47,918 bases of DNA from Acinetobacter lwoffii (GTDB lineage: Bacteria; Pseudomonadota; Gammaproteobacteria; Pseudomonadales; Moraxellaceae), in assembly GCF_019048525.1 (NCBI RefSeq), contig NZ_CP077371.1, forward strand, positions 1 to 47,918, in the 5' to 3' direction. How positions within the stretch are numbered: position 1 is the stretch's first letter; the number at the start of each line of letters is the position of its first letter. The notes beneath the pieces are model-generated. The model searched no databases. It saw only the letters and a program-made list of their open reading frames with translations, and was not told the DNA's origin. Positions 1 to 47,918 of the stretch are shown here, in pieces. The position numbers and the translations under genes were made by a program.

Positions 1-811
1 GGGCATGACAGTAAAGGGTTATGAACCTCGTGATATTGACCTAGCCTTGCTCAATGACATGATAAAAGAACAAGGTAAAGAGGTAATTCCCAATACTATT
101 GAAAAGGGTAATGAACGCCAGAAAGAGAAGCCTTTAAATGAGAAGGATAAAGTAGATCCAACACAGGAACGGAAGGAAAAAATTAATAACCTGTCAGAAC
201 AGGAAAAAGCTTTACTGACAGTTTTTGATAAAAAAATGAAAGCTGACGGCTTCACAGAAAAGCAGCGCACAGCCAGTATAGACGTTGCGGTTGAACAGCT
301 TAATCAGAAAAAAATGCACGTTGGAAAATTAGTAGATCATGGTGCAGCACCTTATGAGCATGATCCTAAGAATAACAGTAGCTACTACGCCACTATTGAA
401 AATAGTAAAGGTGAAAAAAATACAATCTGGGCGAAGGATCTGGAACGTACTTTGAAAGAACAAAATATCATTAAGAATGATGATATTGTCCTGACCTATA
501 AAGGATCTAACAAAGTCGAAGTGAATACTAAAGAAATTGATCCTAAAACTGGACTGCCAACAGGCGCAAGAGTTCAAACATTGGCAAATAAAGGGAAGTG
601 GGAAGCTCAAAGCTTGAGTAAATTGAAAGAAACAACTGAAAAAGCTTTAACCAAAAATGATAAAACTAAGCTTCAGATTCAACATAATGCCGATATTCAA
701 AATCAGAAATTTCATAAGCCAAAATTAACGGCTTATGATGCCAATGCTCCAAAACAGCAGCCACAAGTTAAAACTCAAGAGAGAAACAAAAATAAAGATA
801 TATCTCGATAA
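1..811 (+). CDS. LPD7-domain protein, 3' part (gene crosses the window ends)
   Basis: This is the C-terminal 269 residues of a protein whose first 155 codons lie at 47452-47918. The two last bases of the window plus base 1 complete one codon and the frame runs on. The joined segment (WLEASMKGMTVKGYEPRD, then a run ending LALLNDMI) has the look of an LPD7 domain, which is usually attached to conjugative relaxases. Here it is a separate protein of about 425 residues, last in the virB/virD4 operon. The rest is lysine-rich and hydrophilic with no membrane segment, so a cytoplasmic role with DNA or relaxase is inferred. A strong terminator follows at once. Domain call moderate; gene continuity strong. 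Confidence 0.8.
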   Translation, partial: GMTVKGYEPRDIDLALLNDMIKEQGKEVIPNTIEKGNERQKEKPLNEKDKVDPTQERKEKINNLSEQEKALLTVFDKKMKADGFTEKQRTASIDVAVEQLNQKKMHVGKLVDHGAAPYEHDPKNNSSYYATIENSKGEKNTIWAKDLERTLKEQNIIKNDDIVLTYKGSNKVEVNTKEIDPKTGLPTGARVQTLANKGKWEAQSLSKLKETTEKALTKNDKTKLQIQHNADIQNQKFHKPKLTAYDANAPKQQPQVKTQERNKNKDISR

Positions 812-822
812 TCTAGGCCACG

Positions 823-850
823 AAAACACCCATTAAGGGTGTTTTTTTTA
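823..850 (+). terminator. Rho-independent terminator of the transfer operon
   Basis: Stem AAAACACCC / GGGTGTTTT with a 5-base loop and a run of T, 12 bases after the LPD7 gene stop. It closes the long transfer operon. Confidence 0.85.
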
Positions 851-851
851 T

Positions 852-1087
852 ATCCCGCTACTAGATCAAATTGGAGCAGTTTATTTTCTGCGGTCGCCAT
901 TTAAAAAGCACAGCTTTTTAAAGCTCACTTGAAAATCAACGGTAATCAGGGAAGGGAAAATTTAACTGATTGCGTCAGTTCGCAAAGTAGACACTTTGCT
1001 CTGATATATCTGCTATGGATCTGGATTAGATAGGTAATATAGATGCCTGGATAAACGCTGCAGCTTGCAGCTTTTATCCAAGCATCG
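852..1087. repeat. 236-bp direct repeat, copy 1
   Basis: Identical to 31084-31319 except for one base (C at 1046, A at 31278). It contains several small hairpins: GCAAAGT/ACTTTGC, AACTG/CAGTT, AAAAAGC/GCTTTTT and a GCTGCA-rich palindrome. A 71-bp core including the first two hairpins recurs inverted at 22312-22382. No gene is seen inside. Confidence 0.95.
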
Positions 1088-1096
1088 GGATTAGAC

Positions 1097-1151
1097 GTTT
1101 TAGAGATTATGGACCAGACAATAACATTGGCAGTCCATAATCTACTAAAAC
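1097..1151. repeat. Long inverted repeat before the HTH gene
   Basis: Arms GTTTTAG-AGATTATGGAC (1097-1114) and GTCCATAATCT-ACTAAAAC (1133-1151) match except for one bulged base and enclose an 18-base loop. There is no T-run, so it is not a plain terminator. It lies just upstream of the promoter at 1180. Confidence 0.75.
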
Positions 1152-1179
1152 CAATAGAAGGTTAAACTTTGGATATTGC

Positions 1180-1208
1180 TTGTATTGTCCACCTGTGGAC
1201 TATATAAT
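1180..1208 (+). promoter_or_regulatory. Sigma70 promoter with GTCCAC operator in the spacer
   Basis: TTGTAT (1180-1185), 17-bp spacer, TATAAT (1203-1208). The spacer holds GTCCAC-CT-GTGGAC at 1187-1200, the same dyad and geometry as at the leading-region promoters near 20 kb. It drives the HTH-like gene at 1238, which suggests autoregulation. Confidence 0.85.
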
Positions 1209-1237
1209 CAAATTTATCAAATTATGGACGGTATATA

Positions 1238-1624
1238 ATGACAAATGCAGATTTTAAACTGCTAGTTGAATCATTGGGGTTCTATAACCCTGAAGCGGTA
1301 AAGGATTATTTCAAAGCTATAGGATTCAATGAATCTATTAACGTCCGACCAATTCAATATTGGTTAAATGGTAAGAGTGTAGCTCTAAATATGCCAATTC
1401 CAGACGATGTGGTTGAGCATTTTAAACAGCTTGAACAAATGAAAATTGAGTTATCAAGCCAAGAAAAATTTAAGAAAAATACCTTTCTCTACAAAGATAA
1501 ATATTTAATGTGGGAAAAATTCCCTGAATTAAATGGGCTACCTTGTACGTACTTAAATCAATTAATGATTCTGGTGAATATGCTGCATGGTTATAGAGAA
1601 ATGCAGTATTGCACAAGTTACTAA
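1238..1624 (+). CDS. Putative HTH repressor (YdiL/Aca2-like), KorA-like candidate
   Basis: A 128-residue protein. The first about 70 residues resemble the N-terminal HTH of the DUF1870 YdiL/Aca2 group in pattern: FKLLVESLGF, then a QYWLNGK turn, then IPDDVVEHFKQL. This is recognised by pattern, not by a search. The rest lacks clear motifs. Its promoter carries the GTCCAC-2-GTGGAC dyad between -35 and -10, where a bound repressor would block polymerase. The same dyad sits at five or six other plasmid promoters, so I infer that this gene encodes the shared repressor, in the role KorA has on IncP plasmids. The ribosome site is weak. A small membrane protein gene follows directly. Confidence 0.6.
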   Translation: MTNADFKLLVESLGFYNPEAVKDYFKAIGFNESINVRPIQYWLNGKSVALNMPIPDDVVEHFKQLEQMKIELSSQEKFKKNTFLYKDKYLMWEKFPELNGLPCTYLNQLMILVNMLHGYREMQYCTSY

Positions 1625-1634
1625 GGATCATAGA

Positions 1635-1859
1635 ATGAAAAATCAGGATCTTTCTATTGTCGAGTTGGTTAGTAAACGCAATAAAATTGTCTATACGATT
1701 TGTGGATTATTAGTCTTACTGACAGCCTTATCTTTTGCCAGATACTTTCTAAATTTTAGTATCCTTTATCTTTTAATTTTGCTTATCCCATTCTTTGCGC
1801 TTATGTACTGGATGATACAAGTCACTGAAGATATAAAAGAAAAAAAGGATTCTTTATAA
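1635..1859 (+). CDS. Small two-helix membrane protein
   Basis: A 74-residue protein with two adjacent hydrophobic segments (about residues 17-35 and 39-58) and charged ends, so probably an inner-membrane hairpin. I chose the ATG at 1635 over the in-frame ATG at 1587, because AAGGA stands 7 bases before it and the earlier start would overlap the HTH gene by 38 bases. It is cotranscribed with the HTH gene and followed by a terminator. Function unknown. Confidence 0.6.
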   Translation: MKNQDLSIVELVSKRNKIVYTICGLLVLLTALSFARYFLNFSILYLLILLIPFFALMYWMIQVTEDIKEKKDSL

Positions 1860-1875
1860 AGGTATCCTTTTTCAT
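1843..1875 (+). terminator. Terminator of the HTH operon
   Basis: Stem AAAAGGAT (1843-1850) / ATCCTTTT (1864-1871) followed by T-rich DNA. It begins inside the last codons of the small membrane protein gene. Confidence 0.7.
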
Positions 1876-1928
1876 TTTTCTGTATCGCTTAGTATAAATA
1901 GTTGTCAAAAACTACCAAAGTAGCTTAA

Positions 1929-1956
1929 ATTTCGCATAAGAGATTTTATGTTAAAC
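1929..1956. other. pdif site (XerC-XerD orientation)
   Basis: ATTTCGCATAA, spacer GAGATT, TTATGTTAAAC. One base differs from the usual XerC arm and one from the XerD arm. It bounds the secreted-protein cassette on the left and begins the series of eight alternating sites. Confidence 0.7.
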
Positions 1957-2025
1957 ACCACATTAAAAGAGGTGTTTAAAAATTGAAGTCCAGTCAAAGG
2001 TAGGCCTTTAATTTTTATTATAATT

Positions 2026-2901
2026 TTATTCTAAATTTAGAATATTCAGCAGCCTGAGCCATAATGACTTTTTTTCTAAAACTGCTGTATTGGGAGTATC
2101 CGATCCATTAATTACACGAGTATTAGAAGAAGTAATTTCAGAATATCTTATTGAGGAAATAACTTGGTTTTGAGGATGAATATTACTCCCTTTATTTACT
2201 TCAGCTAACTTAATTTTAAGATCACCTCTGCCCTTGAGGTAAGGATATATATCGAGCATTGGAAATTTTTTACCTACATTATGCTCAGCAATAAAAAATA
2301 ATTGAGGCTCAGGCAAGAAATTTGCTGGAAACGTAATCATACTTTTACTATTTAGATTAATTGTTTGATTGAATTTTGGATCAATTAGATAGTATTTTAA
2401 TTCAGGATTAAAAGGCAACGCACTACTAGCGACTGGAAAGTAGCGAAATACACCGCTTCCTTTACTAACCTTATCTAAAACAATATACAAAGTGTGGCCT
2501 TGATATTCAGGCTCAATTTTGACTACTTTTTCGAACTTTAAATTGCCTTCAATCGACTGCTTTCCTGTCGTTGGTTCAAAAAAGATCTGTTTAAGTTGCT
2601 CATTCATTGGAATTAAAACGTCAGCTACTAGCTGACCTCTTGTGGTACTACTATTTACAATAGGTACAGGTTTATTAACCTCAGCTTTCCAGCAAGTAAT
2701 TGTTGAACATAAAGTGAAATTAGAGATATTAATCTCACCCTGATCATTATTGCTAGAAACAGCCAGACTTACTCTCAAACGTGACATCTTATTTTCTTGA
2801 TTACCCTTATATTTTTCTAAATTTTGTGGTGTAAGCGGGGGGGAAGTAGCAAAAATAGATGTTGAAGATACCAGTAGAGTTAATACAAAGATTTTTTTCA
2901 T
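2026..2901 (-). CDS. Secreted/periplasmic protein of unknown function
   Basis: A 291-residue protein with a clear Sec signal peptide (MKKIFVLTLLVSSTSIFA, cleavage predicted just after). The mature part is rich in beta-forming stretches and prolines. It has two closely spaced cysteines (..TLCSTITCW.., about residues 63 and 68) that could form a disulphide. No lipobox, membrane anchor or known catalytic motif is visible. The gene fills a cassette between a pdif site at 1929 and a degenerate one at 2921, so it probably arrived by Xer recombination. Function not recognised; a periplasmic or outer-surface role is all the sequence supports. Confidence 0.6.
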   Translation of the reverse strand: MKKIFVLTLLVSSTSIFATSPPLTPQNLEKYKGNQENKMSRLRVSLAVSSNNDQGEINISNFTLCSTITCWKAEVNKPVPIVNSSTTRGQLVADVLIPMNEQLKQIFFEPTTGKQSIEGNLKFEKVVKIEPEYQGHTLYIVLDKVSKGSGVFRYFPVASSALPFNPELKYYLIDPKFNQTINLNSKSMITFPANFLPEPQLFFIAEHNVGKKFPMLDIYPYLKGRGDLKIKLAEVNKGSNIHPQNQVISSIRYSEITSSNTRVINGSDTPNTAVLEKKSLWLRLLNILNLE

Positions 2902-2920
2902 TTTTATGGAATCTTAATAG

Positions 2921-2948
2921 AATTAATATTATACAAATTATGAGAAAT
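2921..2948. other. Degenerate pdif site (XerD-XerC orientation)
   Basis: AATTAATATTA, spacer TACAAA, TTATGAGAAAT: 9 of 11 matches to each arm. The spacer starts TACA like the three other sites of this orientation. It stands exactly where alternation of orientation predicts a site. Confidence 0.5.
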
Positions 2949-2972
2949 CTAGTCCTTAAAAGGACTAGAAAT
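2948..2972 (-). terminator. Hairpin after vapC
   Basis: TCTAGTCCTT (2948-2957) / AAGGACTAGA (2960-2969) with a 2-base loop. The T-run is weak on the minus strand. It is probably the end of the vapBC transcript. Confidence 0.5.
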
Positions 2973-2977
2973 TGTAA

Positions 2978-3373
2978 TTAAACCCAGTTTTCTAACTTTA
3001 ATCCATCTATACGCTCAAATTCCTTGATGTTATTTGTGACTAATACAACATCTAAAGCTAGGGCATGCGCTGCAATTAGCATATCCAAACTACCAATTAT
3101 TTTACCTGTAGATTGTAGATCTTGACGTAGTTTTGCGTAATGCCAGATTGCTTTCTCATCGTAAGGTAAAATATCTAAGGGTGATAAAAACTTGTTCAAT
3201 GCCTGTTTGTTACGCTCAGAGCCAGATTTTTCAACGCCAAAAGCTAATTCGGATGCTGTTATGCTTGAAATCGCAAGCTGACCAAGCTGGTATTGTTTAA
3301 AGCGTTCAAAAACATGCTCTGGCTTATGATTGATCACATAGATACAAATATTTGTGTCTAAGAGGTAAATCAT
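2978..3373 (-). CDS. vapC: VapC-type PIN-domain toxin RNase
   Basis: A 131-residue PIN-domain endoribonuclease, the toxin of a type II pair; family members cut tRNA or rRNA. The acidic metal-binding residues are visible: D6 in LLDTN, E42 in TASELAFG and D97 in GSLDMLIAAHA, with the usual VTNN late motif at 112-115. Length is normal for VapC. Its start overlaps the vapB stop by 4 bases (ATGA), so translation is coupled and antitoxin is made first. It probably stabilises the plasmid or its cassette. The pair lies between pdif sites at 2921 and 4164. Confidence 0.93.
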   Translation of the reverse strand: MIYLLDTNICIYVINHKPEHVFERFKQYQLGQLAISSITASELAFGVEKSGSERNKQALNKFLSPLDILPYDEKAIWHYAKLRQDLQSTGKIIGSLDMLIAAHALALDVVLVTNNIKEFERIDGLKLENWV

Positions 3374-3600
3374 TTGAAATCCTCACGTACCTGTTCGCCC
3401 TGATCTGCCCGTTCTAACTTGAATCCAACTTCAAACTCGTTTAGAGCTTCTAGCATTACATCCCAAGGATTGTCGATAGGCATCAATAACACACCACGTC
3501 CAAAACTTTTAATCGCTACTTCAGTACCATTAAAACGAAATGCTTTAGGTAACCTAACGGCTTGACTTCGACCTGTTTGAAAGACTTTAGCAACTTCCAT
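3370..3600 (-). CDS. vapB: VapB antitoxin (AbrB/MazE-like fold)
   Basis: A 76-residue antitoxin. The N-terminal 45 residues have the swapped-hairpin AbrB pattern (AKVFQTGRSQAVRLPKAFRF, then VAIKSFGRGVLLMP) that binds DNA. The acidic C-terminal tail would wrap the VapC active site. The first gene of the pair, it normally represses its own promoter together with VapC. AGGAGA stands before the ATG. Confidence 0.92.
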   Translation of the reverse strand: MEVAKVFQTGRSQAVRLPKAFRFNGTEVAIKSFGRGVLLMPIDNPWDVMLEALNEFEVGFKLERADQGEQVREDFK

Positions 3601-3742
3601 TTTTTATCTCCTAATAGGATAGCTATCATTGATACATATCTTATCATTAAATAATTTGTAGCGTGTGATTTGTTGTAATTGGTGAATGACTTTAATCCAT
3701 ATTCTAGATGCCTATCCAGGCCTCATCTAAAAGTACAGAGCA

Positions 3743-3774
3743 TAAAAAACCCCGGCATCCTGCCGGGGTTTTTC
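3743..3774. terminator. Strong bidirectional terminator
   Basis: Perfect stem CCCCGGCA / TGCCGGGG with a 3-base loop, A6 before it and T5 after it. On the minus strand it would end a transcript from the GC-richer block 3775-3945. Confidence 0.8.
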
Positions 3775-3945
3775 GTATTGGTTCGCTCGGTATAACTCCT
3801 GTCGTACCTTACAGTCCTTGTGCTTATCTCTTGTTATTCTTGTATGGAACTTCCTGTTCCCGATGAGTTCATCATAGGAAAATTCACCTCTCCTGGACAG
3901 CCGTAAAGAACCGGAATTTACGTAAGCCCAGGCGTACAAAATAGC
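3775..3945 (-). ncRNA. Possible small RNA ending at the 3743 terminator
   Basis: This block is clearly richer in GC than its surroundings, has short self-complementary stretches and ends in a strong terminator. A 70-codon open frame exists on the minus strand but has no ribosome site or protein-like composition. I could not place a convincing promoter. It could also be a remnant of a lost gene. Confidence 0.35.
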
Positions 3946-3952
3946 CTAAATT

Positions 3953-3975
3953 TTATCCACAAAAAATGTGGATAA
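3953..3975. promoter_or_regulatory. Head-to-head pair of perfect DnaA boxes
   Basis: TTATCCACA (3953-3961) and its exact reverse complement TGTGGATAA (3967-3975) separated by five A. It is both a pair of consensus DnaA boxes and a hairpin. It is far from the iteron origin at 24.3-24.9 kb. Confidence 0.55.
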
Positions 3976-4071
3976 TTTTGGACATTGAGGCATTGATAAA
4001 ATTTGAAAAATGCTAAAATTGATTACTTTTTAAACAAATTTATTGGCAAAACATTCCAAAACCGCTCATAA

Positions 4072-4103
4072 AAAAGCCGACTTGTTTCCAAGTCAGCTTT
4101 TCG
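4072..4103. terminator. Terminator-like hairpin before pdif
   Basis: AAAGCCGACTTG / CAAGTCAGCTTT with one mismatch and a TTTC loop. A-run and T-run on the two sides make it potentially bidirectional. Confidence 0.55.
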
Positions 4104-4163
4104 ACATCGTCGAGCATCACCACTATAACACAAGTGTATGATTTTTATATATTTAAAATATGC

Positions 4164-4191
4164 GTTTCGTATAACGCCCATTATGTTAAAT
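4164..4191. other. pdif site (XerC-XerD orientation)
   Basis: GTTTCGTATAA, spacer CGCCCA, TTATGTTAAAT. The XerD arm is consensus and the XerC arm has one change at its first base. Left edge of the 73-residue-protein cassette. Confidence 0.9.
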
Positions 4192-4315
4192 GGGGAATAA
4201 AATACGATCATATATTTATCATCTGATTCTTTTTTTGATAGAAAGAACCATTCTTTCTTTATTTAAATATCTGATACAGTGGCACTTATATAAAATATTA
4301 TAACTTAGGTGGTCC

Positions 4316-4537
4316 ATGCCTAGCCTAACTCTCAAAGCGACATCAAAAAGATGCTTCGAGCCTAAAGTTCTAATGATTCTAATTGAGTGTCTGCCTTATG
4401 AACAAAGGCCTCCTATCAAAGAGTTATTAACCTCTTATCCTGTAGAAATTAAACTAAATTTAACTCCAGAAGTCTTAGAGCCCACTATCGAAAAAATACT
4501 AAAACGATTAGGCAAAGTATTTATTATCAGTAAGTAG
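4316..4537 (+). CDS. Small protein of unknown function in a pdif cassette
   Basis: A 73-residue basic protein, alone in the cassette bounded by pdif sites at 4164 and 4560. AGGTGG stands 7 bases before the ATG, a good ribosome site. No transmembrane segment or recognisable fold; the C-terminal half may form two amphipathic helices (PEVLEPTIEKILKRLG). A lone antitoxin or regulator is possible but not shown. Confidence 0.5.
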   Translation: MPSLTLKATSKRCFEPKVLMILIECLPYEQRPPIKELLTSYPVEIKLNLTPEVLEPTIEKILKRLGKVFIISK

Positions 4538-4559
4538 ATCAGTTCTGAAGTGTTCTTAA

Positions 4560-4587
4560 AATTAACATAATACACGTTATACGAATC
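4560..4587. other. pdif site (XerD-XerC orientation)
   Basis: AATTAACATAA, spacer TACACG, TTATACGAATC. Right edge of the 4164 cassette. Confidence 0.9.
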
Positions 4588-4636
4588 TCTAAAAAAAAGT
4601 TTATTACACTGATTTTTATATGTTTTTTAAATTTTA

Positions 4637-4662
4637 AGCCTAGACCAGAGTCTAGGTTTTTT
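4637..4662 (+). terminator. Terminator abutting pdif
   Basis: CCTAGAC (639-645 of this kilobase) / GTCTAGG (650-656) then six T. It ends one base before the next pdif site. Confidence 0.7.
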
Positions 4663-4663
4663 C

Positions 4664-4691
4664 ATTTCGTATAACAGCCATTATCTTAAAT
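4664..4691. other. pdif site (XerC-XerD orientation)
   Basis: ATTTCGTATAA, spacer CAGCCA, TTATCTTAAAT. Left edge of the tautomerase cassette; only 76 bp separate it from the previous site. Confidence 0.9.
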
Positions 4692-4739
4692 GGGAGGGGG
4701 AGATTAAGCTAAAATTAGGGTTTTAATTTAGAGAAAGTA

Positions 4740-5129
4740 ATGTCTCAGATAAAAATTTATGCTTTAGATGAAACTATAGAATTACATCGTGATAATTTAA
4801 GTAAAGCTATCCATCAGGCTTTAGTTAAAGAATTAAAATACCCTGAAGAAAAAAGGTTCCAACGTTTTATTCCACTAGAATCCAAAAATTTTATATATCC
4901 AGCAGACCGCAGTACATCTTATATAATTATTGAAATTTCCATGTTCGATGGACGAACAAAAGAGACTAAAAAAGCATTTATTAAGACTCTATTCGAAAAT
5001 ATAAACAATCTATGCGGTATTGATTCAAATGATGTTGAGATAACTATATTTGAAACTCCTAAAGAAAACTGGGGCATTAGAGGGGAGAATGCGGATGAAC
5101 TACAGTTAAATTATCAGGTAAGTGTTTAA
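4740..5129 (+). CDS. Tautomerase-superfamily protein lacking Pro1
   Basis: A 129-residue protein of the tautomerase superfamily (MSAD/4-oxalocrotonate tautomerase-like). The diagnostic pattern is IIIEISMFDGRTKETKKAFIKTL followed by DVEITIFETPKENWGIRG. Family enzymes use the amino group of an N-terminal proline, exposed after Met removal, as catalytic base. Here the sequence begins MSQIKIYALDE, so the mature first residue would be Ser. Either catalysis differs or the protein is not an enzyme of the usual kind. It is the only gene of a cassette bounded by pdif sites at 4664 and 5139. GAGAAAG precedes the ATG. Confidence 0.8.
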   Translation: MSQIKIYALDETIELHRDNLSKAIHQALVKELKYPEEKRFQRFIPLESKNFIYPADRSTSYIIIEISMFDGRTKETKKAFIKTLFENINNLCGIDSNDVEITIFETPKENWGIRGENADELQLNYQVSV

Positions 5130-5138
5130 ATTTCCTAA

Positions 5139-5166
5139 AATTAACATAATACATGTTATACGAATT
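5139..5166. other. pdif site (XerD-XerC orientation)
   Basis: AATTAACATAA, spacer TACATG, TTATACGAATT. Right edge of the tautomerase cassette. Confidence 0.9.
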
Positions 5167-5168
5167 CC

Positions 5169-5198
5169 CAAGGCATGGCTTTTAGTCATGCTTTTTTT
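5169..5198 (+). terminator. Terminator after the tautomerase cassette
   Basis: AAGGCATG / CATGCTTT stem with a run of seven T, just outside the pdif site. Confidence 0.6.
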
Positions 5199-5209
5199 AT
5201 CAAAAGAGT

Positions 5210-5320
5210 ATAGCTGAATGATAGCGAGCCAAATCGCATACAATATCTATCATTAGACTTAATGCAATAATTAAATGATGTTGTTATCATTAATCTAATA
5301 GAATTAAGATTAAATGATAG
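5210..5320. promoter_or_regulatory. Likely res site of the first serine recombinase
   Basis: About 110 bp directly before the recombinase gene with several partial inverted repeats (AATGATAG / CTATCATT, AATGATG / ATCATT). This is the usual place for resolvase subsites and the gene's own promoter. Exact subsites not defined. Confidence 0.45.
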
Positions 5321-5322
5321 AA

Positions 5323-5925
5323 ATGAATACACGTATTTATCTACGAGCTTCAACTAAAGATCAAGATGCAGAAAGGGCTTTGCAGATTCTTCAGGATCTA
5401 AACCAAAACTTGAATTTGGGCGAAACCATTGTGTACGTGGAAAACTATAGTGGTACGAAGTTAGACCGACCTGAATTGAATAAGCTACTGTCAGAAGCAA
5501 ATCAAGGTGACACCTTGTTGGTTGAAAGTATTGACCGATTATCACGCCTAACCCAACAGGATTTTCAAGAGCTGAAGCGCAGGATCCAGGAGAAGGGACT
5601 TCGTTTAGTCGTAGCAGATCTTCCTACTACCTACCAAATGATTCAAACCAGTGACAGCATTACTCATTCAATCCTGGATCTCATCAACAATATGTTGATT
5701 GATCTCCTGGCAACAATGGCCCGCCTGGACAATGAGAAACGTATAGAACGTATTAAGCAGGGCCTGGCACGTTCGGGTTACAAACCAACAGGTAAGAAAG
5801 CCAATGAGGCTAAGCACAAACGAATAAAAGAATTGCTAGCAGCTGGCAATATGACTAAGGAAGAAATTGCCAAAGCAGTGAATTGTGGAGTTGCAACTGT
5901 TTATCGAGTTGCTAAAGTCATTTAA
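5323..5925 (+). CDS. Serine recombinase/resolvase
   Basis: A 200-residue small serine recombinase. The catalytic N-terminus shows RIYLRASTKDQ, with S10 as nucleophile. It is followed by the DRLSRLTQQDFQEL core and IERIKQGLARSG, with the E-helix just before. The C-terminal HTH is KHKRIKELLAAGNMTKEEIAKAVNCGVATVYRVAKVI. It probably resolves plasmid multimers or inverts or resolves DNA at the upstream repeats. I prefer the ATG at 5323, because family members start just before the RIYLRAS motif; the in-frame ATG at 5314 is possible. It lies between two pdif cassettes. Confidence 0.9.
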   Translation: MNTRIYLRASTKDQDAERALQILQDLNQNLNLGETIVYVENYSGTKLDRPELNKLLSEANQGDTLLVESIDRLSRLTQQDFQELKRRIQEKGLRLVVADLPTTYQMIQTSDSITHSILDLINNMLIDLLATMARLDNEKRIERIKQGLARSGYKPTGKKANEAKHKRIKELLAAGNMTKEEIAKAVNCGVATVYRVAKVI

Positions 5926-6007
5926 AAAGGCTTGTATCAGTGCTTCCCTTATGTCATATCTATTTAGAAAGGAGCAAGGCATTCTTAAAGATCAAAAGAA
6001 GGGATTA

Positions 6008-6145
6008 ATGATGAAAAAGCATTTGATTTTCCTTGTTTTTATAGTGATGGTTTTTATTTTAGCTCTAGTTGTAAAGATTAATAATGATCATAAAAAAGGG
6101 CAAGCATTAAAGAAATTGGAACTAGTTGAAAAGCAAATCCATTAG
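6008..6145 (+). CDS. Very small single-span membrane protein
   Basis: A 45-residue protein: MMKKH, then a hydrophobic span (about residues 5-24), then a lysine-rich tail. AGAAGGGA precedes the ATG by about 4 bases. An in-frame upstream start at 5885 would overlap the recombinase gene and lacks a ribosome site. Function unknown; small toxic or regulatory membrane peptides have this build. Confidence 0.45.
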   Translation: MMKKHLIFLVFIVMVFILALVVKINNDHKKGQALKKLELVEKQIH

Positions 6146-6151
6146 GTAAAA

Positions 6152-6517
6152 ATTGACTTATACTTGTTTAAATAACGCTAATAACTAAGCCCAAAGAACA
6201 CCTATACCCAGTGCTACACACGCTTAGTTTTTTATATTTTAAAAGAGTATTTTAGCAAATATCATAAAAGACCGATCTATTCTCAAGCCGGTTTTTTATA
6301 TCGCCGAGCATCATGGCCTCATCATAGATATATGAATATTAAGATAAATAAAAAGCCCTATAGTCTCTCCCGTTACTATAAGGCTTATAAAACGCTGTAA
6401 TTTTTTTCTTAATTACCTACTTTTCGATGTAAGTTATGAATATATTTTACCTATTGGTAAAAATAAAGATATAAGACAAAAGATGAATACGTTAGGAATT
6501 CCGCGTAAAAACTACTA
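6152..6517. other. Gene-free stretch with three hairpins before pdif
   Basis: No gene seen. It holds terminator-like stems: AACTAAGC/GCTTAGTT with T6 (6190-6232), a GACCGA/GCCGGT-type stem with T6 (about 6267-6298) and AAGCC-TATAG/CTATA-GGCTT (6353-6387). The second resembles the hairpin upstream of the pdif at 4164, including the shared GAGCATCA segment after it. The two pdif flanks therefore share ancestry. Confidence 0.5.
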
Positions 6518-6545
6518 ATTTCGTATAACCGCCATTATGTTAAAT
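6518..6545. other. pdif site (XerC-XerD orientation), left end of creatine cassette
   Basis: ATTTCGTATAA, spacer CCGCCA, TTATGTTAAAT: consensus in both arms. It begins the 4.9-kb cassette that ends at 11458. Confidence 0.95.
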
Positions 6546-6833
6546 GGGTAATAATAAATTGGTGGGATAGTGCAGTTTTTTAAATTTCTGATAAGAGATT
6601 GTCTGTTGAATCTGTAACAAATAAGATGTCAACTAATATTCTGTTTCAAATAGGTTTGTTAATTAAAAATTATATTCTGAACCAATATTTTTTGGTGCGT
6701 TTAGCTTCCAGGATTTTCTGTAGTATCTAAGGTATTACCTTACACTTTAAAATTATTTAAATCTGAAAAATCAAAATTGTGGTCCTAAAATTGCTTAATA
6801 AAAATATGAAAAAAAGTAAAGTATATTAATTTT

Positions 6834-7793
6834 ATGTTGCAAAACTCTAAGCGTATTGGTTTTCTATTGCTCGATAACTTTTCCATGATTGCCTTTTCAA
6901 ACATGCTTGAAGTATTACGTATGGCTAACTATGTCACACAAGATAATTTATACCAATGGAACGTGACGGGTTTAGATGGTCATCACAGTTGCGCAAGCAA
7001 TGGTCTGCAAATACAACATACCTGTGTTTTGCCACATTTACTGAATATGGATATCGTTTTTATTTGTGGTGGTTTTCAACTGTATAAGAATATGACCCCA
7101 TACTTAAAGAATTTTTTATATCGGCTTGATCAACAAAAAATTGCTTTAGGTGGTTTATGTACAGGTGCTTATGTATTGGCAAAAGCAGATCTGCTAAATG
7201 GCTTTCGTGCTAGTCTTCATTGGGAAAATACCTTAGCTGCACAAGAAGAATTTCCATTAGTACAATTTACCCCGCATATTTTTACCATTGATAAGAATCG
7301 TTTTACCTGTTCTGGTGGGCTTGCAGCGATTGATTTAGGCTTGGAACTTGTTGAAATACATTATCCAAATATTGCTAAGAGAATCTGTGAGCAATTTATT
7401 GTTCATCAAGTACGTGAGAGCAATGAAATTCAACATCAACCCATTTCTGAACATAGGAAAAAACTTGATTTTCCAATTCAAGATGTATTGCGCTTAATGG
7501 AAAATAATATTAATGAGCCTTTAACCATTGCTGAAATTGCACAGCATGTAAAAATTCAACCGCGTACCTTAGAGCGCTTGTTTAAAATGAATCTGCAATT
7601 GGCTCCGAAAGAATATTATTTAAAACTAAGACTCACCTATGCACAGAATCTACTTAAACAGTCTACTTTAAGCATTTCAAATATTGCTTTGGCATGCGGT
7701 TTTTGTAACGGATCTAGTTTTACTAAAGCATATAAAGCTTTTTTTAACTATTCACCCAAATTTGAACGTAATGTTCTAGATTTTGCTAATTAG
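6834..7793 (+). CDS. GlxA-family transcription activator (DJ-1/PfpI + AraC HTH)
   Basis: A 319-residue regulator. Residues 1-190 form a DJ-1/PfpI-like domain (RIGFLLLDNFSMIAFSNMLE, and LGGLCTGAYVLAKADLLNG around the nucleophile-elbow position). Residues 210-319 are an AraC-type double HTH (PLTIAEIAQHVKIQPRTLERLFK, then SISNIALACGFCNGSSFTKAY). This is the architecture of GbdR, CdhR, ArgR and the Pseudomonas creatinase regulator CahR (from memory), which sense small nitrogen compounds and activate their catabolic genes. It stands directly upstream of creatinase, so creatine-responsive activation is inferred. The gap 7794-7908 would hold its target promoter. Confidence 0.88.
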   Translation: MLQNSKRIGFLLLDNFSMIAFSNMLEVLRMANYVTQDNLYQWNVTGLDGHHSCASNGLQIQHTCVLPHLLNMDIVFICGGFQLYKNMTPYLKNFLYRLDQQKIALGGLCTGAYVLAKADLLNGFRASLHWENTLAAQEEFPLVQFTPHIFTIDKNRFTCSGGLAAIDLGLELVEIHYPNIAKRICEQFIVHQVRESNEIQHQPISEHRKKLDFPIQDVLRLMENNINEPLTIAEIAQHVKIQPRTLERLFKMNLQLAPKEYYLKLRLTYAQNLLKQSTLSISNIALACGFCNGSSFTKAYKAFFNYSPKFERNVLDFAN

Positions 7794-7908
7794 TATTTTT
7801 TAATCTTGTCGGTTTTTGAAAACTTTCTGACGTTTTTGGCAAAAATACCTACTCATATTCTGCATAAGCTTAGGTGATTGGTTACATCACATTGATCTAG
7901 GCACATAT

Positions 7909-9147
7909 ATGAATACTTTAGTAAATAATTTGGCTGTTTCAGAGCTATCATCATTATTAACCATTGAAAATGGTGAAAAAGTTTCTGCAACATTTTCATT
8001 ATCTGAGTATCAAAATAGACAAAGCAAGCTACGCCAACTAATGGAAGAGCTAGAAATTGATCATGTTCTATTTAGTTCAATACATAACATTAACTATTAT
8101 GCGGACTTTATTTATTGTTCATTTGGTCGCTTCTACGGTCTGGTGGTTAGCCCAGAAAAAGTGGTGACAATTTCAGCAAATATTGATGCTGGTCAACCTT
8201 GGCGTCGTACGGTTGGTGACTATAACGTTGTTTATACCGATTGGCAGCGTGATAACTATTTTAAAGCGGTTACACAAGAAATTCCGAATAAAGGTCGTGT
8301 AGGAATTGAGTTTGATCATTTGCCTTTAGAGCGTTTAAATAAGTTAAAAGCTGTTTTGCCAAATGTAGAGTTTATCGATATTAGTGCCCCATGTATGAAA
8401 CTACGCATGATTAAATCTGCTGAAGAAATTGCACATATCACCCAAGGGGCTGCTGTGTGTGATATTGGTGGTTTCACAGTGACTGCAGCGATTCGTGAAG
8501 GGGTACCAGAGCATGAAGTGGCTTTAGCTTCTACCCAAGCGATGGTACGTGAAATTGCCAAACGTTTTCCAAACTCTGAATTAATGGATACATGGACTTG
8601 GTTCCAGTCAGGAATTAATACCGATGGCGCACATAATCCTGTCACAACACGCCAAGTGCAAAAAGGTGACATCTTAAGTTTAAATTGCTTCTCGATGATT
8701 GCAGGCTATTACACAGCTTTAGAACGGACACAATTTTTTGATCATTGCGATGATGCTTCACTACGTATTTGGGAAGCCAATGTTAAGGTGCATGAAGCAG
8801 GCTTAAAATTGATTCGTCCAGGTGCACGTTGCAGTGATATTGCGAAAGAATTAAATGAAATTTTCTATGAAGAAGGCTTATTACAATACCGTACCTTTGG
8901 TTATGGACACTCTTTTGGCGTGTTATCGCATTATTACGGTCGTGAAGCAGGCTTAGAATTACGTGAAGATATTGATACGGTGATTGAACCTGGCATGGTA
9001 ATTTCCATGGAACCTATGGTCATGATTCCACAAGGTATGGCTGGTGCTGGTGGTTACCGTGAACATGACATCTTGGTGGTGACAGAATCAGGCAATGAAA
9101 ATATTACTAAATTCCCATATGGTCCAGAACATAACATCATCAAATAA
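7909..9147 (+). CDS. creA: Creatinase (creatine amidinohydrolase)
   Basis: A 412-residue enzyme that hydrolyses creatine to sarcosine and urea (EC 3.5.3.3). It resembles Pseudomonas creatinase along its whole length. The active-site residues known from that structure all appear with a constant offset of +10: F72, R74, H242 (general base, in DGAHNPVT), Y268, E272, R345 and E368. The N-terminal creatinase domain is followed by the pita-bread M24 fold, and the metal ligands of M24 peptidases are absent, as expected for creatinase. It is cytoplasmic, and its substrate would be supplied by the MHS transporter downstream. A stable hairpin separates it from that gene. Confidence 0.95.
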   Translation: MNTLVNNLAVSELSSLLTIENGEKVSATFSLSEYQNRQSKLRQLMEELEIDHVLFSSIHNINYYADFIYCSFGRFYGLVVSPEKVVTISANIDAGQPWRRTVGDYNVVYTDWQRDNYFKAVTQEIPNKGRVGIEFDHLPLERLNKLKAVLPNVEFIDISAPCMKLRMIKSAEEIAHITQGAAVCDIGGFTVTAAIREGVPEHEVALASTQAMVREIAKRFPNSELMDTWTWFQSGINTDGAHNPVTTRQVQKGDILSLNCFSMIAGYYTALERTQFFDHCDDASLRIWEANVKVHEAGLKLIRPGARCSDIAKELNEIFYEEGLLQYRTFGYGHSFGVLSHYYGREAGLELREDIDTVIEPGMVISMEPMVMIPQGMAGAGGYREHDILVVTESGNENITKFPYGPEHNIIK

Positions 9148-9155
9148 TAAATTGC

Positions 9156-9182
9156 ATAGGCACTTCTTTTAGAAGTGCCTAT
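9156..9182 (+). terminator. Intercistronic hairpin after creatinase
   Basis: Perfect 11-bp stem ATAGGCACTTC / GAAGTGCCTAT with a 5-base loop and only a weak T-run. It probably attenuates or protects mRNA, so creatinase would be made in excess over the transporter. Confidence 0.7.
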
Positions 9183-9201
9183 TTGATTCGAGGGGAGAAA
9201 A

Positions 9202-10494
9202 ATGAAAAAAGACAAGCAGGTAGAACAAAAAAACACCTTAAGACGTGTCGCAAGTGCAAGCTTTATTGGCAATTTTGTAGAATGGTTTGATTATGCAGCA
9301 TATGGTTTTTTGGCAACAGTCATTGCAGTTGTTTTTTTCCCGCAAAGTGACCCTTTAACGGCATTAATGGCTGCCTATGCTATCTTTGCAATTTCATTTA
9401 TTTTGCGTCCATTAGGCGGTATTTTTTGGGGGCATGTGGGCGATAAATTTGGTCGAAAAAATGCTTTATCGTGGTCGATTATCTTAATGACACTGGCTAC
9501 GGTATGTATTGCACTGTTACCAAGTTATCAAAGTATCGGTATTTTTGCACCGATTATGCTATTAATATTTCGGATGATCCAGGGCTTCTCAGCTTCAGGT
9601 GAATATGCTGGAGCAGCAAACTTTCTCGCAGAATACGCCCCTAAGGAAAAAAGAGGACTTTATACCAGTTTAGTTCCTGCAAGTACTGCAACGGGTTTAC
9701 TACTCGGCTCTTTAATGGCAGCAGCAATGTTCGCTTTTATGTCAGAGGCATTTTTACACGAATATGGCTGGAGAATTCCATTTTTATTGGCAGCACCATT
9801 AGGCTTAATTGGATACTACATTCGTGTCAAGTTAGAAGATACCCCAGAGTTTTTAGAACATCAAAAAAATGGCAAGAAAGAAAATTTTCCAATCAAAGCC
9901 TTATTTACCCAGTATCGACCAGCACTTTTTAAAGCATTTACTGTTGCATCTTTAAATGCCACTGCGTTCTATCTTATTTTTAGTTACATGCCAAATTATT
10001 TAGCTACAGAGTTAGGTGTAAATAAAACGCAAGCCTTTATCTCGGGGTCAATTTCATTGCTATTTTATATTGCTGTGGTTTTTGCAATGGGCAAATATTC
10101 AGACCGAATTGGACGTAAGAAAATGTTGCTTTGGGCAAGTCTAAGCTTTATCGCACTGACTGTACCCTTGTTCTACTTACTTTCAACCGCCAGTTTTGTT
10201 GAAATGGTGATAATCCAGCTCGTGTTCTGCACATTGTTAGCAATGAACGATGGTAGTTTACCTGCATATTTAACAGAACAATTCCCTATACAAGTGCGCT
10301 ATACCGGTTTTGCCTTTAGTTTTAATACTGCTAATGCATTGTTAGGTGGAACAGTTCCTTTTGTTGCAACCTGGTTAATTCAACAAACAGGTAATACCTT
10401 AGCACCTAGTGTCTTATTAATTGTAGTTGCAATTTTTGCAAGTATGGCTTTATTACAAAGGAAATCACATCGTTTAATCAATGCTAAAGCTTAA
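9202..10494 (+). CDS. MHS-family MFS symporter, probable creatine importer
   Basis: A 430-residue, 12-span transporter of the metabolite:H+ symporter branch of the MFS (ProP, KgtP and ShiA relatives). Diagnostic pieces are FIGNFVEWFDYAAYGF in span 1, GHVGDKFGRKN in loop 2-3, RMIQGFSASGEYAGAANFLAEYAP in span 4-5 and YSDRIGRKKML in loop 8-9. GAGGGGAG precedes the ATG. Uptake of creatine or a related zwitterion such as sarcosine or betaine is inferred from its place behind creatinase. It ends 12 bases before the next gene. Confidence 0.88.
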   Translation: MKKDKQVEQKNTLRRVASASFIGNFVEWFDYAAYGFLATVIAVVFFPQSDPLTALMAAYAIFAISFILRPLGGIFWGHVGDKFGRKNALSWSIILMTLATVCIALLPSYQSIGIFAPIMLLIFRMIQGFSASGEYAGAANFLAEYAPKEKRGLYTSLVPASTATGLLLGSLMAAAMFAFMSEAFLHEYGWRIPFLLAAPLGLIGYYIRVKLEDTPEFLEHQKNGKKENFPIKALFTQYRPALFKAFTVASLNATAFYLIFSYMPNYLATELGVNKTQAFISGSISLLFYIAVVFAMGKYSDRIGRKKMLLWASLSFIALTVPLFYLLSTASFVEMVIIQLVFCTLLAMNDGSLPAYLTEQFPIQVRYTGFAFSFNTANALLGGTVPFVATWLIQQTGNTLAPSVLLIVVAIFASMALLQRKSHRLINAKA

Positions 10495-10506
10495 AAGGAA
10501 TTGGTT

Positions 10507-11412
10507 ATGCTTTTAAACGCTTTACCTGCACTCAATAGAAATATATCGACTTTAATTGGTCTTACAGCTGTCATATTTTGGAGTACAAATGTAGGCTTAA
10601 TTCGTAGTGTCAGTGAGAGTTTTGGAGCTGTAGCCGGTGCTGCTCTAATTTACAGTGTCGCATCCGTGATTTTACTTTTCACGATTGGCATGCCTAAGTT
10701 TTCTACAATCCCAAAATCCTATTTATGTTGGGGAAGCCTTTTATTTGTTGCTTATGAATTATGTTTTGCTCTTTCTATTGGCTATGCACAAAACAGTAGA
10801 CAAGCAATCGAAGTTGGCATGATTAATTATCTATGGCCAACATTTACTCTACTATTTGCAATTATTTTTAACAACATTAAGGCCAATATTTTAATTATTC
10901 CCGGTTGCATATTAGCCTTGGTTGGAATTTGTTGGGTGCTAGGGGGAGATACTGGATTTGATCTCTTCCAGATATGGACCAATTTGAAGGCTAATCCTCT
11001 TAGTTATGGTTTAGCTTTTGCTGCTGCTATTTTATGGGCTACATATTGTTCTGTGACAGTAAAAACGTCTCAGGGTAAAAATCTAGTCACTATATTTTTT
11101 GCCCTAGTTGCAGCTGTACTATGGATAAAATACCTTCTCATGAGTGGGTCAGCTCTTAATTTTACTTATGACAATACAGTCACTCTGATTATGGCGGCTG
11201 GTGCTTTAGGTTTGGGATATGGTGCTTGGAATATTGGAATTATTTCAGGGAACATGACATTAATGGCTGGCGCTTCTTACTTTACTCCCGTGTTATCTGC
11301 TTTGTTTGCTGCATTACTTCTAAGCACTTCCTTATCTTTCATCTTTTGGCAAGGTGTTGCAATGGTGACAACAGGAGCAGTCTTGTGTTGGTTAGCGACT
11401 CGAAAGCAATAA
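10507..11412 (+). CDS. DMT-superfamily permease (YddG/EamA-like)
   Basis: A 301-residue protein with ten hydrophobic spans of the drug/metabolite transporter superfamily, closest in pattern to YddG-type amino-acid exporters (GMINYLWPTFTLLFA, then GYGAWNIGIISGNMTLMAGASYFTPVLSALFAA). I use ATG 10507, as AAAAGGAA stands 7 bases before it; a TTG at 10501 is too close to that site. Last gene of the cassette, ending 18 bases before the pdif site. Export of sarcosine, glycine or another product is inferred only. Such a pump would limit build-up when creatine is abundant. Confidence 0.82.
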   Translation: MLLNALPALNRNISTLIGLTAVIFWSTNVGLIRSVSESFGAVAGAALIYSVASVILLFTIGMPKFSTIPKSYLCWGSLLFVAYELCFALSIGYAQNSRQAIEVGMINYLWPTFTLLFAIIFNNIKANILIIPGCILALVGICWVLGGDTGFDLFQIWTNLKANPLSYGLAFAAAILWATYCSVTVKTSQGKNLVTIFFALVAAVLWIKYLLMSGSALNFTYDNTVTLIMAAGALGLGYGAWNIGIISGNMTLMAGASYFTPVLSALFAALLLSTSLSFIFWQGVAMVTTGAVLCWLATRKQ

Positions 11413-11430
11413 ATTATTTAGAGGCTTTAA

Positions 11431-11458
11431 AATTAACATAATACACCTTATACGAAAG
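11431..11458. other. pdif site (XerD-XerC orientation), right end of creatine cassette
   Basis: AATTAACATAA, spacer TACACC, TTATACGAAAG. Orientation is opposite to 6518, as in known pdif modules. Confidence 0.93.
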
Positions 11459-11504
11459 GTGTTATAATTTTCCTTAGAAATCAATGCTGTAGTTTCTAGT
11501 TGAT

Positions 11505-11535
11505 AGCTCATCTTCCCCAAGGTGGGCTTTTTTTA
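11505..11535 (+). terminator. Terminator beyond the creatine cassette
   Basis: AGCTCATCTT / AAGGTGGGCT pairs fully with three G-U pairs over a CCCC loop, followed by seven T. Confidence 0.7.
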
Positions 11536-11739
11536 TGATTTTTCACGTTCCACGCCTATTATTTAAGCAATGTTTCACGACTTTGTTCATATTAGTTAAA
11601 CAATCGTGGTTAATCATAGGGTCTAAAAAAACGGCTCCAAAAGCCCCTTTTTTCGGATTCTGGTTGTTCAGGGGTAGCAATCTGTTTAGGTGAACCATAC
11701 TGGGTTTATTGGAGACAAGTTTTTAAATCTAATTTATGT

Positions 11740-11866
11740 AACTATAGAGTATAGTCTAACGGAACAAACAAGAGCCTAATAATATATACTGAATTCCGTA
11801 TCTATAGACTTGATATTTATTTTCGGTACAATATGTATCTACAAATCTAATATCTAACGGAACAAA
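11740..11866. promoter_or_regulatory. Likely res site of the second serine recombinase
   Basis: It contains the dyad ACTATA-gag-TATAGT (about 11741-11755) and an exact 14-bp direct repeat TCTAACGGAACAAA at 11755-11768 and 11853-11866. The second copy ends at the start codon. This is typical of resolvase-binding subsites overlapping the recombinase promoter. The stretch 11536-11739 holds one further GGCT/AGCC hairpin (about 11634-11650) and no gene. Confidence 0.55.
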
Positions 11867-12430
11867 ATGCCTAACCAAGTCGGTTATATTCGTGTCAGTT
11901 CAACTGAACAAAATACTGAACGTCAATTAGATGGAATCAGCCTGGATAAGACATTCACTGAAAAGGCAAGCGGTGGTAGCCGTGAACGTCCTCAGTTAAA
12001 TGCAATGCTCGAATATCTTCGTGAAGGAGATACGGTGCATGTTCACAGTATTGATCGTCTGGCACGTAATACAAATGATCTGAACGAAATTGTGAATAGT
12101 CTTAATGATCGTGGCATAACTATTATTTTTCATAAAGAGAATCTGATTTTCAGTCATGATATTGCTCAATCGGCAATGAATAAACTTATGTTCCAAATGC
12201 TCGCTGCATTCGCAGAGTTTGAACGCTCTATGATCCGTGAACGCCAAAGAGAAGGAATTAATAAAGCCAAAGCTAAAGGCTTATATAAAGGTAGAAAACG
12301 AAAAATAGATTATGCAGAAATACAGAAAGCTATGAAGGTCGAAGGGGCAACTTTTAGAAGTGTTGCTAAACAGTTCGATGTAGGTGTTGCAACTGTACAA
12401 AGAGCGTTAAAAGTAGCTACTACAGAATAA
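11867..12430 (+). CDS. Serine recombinase (resolvase/invertase, Pin-like)
   Basis: A 187-residue small serine recombinase. It shows GYIRVSSTEQNTERQLDG with S11 as nucleophile, then VHSIDRLARNTNDL, MLAAFAEFERSMIRERQREGI (E-helix) and a C-terminal Hin-type HTH (ATFRSVAKQFDVGVATVQRALK). Multimer resolution or inversion at the repeats just upstream is likely. Its distance from the first recombinase in sequence implies a separate origin. It lies directly right of the pdif array. Confidence 0.92.
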   Translation: MPNQVGYIRVSSTEQNTERQLDGISLDKTFTEKASGGSRERPQLNAMLEYLREGDTVHVHSIDRLARNTNDLNEIVNSLNDRGITIIFHKENLIFSHDIAQSAMNKLMFQMLAAFAEFERSMIRERQREGINKAKAKGLYKGRKRKIDYAEIQKAMKVEGATFRSVAKQFDVGVATVQRALKVATTE

Positions 12431-12496
12431 GGTACACATAAATTTTCTACCATTTATCTTTAATACATTGTATTTCAATTAGATTAAAGTTTACTA

Positions 12497-12519
12497 TTTG
12501 ATTTTGTCACAAAATCAAA
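12497..12519 (+). promoter_or_regulatory. SOS-type palindrome before umuD
   Basis: Arms TTTGATTTTGT and ACAAAATCAAA are perfect around a single C. This resembles the Acinetobacter SOS operator bound by UmuDAb (a TTGAAAATGT-type dyad, recalled), not the E. coli LexA box. It ends 9 bases before the umuD start, so binding would block the start of transcription or translation. Confidence 0.7.
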
Positions 12520-12528
12520 GGGGTTTTT

Positions 12529-13110
12529 ATGAATGAAATTAGAAAAGGTGGTCATAGGGAAGGTGCAGGAAGAAAGGCAATTTACAATGAACCCACTAAG
12601 ACTATGCGTGTACCAATATCACGTATTGTAGAGATTAAGAAGTTTTTAGCGAATCATAAAAAGACTACCTTAAATGATGTAGCTACTATAACTTTAATTA
12701 ATCCTTCAACCTTTAAACGTATTCCTTTAGCTTCAGAAAAAGTAGCTGCTGGTTTCCCTTCTCCCGCACAAGATTACATTGATAAAACTTTAGATATGAA
12801 TGAACACCTTGTGAAAAATGAAGCTGCAACATTTGTTGTCAAAGTAGCTTCTCTTTCCATGCGTGACGCAGGCATTGAAATTGATGACGAGCTTTTAGTG
12901 GATCGTAGTCTTGAAGCTAAACACGAAGATATTGTTATTGCCTTAATTGACAATGAGTTCACCGTTAAGCGGTTAATGGTTGAAGGTGATAAGTGTTGGC
13001 TTAAAGCTGAAAATCCAGATTATGACGATATTCACCTTAATGATTGCCAAGAATTATTAATATGGGGTGTAGTGACCTTTGTCATTAAGCCATTTAGGAA
13101 ACATAAATAA
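12529..13110 (+). CDS. umuD: UmuD-type error-prone polymerase subunit / SOS protease
   Basis: A 193-residue S24 peptidase-fold protein. The self-cleavage site A74-G75 lies in VAAGFPSPAQDY, with catalytic S110 (LSMRDAGI) and K147 (EFTVKRL); their 37-residue spacing equals that of E. coli UmuD (60/97). The N-terminus is about 50 residues longer than E. coli UmuD and basic (RKGGHREGAGRK), as in Acinetobacter UmuDAb, where it acts in SOS repression. After RecA-stimulated cleavage it would join UmuC as Pol V. The palindrome just upstream suggests autorepression or cross-talk with the host UmuDAb. umuC follows 24 bases later. Confidence 0.92.
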   Translation: MNEIRKGGHREGAGRKAIYNEPTKTMRVPISRIVEIKKFLANHKKTTLNDVATITLINPSTFKRIPLASEKVAAGFPSPAQDYIDKTLDMNEHLVKNEAATFVVKVASLSMRDAGIEIDDELLVDRSLEAKHEDIVIALIDNEFTVKRLMVEGDKCWLKAENPDYDDIHLNDCQELLIWGVVTFVIKPFRKHK

Positions 13111-13134
13111 TCTAATCCTATTGGTCTAATCTAC

Positions 13135-14430
13135 ATGGAAAATCAAAATAAGATCTTTGCTTTGGTAGACATTAATAACTGTTATGTAAGTTGTGAACGT
13201 GTCTTTAATCCAAGCCTGAATAATAAGCCAGTAATCGTATTATCTAATAATGACGGTTGTGCTGTGGCTCGTTCACAAGAAGCTAAAGACTTAGGAATAA
13301 AGATGGGTGTACCTCTTTTTCAACTCAAGGAGCTTGTAGAGCAGCACAATATTACAGTCCTTTCGAGTAATTATGCTCTATATGCGGAAATGTCCCGCAG
13401 ATTTATAAAAGTCCTAGCTGAATTTGTTACACCTCAAGAACAAGAAATTTATTCGATTGATGAATGCTTTTTAGATCTAACTGCTTATGCTTCAAATTAT
13501 GATCTAACTGCTTATGCTCATTTAATTCTGGATCGGCTCTCACGTTGGCTAGGTTTGCCGGCCTGTATTGGCATTGGGCGGACTAAAACAGAAGCAAAAA
13601 TGGCTAATCATATCGCTAAAAAGAATAGTTATTTAAAAGGTGTATGTAACCTTGTTTCAATGGACTATTGTTCGATTGAGGGCTTATATCAATCTATAGA
13701 AGTTAGTGAAGTATGGGGGATTGGTAGAAAGCATACTAAAAAGCTGAATAGCCTAAGCATTAATACAGTTCTAGATTTTGTCTGTGCTTCACCCTTAATG
13801 ATTAGAGATCAATTCTCTGTAGTCATGCACAGAACACTATTAGAATTACAGGGAATTTCTTGCATTGAAATTGAGCAAAGTCCTAAAGCAAAAAAACAAA
13901 TAATAGCAAGCCGTTCCTTTGGCCAGAAAGTTTATAGCTGTGAGGATCTTAAAGAAGCGATTACGCTTTATGTTCAGGATGCCGTAAGCCGTTTAAGAAG
14001 TGAAAATTTACTATGTGGCTGTATTATTAGTTTTGTTCAATCTAATCCATTTGATACTTCTGAGCCTTTTTATAATAAATCTTTGTCTTACGCTTTACCC
14101 GATCCATCAGACAATAGTTTATTACTTTCTAAAATTGCTACCTCAATGGTTGATCAGCTATACCAGAAGAATATTGGATTTAAAAAATGTGGAGTTATCC
14201 TCACTTGTCTTGAACCTAAAGCCACTCATATTTATGACTTATTCACGGACATGAACAAGATAGAATCAAGTAATAAACTTATGGATTCACTCGATGATAT
14301 ACAGAATAAATTTGGTAAGAGAAAAATAGGATTAGGTGCCAGTATGCTACCTGATAGAAATTGGAATATGTCACGTAATAAGCTGTCTCCCAATTACTTT
14401 AAATGGGATCAACTTATGAGTGTTAAATAA
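13135..14430 (+). CDS. umuC: UmuC, Y-family DNA polymerase V catalytic subunit
   Basis: A 431-residue Y-family polymerase. Catalytic acidic residues are D12 (LVDINNCYVSCERVF) and D109/E110 (YSIDECFLDL). The NNDGCAVARS motif and the HhH region (VWGIGRKHTKKL) are present, and the UmuC C-terminus ends at KRKIGLGASMLPDRNWNMSRNKLSPNY. Length is normal. With cleaved UmuD it carries out translesion, mutagenic synthesis, and so raises host mutation rate and desiccation or UV survival. Expressed with umuD under SOS control. Confidence 0.95.
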   Translation: MENQNKIFALVDINNCYVSCERVFNPSLNNKPVIVLSNNDGCAVARSQEAKDLGIKMGVPLFQLKELVEQHNITVLSSNYALYAEMSRRFIKVLAEFVTPQEQEIYSIDECFLDLTAYASNYDLTAYAHLILDRLSRWLGLPACIGIGRTKTEAKMANHIAKKNSYLKGVCNLVSMDYCSIEGLYQSIEVSEVWGIGRKHTKKLNSLSINTVLDFVCASPLMIRDQFSVVMHRTLLELQGISCIEIEQSPKAKKQIIASRSFGQKVYSCEDLKEAITLYVQDAVSRLRSENLLCGCIISFVQSNPFDTSEPFYNKSLSYALPDPSDNSLLLSKIATSMVDQLYQKNIGFKKCGVILTCLEPKATHIYDLFTDMNKIESSNKLMDSLDDIQNKFGKRKIGLGASMLPDRNWNMSRNKLSPNYFKWDQLMSVK

Positions 14431-14444
14431 TTAGTCATGACTAA
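14431..14444. promoter_or_regulatory. TTAGTCATGACTAA palindrome
   Basis: One exact copy, directly after the umuC stop and before the next gene. See the KorB-operator finding for the full set. Confidence 0.75.
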
Positions 14445-14495
14445 GATAATTTTTTTGCATGTGACTTGCCACCTGGCTAAAAGGAATAACAGGAA

Positions 14496-14888
14496 TTGAA
14501 ATTAAAATATGCAGCGTTTATAGCTCTTTTAATAGTAGTGTCTGTTATGGCCTTTAAACAGGTTTATAACCCTTACTTTGATCAAGATAAAGAAGTAAAG
14601 ACGTTTAGCTTTAATGGAAAAAAATTAACGGCTCTGTACCTATATAGGGAGCATGATCAAGAAATAGGTTTTAAAGAAAATCCTTCATTAAAGCCTTTAG
14701 TCTTTACGTGGAAAAAGCCGATTTATACCTGTTTTAATATGGTCAATGTACCTTATGACTTAGAGATACTTTTCTTTAATACAGATAAAAAAATTATTGG
14801 ATCGGCTGTCATGGAAAAGTTTTCCCAAAAGCAGTATTGCCCTAATGAAAAGATAGTATATGCACTAGAAATTGTGAGAGAGCAATAA
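14496..14888 (+). CDS. DUF192-like membrane-anchored protein
   Basis: A 130-residue protein starting at TTG 14496 with AAAGGA 10 bases before; no ATG gives the N-terminal anchor. One hydrophobic segment (residues 5-20) anchors or exports it. The rest matches the DUF192 pattern: PLVFTWKKPIYTCFNMVNVPYDLEILFFN, then the late KIVYALEI. A Cys stands near the usual conserved aromatic position. DUF192 proteins are small periplasmic domains of unknown function, often beside genome-maintenance or secretion genes. A KorB-like palindrome lies 50 bases upstream. Confidence 0.6.
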   Translation: MKLKYAAFIALLIVVSVMAFKQVYNPYFDQDKEVKTFSFNGKKLTALYLYREHDQEIGFKENPSLKPLVFTWKKPIYTCFNMVNVPYDLEILFFNTDKKIIGSAVMEKFSQKQYCPNEKIVYALEIVREQ

Positions 14889-14966
14889 ATTCTATAGTTT
14901 AAATATAGACTTTCTACTACGATTATAAATATTTAATAAAGTGACGAACTATTTTTAGGAAAAAAG

Positions 14967-15680
14967 ATGGCTGTTGATATTAATGATATTGTTTCGATTG
15001 GAAAACATCCTTTCTTTAGTGGAGTACCACTAAAAATTTTTGCCAAATATGTAGGTGAAAATTCCGCGCGTCATTATAAAGAGTACTTGAAACAATACGA
15101 CAAATTGCCAAAAATTCTCCCTAAGCCCTTCCTTCAATTACCGCAGACACCACCTGATGATGTTTTAGTATTAAAGCACAAGGCTTTAGAACGCAAATAC
15201 CAAGTAGTTATCAATCAATATTCAGAATTATCTCGAATGTTTTATGATACTTACAAACAACTTAAAGATTCCTGTAATTCGATTAACTCACAGATAGAAA
15301 ATTTTGATAGATATTTATCTCATCATGCACTTAGGCAAGATCAAGTAAAAATTTTTAGTGATGATGAGTTACCTTACCGAATTACAATGGATGAATTAAA
15401 GTCCTTCTTGATCTCATATCTAGGATTTGAATCAAATAGTTTGATTGACTACAGGCCGATAGTAGAACAACTAAATATAAAAGGTCACCTAATGAGTATC
15501 TCTATTTCAGCATGCGAATATACTAAAGATCTTTATATTGCTAGCTTATTTTTTAATGATGGTTCTCCATTACCCGCAGGTTATGGCCATACTATAGAGG
15601 TGTGGGATAGCCGCGATTTAGTTGAATATATCCAACGCTATAAACCAATCCTAAGTATTGAAAATAAATCACAATTCTAG
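14967..15680 (+). CDS. Cytoplasmic protein of unknown function with central coiled coil
   Basis: A 237-residue protein, no signal peptide or membrane span. Residues about 63-115 are helical with coiled-coil character (KHKALERKYQVVINQYSEL and on); the C-terminal 100 residues are mixed alpha/beta. TAGGAAAAAAG precedes the ATG. Not recognised. It sits convergent with the relaxase operon, in the part of the plasmid that would enter a recipient late. After its stop, 15681-15750 holds no clear terminator. Confidence 0.55.
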   Translation: MAVDINDIVSIGKHPFFSGVPLKIFAKYVGENSARHYKEYLKQYDKLPKILPKPFLQLPQTPPDDVLVLKHKALERKYQVVINQYSELSRMFYDTYKQLKDSCNSINSQIENFDRYLSHHALRQDQVKIFSDDELPYRITMDELKSFLISYLGFESNSLIDYRPIVEQLNIKGHLMSISISACEYTKDLYIASLFFNDGSPLPAGYGHTIEVWDSRDLVEYIQRYKPILSIENKSQF

Positions 15681-15750
15681 AGAAACCTGATCGAAAGATC
15701 ATTATATGTATCTAGAATTGTAAGAGCAATTCAGTACGATAACTATCTCG

Positions 15751-16818
15751 TTAGCGTTCTTGTTCCTTCCCTTTGTTCAATCTTTGTTGTGGATCTGGCT
15801 TATTAGGTTGAATCTGTGGCTGTGGTTTTTTCACTTCTACCTGTTTCCGTAAATAGTCCACTAGATCAACTGCTAGTTTTCTATCTTGCGGATCTGGTGA
15901 CTGTGATAGAGCTTTAGTAATTTCCTTGTAATGCGTCAATGCTTCTTTTTCTTGCTGTTTAGCTTTCTGGACACGTTCTGGACTTGCCTTATTTTTACCA
16001 TATCGCTTAAACGATTTGCCCTGCTCTTTCATTTGTTTAACTGACTGCTTATCACTTCTATTTTTTTGAAGCCTAGCTATACGTTTTGTCGCATTCGCTT
16101 CAATCCCTCTGGATCTTAATTTTTCAGCAAAACTTTCTCGCCATTCCTGAAGATCAGCCTTCCTGATATTTAACCGATCCCCTTTTTCAGAAACAGCTTT
16201 AACAACAACATGCACATGCGGGTTTTCACTTGGATCTTTTGAAGGGTCATTGGTAAAGGTATGCTGCACCATCATATATTTATGGTCTTTAAAATGTTCC
16301 TCTGCAAATTCTTTTGCAGCATCATAAACGCCTTTTTCATCCGTACCTTTCGGCATAGATAACACAATATTAAAAGCCTGCTTATATTTAGATTCTTCAT
16401 CAGAAATAGGTGTACCTGACATTTGCCAATCTTCAGCAGTATCTTCTATATCATCCTTACCATTAACTTTATTTCCGTCCTGATCAATTCCCTCTAATTG
16501 CCCATTTCGTGTGATATATCCCATGTGGGCTTTCACCTTCCCCATAGAATTACCTCCACCAGTAACCTTGACCATTACTTCAGGGGTCTTTTTACTGATT
16601 CTATTTAAAGTTGCCTTAACGCTATTTGGAGATGATTTAGGGGCTGATTTAGCTGAATGGCCAGATCCATTTTTAGGCTTAGACAGATCATTTAAAAAAG
16701 TATCTAAACTTTGGGTCTGATTAACACGCTTAACTTTAGATCCGTTAAGTAGCTGCTCACCATGAGCAAGCAAAGTGCTTTGCACTTCTCTGGTAGTCTT
16801 ACTGCTTCCGTTAGCCAT
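15751..16818 (-). CDS. mobA: MOBP-type conjugative relaxase
   Basis: A 355-residue relaxase that would cleave one strand at oriT and pilot it through the T4SS. The metal-binding motif III is PHVHVVVKA (H201, H203), with H186 just before in MMVQHTFTND. Y101 in HMGYITRNG is the best candidate for the nucleophile. The C-terminus is basic and proline/glutamine-rich. I use ATG 16818, which overlaps the mobC stop (TAATG) and has GAGGTGGG before it, rather than the GTG at 16827. It lacks the LPD7 domain often fused to such relaxases; that domain is encoded separately after virD4. Confidence 0.88.
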   Translation of the reverse strand: MANGSSKTTREVQSTLLAHGEQLLNGSKVKRVNQTQSLDTFLNDLSKPKNGSGHSAKSAPKSSPNSVKATLNRISKKTPEVMVKVTGGGNSMGKVKAHMGYITRNGQLEGIDQDGNKVNGKDDIEDTAEDWQMSGTPISDEESKYKQAFNIVLSMPKGTDEKGVYDAAKEFAEEHFKDHKYMMVQHTFTNDPSKDPSENPHVHVVVKAVSEKGDRLNIRKADLQEWRESFAEKLRSRGIEANATKRIARLQKNRSDKQSVKQMKEQGKSFKRYGKNKASPERVQKAKQQEKEALTHYKEITKALSQSPDPQDRKLAVDLVDYLRKQVEVKKPQPQIQPNKPDPQQRLNKGKEQER

Positions 16819-17477
16819 TATTCCCACCTCTTTTTATTGCGCTCTAATAGAGTGAAAACATGCCTAACTTGAGCTTTTACTAGCTGATGCACTCGCTCGA
16901 CAAATTCTCTATCGTAAGACTCATAAATACCCTGATTCATATTCTTAGCCATTTGGTTTAGGTTTCTACCAATCGCCAAAAGCTGACTATTTGATTCGCC
17001 AAGTTTAAGAGCTTCTTCCTGGCTAAAGAATATTGAATCTTTTGTGACATTAGCTGTTAAAACCGAAATGATATATTGATTCGGTTTCATACCGACCTGT
17101 GCTGCTTTTTCATTAATGGCTTTCATCAAACTTGGTTTAAGCCGTAATTCTTTGCGTGATGTTTTTTCAAATACATCTATAACGTCTTGCGTTTTTTCTA
17201 TTTCAGATAACTTTTCCTTGATCATTTTTTTGAGCAGGTTGTCTGGATCTACTTCTTCAAACTTAGCTAACTGATAGATTTTTTCGGCTAAGTCCTTTTC
17301 AAGATTCAAGGAAAAATCTTGTCCTGAATATTCTGGATCATTCTCTTTTTGATAAGAAAGTTCTAACGCTTTTTGGAAAGGTGCGCCTTTCTTAATTCCC
17401 TGTTTTTCACACTTTGCCTCCCACCAATCAAGCACTGCCCGATCAACTCTGAAAAAGATTTTATTGTCTTTAGCCAT
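16818..17477 (-). CDS. mobC: MobC-like relaxosome accessory protein
   Basis: A 219-residue protein. An N-terminal ribbon-helix-helix-like stretch (KIFFRVDRAVLDWWEAKCE) is followed by a helical region. A MobC-type C-terminal part carries GRNLNQMAKNMNQG, the hallmark of relaxosome accessory proteins. I chose ATG 17477 (start MAKDNKIFFRVD; GGAA upstream) over an upstream in-frame start at 17525 lacking a ribosome site. It should bind DNA beside nic at 17568 and open or bend it for the relaxase, whose gene overlaps its stop codon. Confidence 0.83.
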   Translation of the reverse strand: MAKDNKIFFRVDRAVLDWWEAKCEKQGIKKGAPFQKALELSYQKENDPEYSGQDFSLNLEKDLAEKIYQLAKFEEVDPDNLLKKMIKEKLSEIEKTQDVIDVFEKTSRKELRLKPSLMKAINEKAAQVGMKPNQYIISVLTANVTKDSIFFSQEEALKLGESNSQLLAIGRNLNQMAKNMNQGIYESYDREFVERVHQLVKAQVRHVFTLLERNKKRWE

Positions 17478-17539
17478 GATTAATTCCATAAGCAAAGTGA
17501 TATTTTGCTTATCCCATTTTATCAACTGGGTGACAAAAT

Positions 17540-17640
17540 GGCAATTTTAACGGCTGCTGCCTATCCTGCCCTAGATTATATATCTTCTTTTTTCCCTCTT
17601 TTCTCCTTAGTCATGACTAAGGGTAATCAAGCTAGGTGGT
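17540..17640 (+). other. oriT with RP4-type nic
   Basis: CCTATCCTGCCC at 17560-17571 equals the RP4 nic region as I recall it, with cleavage expected between G17568 and C17569. It lies just upstream of mobC-mobA, where oriT is expected. On this reading the + strand is transferred 5'-first from 17569, so korB, incC and the minus-strand small genes enter first and mobC/mobA last. A TTAGTCATGACTAA palindrome (17607-17620, extended to 18 bp) lies 38 bp downstream. Confidence 0.78.
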
Positions 17641-17655
17641 CGGGATAACCCGCCA

Positions 17656-17688
17656 AAAAAAAAACCTTGCATAAGCAAGGTCTTTTTC
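17656..17688 (-). terminator. Terminator of the incC-korB operon
   Basis: ACCTTGC (17664-17670) / GCAAGGT (17675-17681) with a 4-base loop. On the minus strand it is followed by ten T. Confidence 0.85.
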
Positions 17689-17699
17689 CATTGATAGGT

Positions 17700-18740
17700 T
17701 TAGGCTTCTTGTAAATACTCGATTTCAAGGCTGCTGCAATCTACAGATACCTCTGTTCCATCTTCGTATTTGATCCATGCAAAACCCAAAGAAGTAGGCT
17801 TTTTATTTAGCATCAGGTTCGCTTGTCGGCCGTCATGAATAACAACTAAAAGCGGTTTTTTGATTTTGTCTGGATCTTCTTCTTTAGCTTCTGGCTGCTC
17901 TTTCTGATTCGATTGATCCATCAGTTTTTTAACTTCTGGTTCTTCTGGTTCTTCAGTCGCTTCAGCTTGATCATCCCCCTCAAAATTGAAAGATTCATTA
18001 TCATCAATAATGGCGGTTTGCTCTTGGCTTTCTTGCGCCTGTGGTTCTTGATCTACTTCAGTCGCTTCAGCTTGCTTAGGTTCTTTTAACTTTTTAGATA
18101 AAGCCTGAACTCTAGATCTGATAATGTCCTGACCATTCTCTAAAGATTCATCCACCCAAGCGTTTACTTCTTCAGGGAAGGATTCCCAAAGTTTGCGTAA
18201 GTCATACAAAGTCTTTGGAGATTTAAAACCTGCATCATAAGCCTTAGATAAGCATTCTGGCATATCTACTAAAGCTAAGTGAGTAGAAATGAAAACAGGA
18301 TCTTCATTTAACTTTTTAGCGATTACGTTTTTCTTCTCACCTTGCTTAATTTTCTTTTGGATGAAAAGTGCAAGCTCAATAGGTGAATGGTTAAGGCGTT
18401 CTTTATTCTCCATGACTTGATCATAATCATCATGATCATTATCAACAAAAGCAGGGATAGTTTCCTTGCCAGCCATCACTGAAGCTCTAAAACGTCTAGC
18501 TCCATAATTGATGATCCACTTGCCTTGTTCTGTTGGGTGGGGTTTAACACTAATTGGTGTTTTAACTCCACGAGCCTTGATTGATTCGACCATTTTTTGC
18601 ATCTGATCTTCTGGAAACTCAACACGCGGCTGATCTGGATCTTCAAGAATATCTGTAAGTGGAATCTGCTTAGGTGTTCCGTCTGCTACTGGTGCAGAAT
18701 TACCTAGATCAATACCTTCCAAAGCTGATAAATCTAACAT
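17700..18740 (-). CDS. korB: ParB/KorB-family partition and regulatory protein
   Basis: A 346-residue protein. The ParB N-terminal CTPase/nuclease-like domain (PLTDILEDPDQPRVEFPEDQ, then NYGARRFRASVMAG, residues 27-95) leads into the central HTH (residues 105-165, with KNVIAKKLNEDPVFISTHLAL). An acidic linker (about 210-285) ends in a C-terminal SH3-like segment (PLLVVIHDGRQANLMLN). This order and the C-terminal type match KorB of IncP plasmids, both partition protein and global repressor. The 14-bp palindromes round the plasmid are its likely operators. It overlaps no gene and follows incC by 3 bases. Confidence 0.9.
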   Translation of the reverse strand: MLDLSALEGIDLGNSAPVADGTPKQIPLTDILEDPDQPRVEFPEDQMQKMVESIKARGVKTPISVKPHPTEQGKWIINYGARRFRASVMAGKETIPAFVDNDHDDYDQVMENKERLNHSPIELALFIQKKIKQGEKKNVIAKKLNEDPVFISTHLALVDMPECLSKAYDAGFKSPKTLYDLRKLWESFPEEVNAWVDESLENGQDIIRSRVQALSKKLKEPKQAEATEVDQEPQAQESQEQTAIIDDNESFNFEGDDQAEATEEPEEPEVKKLMDQSNQKEQPEAKEEDPDKIKKPLLVVIHDGRQANLMLNKKPTSLGFAWIKYEDGTEVSVDCSSLEIEYLQEA

Positions 18741-18743
18741 TCC

Positions 18744-19520
18744 TTAAATCTCCATAAACTTGTTAATGCTTTCAAAAACTGTTTTTAATTCAGCCCATGC
18801 GGTAAAACCGCTAGTTTTACCCAATTTATTTGTAGGTATGCCTTGCGCTTGCGCTTCAGCGATTGCAGTCGTTTTTTTAACGAAGGCATAGCTACCGTCT
18901 GAGTTTTTGATCAGGTACTTTGAAAAATGCTGAACAATAGCTTTTAGGTTGTCTTTCTGAAATGGAGTTGGTTCAACAATATTCGGAAGGATGCCGATTA
19001 ATTTTAAATTTGGGTTTAGCTTTTGATTAATCGCTTGGATCTGCTTGAGTAATCCACCGATGCCGTCAATAGCTTCCTGATTCAATTGAATTGGACTTAA
19101 AACATAGTCACTAACAATTAATGAAGCTACTTGGCGAATGTCGGGATTTGGATTGGTATCAATCAGGCAAACATCAAATAAAGAATCAACTGATTTTAAA
19201 AACTTCTGGTAATTGGTGGCAAAGTTGTTATGCAAAGTGCCATTTTTTTCAATAGCTGTTAATTCTGGTGTTGCTTGTACCAAAGTAAAGGCTTCAGGAT
19301 TTGAAATAGTTTGATCTTCTTTGGTCAGCATGTCGAATGCAGATACATTAGCTACAGTCACAGCCCCGCCAGTAATCAATGCTTTTGTAGTGTTCTTCTG
19401 GTGGTCTAGATCAATGACTAATACACGCAAGCCCAAAGAATTTAAATAGTGTGCATACTGGCAAATGATTGCAGATTTACCCACACCGCCCTTTTGATTT
19501 GAAGCAACAACTTTTTTCAT
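18744..19520 (-). CDS. incC: ParA/IncC-family partition ATPase
   Basis: A 258-residue Walker-type ATPase. The deviant Walker A is SNQKGGVGKSA (K10, K15), Walker A' is VLVIDLDHQKN and Walker B is FDVCLIDTNPNP. There is no N-terminal HTH, so regulation would fall to KorB, as for the short IncC form. It works with KorB to place plasmid copies over the nucleoid. Its promoter module (19521-19628) carries both the GTCCAC dyad in the -35/-10 spacer and a KorB-like palindrome, and its AGGTG ribosome site is strong. Confidence 0.92.
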   Translation of the reverse strand: MKKVVASNQKGGVGKSAIICQYAHYLNSLGLRVLVIDLDHQKNTTKALITGGAVTVANVSAFDMLTKEDQTISNPEAFTLVQATPELTAIEKNGTLHNNFATNYQKFLKSVDSLFDVCLIDTNPNPDIRQVASLIVSDYVLSPIQLNQEAIDGIGGLLKQIQAINQKLNPNLKLIGILPNIVEPTPFQKDNLKAIVQHFSKYLIKNSDGSYAFVKKTTAIAEAQAQGIPTNKLGKTSGFTAWAELKTVFESINKFMEI

Positions 19521-19628
19521 ATTTCACCTAGTTTAATGGCTTATTAAGGGTCGCCCTATTGCGTCCTTATGCTGTATATTCTAACGTCCACCTGTGGACA
19601 TTGCAAGCATTTTCTTAGTCATGACTAA
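19521..19628 (-). promoter_or_regulatory. Promoter module E (incC-korB), diverged copy
   Basis: Minus strand: TTGCAA (19601-19606), 17 bp, TAGAAT (19578-19583), with GTCCAC-2-GTGGAC in the spacer (19586-19599) and TTAGTCATGACTAA upstream (19615-19628). The leader keeps the GGACGCA...GGGCGACC core of modules A-D, but its flanking hairpin arms have changed together (AAGG/CCTT in place of CAGG/CCTG). Confidence 0.85.
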
Positions 19629-19640
19629 GTTTTTTATCAT

Positions 19641-19667
19641 AAAAAAATCCTCCCATAAAGGGAGGAC
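19641..19667 (-). terminator. Terminator of the DUF6573-like gene
   Basis: TCCTCCC / GGGAGGA with a 5-base loop, seven T on the minus strand. Confidence 0.85.
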
Positions 19668-19672
19668 GTAAA

Positions 19673-20053
19673 TTAAAAATCTTCAGGATAACCGATTGTT
19701 ATGACTGGCTCTCCTTGATCTCCACCATGAACGTGCAATTCTAAAATATGATTTCTCTTGCGACCTGCGCCTGTGATAATCACAGTAAAACGTACCGCAC
19801 TAGGGCTTAGGTGTGTCTTATATACTCGGCTCATCCATAAAATGTCATGAATAACGCCCTCTAAGTCATTAAGCCATTTTTCATTTTTTACCGCCTTATC
19901 AACTACCGCCCAAAGCGCAGAAGTGAAACAGATAGGATGCTTATAATGTTCTTTTGCCAGTCCATCTAATTTAGGACTAAGAGAATTGATTGCAACTAAA
20001 AAACCATCTTCAATGGCTTGCTGACGTGTGTAAACTGAAATGTATTGTTCCAT
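19673..20053 (-). CDS. DUF6573-like leading-region protein
   Basis: A 126-residue protein with the DUF6573 pattern: YTRQQAIEDGFLVAI at the start, an F/WA-V region, DILWMSRVY in the middle and GEPVITIGYPED at the end. This family is common on plasmids near antirestriction genes; no activity is known to me. It has its own promoter module A and terminator, so is an independent unit. Its position 2-2.5 kb into the leading region, on the strand that can be read from incoming single-stranded DNA, suggests early expression in the recipient. Confidence 0.75.
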   Translation of the reverse strand: MEQYISVYTRQQAIEDGFLVAINSLSPKLDGLAKEHYKHPICFTSALWAVVDKAVKNEKWLNDLEGVIHDILWMSRVYKTHLSPSAVRFTVIITGAGRKRNHILELHVHGGDQGEPVITIGYPEDF

Positions 20054-20062
20054 GATTTTTAA

Positions 20063-20154
20063 CCTGTTTTATTTCAGGTCGCCCGATGCGTCCTGATAAA
20101 GTCATTATATCAGTCCACCTGTGGACATTCAAGCAAAAGCTTAGTCATGACTAA
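20063..20154 (-). promoter_or_regulatory. Promoter/leader module A
   Basis: Minus strand: TTGAAT (20127-20132), 17 bp, TATAAT (20104-20109), GTCCAC dyad at 20113-20126 in the spacer and a TTAGTCATGACTAA palindrome at 20141-20154. The leader can form TCAGG/CCTGA (20074-20096) or CCTG/CAGG (20063-20078). These share CCTGA, and the second takes up the CAGG next to the start codon. Confidence 0.88.
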
Positions 20155-20240
20155 TTTTTTTATAGGGAAAATTGAGTAGAAAAATATCCGTTTTAATACC
20201 TGGCTAAACCGCTTTTCAGATGCTCTTATTTGCGATTCTT

Positions 20241-20263
20241 AGGCTGCTGACAGCCTTTTTTAT
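20241..20263 (+). terminator. Orphan plus-strand terminator, copy 1
   Basis: AGGCTG / CAGCCT with a CTGA loop, then six T. No plus-strand gene precedes it. The 40 bp at 20211-20250 match 21524-21563 at 35 positions. Confidence 0.65.
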
Positions 20264-20381
20264 ATATGAAGCTAGGTTATCCTAGCACCGACCTGAACAG
20301 GCCAAAATGAGCGTATATAAAGCAGAACAGATAGACAATTTTTTATGTTTTTTAGGCAAGCTAAAAACCAAAAAAATCGCC

Positions 20382-20410
20382 ACCAAAAAAAACCTCCCAT
20401 TGTGGGAGGT
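20382..20410 (-). terminator. Terminator of the 87-residue-protein gene
   Basis: ACCTCCC / GGGAGGT, 5-base loop, T8 on the minus strand. Confidence 0.85.
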
Positions 20411-20415
20411 CTAGC

Positions 20416-20679
20416 TTAAACGGCTAAGTTATAAGTAATTCTGTAATCTTCAAAATAACCGTTTTCATTATCTCCCCTTCTGATTCTTTCAATATGAGTA
20501 ACATTGTGGGCTACTCGGCAACTAATCATGATTTTTTCAATTTCTTGAAATAGTGTTTTTTCATCAAAGATTGGAAACCAAATATTATTGTTAGATCCAG
20601 TTAAAACCTCATGACCGCAAAAATGAACCAGTTTACCTGTAGGATAGTTTGTAAAGATTGCAACTATTGAAGCTCGCAT
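20416..20679 (-). CDS. Small leading-region protein, unknown
   Basis: An 87-residue soluble protein, not recognised. It has two cysteines (FCGHEV and ISCRVAH) and an acidic-basic cluster (HIERIRRGDNENGYFEDYR) before its end. The C-terminal pattern, aromatic residue then YRITYNL, resembles that of neighbouring small proteins in general build only. It has its own promoter module B and terminator; the leader's AACAGGAAT serves as ribosome site. Confidence 0.6.
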   Translation of the reverse strand: MRASIVAIFTNYPTGKLVHFCGHEVLTGSNNNIWFPIFDEKTLFQEIEKIMISCRVAHNVTHIERIRRGDNENGYFEDYRITYNLAV

Positions 20680-20687
20680 AATTAATT

Positions 20688-20780
20688 CCTGTTTTATTTC
20701 AGGTCGCCCGATGCGTCCTGATAAAAGTCATTATATCAGTCCACCTGTGGACATTCAAGCAAAAACTTAGTCATGACTAA
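20688..20780 (-). promoter_or_regulatory. Promoter/leader module B
   Basis: Minus strand: TTGAAT (20753-20758), 17 bp, TATAAT (20730-20735), GTCCAC dyad 20739-20752, KorB-like palindrome 20767-20780. The leader is the same as in module A. A second exact palindrome follows at 20793-20806. Confidence 0.88.
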
Positions 20781-20815
20781 GGATAATAAGGCTTAGTCAT
20801 GACTAAGAGAATTGA

Positions 20816-20841
20816 TAAAAAAAGCCCCCTTTCGGGGACTT
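20816..20841 (-). terminator. Terminator of the J-domain gene
   Basis: AGCCCCC/GGGGACT stem over TTTC, with seven T on the minus strand. Confidence 0.8.
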
Positions 20842-20846
20842 ATTCA

Positions 20847-21365
20847 TTAAGCGGTTAAAAGTTGTCTTTCTTCTGCCATTCTGGTTTTTTTAACTTTCTG
20901 GCTGCCGTGTAACTCTCGCATTTGATCTAAAGTCATTCGACCTCGACCATTTGATTTTTTACCAATGAAAACCCATTTACATTGCACTCGATTCCATACA
21001 AAACCCGCTTCTTTTAATTTGTCTTTGTGCTGCTTAGTATCACCAGAAACCCAAACCCAAACGCCAATAATTTCAATATCTAAACCATCCAGATTGATAA
21101 TTGCATCAATAGCCTGTTTTACTTTTTTCTCAACTTCAGAGTGTTCTGAACGGCTTGACCAGAAACCACGCCCATTTTCGGAACTATCTTGATACTGATC
21201 TTTTGAAGCTTCATTAATAATGCGATTTAAAAGCTGTTCATATTCGCTGTTAATCTCCTGCATAACTTCGGTTTTACCGCCACGATCAGGATGATTTTTA
21301 AAAGCTAGTTTTTTGTACTGAAGTTTTAACTCGTCTAATGATGTAACTGATGAAAAATGTTTCAT
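20847..21365 (-). CDS. J-domain protein (DnaJ-like) of the leading region
   Basis: A 172-residue protein. Residues 6-60 form a J domain with the HPD motif (KLAFKNHPDRGGKTEVMQEINSEYE), which stimulates Hsp70 ATPase. A linker precedes a small C-terminal domain (about 90-150) with IEIIGVWVWVSGDTKQHKDKLKEAGFVWN and a QCKWVF end, a pattern seen in plasmid and phage J-proteins. No zinc finger or DnaJ C-terminal domains. It may recruit the host DnaK to replication or to an incoming-DNA complex; that is inference. It has its own module C promoter and terminator. Confidence 0.82.
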   Translation of the reverse strand: MKHFSSVTSLDELKLQYKKLAFKNHPDRGGKTEVMQEINSEYEQLLNRIINEASKDQYQDSSENGRGFWSSRSEHSEVEKKVKQAIDAIINLDGLDIEIIGVWVWVSGDTKQHKDKLKEAGFVWNRVQCKWVFIGKKSNGRGRMTLDQMRELHGSQKVKKTRMAEERQLLTA

Positions 21366-21374
21366 GTTTAAATA

Positions 21375-21466
21375 CCTGTTTTATTTCAGGTCGCCCGATG
21401 CGTCCTGATAAAATCATTATATCAGTCCACCTGTGGACATTCAAGCAAAAACTTAGTCATGACTAA
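21375..21466 (-). promoter_or_regulatory. Promoter/leader module C
   Basis: Minus strand: TTGAAT (21439-21444), 17 bp, TATAAT (21416-21421), GTCCAC dyad 21425-21438, KorB-like palindrome 21453-21466, and the same competing leader hairpins. Confidence 0.88.
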
Positions 21467-21553
21467 TTTTTTTAAATGATATAAATTCATAAAAAATAGC
21501 TATTTAAGTATTTTGTCTGGTCTGCTTTTCTAATGCTTATATTTGCGTTTCTT

Positions 21554-21576
21554 AGGCTGCTGATAGCCTTTTTTTA
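21554..21576 (+). terminator. Orphan plus-strand terminator, copy 2
   Basis: AGGCT / AGCCT stem followed by T7; the second copy of the element at 20241. No plus-strand gene precedes it. Confidence 0.65.
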
Positions 21577-21659
21577 CCCTACGTCTAGCTACCCCACATT
21601 AAACACACAAACACCCTAAAACGAGCATAAAACACACAAGATGAACAACCTTTTTTCCC

Positions 21660-21673
21660 TTAGTCATGATTAA
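21660..21673. promoter_or_regulatory. TTAGTCATGATTAA, one-mismatch palindrome
   Basis: A near copy of the 14-bp KorB-like site, directly before the 21682 terminator. Confidence 0.5.
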
Positions 21674-21681
21674 GAATGTAT

Positions 21682-21704
21682 AAAAAAATCCCCTTTCGGG
21701 GATC
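21682..21704 (-). terminator. Terminator of the 154-residue-protein gene
   Basis: ATCCCC / GGGGAT over TTTC, T7 on the minus strand. Confidence 0.8.
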
Positions 21705-21708
21705 TCTT

Positions 21709-22173
21709 TTAAATTGGACAAGAATTAAAAATTTTATGGAATGGATCATTCCTATAAGCTGTCACTCTATACGCTTTAAGGCGTTTTTTAGTGTATGGCT
21801 CAAAGATCACTAAAAAGTGTGAGAATAGCCCACCTCCCAACTGTTCGGGCAGCATGAACATTTCAAAGTTAAAACCTCCATACGTGCGGGCAGGGGGAAG
21901 GATATTAAACTTTTCATCATATTCAGTTAGTGAAATTTCAATCGGTTCTAAATAGTTATTCTCTTTCTGAAAGAAATCTTTTTCAGTCATAACTGAAGCA
22001 GCAGCAAAGCTTTCTCCATAACTGTTTTGTAATTCTAGTATTAATTGACCTACATTCTTTTTAGTAAGACAGCAAACATATTGATCATTAAGATTGTCTA
22101 AGTAACCAAAAAAATGGACTGATTCAACTTCAGATTTCTTTAATGTATAGACTAAAACTAAATCCTGATTCAT
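21709..22173 (-). CDS. Leading-region protein of unknown function
   Basis: A 154-residue soluble protein, not recognised. The first half is alpha/beta with a CC pair (YVCCLTKK). The second has the conserved-looking stretch PARTYGGFNFEMFMLPEQLGGG, then FEPYTKKRLKAYRVTAYR. It is the first of the four module-controlled genes after the replication gene and has its own promoter module D and terminator. A role in early establishment in a recipient is inferred from position and control only. Confidence 0.6.
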   Translation of the reverse strand: MNQDLVLVYTLKKSEVESVHFFGYLDNLNDQYVCCLTKKNVGQLILELQNSYGESFAAASVMTEKDFFQKENNYLEPIEISLTEYDEKFNILPPARTYGGFNFEMFMLPEQLGGGLFSHFLVIFEPYTKKRLKAYRVTAYRNDPFHKIFNSCPI

Positions 22174-22182
22174 AACTAAATA

Positions 22183-22275
22183 CCTGTTTTATTTCAGGTC
22201 GCCCGATGCGTCCTGATAAAAATCATTATATCAGTCCACCTGTGGACATTCAAGAAATAACTTAGTCATGACTAA
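22183..22275 (-). promoter_or_regulatory. Promoter/leader module D
   Basis: Minus strand: TTGAAT (22248-22253), 17 bp, TATAAT (22225-22230), GTCCAC dyad 22234-22247, KorB-like palindrome 22262-22275, and the same leader as A-C. Confidence 0.88.
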
Positions 22276-22311
22276 GAAATAAAATAATGTTTAGTTAAGA
22301 TCCCTAGAGGT

Positions 22312-22470
22312 TATATCAGAGCAAAGTGTCTACTTTGCGAACTGGTGCAATCAGTTAAATTTTCCCTTCCCTGATTACCGTTGCAAGGGGCAAGCGAAGC
22401 CGATAAAATCTGTGATTTTGTCGAGCTGACCGCAGCACCGCAACTGCTCCCATTTGATCTAAAACGGGAT
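22312..22470. repeat. Inverted, partial copy of the 236-bp repeat
   Basis: 22312-22382 is the reverse complement of a 71-bp core of the repeats at 852 and 31084 with two mismatches. A second matching piece lies at about 22443-22460. The part between has been replaced by a different hairpin sequence. The stretch 22276-22817 holds no gene. Confidence 0.85.
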
Positions 22471-22703
22471 ACCTAAAGCCAGCCCGCATGGGTGGCGACC
22501 AGATAGCATAGAAAACTAAAAAATGTAGGAGGTAAGTAAGGCAAAAACTAAATATTTAAAAACTAATCAGCTAGATTTATTGGCAAAATATTACAGGTTT
22601 GGCCAAATCCTGGGAAACATTAAGTTATTGTTTTTATTATATGGTTGTAAATTGAAATTCTAAAAAAATGGCAAAATATTCCACTTAGGCTAAACGTAAA
22701 CTT

Positions 22704-22717
22704 TTAGTCATGACTAA
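22704..22717. promoter_or_regulatory. TTAGTCATGACTAA palindrome
   Basis: An exact copy in the gap downstream of the rep gene. Confidence 0.7.
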
Positions 22718-22817
22718 GGTATCAATTAGCTAATTATTAAATTTTAATATTTGGATGCGAATAGAAAAGATACTTTTTATATAGATTAATAAGAATTTTT
22801 GAAGGTTTTAAATTGAA

Positions 22818-22866
22818 CCACCATATTGTCTTAAATTAGCGAAGTCTGTTTAAGACAATATGGTGG
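22818..22866 (-). terminator. Perfect 18-bp inverted repeat after rep
   Basis: Arms at 22818-22835 and 22849-22866 pair without mismatch over a 13-base loop; each begins or ends with the CCACCATATTG/CAATATGGTGG half. It lies 16 bp past the rep stop. No T-run follows on the minus strand, so it may be an mRNA-stabilising end or a protein site. Confidence 0.6.
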
Positions 22867-22882
22867 GTATGCTTTTTAGATA

Positions 22883-24103
22883 TTAATCCTGATCGTCCGT
22901 GTCCTGATCGTTCTTCTTATCATTATTGTTATTGGTGATAATCCCTCGTTTTGCCTGTAACCAGAAGTAATAATCCATATCTATCGGCTTATGAGCATTA
23001 AGCTTATCTAACTTTTCAGTCAATAGAGTTCTCATGATTACCTTAGAAGTATCCTCGTCTAGATTACCTAAGAAATATCCGTAATCATTTAAAAATTCTT
23101 TGCAATTTACTAAGGTGCTGATTTGTTTTGGAGATACCTTTACTGGTGGTTTGAAATGCTTAATACGATCAGGTGCTTTAAAGTGTGATCCATCATCACT
23201 AAATGGAATTGCAGCAGCCAGATAGCCCTTTTTCATTTTATCTATAAATTTGATGTGTCCTTGCTCTTTATATTCAGTTTTAAAGCTAAAAATAAACTTA
23301 ATAGCAACTACTTCCTTTCCGTTTTTTACGTTCTCAAAACTGACATTAATATTGCTAAGTTCGTTAATTTCATCCTGAGCCACATTCAAAACACGGTTTT
23401 TAAAATTGGCCAACTCTTTATATTTATCCTCACATTCAAGCATCCATCTTAATTCTTCCAGATCAATAGTGACCTCTGATGTACGCCACATATAGCTCAT
23501 TAAGATCCGATACAAACGAAGGGAATAGCTCGAATTAAATAAGATAATATGCTTCAGTTCATGGCTACTAAATGACTTAGTTTTTTCATCTACTTTCTTA
23601 ACTAGATCATAGAAATACTCAAAAAATTCTTTTGCGAATCTAACCTTAATACATTTAGTTGCTTTGTCATAATGGCAATAAGTCATCATCGGAACTTTAG
23701 CAGGTTCGTCAGATTCCCCATCTTTAACCAACATAGTTGGGTTATCAAATTTTGTATAAATACGTTTTAAAGCAGTTTCAGCATTTCGCTGAATTTCACG
23801 TTTATCTGTTGCAGTAAGCACTTCCTTTCTAGCCATTGGGGAGGTCAATTCTCCAAAGTTTTCGCTGCTCACATAAATGAAGTCGTCATGAGTAATTGAG
23901 GTCTTATTTTTAAGCTCATTCTTTCTCACGATGATCATTGCACAGTACATAAGCTTCTCAAGATTGAGATCAATGCTATATCTGGCAGTAGGAAAATCAT
24001 TGCGGGTCACAACTAAATCGGTCAATTTTGCCCTTGTATTAGATTGTGTATAGTCCTCTAAGCCTTGTGAGCCAATAATTTTCTGCATTTTTTGTAAATC
24101 CAT
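22883..24103 (-). CDS. repB: Rep_3-family replication initiator
   Basis: A 406-residue Rep_3 (RepB/RepA-type) initiator with two winged-helix domains. The first covers about residues 30-150 (LNLEKLMYCAMIIVRKNEL). The second (about 160-280) holds SSHELKHIILFNSSYSLRLYRILMSYM and the WMLECEDKYKELANFKNRVLNVAQDEIN stretch typical of the family. An extra C-terminal part of about 120 residues ends in a polar Asn/Asp tail. I use ATG 24103 (AAAAGGA 4 bases before) rather than 24121. It should bind the iterons directly upstream, both to start replication and to limit its own synthesis. Confidence 0.92.
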   Translation of the reverse strand: MDLQKMQKIIGSQGLEDYTQSNTRAKLTDLVVTRNDFPTARYSIDLNLEKLMYCAMIIVRKNELKNKTSITHDDFIYVSSENFGELTSPMARKEVLTATDKREIQRNAETALKRIYTKFDNPTMLVKDGESDEPAKVPMMTYCHYDKATKCIKVRFAKEFFEYFYDLVKKVDEKTKSFSSHELKHIILFNSSYSLRLYRILMSYMWRTSEVTIDLEELRWMLECEDKYKELANFKNRVLNVAQDEINELSNINVSFENVKNGKEVVAIKFIFSFKTEYKEQGHIKFIDKMKKGYLAAAIPFSDDGSHFKAPDRIKHFKPPVKVSPKQISTLVNCKEFLNDYGYFLGNLDEDTSKVIMRTLLTEKLDKLNAHKPIDMDYYFWLQAKRGIITNNNNDKKNDQDTDDQD

Positions 24104-24297
24104 TATTCCTTTTGAAATCATTATAACTATACAAGTATATTTATCAAGTATAGTTATTAATTAAGTTTATAAGATATTGTTTTTAAAATATATATTTATT
24201 AAAAATCAGTAAAATTACTTTATAACCCTGTAGTAGTATAAATAAAATAAATGTTTTTCCTGTTTAAGTATTTTCTTTTATTTCAATTAGTTACGCT

Positions 24298-24881
24298 GCG
24301 ACAAAACGTATGGCTATTTTTAACACTAAAACCAGTTAAAAAATATTGAATTTTGAATATTTATAACTATTATTTAAATATCAATAACTTACGCTGCGAC
24401 AAAACGTATAGTTATGATTTTAAGCCTATACAAATATCTTTTTTAGCACCAAAAAATAAAAATCGTTCTTTAATATAATTATTTATATAAAACAACAACT
24501 TATTAGATTGTTAAGAATCTAGTTAATTCCTGAAAAATATATATAATCGTATCCAGTACGCATAATCGCAGGTTTGCGACAAAACGTATAGTTATGCGGG
24601 GAAGTTGCGACAAAACGTATAGTTTTGAGATTGCAGCATGGATTAAGGCTAAAAAATACGCAAAAATATAATATGTTAGAGCTAAACACCTAATTAATTA
24701 CTGATTTTTAAAAATAATTTAGCCATTTTTTGTATGCTGTTGATAAGTCTGTGGATTATTTGCGACAAAACGTATAGGTATGTGACAAAACGTATAGTTG
24801 TAGCGACAAAACGTATAGTTATAGCGACAAAACGTATAGTTATAGCGACAAAACGTATAGTTATAGCGACAAAACGTATAG
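24298..24881 (+). repeat. Iteron array: ten copies of GCGACAAAACGTATAG
   Basis: Copies start at 24298, 24396, 24576, 24607, 24762, 24782, 24803, 24824, 24845 and 24866, all in one direction. The last six are in tandem with a 20-21-bp period (two helical turns). The 24298 copy ends GTATGG and the 24782 copy begins GTGAC; the rest are exact. They are the binding sites of the Rep_3 protein, whose gene reads away to the left. Confidence 0.96.
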
Positions 24882-25250
24882 TTATAGGCTTGTAAACTTA
24901 TGTTTTACAAAAAGAAATTAAGGCTCTTAAACTGTTCTAAACACTCCTAAACTCTATTTAAACTCTTTTTAAACCCGATTCTAGTTTTTTTTAAAAAGTT
25001 TTTAGAAATGTTTAGAAGATTATTAAAGTGATATTTACATGACAAAAAGGGAAGGGATCTTAAAAAAAATATGAGCTTTGATATATACAAACTTTTTACA
25101 AATGTTTTAAATTATTCATTAAAATTTTAAACTTTTTGATATATATTAAAAGCGTTTAAAAATAATTGATGTTTTTGTGTCTTTTACACACAGTTACACT
25201 TCAGTTACATTTTTAAATTAATTATATTTTGTAAGAATCCGCACTTCACT
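24740..25250. other. oriV with near-DnaA box and AT-rich unwinding region
   Basis: A one-mismatch DnaA box TGTGGATTA lies at 24750-24758 just before the tandem iterons. After them, 24900-25250 is very AT-rich, with repeated TAAACTCT-like units (about 24920-24975) suited to melting. No gene is seen between 24104 and 25276. Confidence 0.85.
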
Positions 25251-25276
25251 TTTAAAAAACTAGGGATCTTGCAGAA

Positions 25277-25549
25277 ATGGCTTTAACGATGAATGACTTG
25301 AAAACAGTAGATGACTTCAACGCCAATAACTATGGTGTTGAAATTGGTATGAACGAGCAGTTCCAATATTTTGTGACTGTTAAAGTAAATGATGTTGATC
25401 ACATCATTCATACCGCATCAGGAAAAATTCGATTCACACGGAATTTACCCTTCTTGATTCAAGAGATTTGTTCAATGTGCAGCAATGCCAAAACAATATC
25501 TCTAAACTTTGAAGGCAAGTTATTCGTAATGGAAAACTCATCTAAATAG
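25277..25549 (+). CDS. Small protein of unknown function beside oriV
   Basis: A 90-residue soluble protein, not recognised: MALTMNDLKTVDDFNANNYG, then a beta-rich middle (FVTVKVNDVDHIIHTASGKIRF) with TASGKIR. No good ribosome site; an alternative ATG lies at 25289. It is followed at 11 bases by the trbM-like gene, so the two probably share a message. Confidence 0.5.
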   Translation: MALTMNDLKTVDDFNANNYGVEIGMNEQFQYFVTVKVNDVDHIIHTASGKIRFTRNLPFLIQEICSMCSNAKTISLNFEGKLFVMENSSK

Positions 25550-25560
25550 AGTGACTACTT

Positions 25561-25881
25561 GTGTATAAAAAATTTATTTTAGGTTTAACTTTAGCTAGTG
25601 CATCTGCCTTAGTTGCAGCTAAAGATGAAAATTATGGCTGTCGTGCTTTTATGTGCTTTGCTGGCGGTCTTAATGTTTCTGAATGTCAGTCTACAATTAG
25701 GGACGTAAAAAAAGATCTGGCTAAAGGTAAAGGCTTTCCTCACTGTTCATTCGTCAGCAGTAATCAAGACGGATCTGTTGGAGGTGGAGAAGGACAACCT
25801 AAAATTTCATCTTATACACATAATAAAAGAGTTTATCTGTATGTAGATGACAAGTTAGTCACTACAGTTAAAAAGTCCTAA
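25561..25881 (+). CDS. trbM: TrbM/KikA-like exported transfer protein
   Basis: A 106-residue protein, GTG start, with a signal peptide (about 20 residues, ending VAA). The TrbM/KikA pattern follows: CRAFMCFAGGLNVSEC, then KDLAKGKGFPHCSF. Four cysteines probably form two disulphides in the periplasm. TrbM-type proteins belong to conjugation gene sets, with an unclear accessory role. Here it is separated from the main transfer block by 6 kb and lies beside the origin. A strong bidirectional terminator follows. Confidence 0.75.
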   Translation: MYKKFILGLTLASASALVAAKDENYGCRAFMCFAGGLNVSECQSTIRDVKKDLAKGKGFPHCSFVSSNQDGSVGGGEGQPKISSYTHNKRVYLYVDDKLVTTVKKS

Positions 25882-25892
25882 GTTTTTGCAAG

Positions 25893-25923
25893 AAAAAAGC
25901 CTGATTTAATCAGGCTTTTTTTT
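25893..25923. terminator. Bidirectional terminator between trbM and the convergent gene
   Basis: AAAAAGCCTGATT / AATCAGGCTTTTT around a central A, with A- and T-runs on both sides. Confidence 0.88.
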
Positions 25924-26164
25924 CTTGTAATTGTTTATAGAAAATTCTTAAAACTTCTTTGACTGCTACACTTTTTCCGTGTTTTTCCCCGCCATAAATA
26001 TCTTTTAAATATTCTAAGGCTTCCAGTGCCTCAACATCTTCAGGAACATCCATATTGAAATAAACTGAAAGTGGAGTTTTGGTAGTAGGCTTTTTTCTAT
26101 ATCTTTTTCTGCGATCTAATACCTTTCCTTCTGTTTCTGTTTCTGTTCCTAGTTCTTCAGTCAT
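25910..26164 (-). CDS. Small basic-acidic regulator-like protein
   Basis: An 84-residue protein: a Glu/Thr-rich start, a basic patch (DRRKRYRKKPTTKTPLSVYF) and a helical C-terminal half (VEALEALEYLKDIY, then VAVKEVLRIFYKQLQE) resembling a ribbon-helix-helix regulator. Its promoter contains a GTCCAC-type dyad (26186-26199, last base changed) between CTTAAT and TATTAA with 17 bp between, so it belongs to the same regulon. Function otherwise unknown. It converges on trbM. Confidence 0.55.
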   Translation of the reverse strand: MTEELGTETETEGKVLDRRKRYRKKPTTKTPLSVYFNMDVPEDVEALEALEYLKDIYGGEKHGKSVAVKEVLRIFYKQLQEKKA

Positions 26165-26176
26165 AACTTATCCCAT

Positions 26177-26205
26177 TTAATAAATGTCCACAGGTGGATA
26201 TTAAG
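26177..26205 (-). promoter_or_regulatory. Promoter with GTCCAC-type dyad
   Basis: Minus strand: CTTAAT (26200-26205), 17 bp, TATTAA (26177-26182), with the dyad at 26186-26199 reversed and one base changed. The hexamers are weaker than in modules A-D. Confidence 0.6.
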
Positions 26206-26229
26206 TCCTTTTTAAATAATTTACTACTT

Positions 26230-26458
26230 ATATCGGGTCGCCATTTATGAGAAGTAGCATTGCAATAGTATGTTTTAACGTGGGGTTATAACGATGCGTG
26301 GCTCCGTCAGCCTATCAGGTTAAATCGGCAATACTTAGGGGATGTGTCATTTTTTTAGATGACCGCCCTTAGGGTGAGTATTGCCGAAACTCTCTCCACG
26401 TTCACCATCTGCCTGAACGAAGTGAAGGCTGTGGGGAATGTGGAGAGAGTTGAGCGCC
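26230..26458. other. Highly structured intergenic block
   Basis: Two long hairpins lie back to back. CGGCAATACT / AGTATTGCCG encloses a nested GGG...GTCAT/ATGAC...CCC stem (about 26324-26392). AACTCTCTCCAC / GTGGAGAGAGTT encloses GTTCA/TGAAC (about 26393-26450). No gene. It precedes the decayed mob genes and could be a single-strand origin, an oriT relic or a structured RNA. Confidence 0.55.
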
Positions 26459-26558
26459 TTTAGTTTTACAAGATTCATGCCAGTACCTACTAGAATTTAT
26501 ATACCGTGTCATTTGATTAAATTTTTAGTCTGTACGACTGCCTTAATTTTAATAAGTA

Positions 26559-26789
26559 TTGATTATTGCGCTAGGTTTTGTGGGCAAAAGCAAATACAGC
26601 GAGATTCAGACCTTGAACAGCGTTATCAACGAGAAAGAAATGCGAGTCGATCACCTGAACAAATCAGGGGGGAGTCTGAATATCAGCACATGCACCAGTC
26701 AAACAGGCAAGAATCCTCGACTTTGTATTCAGATCAACAAGAAAGCAGGGGAATGGCAGGGCAGTTACATGATTCCAATGGGATACTAG
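26559..26789 (+). pseudogene. Truncated MobB/MbeB remnant
   Basis: It begins inside what would be the membrane span (IIALGFVGKSKYSEIQTLN) with only a TTG start. It runs to a MbeB-like end (LNISTCTSQTG, then a Cys and a closing SYMIPMGY). The rest of the hydrophobic span (VCTTALILIS) is readable in another frame just upstream, so a frameshift near 26555 and an N-terminal deletion are likely. A 3-base gap separates it from mbeD in the same frame. Confidence 0.5.
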
Positions 26790-27277
26790 ATAATGACCGA
26801 ATTAGAAACACAATTATTGAGAATCATCGAAGAACAACAGCAGCAATTACTGGAACAACAAAAGCAGTTGAAACAGCAACAGCAGAGTTTAGAAGTGATG
26901 CAAGGCAAAATTATCCAAGCCTTGTCAGCACAATCAAAGACAATGGAGAGCGTGCAGAAAGACTTAGTGCAAACACAAAAGTCATTAGCGACAACACAGA
27001 CGCAATTTCACGAACTGGAAAGAAATACAGCGACCTATACCGAGCAGATCAATGGCAAAGTCAAAGAGATGAGCCAAATTACAACGAACTACGAGGACGT
27101 ACTGGAGAAAATCTCAACCGTACAGCGTTCAGTCTCGTCACAAGTAGCCAAAGCACAGCAGAATTTGCTCGAAACATCCGAGATATTGAAGCGAATATCA
27201 TCCAAATGAAAGAACGGCAAAAGGAGATGGATAAGCCCCAACCTAAGCAAGATCGGGGCATGAGTTGGGGGATATAA
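26582..27277 (+). pseudogene. C-terminal fragment of a ColE1-type relaxase (mobA)
   Basis: About 232 codons in a frame that overlaps mbeB and mbeD. It is Arg/Gln/Ser-rich, with RDSDLEQRYQRERNASRSP near the start and a RDIEANIIQMKERQ helix near the end. This matches the known arrangement of ColE1-like mob loci, where mbeB and mbeD lie inside the 3' part of the relaxase gene. The catalytic N-terminal half is missing and no sound start exists, so it cannot act as a relaxase. The frame opens at ATG 26438. Confidence 0.5.
26793..27209 (+). CDS. MbeD-like coiled-coil mobilisation protein
   Basis: A 138-residue protein starting MTELETQLLRIIEEQ, the typical MbeD opening, followed by an almost unbroken coiled coil very rich in Gln (QQQQLLEQQKQLKQQQQ). 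It is complete, but it lies inside the decayed relaxase frame and may be a passive survivor. MbeD in ColE1 plasmids supports mobilisation and has been linked to entry exclusion. Without the relaxase a residual exclusion role is the only one I could suggest. Confidence 0.55.
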   Translation: MTELETQLLRIIEEQQQQLLEQQKQLKQQQQSLEVMQGKIIQALSAQSKTMESVQKDLVQTQKSLATTQTQFHELERNTATYTEQINGKVKEMSQITTNYEDVLEKISTVQRSVSSQVAKAQQNLLETSEILKRISSK

Positions 27278-27472
27278 TGTAATATATATATGATCTAGAA
27301 CTAAAAAAGTGCATTAATTGTTATATATTGGTGCTTTTTACACCAACATGGGTCGTTGAATATCATGACACAATGTGACTTTATAAATATTATTTAATTT
27401 TCAACAACTTATATTTTCTAACTTTTGGTATAAAGTTTGCTTAAATAAAAAAAATTTTAATAAGGTTCTTAT

Positions 27473-29092
27473 ATGCTTAGAGATAAATTGGTGATAAATG
27501 TTTCTCATCATGATAGTAGTTATGTTTCTCTTAGTTCTGTGAAAGATTTATTGAATCAGCTCGATATAAATGAAGAAAAAGTACCACAAACCATATTGAA
27601 ATACCTTTATTTATTTTTTCCATTAAATGAAAATGTTAGAGTTAGATTTTATAATTCAAATTTAAGTCTAACTGAATCTATTTCTCCAGATCAAAGAATT
27701 AGATATAGATTTAAAGAAATTTTAGATAAAAATTATATAGCAGTAATACAATATATAAATACATTGTTTAATTGTGATATTAAAGTAAATATAAAAACAA
27801 GAAGAGATTTGGATGAAAATAGTTTAACTTTTTATAGAATTGCAAGAATTATTGGAAAGTGGGATGTAAGTATAGATTATAGTAATTCTGAATATAGTAG
27901 TTATATTAATAATGATGACTTAAAAGTAAATAATTTAATTTTTGATTTTTTAAAATATGATTTTGAAAAAAGTAAATATCATGATCTTATAGATATTGCA
28001 TTTGAATATATAAATGCAGGAGATGCTTTAACAGCATTAAATATTGGAGAAATACTGAAAACTAAATTTCAGGATAAATATATTTGGAATTTGTTATCTA
28101 TATCAGAGTTGATTTTAGGAAATAAAATTAAATCTGAATATTATTCTAATAAATGGGTGGAATCTGATGATGATTTATTTAAAATAGACTCTACTAGAGC
28201 TTTATACTCAAAAGCAATGCTATATGTTAGATTACATTCGAAAGAGTTGTTAGATGTAGAAAAGTCAAAAAATCTTCTGAATGAAGCATATGAGCTTATG
28301 CTTAATAGTACAATAACAGAAGAAAATGATGATTTTGAAAAATTGACTTTTGAAAAAATATTTAATAGAAATGGATATGCTTTAATTTTATTTAAAGAAG
28401 GTAAATTGTTGGATGCTAAACTCCAAATATTAGAATGTCTAGATAATATAAATAAATATCATGGGGATGATATAAATAATAAAATTAATATCCATAAATC
28501 TGTACTTTTATATAACTTAGCTCAATGTTATGAGAAATTAGGAATGATAGATGATGCTATATCAACATTTAAAATTTTACTTGAACTAGATCCTAATATG
28601 GATGAATATTATTTAGATTTATCAAGATGTTATGGTGTATCTGAGCAAGTTGAAAATGCAATATTTGCATGTGAAACGGCAACAAAGATAGAGCCATATA
28701 ATTATCAAAATTGGGCAATGTTAGCATATTGGCAGAATCATATGGGACATTATGATAAATCGTCTAATAGTTACCTTAAAGCTTATAATTTATGTCCAGA
28801 ATATGAAGAGAGACTTAGAAATATTAATAATTATGCTTATAATTTTTTGTTATTAGATGAAAACAATAATTACAGTGATATATTAGGTTTAATTAAAGAT
28901 AGTTTTTATAAAAATTCAATTTTAAATGATGAGAATGAAATTGTAAGAGGGTATTCACTTATGGCTGAGATTTATTTAAGATCAAATGATTATGTTCAAG
29001 CTAAAAATGTAATTAATGATGCTTTAAGTATTTTTGAAAATAATGAGAGCTTAATCAATAATCTTGAATTTATTAATGATTTAACTAACTAA
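27473..29092 (+). CDS. TPR-repeat protein of the peptide/MFS island
   Basis: A 539-residue soluble protein. Residues 1-150 form a domain I do not recognise (VINVSHHDSSYVSLSSVKDL at the start). Residues about 165-525 are tetratricopeptide repeats, clearest at 342-375 (SVLLYNLAQCYEKLGMIDDA), 376-410 and 411-444, and again near 490-522. No HTH, catalytic motif, signal peptide or membrane span. Codon use is foreign: arginine almost only AGA, many ATA, GC far below the plasmid average. The terminator after it is shared with the convergent 25-residue peptide gene. Binding or processing of that peptide is the simplest inference. Confidence 0.75.
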   Translation: MLRDKLVINVSHHDSSYVSLSSVKDLLNQLDINEEKVPQTILKYLYLFFPLNENVRVRFYNSNLSLTESISPDQRIRYRFKEILDKNYIAVIQYINTLFNCDIKVNIKTRRDLDENSLTFYRIARIIGKWDVSIDYSNSEYSSYINNDDLKVNNLIFDFLKYDFEKSKYHDLIDIAFEYINAGDALTALNIGEILKTKFQDKYIWNLLSISELILGNKIKSEYYSNKWVESDDDLFKIDSTRALYSKAMLYVRLHSKELLDVEKSKNLLNEAYELMLNSTITEENDDFEKLTFEKIFNRNGYALILFKEGKLLDAKLQILECLDNINKYHGDDINNKINIHKSVLLYNLAQCYEKLGMIDDAISTFKILLELDPNMDEYYLDLSRCYGVSEQVENAIFACETATKIEPYNYQNWAMLAYWQNHMGHYDKSSNSYLKAYNLCPEYEERLRNINNYAYNFLLLDENNNYSDILGLIKDSFYKNSILNDENEIVRGYSLMAEIYLRSNDYVQAKNVINDALSIFENNESLINNLEFINDLTN

Positions 29093-29103
29093 TAAATTAT
29101 AAT

Positions 29104-29138
29104 AAAAAAATCAGCTAATTAAATTAGCTGATTTTTTT
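29104..29138. terminator. Bidirectional terminator between TPR and peptide genes
   Basis: Perfect 15-bp stem AAAAATCAGCTAATT / AATTAGCTGATTTTT with a one-base centre and long A and T runs. It serves the TPR gene on + and the peptide gene on -. Confidence 0.9.
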
Positions 29139-29149
29139 ATATCATATTA

Positions 29150-29227
29150 TTATGCTTCTACTTTTAAAGCATAAGCAGTTTTGTATGATACTTTAACAAT
29201 AGCAGGTGATGATACTAATAATTTCAT
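29150..29227 (-). CDS. 25-residue peptide gene
   Basis: A short open frame: MKLLVSSPAIV at the start, Tyr at 15 and 19, last residues YALKVEA, then TAA. The support is unusual for such length. AAAAGGAAA stands 8 bases before the ATG. A promoter (TTGATT, 17 bp, TATTAT) lies upstream with a perfect operator-like dyad. A strong terminator follows within 12 bases. It is divergent from an MFS exporter and convergent with a TPR protein. A precursor of a modified or secreted peptide (signal or microcin-like) is inferred; no cysteine and no classical leader-core boundary. Confidence 0.65.
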   Translation of the reverse strand: MKLLVSSPAIVKVSYKTAYALKVEA

Positions 29228-29254
29228 TTTAAGTTTCCTTTTGAGTATTATTTA

Positions 29255-29308
29255 ATACACCATTTTATGGTGTATATTTATAATATAACTAAAAATTTAT
29301 AAAATCAA
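29255..29308 (-). promoter_or_regulatory. Promoter and operator of the peptide gene
   Basis: Minus strand: TTGATT (29303-29308), 17 bp, TATTAT (29280-29285). A perfect dyad ATACACCAT / ATGGTGTAT (29255-29275, 3-base centre) lies where transcription would start. The operator stands in the gap shared with the divergent MFS gene and could control both. A weaker dyad with the same ACACCA half occurs before the TPR gene (TTGGTG / CACCAA, 27328-27346). Confidence 0.7.
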
Positions 29309-29364
29309 ATTTTTTATGTAAAAATAAAGTATAATTATATAATTTTATTTGAAGTTTAAAAATT

Positions 29365-30561
29365 ATGGAAAAGGATTATTTTATAAAAAATTTTGTTTCA
29401 TTTAATATTTTATTTTATTTTGGTATGATAGTCTCTACAACTATAATGCCATTATATTTTAAAGAAAATAATGCCCTGTTTTCTTATGGTTTTGCTTACT
29501 CTGCTATGGCTCTATCTGGTGCTTTATCATTTTTTTACGGAAAAATAGTTGATAAGTATGGTTGGAGAAAAATTATTTTAATTGGTACAATAATTTATTG
29601 TATAGCACTTTTTGGAAGAATCTTCACAAATATTTATTTATCTGTTTTTTTTGCCTTTATAGGTGGTTTAGGTGCATCATTAACTTTACTCAGCATTCGC
29701 TCATGGATGGTTGAAAAAAATAATAATGAAACATTAAAAAAATCTGCAATAATTAGAAATATGGTAGTTCAATTTTCTACATTTATTGGAATGCTATTAG
29801 TTTTAATTTTAAGTTTTTTTAAGGATGAAATAAATAATATATATTTTTATATACTTGTTTTTTCTAGTTTTATTATTTTTCTTTCAAGTTTGTTTTTCTT
29901 TTTTTATAAGAAAAATATAGATAAAAATATAGATAATAAAAATAATTTAAAAGAAGTAAAAAATTTTAAGAAAATAGAGTGGTCTATTGTTGTTCTATGT
30001 ATTCTCATTAGCTCTGTTATATCGGGTCTTTATACTGGAATAATAAAACCTTATATTATTATAATTCTTGTAGATCAAGGCTTGTCTGATAGTTACTCAT
30101 TAGTAATTTATATGACTATGACTTTTGTACAAATATTATCAACATCTATTCTCTTAAAAAATAGTAATAAATTTAATCATAGTTCAATTAATTCATTAAT
30201 ATTCTTTGAACTAATGCTTTGTTTATTATATGTTTTTATGTTTTTATCCATAAGTTTTAATTGGGGGCTATTTCTATTTGTTACGTTTTTTTTAATAAGA
30301 TCCATAATTTTATCTATTACGACATGCTTTGAAGAAATTTTACATTACGAATTTCTTGATAAAGATATTATGGCTTCACTTATAGGTTTTGTTCAAACTT
30401 GTTTTTTAATAGGGGATTCTTTAGGCTCACTAATATCAACTATTTTAATTAAAAATAATTATGCTTTTATCTTTATTATTTCTGGAATTCTAGTTTTTTT
30501 TAATGTTTTAGTTTTTTTTAAGTTAAAAAAACTTTCTGTTAGTAGAAAAATTACGGTTTAA
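29365..30561 (+). CDS. MFS transporter, probable peptide exporter
   Basis: A 398-residue, 12-span major facilitator protein. The loop 2-3 motif is GKIVDKYGWRK and the span-4 region is GGLGASLTLLSIRSWMVE. A Lys/Asn-rich cytoplasmic loop (about 190-210) divides the two halves. Same AGA/ATA-rich, AT-rich coding as the TPR gene, so both came together. Divergent from the 25-residue peptide gene across a shared operator. By analogy with MccC of the microcin C system, it could export the peptide and give immunity. That comparison rests on layout, not on sequence. Confidence 0.78.
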   Translation: MEKDYFIKNFVSFNILFYFGMIVSTTIMPLYFKENNALFSYGFAYSAMALSGALSFFYGKIVDKYGWRKIILIGTIIYCIALFGRIFTNIYLSVFFAFIGGLGASLTLLSIRSWMVEKNNNETLKKSAIIRNMVVQFSTFIGMLLVLILSFFKDEINNIYFYILVFSSFIIFLSSLFFFFYKKNIDKNIDNKNNLKEVKNFKKIEWSIVVLCILISSVISGLYTGIIKPYIIIILVDQGLSDSYSLVIYMTMTFVQILSTSILLKNSNKFNHSSINSLIFFELMLCLLYVFMFLSISFNWGLFLFVTFFLIRSIILSITTCFEEILHYEFLDKDIMASLIGFVQTCFLIGDSLGSLISTILIKNNYAFIFIISGILVFFNVLVFFKLKKLSVSRKITV

Positions 30562-30592
30562 GTAAAATTACAGATTTAGCAAGTTACGTAAC

Positions 30593-30817
30593 TTAGATAT
30601 TTAAGTGTTTTATAACAGCTTCTTGTAATTCATCTTTAGATAGTCTTTTCAATTCTTCTATGGCAGCTTTTAATATAATTGATCTATTTGCCCTTGCTAC
30701 TCGACAATTTATCAAGAGTTCATCTATATCTCTATCGACATCCTCTGTAAGTGAAAAAGTAAGTCTTCGATAGGTTGTTTTATGGCTTTTTAGTTTGCTA
30801 AAGGGAATAAGTGTCAC
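30593..30817 (-). CDS. Ribbon-helix-helix DNA-binding protein
   Basis: A 74-residue protein with a CopG/ParG-like RHH core: YRRLTFSLTEDVDRDIDEL, then an SIILKAAIEELKRLS helix. The only in-frame start is GTG 30817 without a ribosome site, so the N-terminus is uncertain and the gene may be a fragment. It reads away from a GC-richer structured block (30818-31070), which could contain its target. Possible roles are relaxosome accessory, antitoxin or repressor. Confidence 0.55.
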   Translation of the reverse strand: MTLIPFSKLKSHKTTYRRLTFSLTEDVDRDIDELLINCRVARANRSIILKAAIEELKRLSKDELQEAVIKHLNI

Positions 30818-31070
30818 TGGTGCAACGTAGTGATAGTGAGATCCGAGAGGAAAGAGCTAAACCGTTACAGGGGAATCCCACAAAAGCGGAACGTTGAGAG
30901 TAGTTGTATAGGTCAGTTAAGTTGCATGTTGGGGAAACCCTCGCAGAGATACCGCCATACTTCGACAGGGAGCGTGTGGGGAGAGGTGCAAAACTTTTAG
31001 TCCTTGTCTGCCATGTCAGCAAAAACATGGTGCGGATACGACCCCTTTTAATAACCTCATATTATGTACT
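30818..31070. other. GC-rich intergenic block with palindromes
   Basis: About 250 bp of much higher GC than the flanks, between the RHH gene and the 236-bp repeat. It holds CCATGT / ACATGG (31011-31030) and several purine-rich GGGGA/GAGAGG runs. A 76-codon frame on the minus strand has no ribosome site and unlikely composition. Probably a site (oriT or origin relic) or a structured RNA. Confidence 0.45.
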
Positions 31071-31083
31071 ATGTACTATTTAA

Positions 31084-31319
31084 ATCCCGCTACTAGATCA
31101 AATTGGAGCAGTTTATTTTCTGCGGTCGCCATTTAAAAAGCACAGCTTTTTAAAGCTCACTTGAAAATCAACGGTAATCAGGGAAGGGAAAATTTAACTG
31201 ATTGCGTCAGTTCGCAAAGTAGACACTTTGCTCTGATATATCTGCTATGGATCTGGATTAGATAGGTAATATAGATGACTGGATAAACGCTGCAGCTTGC
31301 AGCTTTTATCCAAGCATCG
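31084..31319. repeat. 236-bp direct repeat, copy 2
   Basis: Same orientation as 852-1087, one mismatch. The two copies flank the transfer block. It is followed at once by a TTAGTCATGACTAA palindrome (31326-31339) and the first gene of the transfer side. Confidence 0.95.
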
Positions 31320-31325
31320 AGGTTT

Positions 31326-31339
31326 TTAGTCATGACTAA
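31326..31339. promoter_or_regulatory. TTAGTCATGACTAA palindrome before the transfer block
   Basis: An exact copy about 120 bp upstream of the first gene of the 31-48-kb block. A fair promoter follows (TTTACC, 18 bp, GATAAT, about 31391-31420), so a KorB-type protein could act on it from a distance. Confidence 0.65.
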
Positions 31340-31456
31340 AGCAGAATTTAGCTAAAATATTTAAAATTTCTTTTAATTATTTAAAAAAACTTTACCAAGA
31401 TTACCTAAATTGATGATAATGCACCTTTGTTATGGGTGCTTTAAAAGGTTTTATGG

Positions 31457-31735
31457 ATGACTGATTTTATAAATATTGATCCTGATTTTTCTATTTCAGA
31501 GGTGGTGCTAGAGGAATCTAATAAACAAGGATTTATTAAAGAGTTAATTATTAATGAATTTGAGGGTGGATTTTTTATCACAGCAAAACTGGCATGGTCA
31601 GGCCAAAAGGTTTGGACTTTAACAACAAGACGAGAAAAAGATAAAGCTAGGATCTTTAAGGATCTGACTAGGCTTAATGATTTCTTGAAAGAAAAAATTT
31701 ATACAGAAGAAGTAAAAATAATAAGAATCAAGTAA
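31457..31735 (+). CDS. Small soluble protein, unknown
   Basis: A 92-residue protein. The N-terminal half is acidic. The C-terminal half (AKLAWSGQKVWTLTTRREKDKARIF) is a compact alpha/beta stretch with WSG and TTRRE motifs of a type seen in small plasmid proteins near replication or topoisomerase genes; I cannot name the family. First gene of the transfer side, before a small membrane protein and TopB. Confidence 0.55.
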   Translation: MTDFINIDPDFSISEVVLEESNKQGFIKELIINEFEGGFFITAKLAWSGQKVWTLTTRREKDKARIFKDLTRLNDFLKEKIYTEEVKIIRIK

Positions 31736-31811
31736 AAAAATACAAAAGCCCTTTCCAATATGGTATATTTTGGATTGTATTCTTTAAAGCTCTAAGACGG
31801 GATTTAAGAAA

Positions 31812-32015
31812 ATGGCTATAAGTTTAAATAAATATGGAAATTTTTTAAAATTTTTTCTAGTTATTTCATGTGTTTATCTTGTGTGCTTCATGCCACAAGA
31901 TGCACCGCTTTTAGAAATCCTTGTAGATTTCACTAAATTTCAAGTAGTTGCTTTCTTATATTCATCTTTTCTTTGTGGGCTTTCGAGTTTCCTAAATTTC
32001 ACAATTTGGAAATAA
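31812..32015 (+). CDS. Small two-span membrane protein
   Basis: A 67-residue protein with hydrophobic spans at about residues 12-28 and 41-63 and a short loop between. AAGAAA precedes the ATG. It ends 3 bases before the topoisomerase start, so they are cotranscribed. Function unknown. Confidence 0.5.
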   Translation: MAISLNKYGNFLKFFLVISCVYLVCFMPQDAPLLEILVDFTKFQVVAFLYSSFLCGLSSFLNFTIWK

Positions 32016-32018
32016 CCC

Positions 32019-34271
32019 ATGAATCTTGTAATCGTTGAATCTCCTAACAAATGTTCAAAAATTGGAAGTTTTTTAGGATCTGATTTTAAAGTTGTGGCCA
32101 GTGTTGGCCATGTTCGGGATCTACCAAGAAAAGGCTTAGGTATTGATATAGCCAATGATTTTGCAATGGAATATTCATTTATTCCTGATGCCAAAGTTAA
32201 TGACAGAACTTTTGACGGTGGCGAAAAACGTATTGAAAAAATAAAAGCCTTTTTGAATAAAGCAGACAAGATTTATTTAGCTACCGATCCAGACAGGGAA
32301 GGTGAAGCTATTTCATGGCATTTAAAAGAATGTTTAGGTCTGGAAGATGGTCAATTTGAACGAATAGAATTTAATGAAATTTCAGAAAAAGCTATTAAAG
32401 AAGCCATTAATAATGGGCGTGGTTTAGATTATCAGCTTGTATATGCTCAAGAAGCACGTAGGGCTTTAGATCGTCTGGTGGGCTATCTAGTTTCCCCTAT
32501 TGCATCTAATCTTATGGGTCAGCCTTCATCTGCGGGGCGGGTACAATCTCCTGCTGTTTTAATCGTTGTCCTTAGAGAAATCGAAATCCAGAAATTCAAA
32601 GTTACTAACCACTTTGGCGTTAATTTGAGTTTTGATAAAGAGCCTAAAAAATGGATCTCGCAATGGGTTACAACGGAATTTGTAACTGAGGATCAGCCTT
32701 ATGTTTTAGATCGTTCCTTAGCTGAAGAAGTTGCAAAAACTAAGAAAGTTAAAGTTTTAAACTGCAATGAAAAAACAGAGTATTCAAATGCTCCTTCTCC
32801 TTTCTCTACAGCCCTACTTTTACAAGCTGCTAGTGTAGCGTTAGGCTTTAGCCCTCAACAAACAACCAAAGCAGCACAGGCATTATTTGAACAAGGGGCA
32901 ATTACTTACATTCGGACTGACGGCCTAAACATAGCTGATGAAAGTGTAGAAGAAATCTTTGCTTATGCTAATGAACATCAATTTTCTTTACCTGAAAAGC
33001 CTAATAAGTTTAAGGAAAAAGATGGGGCGCAAAACGCCCATGAAGCAATCCGACCTGTTCACATAACTGATAAAGATCTAGGAAAGTCACCAGAACAAAA
33101 AGCTTTATATCAATTGATTTGGGAACGTACTATTTCAAGTCAATTGGCCAAAGCTGAATATAAAGCCGTTACTTTGGAATTACTGTCTGAAGATGGAAAA
33201 TATAAGTTCCATGCTAAAAGCCGTGAGCTAATAAAAAAAGGGTGGATGGTTTTTGGTAAAGACTGCCTGAATGAAGATGAAAACGAGCCTTCAGGCGTGG
33301 TGCCGGTCTTAGAAGTTGGTTCTGTTGTTGATGTTGAAAGCGGTGAAGTTATTGCAAAACAAACTAAGCCACCAAAACGCTATACAGAAGCTTCACTAAT
33401 TAAAAAATTGGAAAGCTGCGGGATTGGTCGCCCTTCTACTTATTCATCAATTATGGCCAATATTCTGAATAAGGGCTTTCTGGAGGTAGAAAAGAAAGTC
33501 TTAAAACCAACTAAATTAGGGAATGATCTAATTGGTAGTCTGTTAAAAGCTAAGTTTAGCTTTCTGGATCTGCACTATTCAAAAGAGATGGAGTTGCAGC
33601 TAGATAAAATTGCATCTGGTGAAACTTCATATAATTCGGTTGTTTCTGCCTTATACACTCAACTTGCTCAAGAGCTAAGTACAGCTTCAAAACTGACAGC
33701 TATAAACGCAATACCTTGTCCAAAGTGTAAAAGCCAGTTAAAAAAATTTAAGAATACTAAAACCAATCAATTTTTTTGGATTTGTAGTAATGAGGACTGT
33801 AAGCACTCGATGAATGACGACAAGGGTAAACCAGTCGAAAAAGTTATTCATTCATGCCCTAAATGTAAAACAGGTCGCTTAAATAAATTCCAAAATTCGC
33901 AAACTAAAGAATTTTTTTGGATCTGCAATGATCAGGAATGTAAGCACTCGATGGATGACAAGAAAGGTCTGCCAGTAGAGAAAATCAAATATCCTTGCCC
34001 TAAATGCTCAACGCCATTATTCAGATCCAAAAAAGAAGGTAAAGATCCGATCTGGTTCTGTCCTAATCGGGAAACAGATTGCAAAGTCTTTTTGCCTGAA
34101 GTTAATAAAAAGCCACTTCTTGAAGTCTATTCATGTCCTCAATGTGCCAGTGATTTAAGACGGATCAATGGGGCAAATGGCTATTTTTGGGGGTGTACCA
34201 ACTATAAAAATGGGTGCTCCGCTACTTATCCAGATCAAAAAGGTAAGCCAAAATTTGAGGTGAAAAAGTAA
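32019..34271 (+). CDS. topB: Type IA DNA topoisomerase (TopB/TraE-like)
   Basis: A 750-residue enzyme. The N-terminal Toprim domain shows VIVESPNKCSKIG and ATDPDREGEAISWHL with the DxDxE-type acid cluster. The catalytic Tyr is Y297 in GAITYIRTDG. The HEAIRP motif and the GIGRPSTYSSI stretch are intact. The C-terminus carries four tetracysteine zinc ribbons (CPKCKSQL, CPKCKTGR, CPKCSTPL, CPQCASDL) to bind single-stranded DNA. Plasmid enzymes of this kind (TraE of RP4) decatenate or relax DNA during transfer and replication. Its stop overlaps the virB1 start (TAATG). Confidence 0.95.
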   Translation: MNLVIVESPNKCSKIGSFLGSDFKVVASVGHVRDLPRKGLGIDIANDFAMEYSFIPDAKVNDRTFDGGEKRIEKIKAFLNKADKIYLATDPDREGEAISWHLKECLGLEDGQFERIEFNEISEKAIKEAINNGRGLDYQLVYAQEARRALDRLVGYLVSPIASNLMGQPSSAGRVQSPAVLIVVLREIEIQKFKVTNHFGVNLSFDKEPKKWISQWVTTEFVTEDQPYVLDRSLAEEVAKTKKVKVLNCNEKTEYSNAPSPFSTALLLQAASVALGFSPQQTTKAAQALFEQGAITYIRTDGLNIADESVEEIFAYANEHQFSLPEKPNKFKEKDGAQNAHEAIRPVHITDKDLGKSPEQKALYQLIWERTISSQLAKAEYKAVTLELLSEDGKYKFHAKSRELIKKGWMVFGKDCLNEDENEPSGVVPVLEVGSVVDVESGEVIAKQTKPPKRYTEASLIKKLESCGIGRPSTYSSIMANILNKGFLEVEKKVLKPTKLGNDLIGSLLKAKFSFLDLHYSKEMELQLDKIASGETSYNSVVSALYTQLAQELSTASKLTAINAIPCPKCKSQLKKFKNTKTNQFFWICSNEDCKHSMNDDKGKPVEKVIHSCPKCKTGRLNKFQNSQTKEFFWICNDQECKHSMDDKKGLPVEKIKYPCPKCSTPLFRSKKEGKDPIWFCPNRETDCKVFLPEVNKKPLLEVYSCPQCASDLRRINGANGYFWGCTNYKNGCSATYPDQKGKPKFEVKK

Positions 34272-34948
34272 TGATTGATTTCGTAGTTTTGGCACAACAA
34301 TGTGCGCCACAAGTTGATGTAAATATTGCGTCTGCAATTGTTAAATCTGAATCCTCATTTAATCCTTTTGCGATAGGGGTTAATCGTGCCGCAGGTCTTA
34401 AAAAACAGCCGACTAGCTATGAAGAAGCTGTATCTGTGGCCAAAAGATTAATTAGCCAGGGACGAAATATTGATGTTGGTTTTGCTCAAATTAATAGTGC
34501 TAATTTCAAAAGATTAAATCTTAGTGTCGAGCAAGTTTTTGATCCCTGCACTAATCTAAGCGCAATGCAATTTATCTTTAATGACTGCCGAAATAGGGCA
34601 AAAGGCAAAGATATTTATAAAGCTATGTCTTGCTATAACACTGGCAACCATTCATCAGGATTTAGAAATGGGTATGTAGCGAAAGTATCAAGAAATTTGA
34701 ATTATTTTGCTAATGGTTCACTCAATACCATGCCTGTAAAATTCAATCCTCCCTCACCTCCTATGAATAGCTCAGAACAGCTTGCATATTTTGCTACTAA
34801 TGCAGATATGCCTAACTCCAATGGATATACCGAAAATACAGAACTTCAAAGCCTTCCAGTAGTGGAGAAACGGCCTTCATTTTTCTTAACTAACGGCACA
34901 AATATTAAAGAAAAAGAAAAAAGTTTAAAATCTTCTATGATCTTTTAA
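34271..34948 (+). CDS. virB1: VirB1-type lytic transglycosylase
   Basis: A 225-residue protein with an SLT domain in residues 1-150: the catalytic Glu in SAIVKSESSFNPFAIG, then VGFAQINSANFKRLNL and YNTGN. It locally opens peptidoglycan for the T4SS. There is no signal peptide, so export is by an unclear route, as in several VirB1/TrbN homologues. The C-terminal 75 residues are polar and low-complexity. Starts by overlap with topB. Confidence 0.9.
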   Translation: MIDFVVLAQQCAPQVDVNIASAIVKSESSFNPFAIGVNRAAGLKKQPTSYEEAVSVAKRLISQGRNIDVGFAQINSANFKRLNLSVEQVFDPCTNLSAMQFIFNDCRNRAKGKDIYKAMSCYNTGNHSSGFRNGYVAKVSRNLNYFANGSLNTMPVKFNPPSPPMNSSEQLAYFATNADMPNSNGYTENTELQSLPVVEKRPSFFLTNGTNIKEKEKSLKSSMIF

Positions 34949-34994
34949 AATATTTTCAAAAAGTTTAAAACTTAGTGTAATATATTAAATATAC

Positions 34995-35043
34995 AGTACC
35001 AATGAACAATATTTGATTTTCCAAAAATATTGTTCTTGGTACT
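34995..35043. repeat. Long inverted repeat before virB2
   Basis: Arms 34995-35014 (AGTACCAATGAACA...) and 35025-35043 pair over 19 positions with one bulged T; the loop is 10 bases. No T-run follows. It could be an operator, an mRNA processing or stability hairpin that raises pilin output, or a weak terminator of the upstream message. Confidence 0.75.
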
Positions 35044-35082
35044 TAATGCGCTAGGTCTTAATTGCTTCACTTGGAGAAAATA

Positions 35083-35388
35083 ATGAAAGCAAATCAAACG
35101 CAAATAACAACGACTAAAACGACTGGTATCAAAGCAAGCGTATTGATGTTGTTCATGACGTTAATCTCAAGCCCTGCTTTTGCTCAAATCTCAAAAGTTA
35201 ATACGGTTATGGCTAATGTTCAGTCAGTCTTAGCGGGTGTGGCTGTAACTGTATTTACCATCACTATCATGTGGGCTGGCTTTAAATTGGCTTGGCAACA
35301 AGCGAAGTGGTCAGACATTTCTAACATCGTTATCGGGGGGATTTTGGTAGGTGGTGCTGCGGGTATCGCTGCTTGGCTGATTAACTAA
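35083..35388 (+). CDS. virB2: VirB2 major pilin
   Basis: A 101-residue protein: signal peptide of about 35-40 residues ending SPAFA, then two hydrophobic helices separated by a short loop (QQAKWSDIS), typical of VirB2. It polymerises into the conjugative pilus. I chose ATG 35083 (GGAGA 8 bases before) instead of the TTG at 35062. A strong hairpin lies 40-90 bp upstream. Stop overlaps virB3 (TAATG). Confidence 0.92.
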   Translation: MKANQTQITTTKTTGIKASVLMLFMTLISSPAFAQISKVNTVMANVQSVLAGVAVTVFTITIMWAGFKLAWQQAKWSDISNIVIGGILVGGAAGIAAWLIN

Positions 35389-35714
35389 TGTCGAATTTTT
35401 CTGATCCAATTTTCAGGGGTTGCACTCGTCCTGCCATGCTTTTTGGCGTTCCAATGTTGCCTTTTTTGTTGGTGACGGGGGTAGCAATTCTTTTAGCGGG
35501 TTGGTCTTTTTATCTACTTAGTGCCTATGTGACTTTATTTATAGCAGCTATTTATGTGCCTATTTACTTCTGGATGCGGGCAATAACAAAAGTAGATGAC
35601 CAACGATTAAAGCAAGTATTGATGCGGTGGCGCATAAGAGGGAAACAGATCCAGAACCATCAAAAATGGGGAGCAATCTCATTTTCGCCACTTAAATTAA
35701 AGAAAAGGAAATAA
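35388..35714 (+). CDS. virB3: VirB3 inner-membrane protein
   Basis: A 108-residue protein with DPIFRGCTRPAMLFGVP at the N-terminus, the hallmark of VirB3. It has two adjacent spans (about 22-40, 43-62) and a basic C-terminal tail. It works with VirB4 in the inner-membrane complex. Seven bases separate it from virB4. Confidence 0.93.
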   Translation: MSNFSDPIFRGCTRPAMLFGVPMLPFLLVTGVAILLAGWSFYLLSAYVTLFIAAIYVPIYFWMRAITKVDDQRLKQVLMRWRIRGKQIQNHQKWGAISFSPLKLKKRK

Positions 35715-35721
35715 CAATATC

Positions 35722-38184
35722 ATGCGTTCAAAACAGCAAGTTAAAGATAGCGCAAATGCTGAAGTCGCAATTTCAGACTATCTGCCGTTTGGTAATCATG
35801 TTTCCAACAATGTTATTAAGCTTAAAAATGGTGAATACATTGCTACATGGAAATTAGAAGGCATTTCGTTTGAAACAGTTGAAGCCGATATTATTAGAAT
35901 CCGTAAAGAAGGATTAAATAATTTTTATCGTGCTTTAGGTGGCGGTCACTTTGCTGTTTGGACGCATAAGATTCGTAGGGGAGTTAATGAACGTCTAAAT
36001 GGCGTTTATGAAAATGATTTTATTGCTGATTTTAATGAAAGATATTATCAGCAGTTTCAGGGTGAAAAGAATAAACAGATGGCTACTGAATTGTATTTAA
36101 CAATTCTTTATCGTCCTGAAATTTCCAGATTAACAAAGATTTTTAAGAGTAAAGCTAGTCGTGATCCAGTAGCCCTGAAAAAGCAGATTAAGCGGGATCT
36201 CGATATTTTGGATGATGTAGCCAAACAGGTTGAAGCAAGTCTATATCACTACAATCCAGAACGTCTGGCGACCTATACCAAGAAAGGTTTTGTCTACTCC
36301 GAAATGTGTAATCTGCTTGGTTTCTTAACTAATGGAGTTTGGGAAGAAATCCCTTTAAGACAAGCTAATCTTGATCAATATATTCCAAGTAGTCGCTTGT
36401 TCTTTGGTGACAAAAACGGCTATTTACAGATCAAACATCCTGAAGCTCAAAAATATGTAGGCTTTCTGGATATTCAAGAATTTCCACGTTTATCAGAATC
36501 AGGAATGTGCAATTCCATCCTGTATGGAAACTATGAATACATTGAAACTCAAAGTTTCACGGTTTATGGCAAGCGTGATGCTGTAGATAAATTAAAAACA
36601 ATTAAAGGACAGCTAAATTCTGTAGAGGACGTTTCAGATCAAGAGATTCGTGATATTGATCTGGCTATGAGTGAAGCTAATAGCGGGAATTTCCAGTTAG
36701 GCGAATATCACTATACGCTTGCGATTTTTGGTGATTCACCAAATCAAGTTGCTCTGAATGTTTCGAGTGCCAGAACTGCTTTATCAGATGAAGCAGGATT
36801 CAAAATGGCTGTAATTGATACTGTTCCTGAATGTGCATGGTTCTCGCAATTAGCGGGTAACTTTAATATGCGTCCAAGAGAAGCATATCTCACAAGCCTA
36901 AATTTTTCTGCTTTAAGCCCTTTCCATAACTTCGCAAGAGGTAAACGTGACGGCAATCCTTGGGGTGAAGCACTAGCTTTATTTAAAACTCCAAGTGGCC
37001 AACCATTTTACTTTAATCATCATGTTAGCCCAGATAAGCAAGATTCTACAGATGACAAGATGCCAGGTAATACGTGTGTCATTGGAACAACTGGTGTGGG
37101 TAAAACAACCCTAGTCATGGCCATGATGATGTTTGCTTGTAAGTATAAAAATCTGAAGGGTGTTTTCTTTGATAAAGATAGGGGCGCAGAAATTGGGATT
37201 AGACGGATTGGGGGTCAATACTATGCCTTAGAGCGTGGTGTACCAACTGGCTTTAATCCGTTGCAGCTACCACCGACTGAAACAAATATTCAGTTTGTAG
37301 AAAAGCTTGTAAAAATTCTGGTAGGTGGTGTTCGTAATGCTGCCGAAGATCTGGAAATCAGTCAGGCTGTTCGTACCATTATGCGTGATGATATGCCGTT
37401 AGAACTCCGCAGACTTTCAGCTTTATATATGAATCTGAAAGTAAATGGCGGGGGGGATTCGCTTCAGGATCGTTTAGCTAAATGGTGTAACACTGCTGAT
37501 CATGACGGAAATTTATCTTGGGTCTTTGATAATCCATACGATACTCAAGACTTTTCTAAAGCAAAAATGCCAATCTTTGGTTATGACTACACGGAATTTT
37601 TAGATGATCCAGAAGTCCGTACACCAATCATGGCTTATCTATTACACATCACAGATTCATTGATTGATGGTAGTCCGTTTATTTATTGGATGGACGAGTT
37701 TTGGAAGCCATTAACAGATGAATATTTCAAAGATTTTGCCAAAGATAAGCAGAAAACTATTCGTAAATTGAATGGTCTAGGTGTCTTTATGACGCAATCC
37801 CCAAGTGACGTTTTAGATTCTGACATTGGTAAAACAATGGTTGAACAAAGCGTTACTCAAATCTTTTTACCTAATCCTCGTGCTGATTACGATGACTATG
37901 TAAACGGCTTTAAGATCACTCCGCAAGAATTTGAAATTATTAGAGAGCTAGAAGAAAACTCACGCATGTTCTTAGTTAAGCAGGGTAGCCGTTCCGCACT
38001 CTGCAAAATGGATCTAGGCGAAATGCGTGACGTTTTACAGATTATTTCAGGCTCTAAGGACAATGTAGAACTTCTCGAAAATCTCATGAATGAAGTTGGT
38101 GAAGATCCTAACGATTGGGGCGAACTTTTCTTACAACGGATCGCAGAACGTAAAAAATTAATTTCAGAAAAAGGAGTTGCTTAG
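35722..38184 (+). CDS. virB4: VirB4 ATPase
   Basis: An 820-residue AAA+-like ATPase of the CagE/TrbE/VirB family. Walker A is GTTGVGKTT (about 455-463) and Walker B sits at FIYWMDEFWKPL. The family motifs after it (FMTQSPSDVLDSDIGK, then FLPNPRADYDDY) are clear, and the N-terminal domain is complete. It powers pilus assembly and substrate transport at the inner membrane. Its stop lies within a TTAGTCATGACTAA palindrome (38181-38194) that also contains the next start codon. Confidence 0.96.
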   Translation: MRSKQQVKDSANAEVAISDYLPFGNHVSNNVIKLKNGEYIATWKLEGISFETVEADIIRIRKEGLNNFYRALGGGHFAVWTHKIRRGVNERLNGVYENDFIADFNERYYQQFQGEKNKQMATELYLTILYRPEISRLTKIFKSKASRDPVALKKQIKRDLDILDDVAKQVEASLYHYNPERLATYTKKGFVYSEMCNLLGFLTNGVWEEIPLRQANLDQYIPSSRLFFGDKNGYLQIKHPEAQKYVGFLDIQEFPRLSESGMCNSILYGNYEYIETQSFTVYGKRDAVDKLKTIKGQLNSVEDVSDQEIRDIDLAMSEANSGNFQLGEYHYTLAIFGDSPNQVALNVSSARTALSDEAGFKMAVIDTVPECAWFSQLAGNFNMRPREAYLTSLNFSALSPFHNFARGKRDGNPWGEALALFKTPSGQPFYFNHHVSPDKQDSTDDKMPGNTCVIGTTGVGKTTLVMAMMMFACKYKNLKGVFFDKDRGAEIGIRRIGGQYYALERGVPTGFNPLQLPPTETNIQFVEKLVKILVGGVRNAAEDLEISQAVRTIMRDDMPLELRRLSALYMNLKVNGGGDSLQDRLAKWCNTADHDGNLSWVFDNPYDTQDFSKAKMPIFGYDYTEFLDDPEVRTPIMAYLLHITDSLIDGSPFIYWMDEFWKPLTDEYFKDFAKDKQKTIRKLNGLGVFMTQSPSDVLDSDIGKTMVEQSVTQIFLPNPRADYDDYVNGFKITPQEFEIIRELEENSRMFLVKQGSRSALCKMDLGEMRDVLQIISGSKDNVELLENLMNEVGEDPNDWGELFLQRIAERKKLISEKGVA

Positions 38185-38194
38185 TCATGACTAA
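38181..38194. promoter_or_regulatory. TTAGTCATGACTAA spanning a stop and a start codon
   Basis: An exact palindrome. Its TAG is the virB4 stop and its ATG starts the next gene. A bound KorB-like protein here would sit deep inside the transfer operon. Confidence 0.65.
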
Positions 38195-38486
38195 GTTTTT
38201 AGCACTATCAAGTTTGTTGGTTATTTCTACTTTAACAACTGCATGTTCTGATGATAAGGAACAGGTTAAGCAGTTAAAAGAAGAAGTGAAGGCTGCACAA
38301 CAATTAAAACCTCAAGATTTAACTGCTGAACAGCAAGAGGAACTGAAGCAGCGCAAGGCTAGAGCATCCCAAAAGGGTAATATTCTTGATGAATATGATC
38401 CTTCTGCACCTCAAAAATCAGTAAAACCAGAAACTAAAAAAGGATCGGGAAATATCCTCGATGGATATAACCCAGATTCAAAATAA
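38187..38486 (+). CDS. T4SS lipoprotein with GNILD motifs (VirB7-like position)
   Basis: A 99-residue protein with a lipobox (STLTTAC, C20), so probably outer-membrane anchored. A charged helix (about 22-60) is followed by two copies of a GNILDxY motif: QKGNILDEY (62-70) and GSGNILDGY (86-94). The same motif ends VirB5 (222-230). VirB7-type lipoproteins stabilise VirB9, and EexN-type ones act in exclusion. The repeated motif argues for a docking function with VirB5 or a shared partner. Confidence 0.72.
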   Translation: MTKFLALSSLLVISTLTTACSDDKEQVKQLKEEVKAAQQLKPQDLTAEQQEELKQRKARASQKGNILDEYDPSAPQKSVKPETKKGSGNILDGYNPDSK

Positions 38487-38509
38487 TTAAGGATTCATAG
38501 GGGATTGCA

Positions 38510-39535
38510 ATGGCAATTATTACTACATTAGAAACAAAAATTGATTCTCTATTAGCAAGTTACGTGACAGGTGTTAGTAGTAATATCGCTTCTGCAATTG
38601 TTCCTATAGCTTTGACTGCTGCAACAATTTATATCCTGATCATTGGCTACAATATTGCGACTGGTGCACAAGAAGATTCCATTTATACCGCTTTATGGAA
38701 GTTTTTTAAGATCGCTTTTGTGGGTGGGATTGCTTTAAGTGCAGGGGTTTATCAGTCCTTTGTTGTTGAAGCCATTAACGGACTAGCCATAGGTTTAATT
38801 CAAATTGTTAGTCCAGGTGGTGAATCTTCGTTAGGTGCTTTACTGGATCAAGTGAGCGTTCCGTGGGGTGAATTAATCCAAAAATTAGGTGAGGAAGCTG
38901 AATCAGCTTCTGGCGTTTTCCCTGATATTGGCTTGTATTTATCTGCTGCAGTTGTTGCTGTCGCTCAATTCCTATTGTTCTTCATTGGTACTGGCCTATA
39001 TTTACTGGCAAAAATCAGTCTGCAACTTTGTTTAGGCGTTGGTCCCATATTCATTCTGTGTGCAATGTTCCCTGCTACACAAAAATATTTTGAAAGTTGG
39101 CTTTCTCAAACATTGAGCTATGTTTTCACCATAGGCTTTATCACAGCAATTATCAGTATGCTCTTTGCTTTCGTTTCAGGCATGTGTACGCAAATCACTA
39201 ATAACTTTGATGCGGGCGACATTCTTACTTCTGTAGTTTCCCTCTGTATTGTTGCGGGAACTATTGTAGTGATCATGTGGAACATTCCAACGATGGCTTC
39301 AGCCATAACAGGTGGGGCGGGTGTTCAAGGTGTCGGTCGTGCTGTAGCTCAAGCAATTACTAAAGGTCGTGGCGGTAATAATTCAAAATCTGATAGTGCT
39401 TCAGCTACTCCTACCACTGGGGGAAGTGTTCAAGGGAATTCTAGCAGCTCTAATAATTCCAATAGCTCGAATACAGGAGGATCTAAGCCGTTATATCAAC
39501 GACACACACTCTCTAACCTCAAAAGAAACAAATAG
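38510..39535 (+). CDS. virB6: VirB6 polytopic membrane protein
   Basis: A 341-residue protein with a short soluble N-terminus and six to eight membrane spans (about 24-45, 63-80, 145-170, 175-195, 205-225, 240-258), as in VirB6/TrbL. The low-complexity Ser/Asn/Gly tail (about 285-325) is cytoplasmic or periplasmic and poorly conserved. It forms part of the inner-membrane translocation channel. Lies between the lipoprotein and virB5. Confidence 0.9.
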   Translation: MAIITTLETKIDSLLASYVTGVSSNIASAIVPIALTAATIYILIIGYNIATGAQEDSIYTALWKFFKIAFVGGIALSAGVYQSFVVEAINGLAIGLIQIVSPGGESSLGALLDQVSVPWGELIQKLGEEAESASGVFPDIGLYLSAAVVAVAQFLLFFIGTGLYLLAKISLQLCLGVGPIFILCAMFPATQKYFESWLSQTLSYVFTIGFITAIISMLFAFVSGMCTQITNNFDAGDILTSVVSLCIVAGTIVVIMWNIPTMASAITGGAGVQGVGRAVAQAITKGRGGNNSKSDSASATPTTGGSVQGNSSSSNNSNSSNTGGSKPLYQRHTLSNLKRNK

Positions 39536-39546
39536 GAATTTTTCTA

Positions 39547-40248
39547 ATGAAAAAACAATTGTTAGCTTTGGGTTTAGGTTCATCTTTGTTTATTAGTGGT
39601 CAAGCCAATGCTACAGGTATTCCTGTCATTGACGGTGCTAACCTTGTTCAAGCTGTTCAAAATATGGTGGCTTGGGGTGAGCAATACAATCAGATGGTGA
39701 ACCAGATCCAACAGGCAAAACAGCAATACGATTCCATTACTGGTATTCGTGGTTTCGGTGATGCTGTCAATAATCCATATCTTAAAGACGTGATTCCAAG
39801 TGATGTTGCTGACATTTATAAAGGCATCCAACAAGGCGGTGTCAATGGTATGACTTCAGCAGCTAGGAACATTCGTGATGCCACAATGGTTTATGACTGT
39901 GCTTCTAGAACTGGCCAGAACTATAAAGCCTGTCAAGCTGCATTAAATAACAATGCACAAACACAGGCTTTAAATCAGCAAGCGTTAGGCGTTGCGGATC
40001 TGCGTACTGAGCAGATTGATAATCTGCGTAAACAGATCAATAACACTACTGATGCTAAAGCTATCGCTGAGTTACAGGCTAGGATTCAAGCGGAACAGTC
40101 ACAAGTTGCTAATGATGCAAACCGAATTGCTTTGATGCAGGCGCAAGCGCAAGCTCAAAAAGATGCAGCACAACAGCTTGAAATTGAAGGCCGATTAAAA
40201 CGTGCTGCCCAAAAAGGCAACATTCTTGACGGCTACTCTGGTAACTAA
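39547..40248 (+). CDS. virB5: VirB5-type minor pilin / adhesin (TrbJ-like)
   Basis: A 233-residue protein with a signal peptide (to about NANA, residue 22). The family pattern is VVAW-like GEQYNQMVNQIQQAKQQYDSITG, then a long helical, Gln-rich second half. It would sit at the pilus tip. The last residues, AAQKGNILDGYSGN, repeat the motif found twice in the lipoprotein encoded two genes earlier. A terminator and probably a new promoter separate it from virB8. Confidence 0.88.
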   Translation: MKKQLLALGLGSSLFISGQANATGIPVIDGANLVQAVQNMVAWGEQYNQMVNQIQQAKQQYDSITGIRGFGDAVNNPYLKDVIPSDVADIYKGIQQGGVNGMTSAARNIRDATMVYDCASRTGQNYKACQAALNNNAQTQALNQQALGVADLRTEQIDNLRKQINNTTDAKAIAELQARIQAEQSQVANDANRIALMQAQAQAQKDAAQQLEIEGRLKRAAQKGNILDGYSGN

Positions 40249-40253
40249 ACTTT

Positions 40254-40294
40254 TAAAAAAAAGCCCATTTCTTTTGAAATGGGTATTTTTTTTT
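40254..40294 (+). terminator. Terminator between virB5 and virB8
   Basis: CCCATTTC / GAAATGGG with a TTTT loop, then nine T. It divides the transfer genes into two transcription units. The gap 40295-40410 should hold the second promoter. It ends in a tandem 9-bp repeat GGGTCTATC x2 (40393-40410) that touches the virB8 ATG and replaces a normal ribosome site. Confidence 0.85.
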
Positions 40295-40410
40295 CAATTT
40301 TTCAGAAAACATTGAATTAATAAAACCAAAATATATTATTTTGGTTTACGATTTTTATATTTTTTGGCATACTTAGAGAAATAACTCTAATAGGGTCTAT
40401 CGGGTCTATC

Positions 40411-41259
40411 ATGAACAAACTTAAAAAAGTATCTGCTGCTGAAGAAGCTAAAAGCTATGAAAAAGCTATGGATTGGGAAGCAGATCTTATTGCGATGCGA
40501 GCTAAGTCAGAACGTAAAGCTTGGACTATTGCAAAAGTAGCGGTGGGCGTGGCCGTCTTAGAAGCCATTGGATTAGTGACATTAGCTCCAATGCGCCAGA
40601 CTGTACCTGTTGTTTTCACAGTAGATAAAGCTCAAGGAAATGTTGAATACGTGGGCGTTGTTGATGATCAGCAAGTGAAAGGCAAACAAGAATTAATTGA
40701 TAAAAATAACATTACTCGTTATGTAACCGCCCGTGAGAGTTATTTCTATCCGTTATTACAGCCAGATTATGATTTAGTCATGACTATGAGTAGTAATCAG
40801 GTCGGTAATGACTTTGCTTCACTCTATGAAGGTGATAGCGCAAGAGATAAAAAATACGGCAAAAAATATGAATTAAAAGTTGATGTGATTTCTGTCCAGA
40901 CTAATCAGGATGAAACAGGTTTTACCGCTAGTGTCCGCTTCACTAAGACTTTGCATTCAGTCGAAGCTAATCGTGATGAACAGCCACAATATTATATTGC
41001 AAGTATTCGATATGAATATGCTCCGAACAATCTAAATAAACTGGTAGAAAAAGATCTAATTAAAAACCCATTCGGCTTTAAGGTCGTGGGCTATCGTGTC
41101 GATCCTGAACTATCTCCTAACAGACCTGTAGCGCAAGCTGCGGTTGTTGAACCTAGTCAGCAAGTCTATGTTCCGATTCAACAAGGCGGGGCTGTTTTTC
41201 AGCCACAAGCTCAACAAGGCGGGGCTGCTGTTCAGCCACAAGCTCAACAAGGAATGTAA
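40411..41259 (+). CDS. virB8: VirB8 inner-membrane assembly protein
   Basis: A 282-residue protein with a cytoplasmic N-terminus, one span (about 44-62) and a periplasmic NTF2-like domain ending about residue 235 (NPFGFKVVGYRVDPEL). It nucleates the T4SS core. Beyond the domain is a Gln/Gly/Ala tail with imperfect repeats (QQGGAVFQPQA, QQGGAAVQPQA, QQGM); VirB10 shares the QQGGAV unit. A one-mismatch KorB-like palindrome lies inside at 40774-40787. The ribosome site is poor. Confidence 0.92.
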   Translation: MNKLKKVSAAEEAKSYEKAMDWEADLIAMRAKSERKAWTIAKVAVGVAVLEAIGLVTLAPMRQTVPVVFTVDKAQGNVEYVGVVDDQQVKGKQELIDKNNITRYVTARESYFYPLLQPDYDLVMTMSSNQVGNDFASLYEGDSARDKKYGKKYELKVDVISVQTNQDETGFTASVRFTKTLHSVEANRDEQPQYYIASIRYEYAPNNLNKLVEKDLIKNPFGFKVVGYRVDPELSPNRPVAQAAVVEPSQQVYVPIQQGGAVFQPQAQQGGAAVQPQAQQGM

Positions 41260-41270
41260 AGGATCATTAC

Positions 41271-42164
41271 ATGAAAAAATTAATTCTTGCTTTGGGTTTG
41301 GCGGTGCATGGGATCTCTTATGCAGCAATTACGCCTAAAGCTATGCCTACCGATTCACGTATTAGAACAATCAATTATGTTCCTAATGATGTTTATCGAA
41401 TTACTGTCAAAAAAGGCACTGTAACCCGCATTGTATTAGGTGAAGGTGAAAGAATTTTAGAGCGTGGTGCTGCTACTGGATACCCTTCAGACTGTGAAAA
41501 GGATGACACCAATTGGTGTATTTTTGCGGATACTGGATCAAATTTAGTATGGGTGAAGCCAAAGGATAAGGCTACTCGGAATAACTTAGAGTTACGCACT
41601 AATAAGCGTGATTATAGTTTTGATTTTCAAGTTCTAAATAATGCCAAAGAAAAACCGATGTATCGTGTTGTCTTTAAATATCCACAAGAAGAAGAAGAAA
41701 AACGTAAACAGGAAGAAGCTCAACGCTATAACGCTTATGCAGCACAATTAAAAGAAGAAAGCCAACTTACTGAATTTTTGGTTTTACAGCATCGTTTAGC
41801 CAATGCTGCGCCTATCCCTAAAAACTGGAATTATCGTCAAGCTGCAAACAGCAAAGGGAAGCACTTTGTTCCAGAAATGCTATTTGATGACGGTCGTTTT
41901 ACCTATATGCGATTTAAAGGAAATACTGATATTCCAGTCGTATTTATTGAAGGTACGGAAGGGGAAGAAAAAGTTAATTTCCATATCAGTAAAGAAGATC
42001 CAAAACTTTTGATTGTTGAAGCTCTAGCTAAAAAATTTGTTTTACGTCAAGGAAAAGGCATAGTGAGCATTTTCAATGAATCTTATGATCCTGTCGGTGT
42101 TGCTCCTCAAGATGGCACTACTGTAGAGGGTGTTAAACGTGTCATTACTGGGGATATGAACTAA
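41271..42164 (+). CDS. virB9: VirB9 outer-membrane core complex protein
   Basis: A 297-residue protein: signal peptide to about YAA (19), N-terminal VirB9 domain (RIRTINYVPNDVYRITVKKG, then NLVWVKPKDKATRNNLELRT) and the C-terminal domain (PKNWNYRQAANSK, then PEMLFDDGRFTYMRF). These match the family; the YRQ/FDDG pieces contact VirB7 and VirB10. Stop overlaps virB10 (TAATG). Confidence 0.94.
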   Translation: MKKLILALGLAVHGISYAAITPKAMPTDSRIRTINYVPNDVYRITVKKGTVTRIVLGEGERILERGAATGYPSDCEKDDTNWCIFADTGSNLVWVKPKDKATRNNLELRTNKRDYSFDFQVLNNAKEKPMYRVVFKYPQEEEEKRKQEEAQRYNAYAAQLKEESQLTEFLVLQHRLANAAPIPKNWNYRQAANSKGKHFVPEMLFDDGRFTYMRFKGNTDIPVVFIEGTEGEEKVNFHISKEDPKLLIVEALAKKFVLRQGKGIVSIFNESYDPVGVAPQDGTTVEGVKRVITGDMN

Positions 42165-43585
42165 TGAATATTAATGATCAAAAACCATTAGATGATCAAC
42201 AAGCTCCTGATGAAGAATTTAACGAATCAGAAAATGGCATTGTTTCTGTCAATGAACGTGGGGATCAGGAAGATGGAAAAGGTAAAAAAATAGCGTTTAT
42301 TGCAGTTATGGCGGTACTTTTTACTGTTATAGCGGTCTTTGCCTATAACTTCTTTTCAGATAGTAGTGATGCTGAAGAAGCAGCCCAATTAAAAGAAAAT
42401 CAGATAGATCCAAGCCTAGATGCTTCAGCTAAAAGAAGGGATTTTACTAATACTGATCCTGTGCCAATGGATGCAGGTCAAAATGCTCAATTTCAAAGCC
42501 TAGATGCCTGTCAGGATCAAAGTATTCCTAGACAGCTAACAGACAATAACGGTAATGCTTTAACTTATAACGGCATGTTGGTTTTTCAATGCCAAAATGG
42601 TCAGCAGATTTTAAGACAGCCTGAAGCTGCGCCAGTAGTTGAACAACAAGCAGCAAATCAACAGCCTGTAGTAATTCAGCCACAGCCACAACAACAAGCT
42701 CAATATGTACCTTTAAACAATGGAAGCCGTTACGGTGGCGGGATTTTTGTCAATCCTTCACAACAAGGCGGGGCGGTTGGCCAACCGTCAAGCATGAATC
42801 ATCAAGCAGCTTATAACCAAGTAACAGGCATGATGAAACAGTTTGAACAGGATCAGAATAGTAATAGCCGTTCTGGTAATTTCTCTGGATCTGGTTTGAT
42901 GTCTTTAGCCCATGATGATGATGAACCTATGCAGCATCAGCCACAACAAGCTACAACTAACATGGCTAATCATTCCTCTAATAAAGTCCAGGCTAGGTTT
43001 ATTGGGGATCGAAATTACTTAATTGCTAAAGGTCGTGTAATCCGTTGCAACCTGTCAGTTAAAGTCGTTTCAGAAATTGGCGGTATGGCTTCATGTGTCC
43101 TTCCACAACCTGTTTATTCTGATAATGGTCGTGTAGTCCTTGCTGAAGCGGGATCTGAAGTCATTGGAGAATACAAAAGTATTGCAGCACAAGGGCAAAG
43201 ACGTTTAGGTATCATCTGGTCACGCTTAAAAACTCCACATGGTGTTATTGTCGATATTGATTCTCCCGCAGCAGACCATTTAGGAACAGGTGGTTTAAGT
43301 GGTCGAGTAGATAACCGTTGGGGCGCACGTATCGGTGCAGCGTTTATGCTTTCTTTAGTTCAAGACGCTATTGCTTACGGTATTTCTAAAGAAACAGGCG
43401 GGAACAATAGCACTCCTTATATGCTTCAAAACACTTCAGACATGGGTAAATCAATGGCTGAAACAGTGTTGAATGAAACAATCAATATCAAGCCAACAAT
43501 TTATAAAAATCAGGGTGATGTAGCTTCAATTTACGTGGCCAAAGATATTGATTTCAGAGGTGTGTATGAACTCCGCGCAAAATAA
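42164..43585 (+). CDS. virB10: VirB10 energy-sensing core scaffold
   Basis: A 473-residue protein. A cytoplasmic N-terminus and one span (about 43-61) lead into a Gln/Pro-rich linker (about 145-265) and the TrbI/VirB10 beta-barrel domain (about 275-470; VRCNLSVKVVSE-like start, then SRLKTPHGVIVDIDSPAADHLGTGG and GAAFMLSLVQDA for the antenna). It bridges inner and outer membranes and gates the channel. Its end overlaps the virB11 start by 20 bases. Confidence 0.95.
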   Translation: MNINDQKPLDDQQAPDEEFNESENGIVSVNERGDQEDGKGKKIAFIAVMAVLFTVIAVFAYNFFSDSSDAEEAAQLKENQIDPSLDASAKRRDFTNTDPVPMDAGQNAQFQSLDACQDQSIPRQLTDNNGNALTYNGMLVFQCQNGQQILRQPEAAPVVEQQAANQQPVVIQPQPQQQAQYVPLNNGSRYGGGIFVNPSQQGGAVGQPSSMNHQAAYNQVTGMMKQFEQDQNSNSRSGNFSGSGLMSLAHDDDEPMQHQPQQATTNMANHSSNKVQARFIGDRNYLIAKGRVIRCNLSVKVVSEIGGMASCVLPQPVYSDNGRVVLAEAGSEVIGEYKSIAAQGQRRLGIIWSRLKTPHGVIVDIDSPAADHLGTGGLSGRVDNRWGARIGAAFMLSLVQDAIAYGISKETGGNNSTPYMLQNTSDMGKSMAETVLNETINIKPTIYKNQGDVASIYVAKDIDFRGVYELRAK

Positions 43586-44678
43586 TGTTTTAAGCAAGGA
43601 TGTAATGGTTAGACAGCTATTACTTCCATTAGAAAAATTCTTAAAAACTAAAGGGGTGACTGAAATTGCAATTAACGCACCTAACGAAGTTTGGACGGAA
43701 TCTAATAAAGGATGGGAAAAGCATTCTATAAATCTGGAAATGGCGCAAATAACAGCTTTAGCTAATGTTATTGCTACCTATACCAATCAACGGATTGGCC
43801 AAGAAAACCCTATATTATCTGCTCAATTACCTGATGGAGAGCGTATTCAGATCGTTCTACCGCCAGCCATTGAAAATGGAACGGTATCAATGACAATCCG
43901 TATTCCTGACGAGTCAAACCGATCATTTCAGGAATATAAAGATCAAGGCTTTTTTGACCACTTCAGATATGGGAAATCTAAAGAGTTTGAGCAGTTTAAA
44001 CCTGTATTACGTATTGAAGATATTAAGCTAGTCCAGTTTTTAGAAAACAAAGATCTTGAGGGATTTTTTAAATTCGCTGTTCAATGTAAGAAAAATATTG
44101 CAGTTGTTGGTGATACTGGTTCTGGTAAAACCACTTTCATGAAGGCAATTTGTCAGTACATTCCTAAAGATGAACGTCTTGTCACTATTGAAGATGTACG
44201 TGAACTTTTTGTTCCACATGAAAACAAGGTTCACCTACTTTATTCTAAAGGTGGTCAAGGTAAAGCTAAGGTAACTCCATCTGATCTGATCGCTAGTAAT
44301 ATGCGTATGAAGCCAGACCGTGTATTACTTGCTGAATTACGTGGTGGAGAAGCTTTTGACTTTCTGAAACTGCTTACAACTGGTCACAGTGGATCTATTA
44401 CAAGTTATCACGCTGAAAGCTGTTCACTGGCTTATGATCGCTACGTCTTTATGTGCAAAGAACATGAACAAGCAAATATCTACGATGCCACTACACTAAA
44501 GGAATTAGTTGCTTTAACAATTGATATTATTGTTCATGTTGAAGTGAAGAAAAAATACGATGATGAAAGTAATTTAATAGGTAAAGAACGCTTTATTTCT
44601 GAAATCAAATTTGATCCTGTTTCTAAAGTTAAGGCTCAATTTGGTGATGCTGAAATTATTGTAGGGGATAGGGCGTGA
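43566..44678 (+). CDS. virB11: VirB11 hexameric ATPase
   Basis: A 370-residue traffic ATPase. Walker A is GDTGSGKTT (182-190), the Asp box is ERLVTIEDVRELF, Walker B is RVLLAELRGGEAFDFLKLL and the His box is TGHSGSITSYHAES. It switches the machine between pilus assembly and transfer. I use ATG 43566 (AGAGGTG before it) inside the virB10 end, not the frame opening at 43548. It overlaps virD4 by 4 bases (GTGA). Confidence 0.95.
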   Translation: MNSAQNNVLSKDVMVRQLLLPLEKFLKTKGVTEIAINAPNEVWTESNKGWEKHSINLEMAQITALANVIATYTNQRIGQENPILSAQLPDGERIQIVLPPAIENGTVSMTIRIPDESNRSFQEYKDQGFFDHFRYGKSKEFEQFKPVLRIEDIKLVQFLENKDLEGFFKFAVQCKKNIAVVGDTGSGKTTFMKAICQYIPKDERLVTIEDVRELFVPHENKVHLLYSKGGQGKAKVTPSDLIASNMRMKPDRVLLAELRGGEAFDFLKLLTTGHSGSITSYHAESCSLAYDRYVFMCKEHEQANIYDATTLKELVALTIDIIVHVEVKKKYDDESNLIGKERFISEIKFDPVSKVKAQFGDAEIIVGDRA

Positions 44679-47149
44679 ATAAAAAAATCCTGATCCTACT
44701 CCTTGCAATTTTTTTAGCGGTCGTTGGTTTCTTTATTGCTAAATATCTGGCCGGTGTTCTTTATTATTTAGCTAATAAGACCAATCCATTTCCTGAAGTG
44801 AATCTGACAACGTGGGGGTATTATTGGGATTTATATGCACACAATGTACCTGCACAAAAGAAAAAGCTGCAAGGTGCCTTGATCGCTGCACTATTTATCA
44901 CTTTTGTTCTCCCTGCTTTAGTCATTGCTAGTCTGTTTAATAAAAAACAGTCGTTACACGGTGATGCCAGATTTGCCACAACCAAAGAAATTCAGAAATC
45001 TGGATTGATGGGAAATAAGGGAATTTTAGTAGGGAAATATCATAATAAATATTTAATGCTTGGCGGTCAGCAATTCGTACTTCTGGCTGCTCCGACACGA
45101 AGCGGTAAAGGTGTAGCGATTGTTATCCCTAACCTTCTAAACTATTCGGATAGTGTAGTTGTACTGGATTTAAAGCTTGAAAACTTCCTACTAACTTCTA
45201 AATTTCGTGCTAAGAATGGCCAGAAAGTTTATCTATTCAGCCCATTTTCTGAAGATCTAAAATCTCACAAATGGAATCCATTTGATACCGTTAGTCATGA
45301 CGAAAATTTTAGAGTAGGTGAAATTCTTGCTATTGGTCGAAGCTTCTACCCTGTGACTGGTGATGCTAAAACCGATTTTTGGAATGACAATGCTAATAAC
45401 TTATTTCTTGGCCTAGCCCTATATCTATTTGAAACTGAAGATCTGCCTGTAACTATGGGCGAGGTTTTAAGACAGAGTTCGGGTAAAGGTAAGCCAATTC
45501 AGGATCATATTAGATCTATTATTGATGAAAGAGCGCAAAGTGATAAACCGCTTAGTGATACTTGCCTTGATGCTTTAAACCGTTTTTTAAGTTCACCAGA
45601 CAATACGCTCGGTAACATCATTTCTACTTTTACCTCACCTTTAACGATTTTTGCGAACCCGATTGTAGACGCTGCAACTTCATCAAGTGACTTTAAACTT
45701 GAAGATGTACGCAGACAAAGAATGTCTATCTATTTTGGTGTTCAACCAAACCGTTTAGGGGATGCTAAGAACTTAATCAATTTGTTCTATTCACTCTTAA
45801 TTGATGTGAATCTAAAAACACTGCCACAACAAGATTCATCTTTGAAATATCAGTGCTTAGTCGTGAATGATGAAGCAACGGCTGTTGGTAAAGTAGCGAA
45901 AATTGCAGATGCTAACTCGTTTATCGCGGGTTATAACATTCGCTTATTAACAATTATTCAATCTATTGGCCAGCTAGAGGACGTTTATAAAACCCAAACT
46001 AGGGGGCTTGTGACTAACCATGCCTTGCAAATCGTTTATCCGCCTAGAGAACAACGTGATGCCAATGAATATAGTGAAATGCTTGGCTATTTCACTTTCA
46101 AAGCAAAATCTAAAGGCCAAAGCCGTTCTATGGCATGGGGTCAAGGTGGCTCAAATTCAGAAAATGAATCAGATCAAAGACGAGCTTTAATGCTCCCTCA
46201 AGAGTTAAAAGAATTGTCGCAAGATAAAGAAATTATCTTTATGGAAAATACAAAACCTATCATGTGTGAAAAGGCTAAGTATTTTAATGACAGTGCTTTT
46301 GTGGATCGCCTAAAGTCCGTTTCTCCTAGCATGAAAGCAATTAAGGGTTTTCCAACTCACAAGCAATTAGAAAAAATTGCCTTTGAGGATCTGGAACTTT
46401 CAATTCCTATTCCTGATTTAGACGTAAAGCTGCATAAGGCAAAAATTGAAAAACGTATAACTGAAATTACTACAGTAGAACAGGCTGAACAAATAGATAT
46501 TTCTAGCTTAGTTATCCCTGAATTTAAGTTAGATAAAACAGTTTTTGAAGATCCAGAAAATCCACAACCTGAAGAATGTCTACAAGTGGTCGATCAATTC
46601 TTTGGGGCTGTTGAATGGGAAGAAGATACTGAAGCGCAAAATATTGTCGATGACTTCTTTAGCCAGGTGGAAGCTAGTGATGAAAATCCAATAGAAAACC
46701 TAGTTGCAGTAGACGAACCAGAACAAACGGAAAACCTTATTGCAATTGATGACACTGAATTTAGTCATGACGAAATAGAAAACCTTGTTGCAGTAGATGA
46801 ACCAGATCCTCTGGCCATGATTGCAGAAATGGAAAATCTGGTTGCAGTAGATGAACCAGAACAAATGGAAAACCTTGTTTCAGCAGATGAATCAGATCCT
46901 CTAACCATGATTGCAGAATTGGAAAACCTAGAGGACAGCCTATTTGTACTTGGTGTCACTAAATTTAGTCATGACGAAGCCAAACAAATTGTTGATACGG
47001 TTTTTAATTGTGCTGAATCTGAATTTGCAGTTGATGAAGATCAACAAGACAACCTAAATGCAGTCAATAAAGGTCAAAACGGATCTATAGAAAATTCAGA
47101 TATTGATGACGTTTATCAGGCGTTTTCAGACCAAGTTAATTCTAAATAA
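44675..47149 (+). CDS. virD4: VirD4 coupling protein with acidic repeat tail
   Basis: An 824-residue type IV coupling protein, GTG start. Two N-terminal spans (about 5-30, 67-88) precede Walker A APTRSGKGVAIVIPN (139-153) and Walker B in KYQCLVVNDEATAV. The family pieces LTIIQSIGQLEDVYKTQTRG and MENTKPIMCEKAKYF are present. It brings the relaxosome to the channel. Beyond about residue 620 is a very acidic tail with repeats (ENLVAVDEPEQ, ENLIAIDD, ENLVAVDEPDPLAMIAEM, ENLVSADESDPLTMIAEL) and two FSHDE units. The FSHDE units, like one site in the body, are coded by one-mismatch copies of the plasmid's 14-bp palindrome. Confidence 0.95.
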   Translation: MNKKILILLLAIFLAVVGFFIAKYLAGVLYYLANKTNPFPEVNLTTWGYYWDLYAHNVPAQKKKLQGALIAALFITFVLPALVIASLFNKKQSLHGDARFATTKEIQKSGLMGNKGILVGKYHNKYLMLGGQQFVLLAAPTRSGKGVAIVIPNLLNYSDSVVVLDLKLENFLLTSKFRAKNGQKVYLFSPFSEDLKSHKWNPFDTVSHDENFRVGEILAIGRSFYPVTGDAKTDFWNDNANNLFLGLALYLFETEDLPVTMGEVLRQSSGKGKPIQDHIRSIIDERAQSDKPLSDTCLDALNRFLSSPDNTLGNIISTFTSPLTIFANPIVDAATSSSDFKLEDVRRQRMSIYFGVQPNRLGDAKNLINLFYSLLIDVNLKTLPQQDSSLKYQCLVVNDEATAVGKVAKIADANSFIAGYNIRLLTIIQSIGQLEDVYKTQTRGLVTNHALQIVYPPREQRDANEYSEMLGYFTFKAKSKGQSRSMAWGQGGSNSENESDQRRALMLPQELKELSQDKEIIFMENTKPIMCEKAKYFNDSAFVDRLKSVSPSMKAIKGFPTHKQLEKIAFEDLELSIPIPDLDVKLHKAKIEKRITEITTVEQAEQIDISSLVIPEFKLDKTVFEDPENPQPEECLQVVDQFFGAVEWEEDTEAQNIVDDFFSQVEASDENPIENLVAVDEPEQTENLIAIDDTEFSHDEIENLVAVDEPDPLAMIAEMENLVAVDEPEQMENLVSADESDPLTMIAELENLEDSLFVLGVTKFSHDEAKQIVDTVFNCAESEFAVDEDQQDNLNAVNKGQNGSIENSDIDDVYQAFSDQVNSK
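45291..45304. promoter_or_regulatory. TTAGTCATGACGAA, near-palindrome inside virD4
   Basis: One mismatch from the 14-bp site, in coding sequence (VSHDE). Two more copies with the same change occur at 46761-46774 and 46965-46978 in the acidic tail, coding FSHDE each time. Confidence 0.45.
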
Positions 47150-47159
47150 GGAAACTATC

Positions 47160-47441
47160 ATGAAAAAAATCTCTCTTACATTAATCAGCCTCGCCCTATC
47201 TTTTTCAGTTGTGGGCTGTACTTCAAATAAAGCCGTGACCAGTCCTAATGGCTTTTCATCTAAAGCAGTTAATCATCCTGACACTGTAAAAAACTATATG
47301 CAAAGCATAGTTGTATATCAGCAAAATAAAGATTTAAGCACTGAAACTGAAAGACAAATTGCACTTCTAACAGACAAATATATTCAAACCAAAATGATTA
47401 TTGACGAAGCAGCACGTCGCCAAAATATTTCTAATCAATAA
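47160..47441 (+). CDS. Small lipoprotein after virD4
   Basis: A 93-residue protein with a lipoprotein signal (MKKISLTLISLALSFSVVGC, C20). The mature part is a short Ser/Thr-rich linker and two helices (HPDTVKNYMQSIVVYQQN, then LTDKYIQTKMIIDEAARRQ). TAAGGA precedes ATG 47160; the longer frame from 47103 overlaps virD4 without a ribosome site. An entry-exclusion or envelope accessory role is possible from build and place. Not recognised by family. Confidence 0.65.
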   Translation: MKKISLTLISLALSFSVVGCTSNKAVTSPNGFSSKAVNHPDTVKNYMQSIVVYQQNKDLSTETERQIALLTDKYIQTKMIIDEAARRQNISNQ

Positions 47442-47451
47442 GGACTTGATC

Positions 47452-47918
47452 ATGACTGAAGCAAACAAGGTCGATAAACCTAGTTTTAATAAAGAACAAA
47501 CCGGCTATACCAAACTTGGCCAGACGTTAGAAACAAATCAAGCTGAAGTCAATTCGATTGAAAAAGCTGAAAATATAGATATTTCAAAAAGCACAAAAGG
47601 TATTAATCAAGATCCTGAAGAAACTAAAGTAACTGATACCAAAAAGCTAAAAGCTGATGACAGTAAAGAACCTAGTGAAGAAGGCATACCTAAAGCATTG
47701 CTCAATAAATATTATGTGGTAGATGACAAATATCACTTTAAAGGTAATCCTGAAAAAGTAGCTTTTGAAGATTCTGGAAAAGCTTTAAAAACCACAATTG
47801 ATGATAAACATATTGCTGCTTCAATGGTGGAGGTAGCAAAAGCTAAAAAATGGGAAACAATACAGGTTAAAGGCTCTGAAGAATTTAAACGGAATGTATG
47901 GCTTGAAGCTTCAATGAA
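47452..47918 (+). CDS. LPD7-domain protein, 5' part (continues at base 1)
   Basis: The first 155 codons of the gene completed at 1-811. The N-terminal 75 residues are charged and disordered. The domain begins at ALLNKYYVVDDKYHFKGNPEK and includes ISAS-like HIAASMVEVAKAKKWETIQVKG and the EEFKRNVWLEAS end, which is characteristic of LPD7. AAGGACTT precedes the ATG. It is the last gene of the virB8-virD4 unit and probably assists the separate relaxase encoded at 15.7-16.8 kb. Confidence 0.82.
   Translation, partial: MTEANKVDKPSFNKEQTGYTKLGQTLETNQAEVNSIEKAENIDISKSTKGINQDPEETKVTDTKKLKADDSKEPSEEGIPKALLNKYYVVDDKYHFKGNPEKVAFEDSGKALKTTIDDKHIAASMVEVAKAKKWETIQVKGSEEFKRNVWLEASM

Follow-up and report, generated by a model that had tools for sequence, protein, structure and literature searches.

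Microcin C and pantocin A are encoded in clusters (mccA/B/C and paaP/A) that combine a very short precursor with an MFS exporter. In RRNPP systems (NprR, Rap, PlcR) a peptide signal is read by a TPR protein, M50 proteases are part of daptide, pearlin and epipeptide systems, and prolyl oligopeptidase-like enzymes occur in clusters for class III lanthipeptides and likewise in those for lasso peptides. We analyzed a stretch of 47,918 nucleotides from Acinetobacter lwoffii (NZ_CP077371.1, positions 1 to 47,918; here called the window), for which an original prediction had proposed an island encoding a TPR protein, a 25-residue peptide and an MFS exporter. Literature and database searches found no described system of this kind. 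The island probably belongs to an undescribed, RiPP-like type of exported-peptide cassette, in which the TPR protein would be the receptor or adaptor of the precursor and the MFS protein the exporter.

The island and its plasmid setting

Recomputing the frames reproduced the predicted coordinates and lengths: the TPR gene at 27473-29092 (plus strand, 539 aa), the peptide gene at 29150-29227 (minus strand, 25 aa) and the MFS gene at 29365-30561 (plus strand, 398 aa). TPR repeats and MFS_1 were matched by Pfam in the two large proteins. The G+C content is 23.2% in the TPR gene, 16.5% in the gap and 22.1% in the MFS gene, compared to 36.6-41.5% in three surrounding stretches, in agreement with the description of a very AT-rich block unlike the rest of the plasmid. 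The island is confirmed as real. An exclusive use of AGA for arginine, also predicted, holds for the TPR gene (18 of 18 codons) but not for the MFS gene, where one of six codons is CGC; the peptide contains no arginine.

The island occupies the cargo position of a small plasmid that is integrated into a larger one. The left end of this mobilizable plasmid lies at 26292-26525 (plus strand); positions 26292-26522 match pAJOLS1.1 from its position 566 on, and 26292-26525 match pBspH14. Sequence comparison identified the 3' part of its relaxase gene mobA at 26546-27277 (plus strand), the rest being deleted, and the right end is found at 30802-31043 (plus strand), which in pAJOLS1.1 abuts the left end at position 566. 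Of 21 matching plasmid records, 13 (seven near-duplicates and six distant hits) were set aside, as were 50 of 53 matching genomes, with matches mostly over repeat segments, and separately the genome G600. A second, decayed host copy was considered for contig C4 of this assembly, which is 98.4% identical, and rejected: its alignment has 128 gap openings over 10 kb but just 25 mismatches, and we read it as an error-rich duplicate contig. PADLOC gave no defence system match at E<=0.01 among four proteins, and no relative on phages was confirmed when IMG/VR was scanned once with a single pattern.

A stem at 29102-29140, between the convergent TPR and peptide genes, folds far better than shuffled sequences on both strands (z -8.07 and -5.76), as expected for the proposed bidirectional terminator. 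The perfect operator-like dyad was likewise recovered, at 29255-29275 between the divergent peptide and MFS genes, and consists of nine pairs around a 3-nt loop. Exact copies of its 17-base core are confined to the window and the duplicate contig of the same genome; two further host sites match it with one mismatch. In the genome G208, inspection by eye showed a dyad of different sequence at a similar place. For the proposed promoter of the peptide gene, 44 promoter-like sites were counted in the region compared to 32.5 (sd 5.4) in shuffles, which makes the call a weak one. The strong ribosome binding site is present upstream of the peptide gene, in the region 29228-29247 on the minus strand (AAAAGGAAA); the corresponding position is occupied by AAAAGGAGA in pAVAci14, G208 and G214.

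A conserved short peptide gene

AT-rich DNA abounds in short frames with purine-rich upstream stretches, and the 25-codon frame (MKLLVSSPAIVKVSYKTAYALKVEA) could be a chance frame beside an ordinary pair of TPR and drug-efflux genes. We compared all 1,079 short frames of the window with a profile derived from the peptides found in other genera, leaving out the window peptide. The window peptide ranked first with 17.7 bits, the runner-up reaching 6.1, and shuffling its letters 200,000 times gave only 21 sequences that reached its score. A chance frame is thus ruled out by the ranking, and we assign this explanation a negligible probability. Judged from its sequence, the frame is a gene that was missed by annotation. 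It is also absent from the PLSDB gene table of the near-identical plasmid pAVAci14, a table that is incomplete.

The peptides follow the consensus MKLIKxxPxxKKVxFSVMY plus a short variable tail, which comprises two to seven residues in peptides of this near type. The window peptide has its tyrosine at position 19, as do 13 other near-type peptides listed; in some divergent peptides the conserved tyrosine is at 17, 18 or 20. Purifying selection acts on the peptide in three clades (pN/pS 0.04-0.15), showing that its amino acids are conserved, and more so than silent sites.

In most loci the peptide gene directly precedes the TPR gene and points the same way, an arrangement that would also suit a merely regulatory leader (uORF) of the TPR gene. 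The frame is however inverted between the TPR and MFS genes, and has its own ribosome site, in the window and in two genomes of its family, G208 and G214; this layout rules out a leader peptide acting in cis. The conservation of amino acids over silent sites, the strong terminator that accompanies the frame in the window and the presence of two, three or 8-11 copies of the peptide gene in some other loci argue in the same direction, leaving the uORF highly improbable.

Peptide relatives were found beside homologous TPR and MFS genes in G208, G214, Pantoea, Klebsiella, Providencia, Vibrio, Streptomyces, Arthrobacter and Bacillus. The central proposal, that a true peptide gene makes up a unit together with the TPR and MFS genes, is borne out by a clear near-type peptide in 20 of 24 distinct TPR+MFS loci and by the conservation of its amino acids. 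The profile detected no clear near-type peptide in the remaining four (L005, L019, L027 and L036); weak or eye-picked candidates exist in all of these except L019. Among individual proposed peptides, that of Exiguobacterium was outside the profile's best three, that of Listeria was not recognized (second, 5.3) and that of Bacillus badius scored low (8.8). Streptomyces and Arthrobacter carry the same gene set, and the family extends beyond AT-rich groups.

The TPR protein, the transporter and more distant relatives

Structure prediction divides the TPR protein into a small alpha/beta domain (residues 1-165) and a TPR superhelix (165-539). The motif FNRNG at residues 297-301 (28361-28375, plus strand) is invariant in all 29 aligned family members, the window protein included, and distant TPR relatives have FNRNG, FNRNA or FNLNG. 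The predicted superhelix resembles those of peptide-binding TPR structures, a likeness that by itself says nothing on function. The N-terminal domain may have a weak relationship with that of larger TPR proteins, possibly derived from ATPases; most of these proteins were viewed with short flanks and three with wider context. A further search yielded seven full-length matches, all of which carry the peptide; five are the same DNA as earlier loci and only L074 and L079 are new.

In 24 of 42 distinct loci the TPR gene has as its neighbor a gene of the same MFS family, as judged by a family HMM whose training set contained the window protein. TPR and MFS proteins co-diverge (Mantel r 0.97). The 12 spans originally counted for the MFS protein could not be reproduced, as a simple hydropathy scan gave overlapping stretches and no clean count. 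In more distant relatives, the TPR protein is paired with M50 proteases, ABC exporters or methyltransferases. Herpetosiphon has 8-11 precursors in tandem, whose N-termini are constant while their tails vary, a pattern like that of leader/core precursors. It is clear in such distant relatives only, the near group having merely a short variable tail, and homology between near-type and distant peptides rests only on the length to the tyrosine and on the lysines. With its FNRNG-TPR protein, a near-type peptide beside the TPR gene and a transporter gene alongside, the window island falls into the FNRNG-TPR peptide cassettes, a class defined in this analysis.

Proposed function and comparison with known systems

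Most probably, the cassette produces a small ribosomal peptide and exports it. The 25-residue peptide would be the ribosomal precursor, its conserved, mostly lysine-rich N-terminal part up to tyrosine 19 serving as leader or recognition part and its short variable tail as the core, or lying near the matured end. The groove of the TPR superhelix may bind the precursor around the conserved Y245, R253, FNRNG and Y347-N348 and hand it over to processing or modifying steps and to the MFS protein; the latter would export the product and may give self-protection. The leader could be removed by the S9-like peptidase in most TPR+MFS relatives and by the M50-like protease in distant ones; in the minimal form of the window a host peptidase might do so, or the peptide might leave whole. 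The product may be bacteriocin-like or a signal.

The antimicrobial branch of the original prediction, an exported or modified peptide, is favored by the tandem leader-type precursors and by an MccB/PaaA relative, methyltransferases and S9-like and M50-like peptidases in related loci. Judged from sequence, the island has the gene-encoded precursor peptide of RiPPs. On the other hand, Pfam and NCBIfam recognized no modifying enzyme among eight proteins around the island, so that it may fall outside the RiPPs in the strict sense. It is possible that the N-terminal domain of the TPR protein holds a modifying activity. Tentatively, the loci could represent a new class of ribosomal peptide natural products from about eight phyla, in which the FNRNG-TPR protein rather than a known modifying enzyme is the one constant component; it would recognize a leader ending near the fixed tyrosine and perform or scaffold a step before MFS/ABC export or M50-like release. 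If true, annotation has overlooked a peptide family encoded by genes for some 20-40 residues, with the FNRNG-TPR protein as a searchable handle for further members. The cassette is minimal in the window, three genes on one plasmid, making product, TPR role and activity directly testable, and the Herpetosiphon arrays resemble natural libraries.

The cassette shares with RRNPP systems a predicted TPR superhelix of the peptide-binding type beside a small peptide gene, and the peptide might be a cell-cell signal that the MFS protein exports and the TPR protein reads after re-import or sensing. Pfam matched no HTH, however, and the predicted N-terminal domain, small alpha/beta, is neither HTH nor Rap-type helical; by eye, neither a hydrophobic core in the window precursor nor a signal sequence on the peptides is apparent, and exporter and peptidases accompany the relatives. 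Membership in RRNPP is thus not upheld. The families common to many loci (TPR, MFS, S9-like and M50-like) include no regulator, the few small ones (F4, F5, F10 and F11) leaving room for one, and 8-11 differing tails per array suit a product library better than one pheromone. We regard a signal as unlikely.

As in class III lanthipeptide and lasso-peptide clusters with prolyl oligopeptidase-like enzymes, an S9-like peptidase lies beside the exporter in 16 of 24 TPR+MFS loci; the window island is without it, and the scanned neighbors contain no cyclase or lanthionine synthetase as would be found in class III lanthipeptide or lasso clusters. As in daptide, pearlin and epipeptide systems, an M50-like protein occurs in distant relatives, together with the TPR protein and short precursors; the one in Herpetosiphon matches the daptide model far below its cut-off. 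The island differs in having an MFS protein and no match to an M50-type membrane protease among the eight proteins scanned around it, and no hallmark enzyme of those classes was seen in the scanned neighbors.

A pearlin-like or microcin C-like alternative is that the peptide is a scaffold, whose C-terminal end is built up into a small molecule that is released and exported by the MFS protein. The tails of the near group are very short, and the M50-like and ThiF proteins of related loci resemble proteins of peptide-scaffold and peptide-nucleotide pathways (PMC10885120). Yet no building enzyme was recognized among the eight proteins around the island, and in the scanned part of the neighbors of 42 distinct loci ThiF was seen in one locus only, Exiguobacterium L007; we consider a scaffold quite improbable.

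For the preferred reading, an exported ribosomal peptide, the microcin C and pantocin A clusters provide a parallel in the very short precursor and the MFS exporter, to which the Exiguobacterium locus adds a ThiF enzyme of the MccB/PaaA family. The island differs from them in having no match to such an adenylyltransferase among the eight proteins scanned around it, and the constant partner of precursor and exporter in the cassette is the TPR protein.

The peptide frame and its island in the window

All three genes of the island, encoding a TPR protein (27473-29092, forward strand), a short peptide (29150-29227, reverse strand) and an MFS protein (29365-30561, forward strand), were located where the original prediction had placed them. 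The island is AT-rich as claimed, with 16.5-23.2% G+C vs 36.6-41.5% in three surrounding stretches; the claim that arginine is encoded by AGA only holds generally, except for one CGC codon in the MFS gene. The promoter call at the peptide gene is weak in DNA this rich in AT, and the 12 spans ascribed to the MFS protein were not confirmed. Directly past the MFS gene, positions 30593-30817 (reverse strand) encode a protein of 74 aa that weakly matches ribbon-helix-helix proteins (E 0.05) and may be either a regulator or a protein belonging to the plasmid. Close to the replication gene, a frame with repeated TKRIVIA units (24734-24895) has the look of iterons from the plasmid's origin.

Short frames (20-29 codons) equipped with ribosome sites lie upstream of TPR homologues sharing 20-41% identity with the window TPR protein, for example MKMIKRKPSAKRVDFSVMYGGTN in Pantoea, MKLIKAAPAVKKVTFSVMYNAPV in Streptomyces and MKLVKSDVKIKKVKFSVMYGGKVITP in Bacillus. 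A position profile built on 16 of these peptides, Acinetobacter contributing none, was used to rank the 1,079 frames that are 19-60 codons long when nested starts are included. The window peptide ranked first with 17.7 bits vs 6.1 for the runner-up, a score matched by 21 of 200,000 shuffles of its sequence; with the two same-family peptides removed from the profile it was again on top (18.7 vs 7.3; 16 of 200,000 shuffles). A gapped variant, in which each locus was scored with its own peptide omitted, found a frame above 20 in 20 of the 24 distinct TPR+MFS loci and in Streptobacillus, the remaining loci reaching 14.8 at best. Because close relatives remained in training for the others, the window (20.6) and L066 (20.7), a locus of the window's family, are the fair cases here. 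As counter-evidence, peptides proposed for Exiguobacterium, Listeria and Bacillus badius were not recognised by the gapped profile or scored below 9. Two added Streptomycetaceae loci (L074, L079) and one added Bacilli locus (L105) also carry the peptide; a search of the partial match L106 found none.

Within clades, pN/pS for codons 2-19 was 0.15 across five Streptomyces loci, 0.04 across three Arthrobacter-type loci and 0.15 across five Enterobacterales loci. Differences between the peptides of L066 and L067, a second locus of the window's family (two nonsynonymous, no synonymous), and between two Streptacidiphilus copies (no nonsynonymous, one synonymous) are too few to judge. Position 19 is a tyrosine in the 14 listed peptides that resemble the window's; in divergent peptides the tyrosine stands at position 17, 18, 19 or 20. 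None of ten peptides scanned against NCBIfam matched above cut-off, the peptide of L031 weakly resembling the CLI_3235 bacteriocin precursor model (E 0.034; 14.3 bits, where 26 is the cut-off). As judged from these sequence comparisons, the 25-codon frame of the window is a gene.

Cassette layout and partner genes

We took in 43 loci (42 distinct, as the window and L001 share one cassette), comprising eight plasmid records, 32 genome loci, the window itself and two others from its family. The TPR profile matched all 43, which had been found by it. In 24 of the 42 distinct loci the TPR gene is accompanied by an MFS gene of the same family as the window's, and an S9-like hydrolase is present in 17 of the 42 and in 16 of the 24 TPR+MFS loci; 11 of these loci served to train the MFS profile and 7 to train the S9 profile. 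Pfam assigns the Klebsiella and Seinonella hydrolases to Peptidase_S9 and that of Streptobacillus only to alpha/beta hydrolases. Across 19 loci, the distances among TPR proteins correlate with those among MFS proteins at r 0.97; the value for TPR protein and peptide is 0.67 and that for MFS protein and peptide 0.70 (p 0.0001 each).

The order peptide, TPR, MFS and S9-like peptidase, all in the same direction, occurs in 15 of the 24 TPR+MFS loci. A different arrangement, with the peptide gene inverted between its TPR and MFS neighbours, is shared by the window, L067 and L066, the last two coming from two genomes of the window's family but of a different genus. In the window, a terminator separates the peptide gene from the TPR gene and a dyad lies towards the MFS gene; judged by eye, both are also present in L067, whose TPR gene is split into two frames. 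Precursor copies stand in tandem in Exiguobacterium (three, identical) and in Streptacidiphilus (two).

Other partners occur in some relatives. ABC genes replace the MFS gene in Streptobacillus, and a Bacilli locus (L121, 5824-11063) encodes the precursor MKLIKKSIQKPKPNMSVMYCYKNSGPIGL, a TPR protein and a 1,198-aa ABC exporter where the MFS protein stands elsewhere. The MFS proteins of the Exiguobacterium and Bacillus badius loci fall outside the MFS profile, and the O-methyltransferases of these loci share 50% identity. The Exiguobacterium locus, on plasmid pE73 (L007, 3349-5799), is probably a more elaborate form of the cassette: it encodes a ThiF protein, with MccB and PaaA nearest among solved structures, an 84-aa protein, the O-methyltransferase and the three precursor copies. 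In Crocinitomix, the TPR gene shares an overlap with a methyltransferase gene, and an eye-picked 44-residue frame upstream of the TPR gene, ending in ...LNKSITNLHTIKGGTGNLPKYNNPNNSLD, is reminiscent of Bacteroidota RiPP leaders.

Distant branches

Larger TPR proteins are encoded in fourteen loci from Herpetosiphon, other Chloroflexota, Hassallia, Lysobacterales, Myxococcota and one Thermoanaerobaculum; phylum and class names of loci are those we take to apply, save where the record gives them. The motif at residues 297-301 of the window TPR protein, FNRNG, occurs as FNRNG, FNRNA or FNLNG in 13 of the 14, with none listed for L025. A gene of family F3 directly precedes the TPR gene in 9 of the 14, and all three F3 proteins tested match Peptidase_M50, one under cut-off. 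A pattern search found peptides like MKKITIRKAETLKTTAAFYAGGC plus a tail in 13 of the 14 loci and none in that of Thermoanaerobaculum. Four Herpetosiphon genomes carry 8-11 tandem precursor copies each (L033, 2558-4666; L034, 2783-4628; L035, 3045-4628; L037, 2995-4637), with M50-like and FNRNG-TPR genes after the array; similarity is 86-89% over residues 1-18 and 39-41% over the remainder, with 8-11 different tails.

A third branch in Bacilli and Streptomycetaceae (L118, L119, L120) has TPR proteins of about 730 aa and a neighbour of about 400 aa, one of the three neighbours being M50-like by a Pfam match below cut-off (E 4e-4); peptides of the form MKKITVxKTExxKLTS... were found in two of the three fetched loci. 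In single comparisons, to which the E-values refer, the N-terminal domains of both distant branches are mutually related (probability 98.5%, E 3e-15), and that of the near group is weakly related to the Herpetosiphon-type branch (76%, E 2e-5) and barely to the third (15.6%, E 0.002). Among the TPR proteins scanned against NCBIfam, the generic domain model NF047558 alone passes cut-off, in distant members.

Mobility, distribution and comparison with known systems

On the 4.1-kb plasmid pAJOLS1.1, the counterparts of window positions 26292-26522 and 30802-31043 meet directly at position 566, and aadA27 is the cargo occupying that slot; in the window, the end of mobA and the peptide island lie between the two stretches. 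We infer that a small mobilizable plasmid carrying the cassette as cargo became integrated in a larger plasmid, and that deletion of mobC and of about 60% of mobA followed in the copy at 26292-31043. The Acinetobacter lwoffii plasmid pAVAci14 has an island 99.8% identical to that of the window and retains about 1.1 kb more at the integrated small MOB plasmid; its incomplete PLSDB gene table lists the TPR and MFS genes and lacks the peptide gene. A 24.3-kb contig of the assembly (C4, with L068), which shares 98.4% identity with the window and shows 128 gap openings over 10 kb, reads as an error-rich duplicate of the same plasmid region.

The distribution of the cassette is sparse. With three to four candidates scored per genome, counts are lower bounds: at least 3 of 348 genomes of the window's family match at E 3e-80 or better (at least 53 at 1e-10, those beyond the top three discounted as generic repeats), at least 2 of 394 in the order of Providencia, one being the search centre itself and the other set aside, and at least 1 of 369, the window's own, at class level. 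At E 1e-40, at least 38 of 394 genomes of the Streptomyces family and at least 14 of 398 of the class of Seinonella match, mostly with larger third-branch proteins.

Because a short ribosomal precursor with a constant N-terminus and variable tail is combined with a proposed exporter, and peptidases and RiPP-type enzymes occur in relatives, the cassette is best read, on its gene content, as a putative RiPP-like exported peptide cassette. In the biphenomycin cluster, a gene initially called TPR turned out to encode an arginase-like enzyme (PMC12707348), so a TPR annotation alone is not to be trusted; the TPR fold predicted for the window protein comes from structure modelling, not from annotation alone. 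A TPR protein with no assigned role is reported from the ammosamide pathway (PMC12424672), and RiPP leaders are known to be removed by proteases of the M50 family and of the prolyl oligopeptidase family (PMC10885120).
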